A DNA stretch of 23,092 bases from positions 1 to 23,092 of IMG/VR virus record IMGVR_UViG_3300030108_003376; one strand, written 5' to 3'. The position numbers and the translations under genes were made by a program. Under the pieces are notes generated by a model. It ran no database searches, was not told where the DNA came from, and saw only the letters and a program-made list of their open reading frames with translations. Of this stretch, positions 1-23,092 are shown one piece after another. The stretch is from a virus. Each line of letters opens with the position of its first letter. The stretch's first letter is position 1.

Positions 1-1
1 A

Positions 2-262
2 ATGTACATACAAGATCACGTAGGTATGAAGCACGATGGTACATTTGGCAATGTTTATTTTAATAGATTATTAAATGACTGGGCTAAGTTTGATATAAAT
101 AAAAGAACAAAGTTTGATGCTACAATAAGTAGTGGATTAGCTATAATGGCTTGCAATAGACATTTGTATGCACCAAACGTTAAAATTGAAAAACCAAAAT
201 TAAATATACATATTTCTAAGTTTTCAAATAATGGAAATATGTCTAAAATAATCAAAGAATAA
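2..262 (+). CDS. Terminase large subunit, C-terminal end (partial)
   Basis: The reading frame is open to the left edge, so the ATG at position 2 is probably an internal Met and the gene begins upstream. The visible 86 residues include FNRLLNDWAKFDINKRTKFDA (split here as FNRLLNDWAKFDI and NKRTKFDA) followed by TISSGLAIMA. That pattern fits the last conserved helix of the RNase H-like nuclease domain of large terminases, where an Asp in a KxDA-type motif is followed by a small-residue helix. The tail after it is short and basic. Its position directly before a portal gene, with 2 nt between the stop and the next ATG, is the usual terminase-portal arrangement and supports the call. The ATPase motor motifs would lie outside the window. 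An unrelated late protein cannot be excluded from so short a piece. Confidence 0.6.
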   Translation: MYIQDHVGMKHDGTFGNVYFNRLLNDWAKFDINKRTKFDATISSGLAIMACNRHLYAPNVKIEKPKLNIHISKFSNNGNMSKIIKE

Positions 263-264
263 AT

Positions 265-978
265 ATGGCATATTCTAACAAAAGTTATTTTCCTAGTCAA
301 GTTGTAAGTGATGCTGAAAAGTTAAGTTATGACTATGGTTTAAAAGTTGCTAAAGCTATAGAACACGAGTGGTTTTATAACGATACTAGTTTAAATAGAT
401 ATATGGACACTCGTAATGAGTTTCATAAATTAAGACTTTATGCTAGAGGTGAGCAGTCTATACAGAAATATAAAGATGAATTATCTATTAATGGTGATTT
501 ATCTTATTTAAATCTAGACTGGACACCAGTCCCTATAATAGCAAAGTTTGTAGATATAGTTGTAAATGGTATTGCTGAAAGAACTTATGATATAAAAGCT
601 TACTCTCAAGATCCACATGGTATTGCTAAACGTACAGAATACATGGAATCCATAATGAGAGATATGGAGACTAGAGAGTTTAATGATACAGCTATGCAAA
701 CAATGAATATGAATCTTTATGAAAACGATAAAGAAACATTACCAGAATCACAAGAAGAATTAGATTTACACATGCAGCTTAGTTACAAACAATCAGTTGA
801 GTTAGCAGAAGAGCAAGCTTTGAAAGTTTTAATGGAAGGTAGTAAATACGAACTAATTAAAAAACGTTTTTATCACGACTTAACTGTATTAGGTATAGGT
901 GCTGCTAAAACTAACTTTACAACATCTGAAGGTGTAACTATAGAATATGTTGATCCAGCTGATTTAGTTTATTCATAA
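265..978 (+). CDS. Portal protein, N-terminal part (frame broken)
   Basis: This encodes the first 237 residues of a portal, the dodecameric ring at the head vertex through which DNA is packaged and ejected. Visible portal-like features are the YARGEQSIQKYK region, LDWTPVPIIAKFVDIVVNGI (typical of crAss-like and related portals) and a final strand, GVTIEYVDPADLVYS. Translation then meets TAA at 976. The sequence continues in the +2 frame from about 977 as KQFPHLEHEDLEDI and runs into the second half of the portal. In the relatives I remember, roughly two dozen residues separate the VYS strand from the KQFPHL-like helix, so this looks like an out-of-frame deletion or assembly gap rather than two genes. 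The start ATG follows AATAAAT with no Shine-Dalgarno sequence. Confidence 0.78.
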   Translation: MAYSNKSYFPSQVVSDAEKLSYDYGLKVAKAIEHEWFYNDTSLNRYMDTRNEFHKLRLYARGEQSIQKYKDELSINGDLSYLNLDWTPVPIIAKFVDIVVNGIAERTYDIKAYSQDPHGIAKRTEYMESIMRDMETREFNDTAMQTMNMNLYENDKETLPESQEELDLHMQLSYKQSVELAEEQALKVLMEGSKYELIKKRFYHDLTVLGIGAAKTNFTTSEGVTIEYVDPADLVYS

Positions 979-1018
979 ACAATTTCCTCATTTAGAACAC
1001 GAAGATCTTGAAGATATA

Positions 1019-2608
1019 ATGAATAACAAAAATTATAATAGAAATAATTATAATACTCGTTACGATAAAAAGAAAGAAGATAATAACACAATACAAGTTT
1101 TATATTTTAATTATAAAACTTATATGAACGAAGTATATAAAATAAAAGAAACAGGTACTGGTGCAGAAAAAATAATACCTAAAGACGATCAGTTTGATCC
1201 GCCAGAAAATATGGAAGGTGGTTTTGGTAAATTATTAAGATCTATAGAAGTTTTATACGAAGGCGCTTTAATACTAGGTACTAATAAATTGCTTAAGTGG
1301 GAGATGGCTAAAAATATGATGAGACCTAAAAGTGATTTTACTAAAGTTAAAATGAACTATAGTATCGTAGCTCCACGTATGTACGAAGGTAAAATTGATT
1401 CATTAGTTAATCGTATAACTGGTTTTGCTGATATGATACAGCTTACTCATTTAAAGCTACAGCAAGTAATGTCACGTATGGTGCCAGATGGTGTTTATTT
1501 AGATGCTGATGGTTTAGCTGAAATAGACTTAGGTAATGGTACAAATTATAATCCACAAGAAGCTTTAAACATGTTCTTCCAAACAGGTAGTGTTATTGGT
1601 AGATCGTTTACACAAGATGGTGATATGAATCCTGGTAAAGTACCAATACAAGAAATAACTAGTGGCAGCGGTGGTAATAAAATGCAAGTATTAATAGCTA
1701 ATTATAATTATTACTTGCAAATGATTAGAGATGTAACAGGTTTAAATGAAGCTAGAGATGGTAGTATGCCAGATAAAAATGCTTTAGTTGGTGTACAAAA
1801 GTTAGCAGCAGCTAACAGTAATACAGCTACAAGACATATATTGCAAGCTGGTTTATTTATAACTTCAGAAATAGCAGAATGTTTATCACTTAGAATATCT
1901 GATATTATAGAATACTCACCAACAAAAGATGCTTTTATACAAGCTATAGGTGCGCATAACGTTGCTACATTAGAAGAGATGTCTAACTTACACTTGTATG
2001 ATTTTGGTATATTTTTAGAGTTATCACCAGATGAAGAAGAGAAACAAATGCTTGAAAATAATATTCAAATGGCATTACAACAACAAAACATAGAGTTAGA
2101 AGACGCTATTGATCTTAGAGAAATAAAAAGTGTTAAGCTAGCAAATCAGTTATTAAAAATAAGAAGAAAAAAGAAAATAGCTAGAGATCAAGCTATGCAA
2201 CAGCAAAACATACAAGCTCAAGCGCAAGCTAATGGTCAAACTCAACAAATGGCTGCACAAGCAGAAATAGAAAAGAATCAAGCTAAAGTTCAAGCAGAAG
2301 CTCAAGTTGAACAAATGAAAGCTCAAATTGAAGCACAAAAAATGCAACAAGAAGTTCAATATAAAAAAGAATTAATGATGTTAGAGTTTGAGATGAACAT
2401 GCAGCTTAAAGGTTTAGAAGTAAACGGTAAAAAATCTTTAGAAAAAGAAAAAGAAGATCGTAAAGATCAAAGAACAAAAATTCAAGCAACTCAACAAAGC
2501 GAGTTAATTGATCAAAGAAAAACAGGTAAACCACCTAAAAACTTTGAGTCTTCAGGTAATGATATACTAGGAGGCGGATTTGATTTAGGTGTATTTGATC
2601 CTAAGTAA
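1019..2608 (+). CDS. Portal protein, C-terminal part
   Basis: This is the larger half of the portal. The same frame is open back to about 977 (reading KQFPHLEHEDLEDI before the Met), so the ATG at 1019 is unlikely to be a genuine start and the CDS is a fragment. Conserved portal stretches include VAPRMYEGKIDSLVNRITG, FFQTGSVIGRSFTQDGDMNP, IANYNYYLQMIRDVTGLNEA and MPDKNALVGVQKLAAANSN, which match the stem and crown region of crAss-like portals as I recall them. From about residue 380 the chain becomes a long Gln/Ala/Lys/Glu-rich helix, a likely coiled coil of about 110 residues with low-complexity repeats. It ends in the Gly-rich tail GGGFDLGVFDPK. The joined halves would give about 780-805 residues, in the usual range for this portal type. 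The N-terminal Asn-rich segment is low complexity. Confidence 0.82.
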   Translation: MNNKNYNRNNYNTRYDKKKEDNNTIQVLYFNYKTYMNEVYKIKETGTGAEKIIPKDDQFDPPENMEGGFGKLLRSIEVLYEGALILGTNKLLKWEMAKNMMRPKSDFTKVKMNYSIVAPRMYEGKIDSLVNRITGFADMIQLTHLKLQQVMSRMVPDGVYLDADGLAEIDLGNGTNYNPQEALNMFFQTGSVIGRSFTQDGDMNPGKVPIQEITSGSGGNKMQVLIANYNYYLQMIRDVTGLNEARDGSMPDKNALVGVQKLAAANSNTATRHILQAGLFITSEIAECLSLRISDIIEYSPTKDAFIQAIGAHNVATLEEMSNLHLYDFGIFLELSPDEEEKQMLENNIQMALQQQNIELEDAIDLREIKSVKLANQLLKIRRKKKIARDQAMQQQNIQAQAQANGQTQQMAAQAEIEKNQAKVQAEAQVEQMKAQIEAQKMQQEVQYKKELMMLEFEMNMQLKGLEVNGKKSLEKEKEDRKDQRTKIQATQQSELIDQRKTGKPPKNFESSGNDILGGGFDLGVFDPK

Positions 2609-2635
2609 ACTTATTAATTATTATTATATTATATT
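2609..2635 (+). promoter_or_regulatory. A/T-only translation leader, no Shine-Dalgarno
   Basis: The 27 bases between the portal stop and the next start are almost purely A and T. They contain TTATTAATT (2611-2619) and end in TATATTATATTATGG, which includes the ATG. The same 15-base end precedes the gene at 5414, and TTATTAATT recurs at 3841 and 5388. No purine-rich ribosome-binding site is present. A/U-rich leaders without Shine-Dalgarno sequences are known in Bacteroidetes. A promoter function is possible but not shown. Confidence 0.4.
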
Positions 2636-3829
2636 ATGGAAGAAAAAAATGAAAACGTAGTTGAAGAAACTACACAAGATACAACTGAACAAGTTGATAA
2701 AAGTAAATTTATGTCAGCTGATGATCCAGATGTTATAAAAATAGATTTAAATAAACCAATAAACCAAGAAGAAAATGAAACTAAAGAAGATAACGCTGAC
2801 GACAGCGGAGTGGTTGCAGAGCCTGAAAATGCCGAGCCCATACAAGAACAAAAAGAAATACAACCGGAAGCTGAAGCACAAGAAGAAACAACAGTATTAG
2901 AAGAAGTAACTGAAGATGCTGTTGAAGAGCAAGTAGCAGAAGTAGAAGAAAAAGTTGAAGAAGCTATAGCTGAAGCAGAAGCAACAGGTAAACCGCTACC
3001 AGAAAACATACAAAAGTTAGTAGACTTTATAGAAGATACTGGTGGTGATATAAACGATTACGTAAAACTTAATCAAGATTATAGTAAGCTAAATGACAAC
3101 GATGTTGTGTTTGAGTATTATAAACAAACAAAACCACATTTAACTAACGATGAAATAAACTTCTTAATGGAAGATACTTTTAAAGTAGATGAAGAAGAAG
3201 ATACTGATAGAGAAATACGAAGAAAAAAACTAGCATTTAAAGAGCAAGTTGCCAGTGCTAGAAGCCACTTGGACGGGCAAAAGTCCAAATACTATGAAGA
3301 AATCAAAGCTGGGTCAAAGTTGACTCCGGAACAACAAAAGGCTTGGGATTTTTTTAATAGGTACAACAAGGAATCTGAAGAACAACAAAAAACTTTAGAA
3401 GCAACAAAATCTAATTTTTTAAAGAAAACAAATCAAGTTTTTAATAATAAATTTAAAGGCTTTGAATATAACGTTGGAGATAAAAAATATAGATTTAATG
3501 TTAAAGATGTAGATAAAGTAAAGACTAGTCAAGATGATATTGGTAAATTCATAGGAAAGTTTCTTGATGATAATAACCAAATGTCAGATGCGGCTGGATA
3601 TCATAAAGCTTTATATACAGCTATGAACGCAGATGCTATTGCTAAACATTTTTATGAGCAAGGCAAAGCTGATGCCATGAAAACAAGTGTTGCTAAAGCT
3701 AAAAATATTAATATGAATCCAAGACAAGCTCATGGTGAGATTAATACTGGAGGTATGAAAGTAAGAGTTTTAGGTGATAATTCTTCTGATTTTAAATTTA
3801 AAATTAAAAACAACAAATTTAAAAAATAA
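2636..3829 (+). CDS. Scaffold-like capsid assembly protein
   Basis: This 397-residue protein lies between portal and major capsid protein, where tailed phages encode the scaffold or the scaffold/protease. Residues 1-120 are extremely acidic and low complexity (runs of Glu with Thr, Val and Ala, such as EEVTEDAVEEQVAEVEE), predicted disordered. Residues 125-220 hold a more ordered helical part (VKLNQDYSKLNDNDVVFEYY, HLTNDEINFLMEDTF). Residues 205-275 are charged and helical and could form a coiled coil. The C-terminus is basic (FKFKIKNNKFKK), as expected for a scaffold that touches the capsid protein. I see no Ser/His protease motif, so a maturation protease is not supported. Codon use changes in a patch at about 3244-3372. 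The assignment rests mainly on position and composition. Confidence 0.6.
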   Translation: MEEKNENVVEETTQDTTEQVDKSKFMSADDPDVIKIDLNKPINQEENETKEDNADDSGVVAEPENAEPIQEQKEIQPEAEAQEETTVLEEVTEDAVEEQVAEVEEKVEEAIAEAEATGKPLPENIQKLVDFIEDTGGDINDYVKLNQDYSKLNDNDVVFEYYKQTKPHLTNDEINFLMEDTFKVDEEEDTDREIRRKKLAFKEQVASARSHLDGQKSKYYEEIKAGSKLTPEQQKAWDFFNRYNKESEEQQKTLEATKSNFLKKTNQVFNNKFKGFEYNVGDKKYRFNVKDVDKVKTSQDDIGKFIGKFLDDNNQMSDAAGYHKALYTAMNADAIAKHFYEQGKADAMKTSVAKAKNINMNPRQAHGEINTGGMKVRVLGDNSSDFKFKIKNNKFKK

Positions 3830-3849
3830 CAATTTAAAAATTATTAATT

Positions 3850-5346
3850 ATGGCAATTTCAAATCCAGGCCCTGGTCATTCTGGGGTCGCAGGTAGTTTA
3901 AATAGTGTGCCAGCTCCACAAAAAGCTACACTAGCTTCAAACTACATTGATTTTACTGCGACAGCCACTGCTGGTTGGGCGCAACAATATTTACCAGACC
4001 TAATGGAAAAAGAAGCTGAAGTTTTCGGACCGAGAACTATTTCAGGTTTCTTAGCACAAGTTGGGGCTGAAGAGGCTATGACATCTGATCAAGTTGTATG
4101 GTCTGAGCAAGGTAGATTACACTTATCATATACTGGTACTGTAAATAATACTAACGGTGAATTTACTATTTCAAATGATATTGATGGTAATAGCGTTGGT
4201 ACAGATTTACACGGTGTTAGAATTAACGATATGGTAATCGTAGCAACATCAGAAGGAGCTATTAAATGTTTAATAACTGCTGTGGCTAACAACGTGGTAA
4301 CTTGTAAACCTTATGAAGTAGAAAATATTGATGATGCTACTGCATTCGGTACTGGTACTTCAAACGCAGCAACGTTATTAGTTTATGGTTCTGAATTTGG
4401 TAAAGCTACAAATGATCAAGGAGGTACTGCTTCTACAACTGATGGTTTTGGTAATGTAGAGCCTGTTTTCACTTCTTTCACTAACAAGCCTATCATTTTG
4501 AAAGATTATTATGAAGTTTCAGGATCTGATACTTCTGCTATTGGTTGGGTAGAAATATCTGGTGAGTCTGGACAAAGTGGTTACTTATGGTATTTAAAAG
4601 CTGAAGGTGATACTAGATCTAGATTTACTGATTACATTGAGATGGCAATGTTAGAAAGTGTTTTAGGTGTTGAAGGTTCTTCTACAGCTGATGGTAGTAT
4701 TAACGGTGCTGGTAATAGTTTTGGTACTGAAGGTTTATTTGCAGCTATACAAACTAGAGGTAATGTAACTACTGGTGTAACTGGTGTTAATGCAGCTACT
4801 GATTTAGCTGAGTTTGACGCAATACTTGCTGAGTTTGACAAGCAAGGTGCTATTGAAGAGTACATGATGTTTGTTAACAGATCAACTAGCTTAGCTATGG
4901 ACGATATGTTAGCTTCAATGAACTCTTACGGAGCTGGTGGTACTTCTTATGGAGTATTTGACAACTCTGAAGACATGGCGTTAAATTTAGGTTTCACTGG
5001 TTTCAGAAGAGGTTCTTATGACTTCTATAAGTCTGACTTTAGATACTTAAACGATCAAGCTACAAGAGGTGGTATAAACAGTAGAAACGTTGTTGATCCT
5101 ATTAGAGGGGTCATGATTCCTGCTGGTACTTCTTCAGTTTATGATCAAACTGTTGGAGCTAGCATAAAAAGACCTTTCTTACATGTGAGATATAGAGCTT
5201 CACAAACTGATGATAGACGAATGAAAACTTGGACTACTGGTTCGGTTGGCGCTGCGACTACAGGTTTAGACGTAATGCAAATTCACTACTTATCAGAAAG
5301 ATGTTTAATCACTCAAGGTGCAAACAACTTTATGTTAATGCAGTAA
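3850..5346 (+). CDS. Major capsid protein, HK97-like fold
   Basis: This 498-residue protein is the expected shell subunit. Its length, its place after portal and scaffold, and sequence blocks such as WAQQYLPDLMEKEAEVFGPR near the N-terminus and FTNKPIILKDYYEVSGSDT, WYLKAEGDTRSRFTDYIEMA in the middle resemble capsid proteins of crAss-like and marine Bacteroidetes phages. The N-terminal helix followed by a substrate-like loop (VVWSEQGRLHLSYTG) fits the N-arm and E-loop region of the HK97 fold. The segment at residues 90-180 is beta-rich and may be an inserted domain. The C-terminal part includes a beta strand preceding PIRGVMIPAGTSSVYD and ends LITQGANNFMLMQ. Gly, Thr, Ala and Ser are common, and codons look slightly less A/T-biased than in neighbours, as in highly expressed genes. 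The start ATG follows TTATTAATT directly. Confidence 0.8.
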   Translation: MAISNPGPGHSGVAGSLNSVPAPQKATLASNYIDFTATATAGWAQQYLPDLMEKEAEVFGPRTISGFLAQVGAEEAMTSDQVVWSEQGRLHLSYTGTVNNTNGEFTISNDIDGNSVGTDLHGVRINDMVIVATSEGAIKCLITAVANNVVTCKPYEVENIDDATAFGTGTSNAATLLVYGSEFGKATNDQGGTASTTDGFGNVEPVFTSFTNKPIILKDYYEVSGSDTSAIGWVEISGESGQSGYLWYLKAEGDTRSRFTDYIEMAMLESVLGVEGSSTADGSINGAGNSFGTEGLFAAIQTRGNVTTGVTGVNAATDLAEFDAILAEFDKQGAIEEYMMFVNRSTSLAMDDMLASMNSYGAGGTSYGVFDNSEDMALNLGFTGFRRGSYDFYKSDFRYLNDQATRGGINSRNVVDPIRGVMIPAGTSSVYDQTVGASIKRPFLHVRYRASQTDDRRMKTWTTGSVGAATTGLDVMQIHYLSERCLITQGANNFMLMQ

Positions 5347-5353
5347 ACTATTT

Positions 5354-5389
5354 TAAAAGACCGGGGCTTCGGCCTCGGCCTTTTATTTT
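5354..5389 (+). terminator. Strong hairpin with UUCG loop after the capsid gene
   Basis: The left arm 5355-5367 (AAAAGACCGGGGC) pairs with the right arm 5372-5384 (GCCTCGGCCTTTT) around a TTCG loop at 5368-5371. There is one A-C mismatch and one G-T pair. The T-rich tail runs 5381-5389. The C(UUCG)G tetraloop is exceptionally stable. It stands out as the most GC-rich spot in an A/T-rich region and lies 8 bases after the capsid stop. It could terminate transcription or protect the 3' end of the abundant capsid mRNA. Confidence 0.85.
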
Positions 5390-5413
5390 ATTAATTTTAT
5401 TATATATTATATT

Positions 5414-6244
5414 ATGGCAAAAAAACAAAAAACGCAAGAGGTAGAGGTACCTGTTGTTGAAACACCAGTTGTTGAAACAGCTAAACCTAAAAGAGTAGAA
5501 CCTAAAAATCCTTCTACAAATGATGGTTGGGAAATAAAGGATAGAACTTATTTTCTTAAAGGTGGTAAAAAACCTTTATCGTATACTATTAGATCTTCTA
5601 ATATATATTATTTTGATGAAGAAAAAGGGTATGAAAGAGAATTAAAATATACTTCAAATCAAAAAACAGTATTTGTAGATGAGATGCAAGGTGATCAAAG
5701 ATTAGAACATATTGTTTTTAGAAACGGTGTTTTATTAGTTCCTAGAAATAAAACAACATTACAAAAGCTTTTGTCTTTATACCATCCTCATAAAAACAAA
5801 CTATACATAGAGTTTGAACCAGCTAAACAAGCTGCTAATGAAATAGAAATTTTAGAACTTGAAGCAGATGCAATAGTTATAGCTAGAGATATGGATATAG
5901 ATTTAGCTGAAGCTATTATACGTGTAGAAAAAGGTTCTGAAGTATCTAAGATGAGTTCTAAGGAGCTTAAAAGAGATTTACTAGTATTTGCTCGTAATAA
6001 TCCTTCATTGTTCTTAGAACTAGCTGCTGATGATAACGTTCAGCTTAGAAACTTTGGTATAAAAGCTACTGAGCTTGGAATTATTAAATTATCTCCAGAT
6101 CAAAGAAACTTTTTATGGGGTTCTAACAATAGAATTATAATGACAGTTCCTTTTGATGAACATCCATACACTGCCTTAGCGCATTGGTTTAAAACTGATG
6201 AAGGTATGGAAATATATGCAAATATAGAAAAAAGATTAGATTAA
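5414..6244 (+). CDS. Unknown virion-associated protein between two hairpins
   Basis: This is a 276-residue protein I do not recognise by function. It resembles a conserved protein found after the capsid gene in marine phage contigs, from memory only. Residues 1-35 are a Lys- and Pro-rich tail with a VPVVETPVVETA repeat and look disordered. Residues 40-130 are beta-rich (YFLKGGKKPLSYTIRSSNIYY, then QRLEHIVFRNGVLLVPRNKT). Residues 135-215 are helical and acidic (EIEILELEADAIVIARDMDI, LAEAIIRVEKGSEV), and the end is mixed. No membrane segment or enzyme motif is visible. The gene is bracketed by two UUCG hairpins, one only 29 bases before its ATG, so its expression is probably set apart from its neighbours. 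A head-decoration or head-completion role is possible by position alone. Confidence 0.7.
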   Translation: MAKKQKTQEVEVPVVETPVVETAKPKRVEPKNPSTNDGWEIKDRTYFLKGGKKPLSYTIRSSNIYYFDEEKGYERELKYTSNQKTVFVDEMQGDQRLEHIVFRNGVLLVPRNKTTLQKLLSLYHPHKNKLYIEFEPAKQAANEIEILELEADAIVIARDMDIDLAEAIIRVEKGSEVSKMSSKELKRDLLVFARNNPSLFLELAADDNVQLRNFGIKATELGIIKLSPDQRNFLWGSNNRIIMTVPFDEHPYTALAHWFKTDEGMEIYANIEKRLD

Positions 6245-6252
6245 TCATTTAT

Positions 6253-6277
6253 GGTTACCCTTCGGGGTAACCTTTTT
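6253..6277 (+). terminator. Perfect 8-bp hairpin with UUCG loop and T run
   Basis: GGTTACCC (6253-6260) pairs perfectly with GGGTAACC (6265-6272) around a TTCG loop, followed by TTTTT at 6273-6277. This is a textbook intrinsic terminator, 9 bases after the stop of the preceding gene. The ATG at 6251 lies at its foot, which argues against that ATG as a start of the next gene. Confidence 0.88.
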
Positions 6278-6289
6278 AAAAAATATAAT

Positions 6290-6478
6290 ATGAGTAGAAC
6301 ATTAAGAAACTACGGACAACCTTCAAGAGGTTTAGGCGATACCATAGCAAAGTTTACTCATGCTACTGGTATTCATAATTTAGCACAAATGGGTGCTAAA
6401 GCTATGGGTAAAAAAGATTGTGGTTGTAAAAAAAGACAACAAGCATTAAACAAAGCTTTTCCTTATAAAACAAAATAA
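6290..6478 (+). CDS. Small basic protein with CGC motif
   Basis: A 62-residue basic protein starting MSRTLRNYGQPSRG. The frame extends upstream to an ATG at 6251, but that start would translate through the terminator stem. The ATG at 6290 follows AAATATAAT, the same leader seen before the genes at 8479 and 18422, so I choose 6290. The middle has a short helix (GDTIAKFTHATGIHNLAQMG). The C-terminus holds KKDCGCKKRQQALNKAFPY, where two Cys separated by one residue sit in a basic context. Similar CGCxxRQ...LN..FPY ends occur in small proteins of marine phage structural regions, as I recall, with no known function. Two Cys are too few for a zinc finger alone, though a dimer could bind metal. A virion or DNA-contacting role is speculation. 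Confidence 0.7.
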   Translation: MSRTLRNYGQPSRGLGDTIAKFTHATGIHNLAQMGAKAMGKKDCGCKKRQQALNKAFPYKTK

Positions 6479-6480
6479 CT

Positions 6481-7233
6481 ATGGTAAATATAGATACGGT
6501 ATATCAAAGAGTTTTAGCTATTGCTAATAAAGAGCAAAGAGGTTATATAACACCTATTGAATTTAACTTATTAGCAAACCAAGCGCAGTTAGATATATTT
6601 GAACAATATTTTTATGATAGAAGCCAAACAGAAAGAGCTGGTGGTAACGATCTTAGTAATATTGATCCTGATCATATTTTAGATGAAAAAATAGATATAT
6701 TTAAGTTTGAAAGACCATTAGCTGGAAACAACGAATTACCAGCAGAAACATATAGAGTTCAATCTGTATTTATATCAGTAGACACCTCTACTATTATTAG
6801 TGGACTTGGTGCTTCGCCTAACGAAAGAGCAACAATAGAGTGCGAAAAAATAGACAGTAAAGATATAGCTACAATTAGATATTCTAAATTATTACACCCA
6901 ACTATTGAAAGACCTATATATACTAGAAATGGTGCTGCTGGTCAAGTTAATGTATATATACCAGAGCTAGTTGATGGTACGTTTTTACCTAGAATACAAG
7001 TACGTGCTCACGTTATTAGAAGACCTATTAGAGTTGAATGGGGTTATGTAGTTGTTAACGAAAGAGCTTTATATAACGCTAGTAGAGCAACAAACTTTGA
7101 GCTTCATGCTAGTGAAGAAACAAATCTTGTTAATAAAATACTTGAAAGTGCTGGTATAATATTAAACAAACCAGGTTTAGTACAAATAGCAGATCAAGAA
7201 GATATAAAAAGAATACAACAACAAAAAATGTAA
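6481..7233 (+). CDS. Connector/ring-type head-tail protein (candidate)
   Basis: A 250-residue protein beginning MVNIDTVYQRVLAIANKEQRGYITP (shown in part), followed by EFNLLANQAQLDIFEQYFYD. This N-terminal block is a conserved signature of a protein encoded beside the tail tube/ring and tail hub genes in crAss-like and marine phages, as I remember it. It forms two helices. The rest is mostly beta structure (TYRVQSVFISVD, IQVRAHVIRRPIRVEWGYVV) and ends in a helix, SEETNLVNKILESAGIIL. The size and the helix-plus-beta plan fit connector proteins that stack under the portal, but I cannot match a specific ring protein with certainty. The gene starts 2 bases after the previous stop and ends 3 bases before the next start, implying coupled translation. 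Confidence 0.62.
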   Translation: MVNIDTVYQRVLAIANKEQRGYITPIEFNLLANQAQLDIFEQYFYDRSQTERAGGNDLSNIDPDHILDEKIDIFKFERPLAGNNELPAETYRVQSVFISVDTSTIISGLGASPNERATIECEKIDSKDIATIRYSKLLHPTIERPIYTRNGAAGQVNVYIPELVDGTFLPRIQVRAHVIRRPIRVEWGYVVVNERALYNASRATNFELHASEETNLVNKILESAGIILNKPGLVQIADQEDIKRIQQQKM

Positions 7234-7236
7234 TAA

Positions 7237-8472
7237 ATGGCATTATTAGAACATCAATATTCACAAGCAAGATATTATGGAGGTAAATACACTTTTACTG
7301 GATTTAGCTCAGTAGTTAGTGGTACAATACAAGCTGCTAATCATGATATATCACTTGTATATAATGACATAGCGGCTGATCCAAACAATCCAAACTTAGC
7401 TTTACCTGGGTCATATAAATTATATGTTAATGGAACTTTTGTTTCACCTACGTATCAAGATGTAAATAATGCTGTTTACAACAATTATCTTATAAAGTTT
7501 GCTCCTGCACCAATATCTGTTTGGTACGTTGAGTTTAATCGTCAGTATTATAGTGGTCCTGATGTTGCCGGTGCAACTATAACTTTAGTCTTTAATCAAG
7601 ATGATCCAAACGTTAAGTTAGGTAGTTATCAATTTATGCCATTAAGTGAAATAATAAACAACTTTATGTTTACTCATGTTGGAGAAGATAAAATTATACC
7701 AAAAGCACAAAGAACAGATGTAGCTTTTCATGCACAAAGAGCATTAGCTGAGTTAAGCTTTGATACTTTTAAATCTTGTAAATCACAAGAAATAACTATA
7801 CCACCACACTTAACAATGCAATTACCTCATGATTATGTTAACTATGTAAAGTTAACGAGTGTTGATAGCTCTGGTATAGAGCATATATTATATCCAACTT
7901 CAAAAACTAGTAACCCGAGAGCTATAAAACAAGACGCTGACGGTACTTATAGCAGTACTACAAACGATGATAGAATACCAGACTCTGAAGATTTAATTTA
8001 TAATGAAAACTCAACTGCTTGGAATAACTATAAAGCTCATGAGCCTTCAGAAAATAATTCTAATGATTATCAAGATTATCAAAACGATATATACTGGCCA
8101 AATGAAGGTAGAAGATTTGGTTTGGATCCACAGCACGCTCAAGTAAATGGATCTTACTATATAGACTGTTATGCAGGAAAAATACATTTTAGCTCTAATT
8201 TATCAGGAAAAACTGTGATATTAAAATACATAAGTGATAGTTTAGGAACAGATCATGAGATGCAAGTTCATAAACTTGCTGAAGAAGCTTTGTATAAATG
8301 GATTATGTATGGTTTATTGTCTCTTAGAAGAGATGTTCCAGAATATGTAGTACAAAGATATAAAAAAGAAAGATTTGCTGAAACAAGAAAAGCAAAATTA
8401 AGATTATCTAATATTAAATTAGAAGAAATTACTCAAATATTTAGAGGTAAGTCGAAACAAATTAAACATTAA
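7237..8472 (+). CDS. Tail tube/ring-type connector protein (candidate)
   Basis: A 411-residue protein. Its central part reads NNFMFTHVGEDKIIPKAQRT then DVAFHAQRALAELSFDTFKS and ITIPPHLTMQLPHDYVNYVK. This block is shared, from memory, with ring or tail-tubular proteins of crAss-like and related Bacteroidetes phages, and resembles the helix-plus-sheet core of T7 gp11/P22 gp4-type adaptors. Residues 1-130 form a beta-rich domain (residues 10-40 YYGGKYTFTGFSSVVSG) that may be an added outer domain. Residues 340-400 are helical (MQVHKLAEEALYKWIMYGLL) and end in a basic segment. It lies between the other connector candidate and the giant tail hub, which agrees with a neck or tail-ring position. Start ATG follows TAATAA. 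Confidence 0.66.
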   Translation: MALLEHQYSQARYYGGKYTFTGFSSVVSGTIQAANHDISLVYNDIAADPNNPNLALPGSYKLYVNGTFVSPTYQDVNNAVYNNYLIKFAPAPISVWYVEFNRQYYSGPDVAGATITLVFNQDDPNVKLGSYQFMPLSEIINNFMFTHVGEDKIIPKAQRTDVAFHAQRALAELSFDTFKSCKSQEITIPPHLTMQLPHDYVNYVKLTSVDSSGIEHILYPTSKTSNPRAIKQDADGTYSSTTNDDRIPDSEDLIYNENSTAWNNYKAHEPSENNSNDYQDYQNDIYWPNEGRRFGLDPQHAQVNGSYYIDCYAGKIHFSSNLSGKTVILKYISDSLGTDHEMQVHKLAEEALYKWIMYGLLSLRRDVPEYVVQRYKKERFAETRKAKLRLSNIKLEEITQIFRGKSKQIKH

Positions 8473-8478
8473 TATAAT

Positions 8479-11400
8479 ATGCCAAATCTAAATCGTAGAT
8501 TTTCATCAGGTCGTATGAATAAAGATCTTGATGAAAGATTAGTGCCTAACGGTGAATATAGAGATGCGTTAAATATAGAGGTTGCTACGTCAGATACTTC
8601 TGATATGGGTACTGTGCAAACAGTCATGGGTAATTTAAATATGTCGCTAACAACAATTGATCCTAATAATATTAGTGATTTTTACTGTGTTGGTAGCGTG
8701 GTTAATGAACAGCACGACAAAATATATTGGATGTTAGCTGGTAGAAACTCTGATATAATAGCTGAATACGATTATAAAACACAAACAACAACACCCGTTG
8801 TTGTAGACCTGTTTCCTGCAGGAACTATACCGGGAAATGAAAGCGGTAGAGTATTAAATTTCGATAGAGCATTTTTGATTACAGGTATTAACATAATAGA
8901 AAATATGTTATTTTGGACTGATAATCACTCAGAACCTAAAAGAATACATATTGATAGATGTAAATTAGGTACACCTGATTTTACAAGTCAAACTCAATTA
9001 TTTGTAAGAGATATATCAACTAACAATGCTAGTGTAGAATATTACGCTAAAGGTGACTTAAAACATGAACATATAACTATTATAAAGAAAAGTCCACCAG
9101 CACCACCTATTTTAGAAATGCGTAATAAATTAAGAGTAGATCAAGATCCTTATGGATCAAATTTTGCTACTGATTTTCTTATAGGTATAACTGGTAATTT
9201 TACAACAGATCCTGGTAATCCGTTTTTTGATGCAGACAGTAATCCTATAGAAAGTTTATTAGTAAATTTTAATACTTCAGGCTTGTTTAATCAATTTCCT
9301 GATTTTGTTATTGGTGATATAATAAATATATACGTTGGTGTTGATGAAGCAGAAGATAATAATAAATTTGTTAGAGCAGAAATATTATCATACGATATTA
9401 ATACTGGTGCTGCTACTTTAAAAATCTTATCTGGTACAAAGACAATTATATCTACGAGTGGCGAGTGGTACGTAGAGCTAGAGCAAGCAGAACCTTTGTT
9501 TCAATTTAAATTTCCTAGATTTGGTATAAGATACAAATACGAAGATGGTGAATATTCATCTTTTTCACCTTTTTCTCAAGTAGCATTTTTACCACAAGAT
9601 TTTGATTATTTACCAAAAGAAGGTTATAATTTAGGTATGGTTAATAATTTAAGGTTTTTAGCTATAAGAGATTTTGTACACGGCCAGTCTATACCAGATG
9701 ATGTTATTTCTGTAGATATACTTTATAAAGAATCAAACTCACCAAATATATATACTGTAAAAACTATAAAACGTTTAGAAAACGATTGGGTACCAGGTTT
9801 TGAACCATGGTCTAGCAGTATATCAGGTTTAGATGATGTTGTTGCTAATTATAGTGAATGGAACGCTATTGGTCCAAAAGATACGGTTGGTGCTGCTAAT
9901 GGTTTGGTACCTGGTCAGCTTACTAGAGGTTGGACTAGAATAACATCAGAAATGATACACGCCATATTACCTTCGAATCAATTATTACGACCTTATGATA
10001 ATGTTCCAAGAATTGCTTTAGCGCAAGAAGTTGTAGGTAATAGATTAGTTTATGGTAACTACCTGCAAAACTATAATATGTTTAATAGGTTTGCTGTTCA
10101 AACAAAAGCATTAGAATATTTTAATGAATTTAACTTTGGAGAACTAGATCCTGAATCACAGATAAGTGTTGATGTAAAAGTATCTTTAAGTTCAAAATCA
10201 GCTGGTGAAAATGGACAGTTATTACCTGAACAATCAAATCCATTTTATAGTTATTTTAATGTATATTTACCTGCAAAATCAATAAAAACATTACGTACTT
10301 ATCAACTTGGCGTAGCTTATATAGATGAGTACGGTAGAGAAACTCCAGTGTTTTCTAATAGCACGATAGATAAAGCTTCTTTATATGTAGAAAAAATAGT
10401 AGCAGATAAAAAAAATAGATTACAAGCTCAATTATTTAACACGCATCCTGAGTGGGCTAAATCATTTAAGTTTTTTGTTAAAGAAACTTCAAACGAATAT
10501 TATAACTTAGCAATGGATCGTTGGTATGATGCTGAAGACGGTAATATATGGATTAGCTTTCCATCATCTGAAAGAAATAAAATAGATGAAGAAACATTTT
10601 TAATACTTAAAAAAGAGCATGATAATAACAATTTTGTATCTTCGCCTGCTAGATATAAAGTAATAGCTATAGAAAACGAAGCTCCAACTTTTGTAAAAAC
10701 AAGCACGCTAGAACAACCAACGTTTATAGAAACAAAATCAGTTGCACCTTTTGATATAGGTAATGGTGCTACTGGTTTTCCTGTAATAGGTGGTGATACT
10801 ATTAATTTAGATTCAACTGCGTTAACAGGCTCTGGTTGGGACGCTACTTTAAACTTAGGTATAAATAATCCTGTAAATCCTTCTATAAGTATTGTTATAA
10901 GAGATTATGATATAAGAATAACAGGTACAGGAAGTGGCTCTAATTTTTCTAGTAACTGGTATAGGTTAAAAAGTGTTGCGGCGAGCGGTACTGATTATGT
11001 GTTTACTATATTTAAAGAGTTTGAATCTGATGTAAACGTTTTATCACCAAATGGGCTTCATACTGGTTATACAGGTGGTGGTAAGATAGAGTTAAGAAGA
11101 AGAGTAATAGATAATAAACCAGAGTTTGATGGTAGATTTTTTGTAAAAATAAGAAGAGATGCTGAATTAGAAAATACAATAATAAAACCAGTTACTTCTT
11201 CTATTAATTGGCAAATTAATAACTCTATGCAAGTTCAGTATATAAATCCAGACTCTGACTTTTCAAAAAACGCTGGACTTGAAGGTTTTTTTGGTGTTTG
11301 GGATCAATCAAGTATACCTGAACAAGCTATTAGTCTTGCCGCTCGAACTGCTAGTAATCCTGGAACTCATGTTAGTTTTCAAGCAACTGGTGGAGGTTTA

Positions 11401-14400
11401 GGCCAAGATTATTGGGAGTTAGCTAGTCATAATACTGATTCTGCTACTAATGAAAGTAGCGGTTGGTTTATTGATAAAATAGAAGGTTTTAGAAGATTCC
11501 CAACAACACAACATTATTTTGGGCAAACTAATACTGACGAGTGGTTAACAAAAGCTGAGCATGGTAATCACGGGTCTGGGGGTGGTGCTCTGAGTTTTTT
11601 TAGGTACTGGGGACCAGCTGGATATAATTGGTTTGGTTCACCGCCTTCAACAAATAATGGAAATGCAATGAATAGATATGATATGCCTGTTGTTATGGGT
11701 ACAGCTACGCACTCTAGTTCTGACACAGGTTCTTATTTAAATTTAAATCATTCACAAGGATTATTTAATGTTATCGGTGATGCTAATGTTAACGGACCTT
11801 CTTATATTGGTAATGGTCTAACAATTACAACGCCAGGTACTAACTGGGTTGATTCTACTTTTAGCGATGCCCTTGAAGTTGGTGGACAAAATACTGGTGG
11901 TAGAAAAATGAATAGTGAAGCAATTATTAATAATATAGATGGTTTTGCAGATAACATAAATCAATCAGTACTTAGAACAGGTTTAAATGGTTATTTACAA
12001 CACGTAGGAGATACTTTTGGTTTTGGTACGGTTGGAGCTTTACCAGGAAACGGTGGTGGTGTATTACCTTCTCTTGGTATTGATGGTCATCCTAGCGCTG
12101 GAGGTCCAAATCCAGATCATACTGGTTTGATTAAAGGTGTTAATAGTTATCAAGGTACAAATATAATAACTATATCACACGCTGGAGTAGGTGGTGATGT
12201 TGATGGTACAGATGTAGATGGTAAAGACGCTCCTTCGCAAGGTGCTAGTGTTGGTGATTTAGTTTTAGCTTTTGCGTTTGGCGCAAATCAAACAGGCTAT
12301 ACAGTAAAACATGTTCAAGATATTTCTTTTATAAATGCTCTTCGAACTCCTGGTACAGCTTGGAGATGGGCTGAAGATCCAGGTCAAGTAATTTACAAAA
12401 CAGTTGATCCTAATACAGTTGATTTATCTGGCTGGGGTATAACTTCTACAGAAATAAATGTTAATTTTACTGGTGCTGATCCTTTAGATGGTGAGCCCGG
12501 TATTGGTTTATATAATTATTGTAGTTTAGGTGATTGGGCTGATAGTTTTATGATGTGGGGAGATGGTGGTGCTAGTGGTAGATATACTAGAGCTGCAATG
12601 GTTTCACAAGGTGCTGGTAGTATGCCTAGTCAAGGTGGTGCTGTTTACGTAGCAGGAAATACAGGTGGTGTTGGAACAATAGGTCAACCACAGTGGAAAT
12701 ATAGTGATGCTTTTACAAACCCAGGCGCTGACGCTGTAAATAGGTATTACCGTGTTGCTGAGTCTAATAACTGCGGTGGCTGGGCAGTTGGAAACTATCT
12801 TGGTCCTGGCTTTAGCACAACAACCGCAGCGCATGGCATGTGGCCTATGTACGTTAAAGATTGGTGGAAATCAATAAATAGACGTAGAAGATTTATGATA
12901 GTAGCAGAAAGCTATGATGCTGGTTTAGGATTAGGTGAAACTGCACCTCATCATTATTTACCTACAAACGATCCTAACTTAACACCACACTTTACTTCTG
13001 CTACTGCCGTAAAACCAGGTCCATTTACAGATCCAGCACCTGGTATACGTTCTGATGGTATTTATTCTGGTTATAATACAGGATCTGGAACTGTTCCTTT
13101 TGGTCCAACTATAGATGGTACTACAGGAGCAGAAAAATTTCCAGGTAGTGTTACTTGGCAAATATTATCTCCTTATATAGATAGTGATTCAGAAAAATAT
13201 TCTAGTACAAATCCAGCTATTTGGGAAACAGAACCAAAAGAAGATGTTGGTTTAAATATTTATTATGAAGTTGGACAAATATATCCAATAGAATTAAATG
13301 AAAAAACAGGTGAACAGTTTGTTGGACCAATACATCCTTCAATACCTTTAGCACCTCTTAATAGTAAAGTAAACTGCTACGATCCTAATCCAGTTTCAAA
13401 TCCTAATGGTAATTTTAGAGGTATACAAACAGGTGGTGCTGTTTTAGGTTTAGGCGCAGCTGCTGACATAAGAGTTGAAAGCTTACAAGACAATGTACTT
13501 ACACTTTGTGATGTTGATGGTGGTAAGTTAAATACAGATGTTAATCCATCAGCTACTCTTCCAGAGCCTGGTGATAGATTAATATTTTCAAGAGCTGATG
13601 GTGGTAAAACAGAAACTACAGTTTTAGGTGTAAACGCAACTACAGGTGAGTTTGTTTTAGATAGAGCTTTACATAATTATAAAGTTACTTTACCTTGGCA
13701 CAACTGTTATACTTTTGGTAATGGTGTTGAATCTGATAGAATACGTGATGACTTTAATCAAGTTACTATAGATAACGGTCCAAAAGCTTCTGCTACACTA
13801 GAAGAGCCATATGAAGAAGAAAGAAGAGGTAGTGGTTTAATTTATTCAGGTATTTATAACTCGATGTCTGGTGTAAATAATTTAAATCAATTTATACAAG
13901 CAGAAAAAATTACAAAAGATTTAAATCCTATATACGGTACAATACAAAAACTACATACTAGAGATACTAATTTAGTTACACTTTGTGAAGATAAAATATT
14001 TAAAATATTAGCTAATAAAGATGCTTTGTTTAATGCTGATGGTAACAGTAATGTTACAGCTACTGATAGAGTATTAGGCGCAACAACGCCTTTCTTAGGT
14101 GATTTTGGTATATCTCAAAATCCAGAGTCATTTGTAGCTGAATCATATAGAGCTTACTTTACAGATAAAGTTAGAGGACAAGTATTAAGATTATCACAAG
14201 ATGGTATAACACCTATATCTGACGCTGGTATGGGTGATTGGTTTTCTGATAACTTAAAATTAGCTAATAGATTAATTGGTAGTTATGACGAAAAGAAAGA
14301 TGAGTATAATCTAACATTGGATCACAAAGAATATCCATTAGCACAACCTGTGCAAGTTATTGATAATTTTTTAATTGAAATAGAAGCTTTTACACCAGAC

Positions 14401-17400
14401 GCACCTCCTGGGGTAATTGCTGATTACGAGCCTACAGGTAATATATTAGCACCTATAACTGTTGGTATCACAACTGGTATGGTTCTTAATGGACCTGGTC
14501 TTGCTCCTAATACTATAGTAACATCTGTTACACCTAATAACAATAGACTAGTATTAACTGTAAATCCAGCACCTACAACAGCTGATGTTTCACCACTTTT
14601 AGGTCCTGCTGCAGCTAATCAATTTGCAAGATGGTTTACGCATGTTGCTCTTGGTATTTTTCCAGAACCTGTTTCAAACTATAGCAATATTAGTGGTAAT
14701 TATGATACTACTGTAAGTTTTTCTGAAAGAGCTAAAGGTTGGACAAGTTTTAAATCATTTGCTCAAGAAGGTGGTGTTAGTTTAAACAATACATATTATA
14801 CATTTAAAGGTGGGCATTTACACGAGCATCACGTAGAGTCTCAGCCAAGAAATAATTTTTATTCTATACCTGGTGGCCAACAGTTTCAATATGATTCTAG
14901 TATTGAAGTTTTATTTAATGAAGCTCCTGATGTTGTAAAATCTTTTAACACTTTAAATTATGAAGGTACACAATCAAGAATAACACCTGATATAGAAAAT
15001 TCTGGAGAATATTGGGATAATTATTTACATACTGGTTGGTATGTAAGTAATATGTTAACTAACTTGCAAGAAGGAGGTATGCAAGAGTTTAAAGAAAAAG
15101 AAGGTAAGTGGTTTTCACAAATAAAAGGTGTAACCACGGAGTGGTTAGATGATGGTAAAGCTGGTAATATAGATACAAGAGAATTTTCATATCAAGGTAT
15201 AGATGAGGCTGACGCTATTCAGACGACGTATGGTGGTTATACTTCTTATGACTGCAGGCCATTAGCAACTGCAACTTGTGGTGCTGGTGTTAACATTGGT
15301 ATTGGCCAAGGAGTAACTCCAGGTAGTAGACAGTTAATACAAATATCAGAATTACTTTCAGGTGTAGATAATTGGGTAACTGGAGCATCTAATCCTTCTT
15401 ATAGTCCAATACATTTATTTGGACCTATGATTATGTGGCTTGTAGATAACGCTCCAGATGATCTAATTAGTGATTATGCTTTTGAGTTTTTAGATACTAG
15501 CGGTGTTATATCAGGCGTTGCAGGCGTATCAACAACAGCTTATTGGTTTTTTGGTTCTAGTGATGATTTTTCTCTTGAAAGTCTTTTTCCTGTTCCTTCA
15601 CATTATGCTCCACCAACTAATTTAAAAATAAGAAGATGTAGAGAGTTTATGGATTATTTAAATTTAAACTCAAGCGCTGATTTTAGAGAAGGTAGATATA
15701 CAGATTACACTACTTATATGGTAACTGGAGATCTTAACGATGTTACTGTTACTAATACTCCAGGACCAAACACAAGAGAAATATATTCTCAATCACAATT
15801 TTGGATAGGTCAAGGAGGTAGTGTTTATGGTGGTTTTTGTACTGAAGCAAATACAATTATAAATCCTCAAGGTTATCACTGTGTAGAATTACAAAACCAA
15901 AATGGTCAATACAGTACTTTATCAGCTTGTGAGTCTGTTTGTGGATTAAACGAAGAAACATATGAGTGTGTTAATGGCTCATGTATTGATCCAGGTGATG
16001 GCAGTGGTAGTTATACTACTTATTGTGATTGTGTAAATGCTACCTTGTGTTGTGATGAAGGAGCTGCATACACTTACGATTGCCAAAACATAACACCTCC
16101 TACTCCTATTATATATGGTTGTATGGATGATGGTATTACAACTGACCCGTACATAACAAGAGATAGACCTTCTAATTTTGTAGGTCAAGCTAACAATTAT
16201 TATCCTCAAGCTAACGCTCCTGATTGTAGCTGTGATTACTTTAGTACTCCACCACCACCTGTTACTTGGGATTGTTCTGGTCCTAATGGTACAACGTATA
16301 ATGGTGTTTATTATCAACCATACACTTGTTATGATCCAGGTAATGGCCAAGGTCAATACAACGATACTAGCGCTAGTTCTACTAATTATCCAAATCCTTT
16401 AGCACAGTGTCAATCAGGTTGTCAACCACAACCATGTGATCCTTCAAACTATTATACTGTCAACAATATAAGTGTTATAAATACAAATACTAATGATGGT
16501 TGTGTTACCGGTCAAATTAGTGTAGCTTTATCTAGTATGGTTAACGATGTTGTAGTTGAAATACAAGATTTAAGCGGTGTAGCTATTACTTCTCAAACTT
16601 TAATAGCTCCAGCTGCTAGTTATGTGTTTGCTAATTTAGCTGATGGTGATTATAATGTAAACATTTACGATGTTGTTGATAATTGTGGAGATTTTTACAG
16701 TGTTTCAATAAGTTGTACTCAATCGCCTAGCTGTGATACTCAAAACTTTGGAGCTTCAGCTATAACTACACAAAATTTCTTTGCTACTGATTGTGGTGAT
16801 AATGGAACTCTTTTACAAGATGGTATAGTACAGTTAACGGTACCAAATAATGGTTATGGTCAGTCATCTGGTACTTATACAATAACTAGTATTGAAGCAG
16901 TGTATGTTAACCAATCAGGACTTACAGCGTCAAATAACATAACACAGTTTGTTAGTGTTAACGGTTTTGCTATTGCTAACTATACAGCTAATATAGGTAC
17001 TGCAAGTGTGCAGTTAGACGGTATTCAGTTTACTTTAAACCAAGGAAATAGTATAGCTTCATTCCCTAATGGTTATGAGTTTTTAATTACAATACAAGAT
17101 AGTAACGGATGTAACTTAACGTTAACAGCGGTTATTGCTTGTGATGAGCCGCCACCACCACCTTTACCTGAATATGATTGTACAATTGTAGGTTCTAGTG
17201 GTTTCCAGTGTGTACAAGCTTCTGGTGGTTTCTTTAGTAATTCTTTAGCAGCAGTAAGTATAAATCCACAAACAAATAATCCTTTTGCTTCACCGTTGTT
17301 AATGTGTCAATATTATGTTAGTCAAAATTTACCACCATGTCAAACTATTACTCCTGTTGATCCTGATCCTATAGTTGGTTGTATGGATGATGGTACTCCA

Positions 17401-18420
17401 GCTAATTACGCACCTAATAGGCCTTCTAACTGGGTTGGTGCTGCATCAAACTATAATCCATTAGCTGTAATTCCAGGCCCTTGTACTTATCCTGTTTTAG
17501 GTGATAATGGTGGTGGTACTAGTGGTGGAGGTGGTAGTGGAGATCCAACTAGTGTGCCTGGTTGTACAGATCCATTAGCACTAAATTATAATCCACTAGC
17601 TACATTTAATGATGGTTCTTGTGTTTATGGAACACCTACTGGTTGCGAGTTAGATAGACAAGGTCTTGTTTCATATGATGCTAACTTCCAAAATACTTAC
17701 GCTGGTGATTATCAGTTTATAACAAATGGTCACGCTGATCAATCAATATATTCAAATGTTGCTACAGGAAGTTGGAATGACGCTTTTGAAAACGCTCTTA
17801 ATGCTCATGGATTTGTTTTACAAACTCCAACAAACATTTCATCAACACCTGGTTATGGTCAATGGCATTGGTTTACTGGTTCTAATAATCCTAGTTTTAA
17901 TGTTCCAGTACCTACAATAGGTGCTAATCCTGGTACTCAGCCTGGTATTACGCTTAAGCTTGCCAACAATCAAGTGTCTGGAGTGAGTTATGCTAATCAT
18001 GTAACTGGTATTTATATGATTCCTCCTTACCATATGTGGGGCAGAACGTTTTTTATGGAAATAACATTTGGACCAAATTCTACTGCTGGTCAAAGCACTG
18101 GAAAAGGATATTTTGGTAATGGTGCTGATTTTAGAGTTGGAACAAGCGTAAATCCAATTACTTTAAGTAATATAATTTACACTACTGCACCAAACACAGA
18201 AATACTAATTAATAACATTGCGCCAAACAATAATTTTGTACCACCTGATGGTTATGTTATTGGTACGCCTTCAAGCCCATTTAATATAATTGTAGATTTA
18301 AACAGTTATGACCCACAAGCACCAACTGACGTGCCTTACGTAGTAATTTCTTTAGAAGGTGAGGAAGTACAAACGTTAAATATTAAACAAATTTGTTTTA
18401 TTGACATAAGAGATGTATAA
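8479..18420 (+). CDS. Giant tail hub/muzzle-like protein with adhesin-like C-terminus
   Basis: 3313 residues, far larger than usual hub proteins. The N-terminus (DLDERLVPNGEYRDALNIEV, residues 15-35) is a signature of tail-hub/'stabilization' proteins like P22 gp10 and the crAss-like muzzle. Further hub blocks are YQLGVAYIDEYGRETPVFSN (about 610), FKFFVKETSNEYYNLAMDRW (about 663), NPAIWETEPKEDVGLNIYYE (about 1578-1597), CEDKIFKILANKDALFNADG (about 1833-1855), RAYFTDKVRGQVLRLSQDG (about 1895) and SERAKGWTSFKSFAQEGG (about 2083). Residues about 905-1555 are a Gly/Asn-rich, poorly recognised middle. From about 2450 comes an array of Cys-rich repeats, two Ig-like domains (2653-2746, 2752-2888), three GC(M/T)D repeats and Pro-rich linkers. 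A final Cys-poor domain (3051-3313) is unrecognised and may bind the host. No signal peptide or membrane segment is seen. The stop codon lies inside the start region of the next gene. Confidence 0.78.
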   Translation: MPNLNRRFSSGRMNKDLDERLVPNGEYRDALNIEVATSDTSDMGTVQTVMGNLNMSLTTIDPNNISDFYCVGSVVNEQHDKIYWMLAGRNSDIIAEYDYKTQTTTPVVVDLFPAGTIPGNESGRVLNFDRAFLITGINIIENMLFWTDNHSEPKRIHIDRCKLGTPDFTSQTQLFVRDISTNNASVEYYAKGDLKHEHITIIKKSPPAPPILEMRNKLRVDQDPYGSNFATDFLIGITGNFTTDPGNPFFDADSNPIESLLVNFNTSGLFNQFPDFVIGDIINIYVGVDEAEDNNKFVRAEILSYDINTGAATLKILSGTKTIISTSGEWYVELEQAEPLFQFKFPRFGIRYKYEDGEYSSFSPFSQVAFLPQDFDYLPKEGYNLGMVNNLRFLAIRDFVHGQSIPDDVISVDILYKESNSPNIYTVKTIKRLENDWVPGFEPWSSSISGLDDVVANYSEWNAIGPKDTVGAANGLVPGQLTRGWTRITSEMIHAILPSNQLLRPYDNVPRIALAQEVVGNRLVYGNYLQNYNMFNRFAVQTKALEYFNEFNFGELDPESQISVDVKVSLSSKSAGENGQLLPEQSNPFYSYFNVYLPAKSIKTLRTYQLGVAYIDEYGRETPVFSNSTIDKASLYVEKIVADKKNRLQAQLFNTHPEWAKSFKFFVKETSNEYYNLAMDRWYDAEDGNIWISFPSSERNKIDEETFLILKKEHDNNNFVSSPARYKVIAIENEAPTFVKTSTLEQPTFIETKSVAPFDIGNGATGFPVIGGDTINLDSTALTGSGWDATLNLGINNPVNPSISIVIRDYDIRITGTGSGSNFSSNWYRLKSVAASGTDYVFTIFKEFESDVNVLSPNGLHTGYTGGGKIELRRRVIDNKPEFDGRFFVKIRRDAELENTIIKPVTSSINWQINNSMQVQYINPDSDFSKNAGLEGFFGVWDQSSIPEQAISLAARTASNPGTHVSFQATGGGLGQDYWELASHNTDSATNESSGWFIDKIEGFRRFPTTQHYFGQTNTDEWLTKAEHGNHGSGGGALSFFRYWGPAGYNWFGSPPSTNNGNAMNRYDMPVVMGTATHSSSDTGSYLNLNHSQGLFNVIGDANVNGPSYIGNGLTITTPGTNWVDSTFSDALEVGGQNTGGRKMNSEAIINNIDGFADNINQSVLRTGLNGYLQHVGDTFGFGTVGALPGNGGGVLPSLGIDGHPSAGGPNPDHTGLIKGVNSYQGTNIITISHAGVGGDVDGTDVDGKDAPSQGASVGDLVLAFAFGANQTGYTVKHVQDISFINALRTPGTAWRWAEDPGQVIYKTVDPNTVDLSGWGITSTEINVNFTGADPLDGEPGIGLYNYCSLGDWADSFMMWGDGGASGRYTRAAMVSQGAGSMPSQGGAVYVAGNTGGVGTIGQPQWKYSDAFTNPGADAVNRYYRVAESNNCGGWAVGNYLGPGFSTTTAAHGMWPMYVKDWWKSINRRRRFMIVAESYDAGLGLGETAPHHYLPTNDPNLTPHFTSATAVKPGPFTDPAPGIRSDGIYSGYNTGSGTVPFGPTIDGTTGAEKFPGSVTWQILSPYIDSDSEKYSSTNPAIWETEPKEDVGLNIYYEVGQIYPIELNEKTGEQFVGPIHPSIPLAPLNSKVNCYDPNPVSNPNGNFRGIQTGGAVLGLGAAADIRVESLQDNVLTLCDVDGGKLNTDVNPSATLPEPGDRLIFSRADGGKTETTVLGVNATTGEFVLDRALHNYKVTLPWHNCYTFGNGVESDRIRDDFNQVTIDNGPKASATLEEPYEEERRGSGLIYSGIYNSMSGVNNLNQFIQAEKITKDLNPIYGTIQKLHTRDTNLVTLCEDKIFKILANKDALFNADGNSNVTATDRVLGATTPFLGDFGISQNPESFVAESYRAYFTDKVRGQVLRLSQDGITPISDAGMGDWFSDNLKLANRLIGSYDEKKDEYNLTLDHKEYPLAQPVQVIDNFLIEIEAFTPDAPPGVIADYEPTGNILAPITVGITTGMVLNGPGLAPNTIVTSVTPNNNRLVLTVNPAPTTADVSPLLGPAAANQFARWFTHVALGIFPEPVSNYSNISGNYDTTVSFSERAKGWTSFKSFAQEGGVSLNNTYYTFKGGHLHEHHVESQPRNNFYSIPGGQQFQYDSSIEVLFNEAPDVVKSFNTLNYEGTQSRITPDIENSGEYWDNYLHTGWYVSNMLTNLQEGGMQEFKEKEGKWFSQIKGVTTEWLDDGKAGNIDTREFSYQGIDEADAIQTTYGGYTSYDCRPLATATCGAGVNIGIGQGVTPGSRQLIQISELLSGVDNWVTGASNPSYSPIHLFGPMIMWLVDNAPDDLISDYAFEFLDTSGVISGVAGVSTTAYWFFGSSDDFSLESLFPVPSHYAPPTNLKIRRCREFMDYLNLNSSADFREGRYTDYTTYMVTGDLNDVTVTNTPGPNTREIYSQSQFWIGQGGSVYGGFCTEANTIINPQGYHCVELQNQNGQYSTLSACESVCGLNEETYECVNGSCIDPGDGSGSYTTYCDCVNATLCCDEGAAYTYDCQNITPPTPIIYGCMDDGITTDPYITRDRPSNFVGQANNYYPQANAPDCSCDYFSTPPPPVTWDCSGPNGTTYNGVYYQPYTCYDPGNGQGQYNDTSASSTNYPNPLAQCQSGCQPQPCDPSNYYTVNNISVINTNTNDGCVTGQISVALSSMVNDVVVEIQDLSGVAITSQTLIAPAASYVFANLADGDYNVNIYDVVDNCGDFYSVSISCTQSPSCDTQNFGASAITTQNFFATDCGDNGTLLQDGIVQLTVPNNGYGQSSGTYTITSIEAVYVNQSGLTASNNITQFVSVNGFAIANYTANIGTASVQLDGIQFTLNQGNSIASFPNGYEFLITIQDSNGCNLTLTAVIACDEPPPPPLPEYDCTIVGSSGFQCVQASGGFFSNSLAAVSINPQTNNPFASPLLMCQYYVSQNLPPCQTITPVDPDPIVGCMDDGTPANYAPNRPSNWVGAASNYNPLAVIPGPCTYPVLGDNGGGTSGGGGSGDPTSVPGCTDPLALNYNPLATFNDGSCVYGTPTGCELDRQGLVSYDANFQNTYAGDYQFITNGHADQSIYSNVATGSWNDAFENALNAHGFVLQTPTNISSTPGYGQWHWFTGSNNPSFNVPVPTIGANPGTQPGITLKLANNQVSGVSYANHVTGIYMIPPYHMWGRTFFMEITFGPNSTAGQSTGKGYFGNGADFRVGTSVNPITLSNIIYTTAPNTEILINNIAPNNNFVPPDGYVIGTPSSPFNIIVDLNSYDPQAPTDVPYVVISLEGEEVQTLNIKQICFIDIRDV
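15874..15942 (+). repeat. Cys-rich repeat, copy 1
   Basis: Encodes residues 2466-2488 of the giant tail protein: Y-H-C-V, then a Gly-Gln-Tyr turn, then STLSACESVC. It is one of four related units sharing an aromatic-x-Cys start, a Gly-x-Tyr/Phe centre and a C-terminal Cys pair or single Cys. The unit looks like the Y-x-C...DPGxGxGxYST..C...C repeats I recall from marine Bacteroidetes phage tails. Confidence 0.6.
15961..16053 (+). repeat. Cys-rich repeat, copy 2
   Basis: Residues 2495-2525 of the giant tail protein. It begins YECVNGSCIDPGDGSGSYTT, the fullest form of the unit, and ends with four further Cys (CDC...CC). Eighteen bases separate it from copy 1, so the first two copies are tandem. 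Confidence 0.6.
16117..16239 (+). repeat. GCMDDG repeat, copy 1
   Basis: Residues 2547-2587 of the giant tail protein. It starts GCMDDG, contains DRPSNFVGQANNYYPQA and ends PDCSCDY. It is a long variant of the Bacteroidetes GC(T/M)D..A.NYNP.A...GSC repeat, with an extra RPSN(F/W)VG segment shared with the copy at 17377. Confidence 0.7.
16321..16422 (+). repeat. Cys-rich repeat, copy 3
   Basis: Residues 2615-2648. It begins YTCYDPGNGQGQYND and ends NPLAQCQSGC, aligning with copies 1 and 2 but with a longer Ser/Thr/Asn-rich spacer before the last Cys pair. It follows the first GCMDDG repeat and a Pro linker, and directly precedes the Ig-like pair. Confidence 0.58.
17203..17340 (+). repeat. Cys-rich repeat, copy 4 (diverged)
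   Basis: Residues 2909-2954. It begins FQCVQASGGFFSNS and ends ASPLLMCQYYVSQNLPPC. It keeps the aromatic-x-Cys-Val start and the ...PL..CQ end of copy 3 but is longer. It comes after a Pro-rich linker that follows the second Ig-like domain. Confidence 0.5.
17377..17490 (+). repeat. GCMDDG repeat, copy 2
   Basis: Residues 2967-3004. It starts GCMDDGTPANY, contains RPSNWVGAASNYNPLA and ends GPCTY. It aligns along its whole length with the unit at 16117. Confidence 0.72.
17560..17628 (+). repeat. GCTDP repeat, copy 3 (short form)
   Basis: Residues 3028-3050. It reads GCTDPLALNYNPLA and then NDGSCVY, the classic form of a repeat widespread in secreted proteins of marine Flavobacteriia. A Gly/Ser linker separates it from the previous copy. 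It immediately precedes the terminal domain. Confidence 0.78.
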
Positions 18421-18421
18421 T

Positions 18422-20110
18422 ATGAATATAAATTTTGAACAAGACATATCGAGAAGCCCTGAAAGAAGAAGGCAGAGAGCAATAGCAAAAGGTATTGTTC
18501 CTGCTTCTGGGTATAATGATAATGAAAAAATTATTAAAAGTATTATCGTAGGTGATCAAGAGTATATGAATACATTAACTTCTTCAGGTGGTAATGTTCG
18601 TATAAAAATATCTGGTACTACTGACGCTATGTTTTCTATGACTATAGTTGATAGTTCTGGTTGTAATATGTTAAGAAAAGAAATAAAAAATGTTAAAATA
18701 GGTAACAAAGGTATTTACAATTTTTACCAAAACTTTCCTTCAATAAATTCTGTTAAAGGTTCAAAAGGTAAAATACCAAAAGAAACTTACACAATAACAG
18801 TTACGCCTAGCGCTGATACTAGTTTTTCTAATTATATAGATGCTAATCCTTACGTTACAACAATTGAACAGCGTGCTAAATCAAAAATAACAATTGCTAG
18901 ATATGAAAATGATATAACTGGTTTAACTTTTACAGGCTCTGCACAATCACAAACTGGCGAAGCAAATCAAGCTAGTAATTATCAAGGTTATACTGATATT
19001 AGTTTTCCTATAGCTGTTAAATATAGTAGTTATTCAGCTGGTAATATTTATGTTAAAAGCACTGACTTTAATACTAACGTTATAAAAAACAATACTATAA
19101 AAGGTATAGTTTACAGAGATGGTAAAACTGGTAAAAGTAATAATTATGAGTTTGGTATAGATTCAAACAATGATTATGTTGGCGGTGTTGTTAAAGATCT
19201 TGTTAGTAAAAACTTTGAAGAAAGAGTAAAAGATACTATAACAATAGGGTCAAAAGCTAGTTGGAGAATAGAACACGAAAAGTTTGTAGTACTTAGTTTA
19301 GATAAAGATGATAATGTTTTAAATTTTGATAATTGTAAAAATAATAAAACTAAAATATTTAAACTAAATAATACTTTAGATATTTTTCCTAACATGCAAG
19401 TAGTTGGAGATAATATAATAACTTCTGTAACATCTATAAGTACTTGTGGTGAAAAAGTAACTTTATCAGATGAATTAGTTATACAACCACACACTGTTTT
19501 AACTTTTATAAATAAAGGATCTGCTACTGTTACAGGCGTTGGTTTTGATAGAAAACCTGACAAAAAAACTATAGTTTTTAACAGAAGTGTTGATATACCA
19601 GATAGAACTGTAGTTACATTTGACGATGATACTTCTGCTGTAAGAGGAACTATATCTCAAGTAGGTAGTGGTAACACTGGTAATGGTGATGCTAACGACG
19701 TAGATTTAACGTGTACAGTTTCTATTAAGAAGTTTGGTAATAAACCTGAGTTAGTTTATGCTTTAGATATGAGTAAAATTATTTCTGTAAAACCAAACGC
19801 TTATAATCAAAGTGTTGTTACTGCTAAAAATACAACTATAGCTATAGATGTAATAAAGTTTGACACTGATGTTAACAGAACTAGCAAAATAGGCACTGTT
19901 GTTAGACCACCTAGTCATGGTACAGTATCAGCTTATAGTGTTAGTGATGACGCTTTTGCATACTTACCTAATAATAATTTTGTTGGTAGTGATTCATTTA
20001 CATTTACAATGAGTGATGGCACTAATACTAGTGATGAAAAAACAATTTTAATAGAAGTTTTAGAAGGTGCTTCTGGTATTTCAGAATCAGTAGGTCTTGG
20101 TGGTGATTAG
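18422..20110 (+). CDS. Virion protein with C-terminal Ig/cadherin-like domain
   Basis: A 562-residue protein. The frame also has an ATG at 18413, overlapping the previous stop, but the ATG at 18422 is preceded by TATAAT exactly as at 6290 and 8479, so I use it. The N-terminal part (NFEQDISRSPERRRQRAIAK) is charged. The body is Gly/Ser/Thr/Asn-rich beta structure with Ile/Val alternation, as in phage tail or fibre proteins. Residues about 470-550 form a recognisable bacterial Ig/cadherin-like domain (Big_9 type): TVVRPPSHGTVSAYSV, then FAYLPNNNFVGSDSFTFT and MSDGTNTSDEKTILIEV. Such domains act as spacers or carbohydrate-binding modules in adhesins and phage fibres. No Cys array like that of its upstream neighbour. 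It ends in TAG, the only TAG among the complete genes here, and a TAA follows seven codons later. A tail accessory or fibre role is likely but inferred. Confidence 0.68.
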   Translation: MNINFEQDISRSPERRRQRAIAKGIVPASGYNDNEKIIKSIIVGDQEYMNTLTSSGGNVRIKISGTTDAMFSMTIVDSSGCNMLRKEIKNVKIGNKGIYNFYQNFPSINSVKGSKGKIPKETYTITVTPSADTSFSNYIDANPYVTTIEQRAKSKITIARYENDITGLTFTGSAQSQTGEANQASNYQGYTDISFPIAVKYSSYSAGNIYVKSTDFNTNVIKNNTIKGIVYRDGKTGKSNNYEFGIDSNNDYVGGVVKDLVSKNFEERVKDTITIGSKASWRIEHEKFVVLSLDKDDNVLNFDNCKNNKTKIFKLNNTLDIFPNMQVVGDNIITSVTSISTCGEKVTLSDELVIQPHTVLTFINKGSATVTGVGFDRKPDKKTIVFNRSVDIPDRTVVTFDDDTSAVRGTISQVGSGNTGNGDANDVDLTCTVSIKKFGNKPELVYALDMSKIISVKPNAYNQSVVTAKNTTIAIDVIKFDTDVNRTSKIGTVVRPPSHGTVSAYSVSDDAFAYLPNNNFVGSDSFTFTMSDGTNTSDEKTILIEVLEGASGISESVGLGGD

Positions 20111-20136
20111 ATGGATAATAATATAAAATAATAAAT

Positions 20137-20559
20137 ATGCCTTTAATAGTTTTAAGATTTAATAGACCGCTAAACGTTTCCGTACAAGTTAACGACGTAG
20201 CTTATTTTTCAAACCCTGATCAAGTAGGTGTAAATGGTAATCCACAAGGTGGACCTTGGGCTGGTACAACTACGCCTCATTTAAAAAATGATCAAAATGA
20301 AATTATAAAAATAGGTATAATAACAAATATACAAGAAGCTGGTAACGTGTTTGTTTTAACATGTGATATGGCGCAAGATTTGTATAATCAATATTACGCA
20401 GATTTACAACCAGGTAGCTTTATAATGTTTAGTAAAGACAATAAAGCTAATATGGCTAACATGTTAGGTTATTATGCTTCCATAGAATATAGAAACAACT
20501 CCACTGATAAAGCAGAACTATTTGCTACCGGCGTAGACGTGCATGAAAGTAGTAAATAA
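20137..20559 (+). CDS. Small unknown protein of the tail region
   Basis: A 140-residue protein I do not recognise. It begins with a beta strand (MPLIVLRFNRPLNVSVQVND), has a Gly/Pro-rich loop (GVNGNPQGGPWAGTT), then two further strand-rich segments (IIKIGIITNIQ, VFVLTCDMA). A stretch suggestive of a ligand-exposed loop follows (YADLQPGSFIMFSKDNKANM), and the last part, MLGYYASIEYRNNSTDKAEL, is a strand pair or hairpin. It has one Cys, no signal peptide and no membrane segment. It is a compact single domain in the tail gene block and could be a minor virion component. The leader is TAAAATAATAAAT. Nothing in it identifies an enzyme. Confidence 0.65.
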   Translation: MPLIVLRFNRPLNVSVQVNDVAYFSNPDQVGVNGNPQGGPWAGTTTPHLKNDQNEIIKIGIITNIQEAGNVFVLTCDMAQDLYNQYYADLQPGSFIMFSKDNKANMANMLGYYASIEYRNNSTDKAELFATGVDVHESSK

Positions 20560-20603
20560 GTAGTAAAAAGTGTGACTATATTAGATATAAATTAAATTAA
20601 ATT

Positions 20604-20999
20604 ATGTCTAAAGAAATAGATTTTGGTTTTACAAAAATGTTAAAAGATCTTAATATTACCAAAGAAACACTAAACGCTATAACACACACTGGAGAAGTTA
20701 TAGAATTTAAAAGTAATTTTTATTATAAAAAAAAATCACTTATACACGGTTATGGAGTTTTTGCTTTAAAAGATATAAACAAAGGTAACATTATAGGTAT
20801 TGGTAGTATTGATAATAAATATAAAACTACACTTGGTAGATTTACAAACCATAGTGATTTAAACAACGCTATGTTTTATTATTTAAAAAATAATGACGTT
20901 GTTATGGTTGCTACTAAACATATAGATAAAGACACTGAAATACTTATAAATTATAGAGATCACGTGTTAAATAAAATTTACTTAAATGAAAATAAATAA
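20604..20999 (+). CDS. Compact SET-domain protein (putative lysine methyltransferase)
   Basis: A 131-residue protein carrying the SET-domain motifs in order: HGYGVFAL (48-55) with the Gly-x-Gly cofactor-binding turn, GRFTNHS (78-84) with the Asn-His pair, and DTEILINY (110-117) with the candidate catalytic Tyr117. Between them lie MVATKHIDKD (101-110) and the ALKDINKGNIIG (54-65) strand-turn typical of these folds. SET domains transfer a methyl group from S-adenosylmethionine to protein lysines. There is no post-SET Cys cluster. Residues 1-40 form a short helical lead. Length and motif spacing are at the small end for SET proteins, so activity is not assured. It lies in the late structural operon and overlaps the next gene by 14 bases. 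The target is unknown: a virion or a host protein are both possible. Confidence 0.8.
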   Translation: MSKEIDFGFTKMLKDLNITKETLNAITHTGEVIEFKSNFYYKKKSLIHGYGVFALKDINKGNIIGIGSIDNKYKTTLGRFTNHSDLNNAMFYYLKNNDVVMVATKHIDKDTEILINYRDHVLNKIYLNENK

Positions 21000-21471
21000 A
21001 AAAAATAATAACGAAGTTTCTACTAATTCGAGAGAAAAAATATTGAAACTTGAAGAAACTTTAATAAGTAATGCTGATGGTTTAAATATAGAAGGTACTG
21101 GCAAAGAAATAATGACTGACAGCAAAATAGCTCCAATAAAACATGATTTTGCAGACGAAGTTTATATAAGACAGATGAGCATGAAAAAAAATAGTATAGT
21201 AGTTGGAGCAATACATAAACATTTACATGTTTGGTTTTTATTAACCGGACACATTACAGTAGCTACAGAAGATACAACAGAAGATTATATAGCACCGTGT
21301 TATACAGTGTCAACGCCAGGTGTTAAAAGAGTTATACTTGCAAACGAAGACTCAATATTTGTAAACGTACACAAAAATCCTTCTAACACGCAAGATATAG
21401 ATCAATTAGAAAAAGATATAGTAGCTTTAAATTACGAAGAATATGAAGAGTATATTAATAAAAATAAATAA
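20986..21471 (+). CDS. Cupin-like protein overlapping the SET gene
   Basis: A 161-residue protein that starts inside the end of the SET gene, implying translational coupling. Residues 1-60 are charged and helical. Residues 66-132 look like a single cupin barrel: VVGAIHKHLHVWFLLTGHI (72-90) resembles cupin motif 1, with His77 and His79 as candidate metal ligands, and YTVSTPGVKRVILANEDS with NVHKNP (128-132) resembles motif 2, with Pro111-Gly112 and His129. The Glu usually found in motif 1 is missing (Val/Trp instead), so metal binding, if any, would use an atypical set. I do not see the HxD...H pattern of 2-oxoglutarate dioxygenases. Its role may be structural or small-molecule binding. Adjacent placement to the SET gene suggests a functional link, but that is inference. 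Confidence 0.68.
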   Translation: MKINKKNNNEVSTNSREKILKLEETLISNADGLNIEGTGKEIMTDSKIAPIKHDFADEVYIRQMSMKKNSIVVGAIHKHLHVWFLLTGHITVATEDTTEDYIAPCYTVSTPGVKRVILANEDSIFVNVHKNPSNTQDIDQLEKDIVALNYEEYEEYINKNK

Positions 21472-21474
21472 GAT

Positions 21475-22308
21475 ATGAGTTTTACTGTAGTAGCAATAGT
21501 AGGAGCAAGTGTAGCTGCAGCTGGCGGTATCGCTAAGCTTGGTATGAGTTTAGCTGGTAGAGGAGATAGAATAAGAGAGCAGAAAGCAGCTAAAAAAAGA
21601 CACTCTAAAATGATGCGTGAGTATGAAAAGCTAGACACTAGTAACATTTATGCTAATGTAAAAAATCCTTATGCAGATATAGAAACTGAGTTTGAAAATG
21701 TATATGAAGATATGACTGTTAATCAGCAGCAAGCACAGTTTGAAAAACAAATGGCACAACAGCAACAAGCTAATATAATGCAACAAATGTCTGGTGCTGC
21801 TGGTGGTAGTGGTATTGCTAGTTTAGCTCAAGCTATGGCTAACCAAGGTCAACTGCAGGCTCAAAGAGCTGGTGCTTCTATTGGTATGCAAGAGTCGCAA
21901 CAACAAGCAATGAAAGCACAAGGTGCTCAACAAGCTAGAGCTATGGAACAGCAAGCACTAAGAACTCGTATGGCTGGTGAAGGTCAAGCTCAAATGCAAA
22001 GATTAAGAGGTGAAGAACAAGCTAGAGGTTTAGAATATCAAAAAACAGGTACACTGCTTGGTATGTCACAACAAAGATTAGCCGCTGCTAATGAAGCTAG
22101 AAGACAAGCTAAAGAACAACAAATGGCAGCTGTTGGTGATATAGCTGGAGCTGGTATGCAAGTTGCTCAAATGGGAGGATTTGGAGGTGGTGGAGGCATG
22201 AACCCAAGCGATATGATGAGTGTAGATCCACGTTTAAACTTTGATGAAAATAATATTCCCAACGAAGTTAGTTTTGGAGGTACAACATACACAACAAGTG
22301 GAAACTAA
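21475..22308 (+). CDS. Gln/Ala-rich internal or ejection-type virion protein
   Basis: A 277-residue protein. Residues 5-30 are a Gly/Ala-rich hydrophobic stretch (VVAIVGASVAAAGGIAKLGM) that could insert in a membrane. Residues 70-230 are long Gln/Ala/Met-rich helices (NQQQAQFEKQMAQQQQANIM, GGSGIASLAQAMANQGQLQA, MQRLRGEEQARGLEYQKTGT). The C-terminus is Gly-rich (MGGFGGGGGMNP) then polar. The motif YEDMTVNQQQAQFEKQM followed by AAGGSGIASLAQAMANQ recurs, from memory, in internal or ejected virion proteins of marine podoviruses and crAss-like phages. An amphipathic membrane-active segment plus long helices fits a protein released with the DNA to help cross the host envelope. No enzymatic motif is seen. 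It directly follows the cupin gene with 3 bases between. Confidence 0.7.
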   Translation: MSFTVVAIVGASVAAAGGIAKLGMSLAGRGDRIREQKAAKKRHSKMMREYEKLDTSNIYANVKNPYADIETEFENVYEDMTVNQQQAQFEKQMAQQQQANIMQQMSGAAGGSGIASLAQAMANQGQLQAQRAGASIGMQESQQQAMKAQGAQQARAMEQQALRTRMAGEGQAQMQRLRGEEQARGLEYQKTGTLLGMSQQRLAAANEARRQAKEQQMAAVGDIAGAGMQVAQMGGFGGGGGMNPSDMMSVDPRLNFDENNIPNEVSFGGTTYTTSGN

Positions 22309-22324
22309 AAAATAAAAATAAATT

Positions 22325-23092
22325 ATGGCTGTAAATTATAATCCAAATGTTGCTTTAATACAAGGTGCTGCCGCTATAGGTAAAAGCACTCTGCCTGCTG
22401 ATTTATCTGGTTTAGATAAAGTTGTAGAAGGCGGTATGACAATGTTAGAAAATGCTAGAAAAGAAAGGCAAAAAATAGACGATATGCTTAATCTTGCTGC
22501 TGATAAAGTTTTAGCTAAAGCAGGTAGTTTAGGTGAAGAAATGTTTAGTTACGCTACAGATCAAGTAGAAAAATATAAACAAGAGTATTTACAAGGTGTT
22601 GGTATGCGTGGCCCTGAAGGTGATAAAATGAAGCGTGCTGCTATGAATAAAATGATGGAATTAGCTAATTTTTCACAAGAACATAAAGAATTAAATACTA
22701 TTTCTGCTGAAAACTATAAAAACGGTATGTTTTCAACTGCATTAACTAACGATCAAAAAGCAATATTAACCTCTATATTTGATGAAAACTACACGCTTAG
22801 TGAAAACTCTGATGGTGAAATGGTTTACAATATAAATGTTAATGGTGAAAATAAACAAGTTACCTATGATGATTATAGAGAGTTAACTACTTATTTAAAA
22901 GATGAAACACTTGGTAACACATATAGAACAACTAGACAATCATTTTTAAAAGAAAAAGATTTTAAATATGATGAGTTTAAACATGTTATGATGCAATCAA
23001 TACCAAACAATGAATTAAAGTTTAAGCTTTCTATACATGATGATATTCAAGGACAAAAATTTTATGACATGCTACTGGAAGATAAGTCGCTA
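22325..23092 (+). CDS. Helical virion-type protein, truncated by window end
   Basis: The frame is open from ATG at 22325 (preceded by AAATAAATT) to the right edge, 256 codons without a stop. The protein starts MAVNYNPNVALIQGAAAIGK and is mostly helical: LDKVVEGGMTMLENARKERQ, GEEMFSYATDQVEKYKQEYL, DKMKRAAMNKMMELANFSQE. Residues 150-190 form a short strand-rich part (MVYNINVNGENKQVTYDDYR). I do not recognise the family. By position after the Gln-rich protein it may be another cargo or ejection protein, as these are often long. The GAAAIGKST at 14-22 fits the Walker A consensus but no Walker B or strand context is evident, so I do not treat it as an ATPase. Confidence 0.72.
   Translation, partial: MAVNYNPNVALIQGAAAIGKSTLPADLSGLDKVVEGGMTMLENARKERQKIDDMLNLAADKVLAKAGSLGEEMFSYATDQVEKYKQEYLQGVGMRGPEGDKMKRAAMNKMMELANFSQEHKELNTISAENYKNGMFSTALTNDQKAILTSIFDENYTLSENSDGEMVYNINVNGENKQVTYDDYRELTTYLKDETLGNTYRTTRQSFLKEKDFKYDEFKHVMMQSIPNNELKFKLSIHDDIQGQKFYDMLLEDKSL

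Follow-up and report, generated by a model that had tools for sequence, protein, structure and literature searches.

The DNA analyzed here (the window) is a stretch of 23,092 nucleotides that makes up most of the IMG/VR virus record IMGVR_UViG_3300030108_003376 (24,363 bases), which begins inside TerL. The phage is marine and, as judged from its sequence, a podovirus related to Flavobacterium/Cellulophaga phages. Its capsid protein shares 39 to 44% identity with its counterparts in Flavobacterium (Elemovirus) phages, Maribacter phages, and one metagenomic podovirus, and Cellulophaga phages are also among the matches. The genes run from the end of TerL through the portal, scaffold-like, capsid, and head-tail proteins to a 3,313-aa tail protein, a Big_9 protein, a 140-aa protein, a SET-domain protein, a cupin-like protein, and ejection-like proteins. 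The SET gene (20604–20999, plus strand) is thereby embedded among structural genes, with portal, capsid, and tail proteins upstream and ejection-like proteins downstream, which agrees with the late structural block in which a first-pass annotation of this DNA had placed it.

Several neighbors in this block deserve a description of their own. The portal gene is split in the window contig into two ORFs (265–978 and 1019–2608) that correspond to positions 4 to 242 and 299 to 824 of the portal profile. Relatives have one intact portal ORF of 805 to 807 aa, and the split reflects either a deletion with a change of frame or an assembly error. The 3,313-aa tail protein (8479–18420) has a counterpart of 2,105 aa in the relative G004, of which about 215 residues align well. 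The 565-aa protein at 18413–20110 carries a C-terminal bacterial Ig domain (Big_9, E=2e-11) and is likely a tail or adhesion part. Directly upstream of the SET gene lies the gene of the 140-aa protein (20137–20559, plus strand), which shares 31% identity with its homolog in G004. There, the homolog directly precedes the cupin gene, an order that is repeated in most of the contigs L050–L093; in relatives, it usually abuts the cupin gene with no SET gene between them.

The SET gene starts with ATG and encodes 131 aa, in which N-terminal helices (about aa 3–27) precede a minimal SET core (about aa 38–118). The Pfam SET family (PF00856) matches this ORF with 43.4 bits (E=5e-11), the curated cut-off being 22.4 bits, and PHROG 34170 and PHROG 28741 match as well. 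All three SET motifs that the first-pass annotation had reported for a 131-residue protein are found in exactly this ORF, namely GxG in SLIHGYGVF, NH in GRFTNHSDLNN, and E..Y in EILINYRD. Across 45 phage homologs, the residues S45, G49, G51, T75, G78, R79, N82, H83, N88, E112, and Y117 are invariant, and the remainder of the sequence diverges to 25 to 30% identity. By the established SET motifs, the invariant residues correspond to the catalytic tyrosine and to the GxG and NH motifs of SAM binding. The dN/dS ratio of the window SET against its homologs is about 0.16 to 0.4, which indicates that the gene is under purifying selection. The protein contains no cysteine and therefore none of the zinc-binding pre-SET or post-SET clusters. 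The cysteine clusters and subfamily domains of the eukaryotic histone methyltransferase subfamilies KMT2, SETD8, and EZH2 are likewise absent from the 131-aa protein, and the alignment covers the SET core only. An NCBIfam match to AnkI/LegAS4 lies far below the cut-off and reflects merely the shared SET domain. Distant SET-like matches (L047–L049) span 36 aligned residues inside 664-aa proteins in nonstructural neighborhoods and were left out.

The fold agrees with the family assignment. A profile search of the PDB with the window SET returned mostly SET methyltransferases. An initial AF2 model built with seven sequences was poor (pLDDT 55); repeated with 45 homologs, the prediction reached a mean pLDDT of 83.1, with most of the SET core at 90 or above. 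In a Foldseek search of the PDB, SET-domain structures head the list (probability 1.00, query TM about 0.5), and the top match is the viral enzyme vSET (3kma, E 4.7e-6, target-normalized TM 0.65). In a viral library, the top match is a 263-aa “SET domain containing protein” from an uncultured Caudovirales phage (TM 0.76). Structure prediction, which the first-pass annotation had named as a check, thus upholds its assignment, and it is confirmed that the window ORF encodes a genuine minimal SET domain, the agreement of the evidence going far beyond chance.

The enzyme vSET is protein A612L of chlorella virus PBCV-1, an H3K27 methyltransferase (PDB 3kma and 1n3j). Like the window protein, it is a minimal stand-alone viral SET domain of about 120 aa, and it is the best fold match in the PDB, but the two proteins share only about 25% identity, and the resemblance is not proof of a common specificity. 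The bacterial host has no histones, unlike the setting in which vSET works, and we know of no cupin partner of vSET. To our knowledge, SET enzymes in general have been studied almost entirely as histone methyltransferases.

The gene that follows encodes a cupin-like protein of 161 aa (20986–21471, plus strand). Its start overlaps the end of the SET gene by 14 nt, and an ejection gene of the gp14/gp7 type comes directly after it. The protein matches PHROG 12032 (E=8e-26), named “short tail fiber protein,” and PHROG 24280 (E=1e-19), named “tail fiber adhesin.” No Pfam family matches the window protein, Pfam Cupin_3 being found in one homolog only (E=2e-4). A profile search of the PDB places cupins first with weak E values of 0.02 to 0.04, so that the protein weakly resembles a cupin by profile; PDB matches to Ika8/Ika4 are artifacts of repetitive propeller proteins. 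The window cupin keeps the cupin-type histidines H77, H81, and H129. A similarly annotated phage protein has been called an “RmlC-like cupin,” and the short tail fiber label is used for such proteins in other phage work (PMC8703784). In the material examined, however, this label stands on thin grounds, as it consists of PHROG names only and has no experimental basis.

Homologs of the cupin were collected from 25 phage records and 44 IMG/VR contigs. In annotated phages, its gene nearly always follows the tail gene(s) and precedes the first ejection or internal virion gene, an Alteromonas phage being an exception, and in the window’s own group, an ejection-like gene directly follows it. The corresponding gene of the window (21475–22308, plus strand) encodes a 277-aa protein with a hydrophobic N-terminal stretch followed by a Gln/Ala-rich part. 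No direct family match was obtained for it in Pfam or PHROG; it is a probable ejection protein 1 of the T7 gp14/P22 gp7 type because of its position after the cupin and its N-terminus (MSFTVVAIVGASVAAAGG), which is as in the DNA ejection and internal virion proteins of relatives. The next gene (22325–23092, plus strand) runs off the end of the window and has no convincing family match in Pfam or PHROG; from its position only, it may encode ejection protein 2. The place of the cupin and SET genes equals that of T7 gene 13 (PF11090, “probable scaffold protein Gp13”), which lies between the gp12 tail and gp14 ejection genes. Neither the window SET nor the cupin matches PF11090, however, whereas T7 gp13 matches PF11090 only.

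In other phages, the two proteins are joined in one polypeptide. The C-terminal half of PHROG 34170 matches the window SET and the N-terminal half matches the window cupin; one member of this family is ANY29560.1 of Pseudoalteromonas phage PH1. Such cupin-SET proteins are encoded by PH1, ct1fd225, zth2-2, Rhodoferax phage P26218, and ctfPj964, and the isolated phages comprise 55 records with a P26218-like cupin, eight of which (five phages) carry SET. In ctfPj964 (MW202557; L102, 4356–5240), the cupin-SET gene is unannotated, and an ORF on the opposite strand that is probably spurious is annotated. A search of IMG/VR with a fusion query gave 579 candidate loci, some of which perhaps hold the cupin only. 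The best 80 of these 579 were kept, and all 80 are full cupin-SET fusions; GxG and NH are present in 80/80 and E-T-x-[DN]-Y in 79/80. The ORF after the fusion starts within 20 nt in 78 of the 79 testable contigs of this set, and 76 of 79 such ORFs show the hydrophobic N-terminus that characterizes an ejection protein (“MSGIATAIVGSAVIGG...”). The query selected for the fusion but not for its link to the ejection gene. Among bacterial sequences, two MAG contigs only have a cupin-SET fusion, and since ejection-like genes are adjacent, both are probably (pro)phage.

The fusions (PHROG 34170; PH1 ANY29560.1, P26218 gp30, ct1fd225 UOF81456.1) have in common with the window a SET domain with an N-terminal helical segment, a cupin partner, and a site directly upstream of the ejection gene. 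The window is not a PHROG 34170-type fusion, however, but has two overlapping genes in reversed order, SET and then cupin. Most fusions additionally harbor a GCxGG loop in their SET domain that is absent from the window SET. The cupins differ as well: in most fusions, the cupin lacks two of these histidines (window numbering), H77 being replaced by Q in 85% and H129 by Y in 91%, whereas stand-alone cupins, including that of the window, retain both. This loss is a correlation only, which fits a role of the fused cupin as a binding module. At window positions 115 and 148, the SET-fused cupins (L104–L183) have invariant lysines, and stand-alone cupins differ at both.

Separate genes in the order SET-cupin-ejection are found in the window and in L082, whose SET is very divergent. 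L082 is also the single record among 44 cupin-selected relatives, many of which are fragments, that has a SET gene anywhere; SET is accessory in the window’s own group. The first-pass annotation had named as a check whether relatives have the gene and whether it keeps its location there. The homologs exist, as the 45 phage sequences illustrate, the closest having 79 to 82% identity (L001–L006) and 64% identity (L042–L044, L096–L098). The location is not kept, and a fixed position in close relatives is ruled out: in the closest homologs (G001–G006, L042–L044, L096–L098), the SET gene overlaps a phage GroES-like gene (PHROG 13932) and directly precedes the terminase genes and the portal. In G004 and G002, the cupin and ejection genes abut with no SET between them, and SET lies about 20 kb away.

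Different parts of the window point to different closest relatives. Compared with the L042 group, identities are 80 to 82% for the portal, 85% for the TerL end, 62 to 65% for the scaffold, and 64% for SET; compared with the G004 group, they are 71 to 73%, 76%, 45 to 50%, and 79 to 82%, respectively. The SET tree groups the window with L001 (95/97), and synonymous divergence is lower for SET (0.5–0.7) than for the portal (1.0–1.1). The discordance between portal and SET argues for horizontal transfer, and the simplest reading is that the SET gene would have been transferred between subgroups and moved to the cupin/ejection site. A host-derived SET gene was also considered and set aside, as no window-type SET homolog was found in GTDB genomes; this is weak evidence, since the pattern search needs short near-exact peptides.

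SET is not the only transferase at this site. A GNAT acetyltransferase gene lies directly upstream of the cupin in Acinetobacter phage L014 and directly upstream of the cupin-SET fusion in L126, and zth2-2 has another close to its fusion. The small protein that occupies the corresponding place in phage Piluca is preceded by a GNAT gene. With GNATs beside the cupin or the fusion, the site recurrently holds protein-modifying transferases, which suggests that the cupin/ejection locus may be a site of exchange for late protein-modifying enzymes. A related case is Rac (LUZ19 gp28), a small phage transferase that likewise modifies proteins and whose gene lies at the margin of the structural block. 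It differs in its GNAT fold, in transferring acetyl groups, in its target, the host RNA polymerase, and in its gene, which stands at the start of the block and not beside the ejection genes (PMC7552054).

The SET protein would be a small SAM-dependent protein-lysine methyltransferase that is expressed late along with the structural genes. It would work with the neighboring cupin, which may serve as an adaptor or chaperone in the vicinity of the ejection (internal virion) proteins. Methylation would most likely fall on lysines in a virion or assembly protein, for example one of the larger ejection proteins, the portal, or the tail, and would tune assembly or refolding during ejection. The overlap with the cupin gene in the window and the fusion elsewhere point to assembly or ejection rather than to a generic modification of capsid or tail. 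We favor this late, cupin-guided methylation of a virion or assembly protein tentatively, with somewhat less than even confidence. The substrate can be narrowed by lysine content. In SET-positive phages, ejection protein 1 is lysine-poor (median 2.1%), no alignment column exceeds 45% lysine, and the protein of L113 has no lysines at all; the lack of a conserved lysine column and the lysine-free L113 rule out ejection protein 1 as a universal substrate. The second downstream protein contains at least 16 lysines in every SET-positive case, and it, the portal, the tail, and host proteins are possible substrates. The partnership with the cupin is not obligatory, as SET is rare in the window’s group and lies about 20 kb from the cupin in the closest homologs.

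A host protein as the target is a serious rival because of Rac, whose gene in phiKMV-type phages overlaps the first structural gene and whose product acts on the host RNA polymerase alpha (PMC7552054). SET would by analogy methylate RNA polymerase, a translation factor, a nucleoid protein, or a chaperonin and redirect the cell late in infection, and its place in the structural operon would set the timing only. That SET is accessory and mobile and occurs in two different neighborhoods suits such an effector. A free effector of the host would not be expected to be fused repeatedly to a cupin whose own gene nearly always adjoins an ejection gene, though, and we consider a host target somewhat unlikely. 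The overlap of SET with the GroES-like gene (PHROG 13932) before the terminase in G001–G006, L042–L044, and L096–L098 raises another candidate, modification of the phage GroES-like co-chaperonin, of GroEL, or of a capsid protein that they fold. This link is improbable, as the fused cupin-SET gene of many other phages is located in the ejection block and has no chaperonin gene beside it.

Two further explanations were weighed. SET could be a noncatalytic structural or binding module of a minor tail or short tail fiber protein, as the PHROG names of its partner and the use of the same label in other phage papers (PMC8703784) would have it. That label is the one without experimental basis in the material examined, and a purely structural domain would be expected to lose the GxG, NH, E, and Y positions that are invariant in 45 diverse homologs, which leaves this explanation unlikely. 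A passenger gene with no settled role that spreads by transfer between phages would account for sporadic presence, a changed location, and a SET tree that conflicts with those of portal and terminase. It can hardly be reconciled with the dN/dS values, the conserved active site, and the repeated fusion to the same partner, the cupin, and is very improbable.

The preferred reading, a cupin-guided methyltransferase, can be extended beyond the window. Cupin adaptor and SET lysine methyltransferase, fused or adjacent, could form a widespread phage protein-methylation module whose synthesis shortly precedes that of the ejection proteins and whose targets are virion proteins, in podoviruses that infect very different hosts, with GNATs as alternative enzymes at the site; we regard this generalization as possible, if doubtful. 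Phage records and databases already list SET proteins by name, so this is not a new kind of protein. The open-access literature yielded no paper on phage SET proteins, in line with the first-pass annotation, which knew of no such modification described for this group, and no account of a recurrent cupin-SET unit tied to an ejection gene. Such a unit in podoviruses of Proteobacteria and probably Bacteroidota appears to be undescribed in the open-access literature searched. If the proposal is true, cupin-SET represents a use of lysine methylation by bacterial viruses in building or firing the particle, and the unit gives a testable function to a gene that is generally labeled “short tail fiber.” The idea can be tested in cultured phages (PH1 and Rhodoferax phage P26218).

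Two minor observations concern the relatives. In the upstream half of L002 and L004, the terminase genes are closely preceded by genes for a GroEL-like protein of 521 aa and for two GroES-like proteins, a small one of 85 aa and another of 196 aa (PHROG 13932). In Maribacter phage Panino (L025, 37231–39994), 15 annotated tRNAs and an annotated tmRNA adjoin the structural block.
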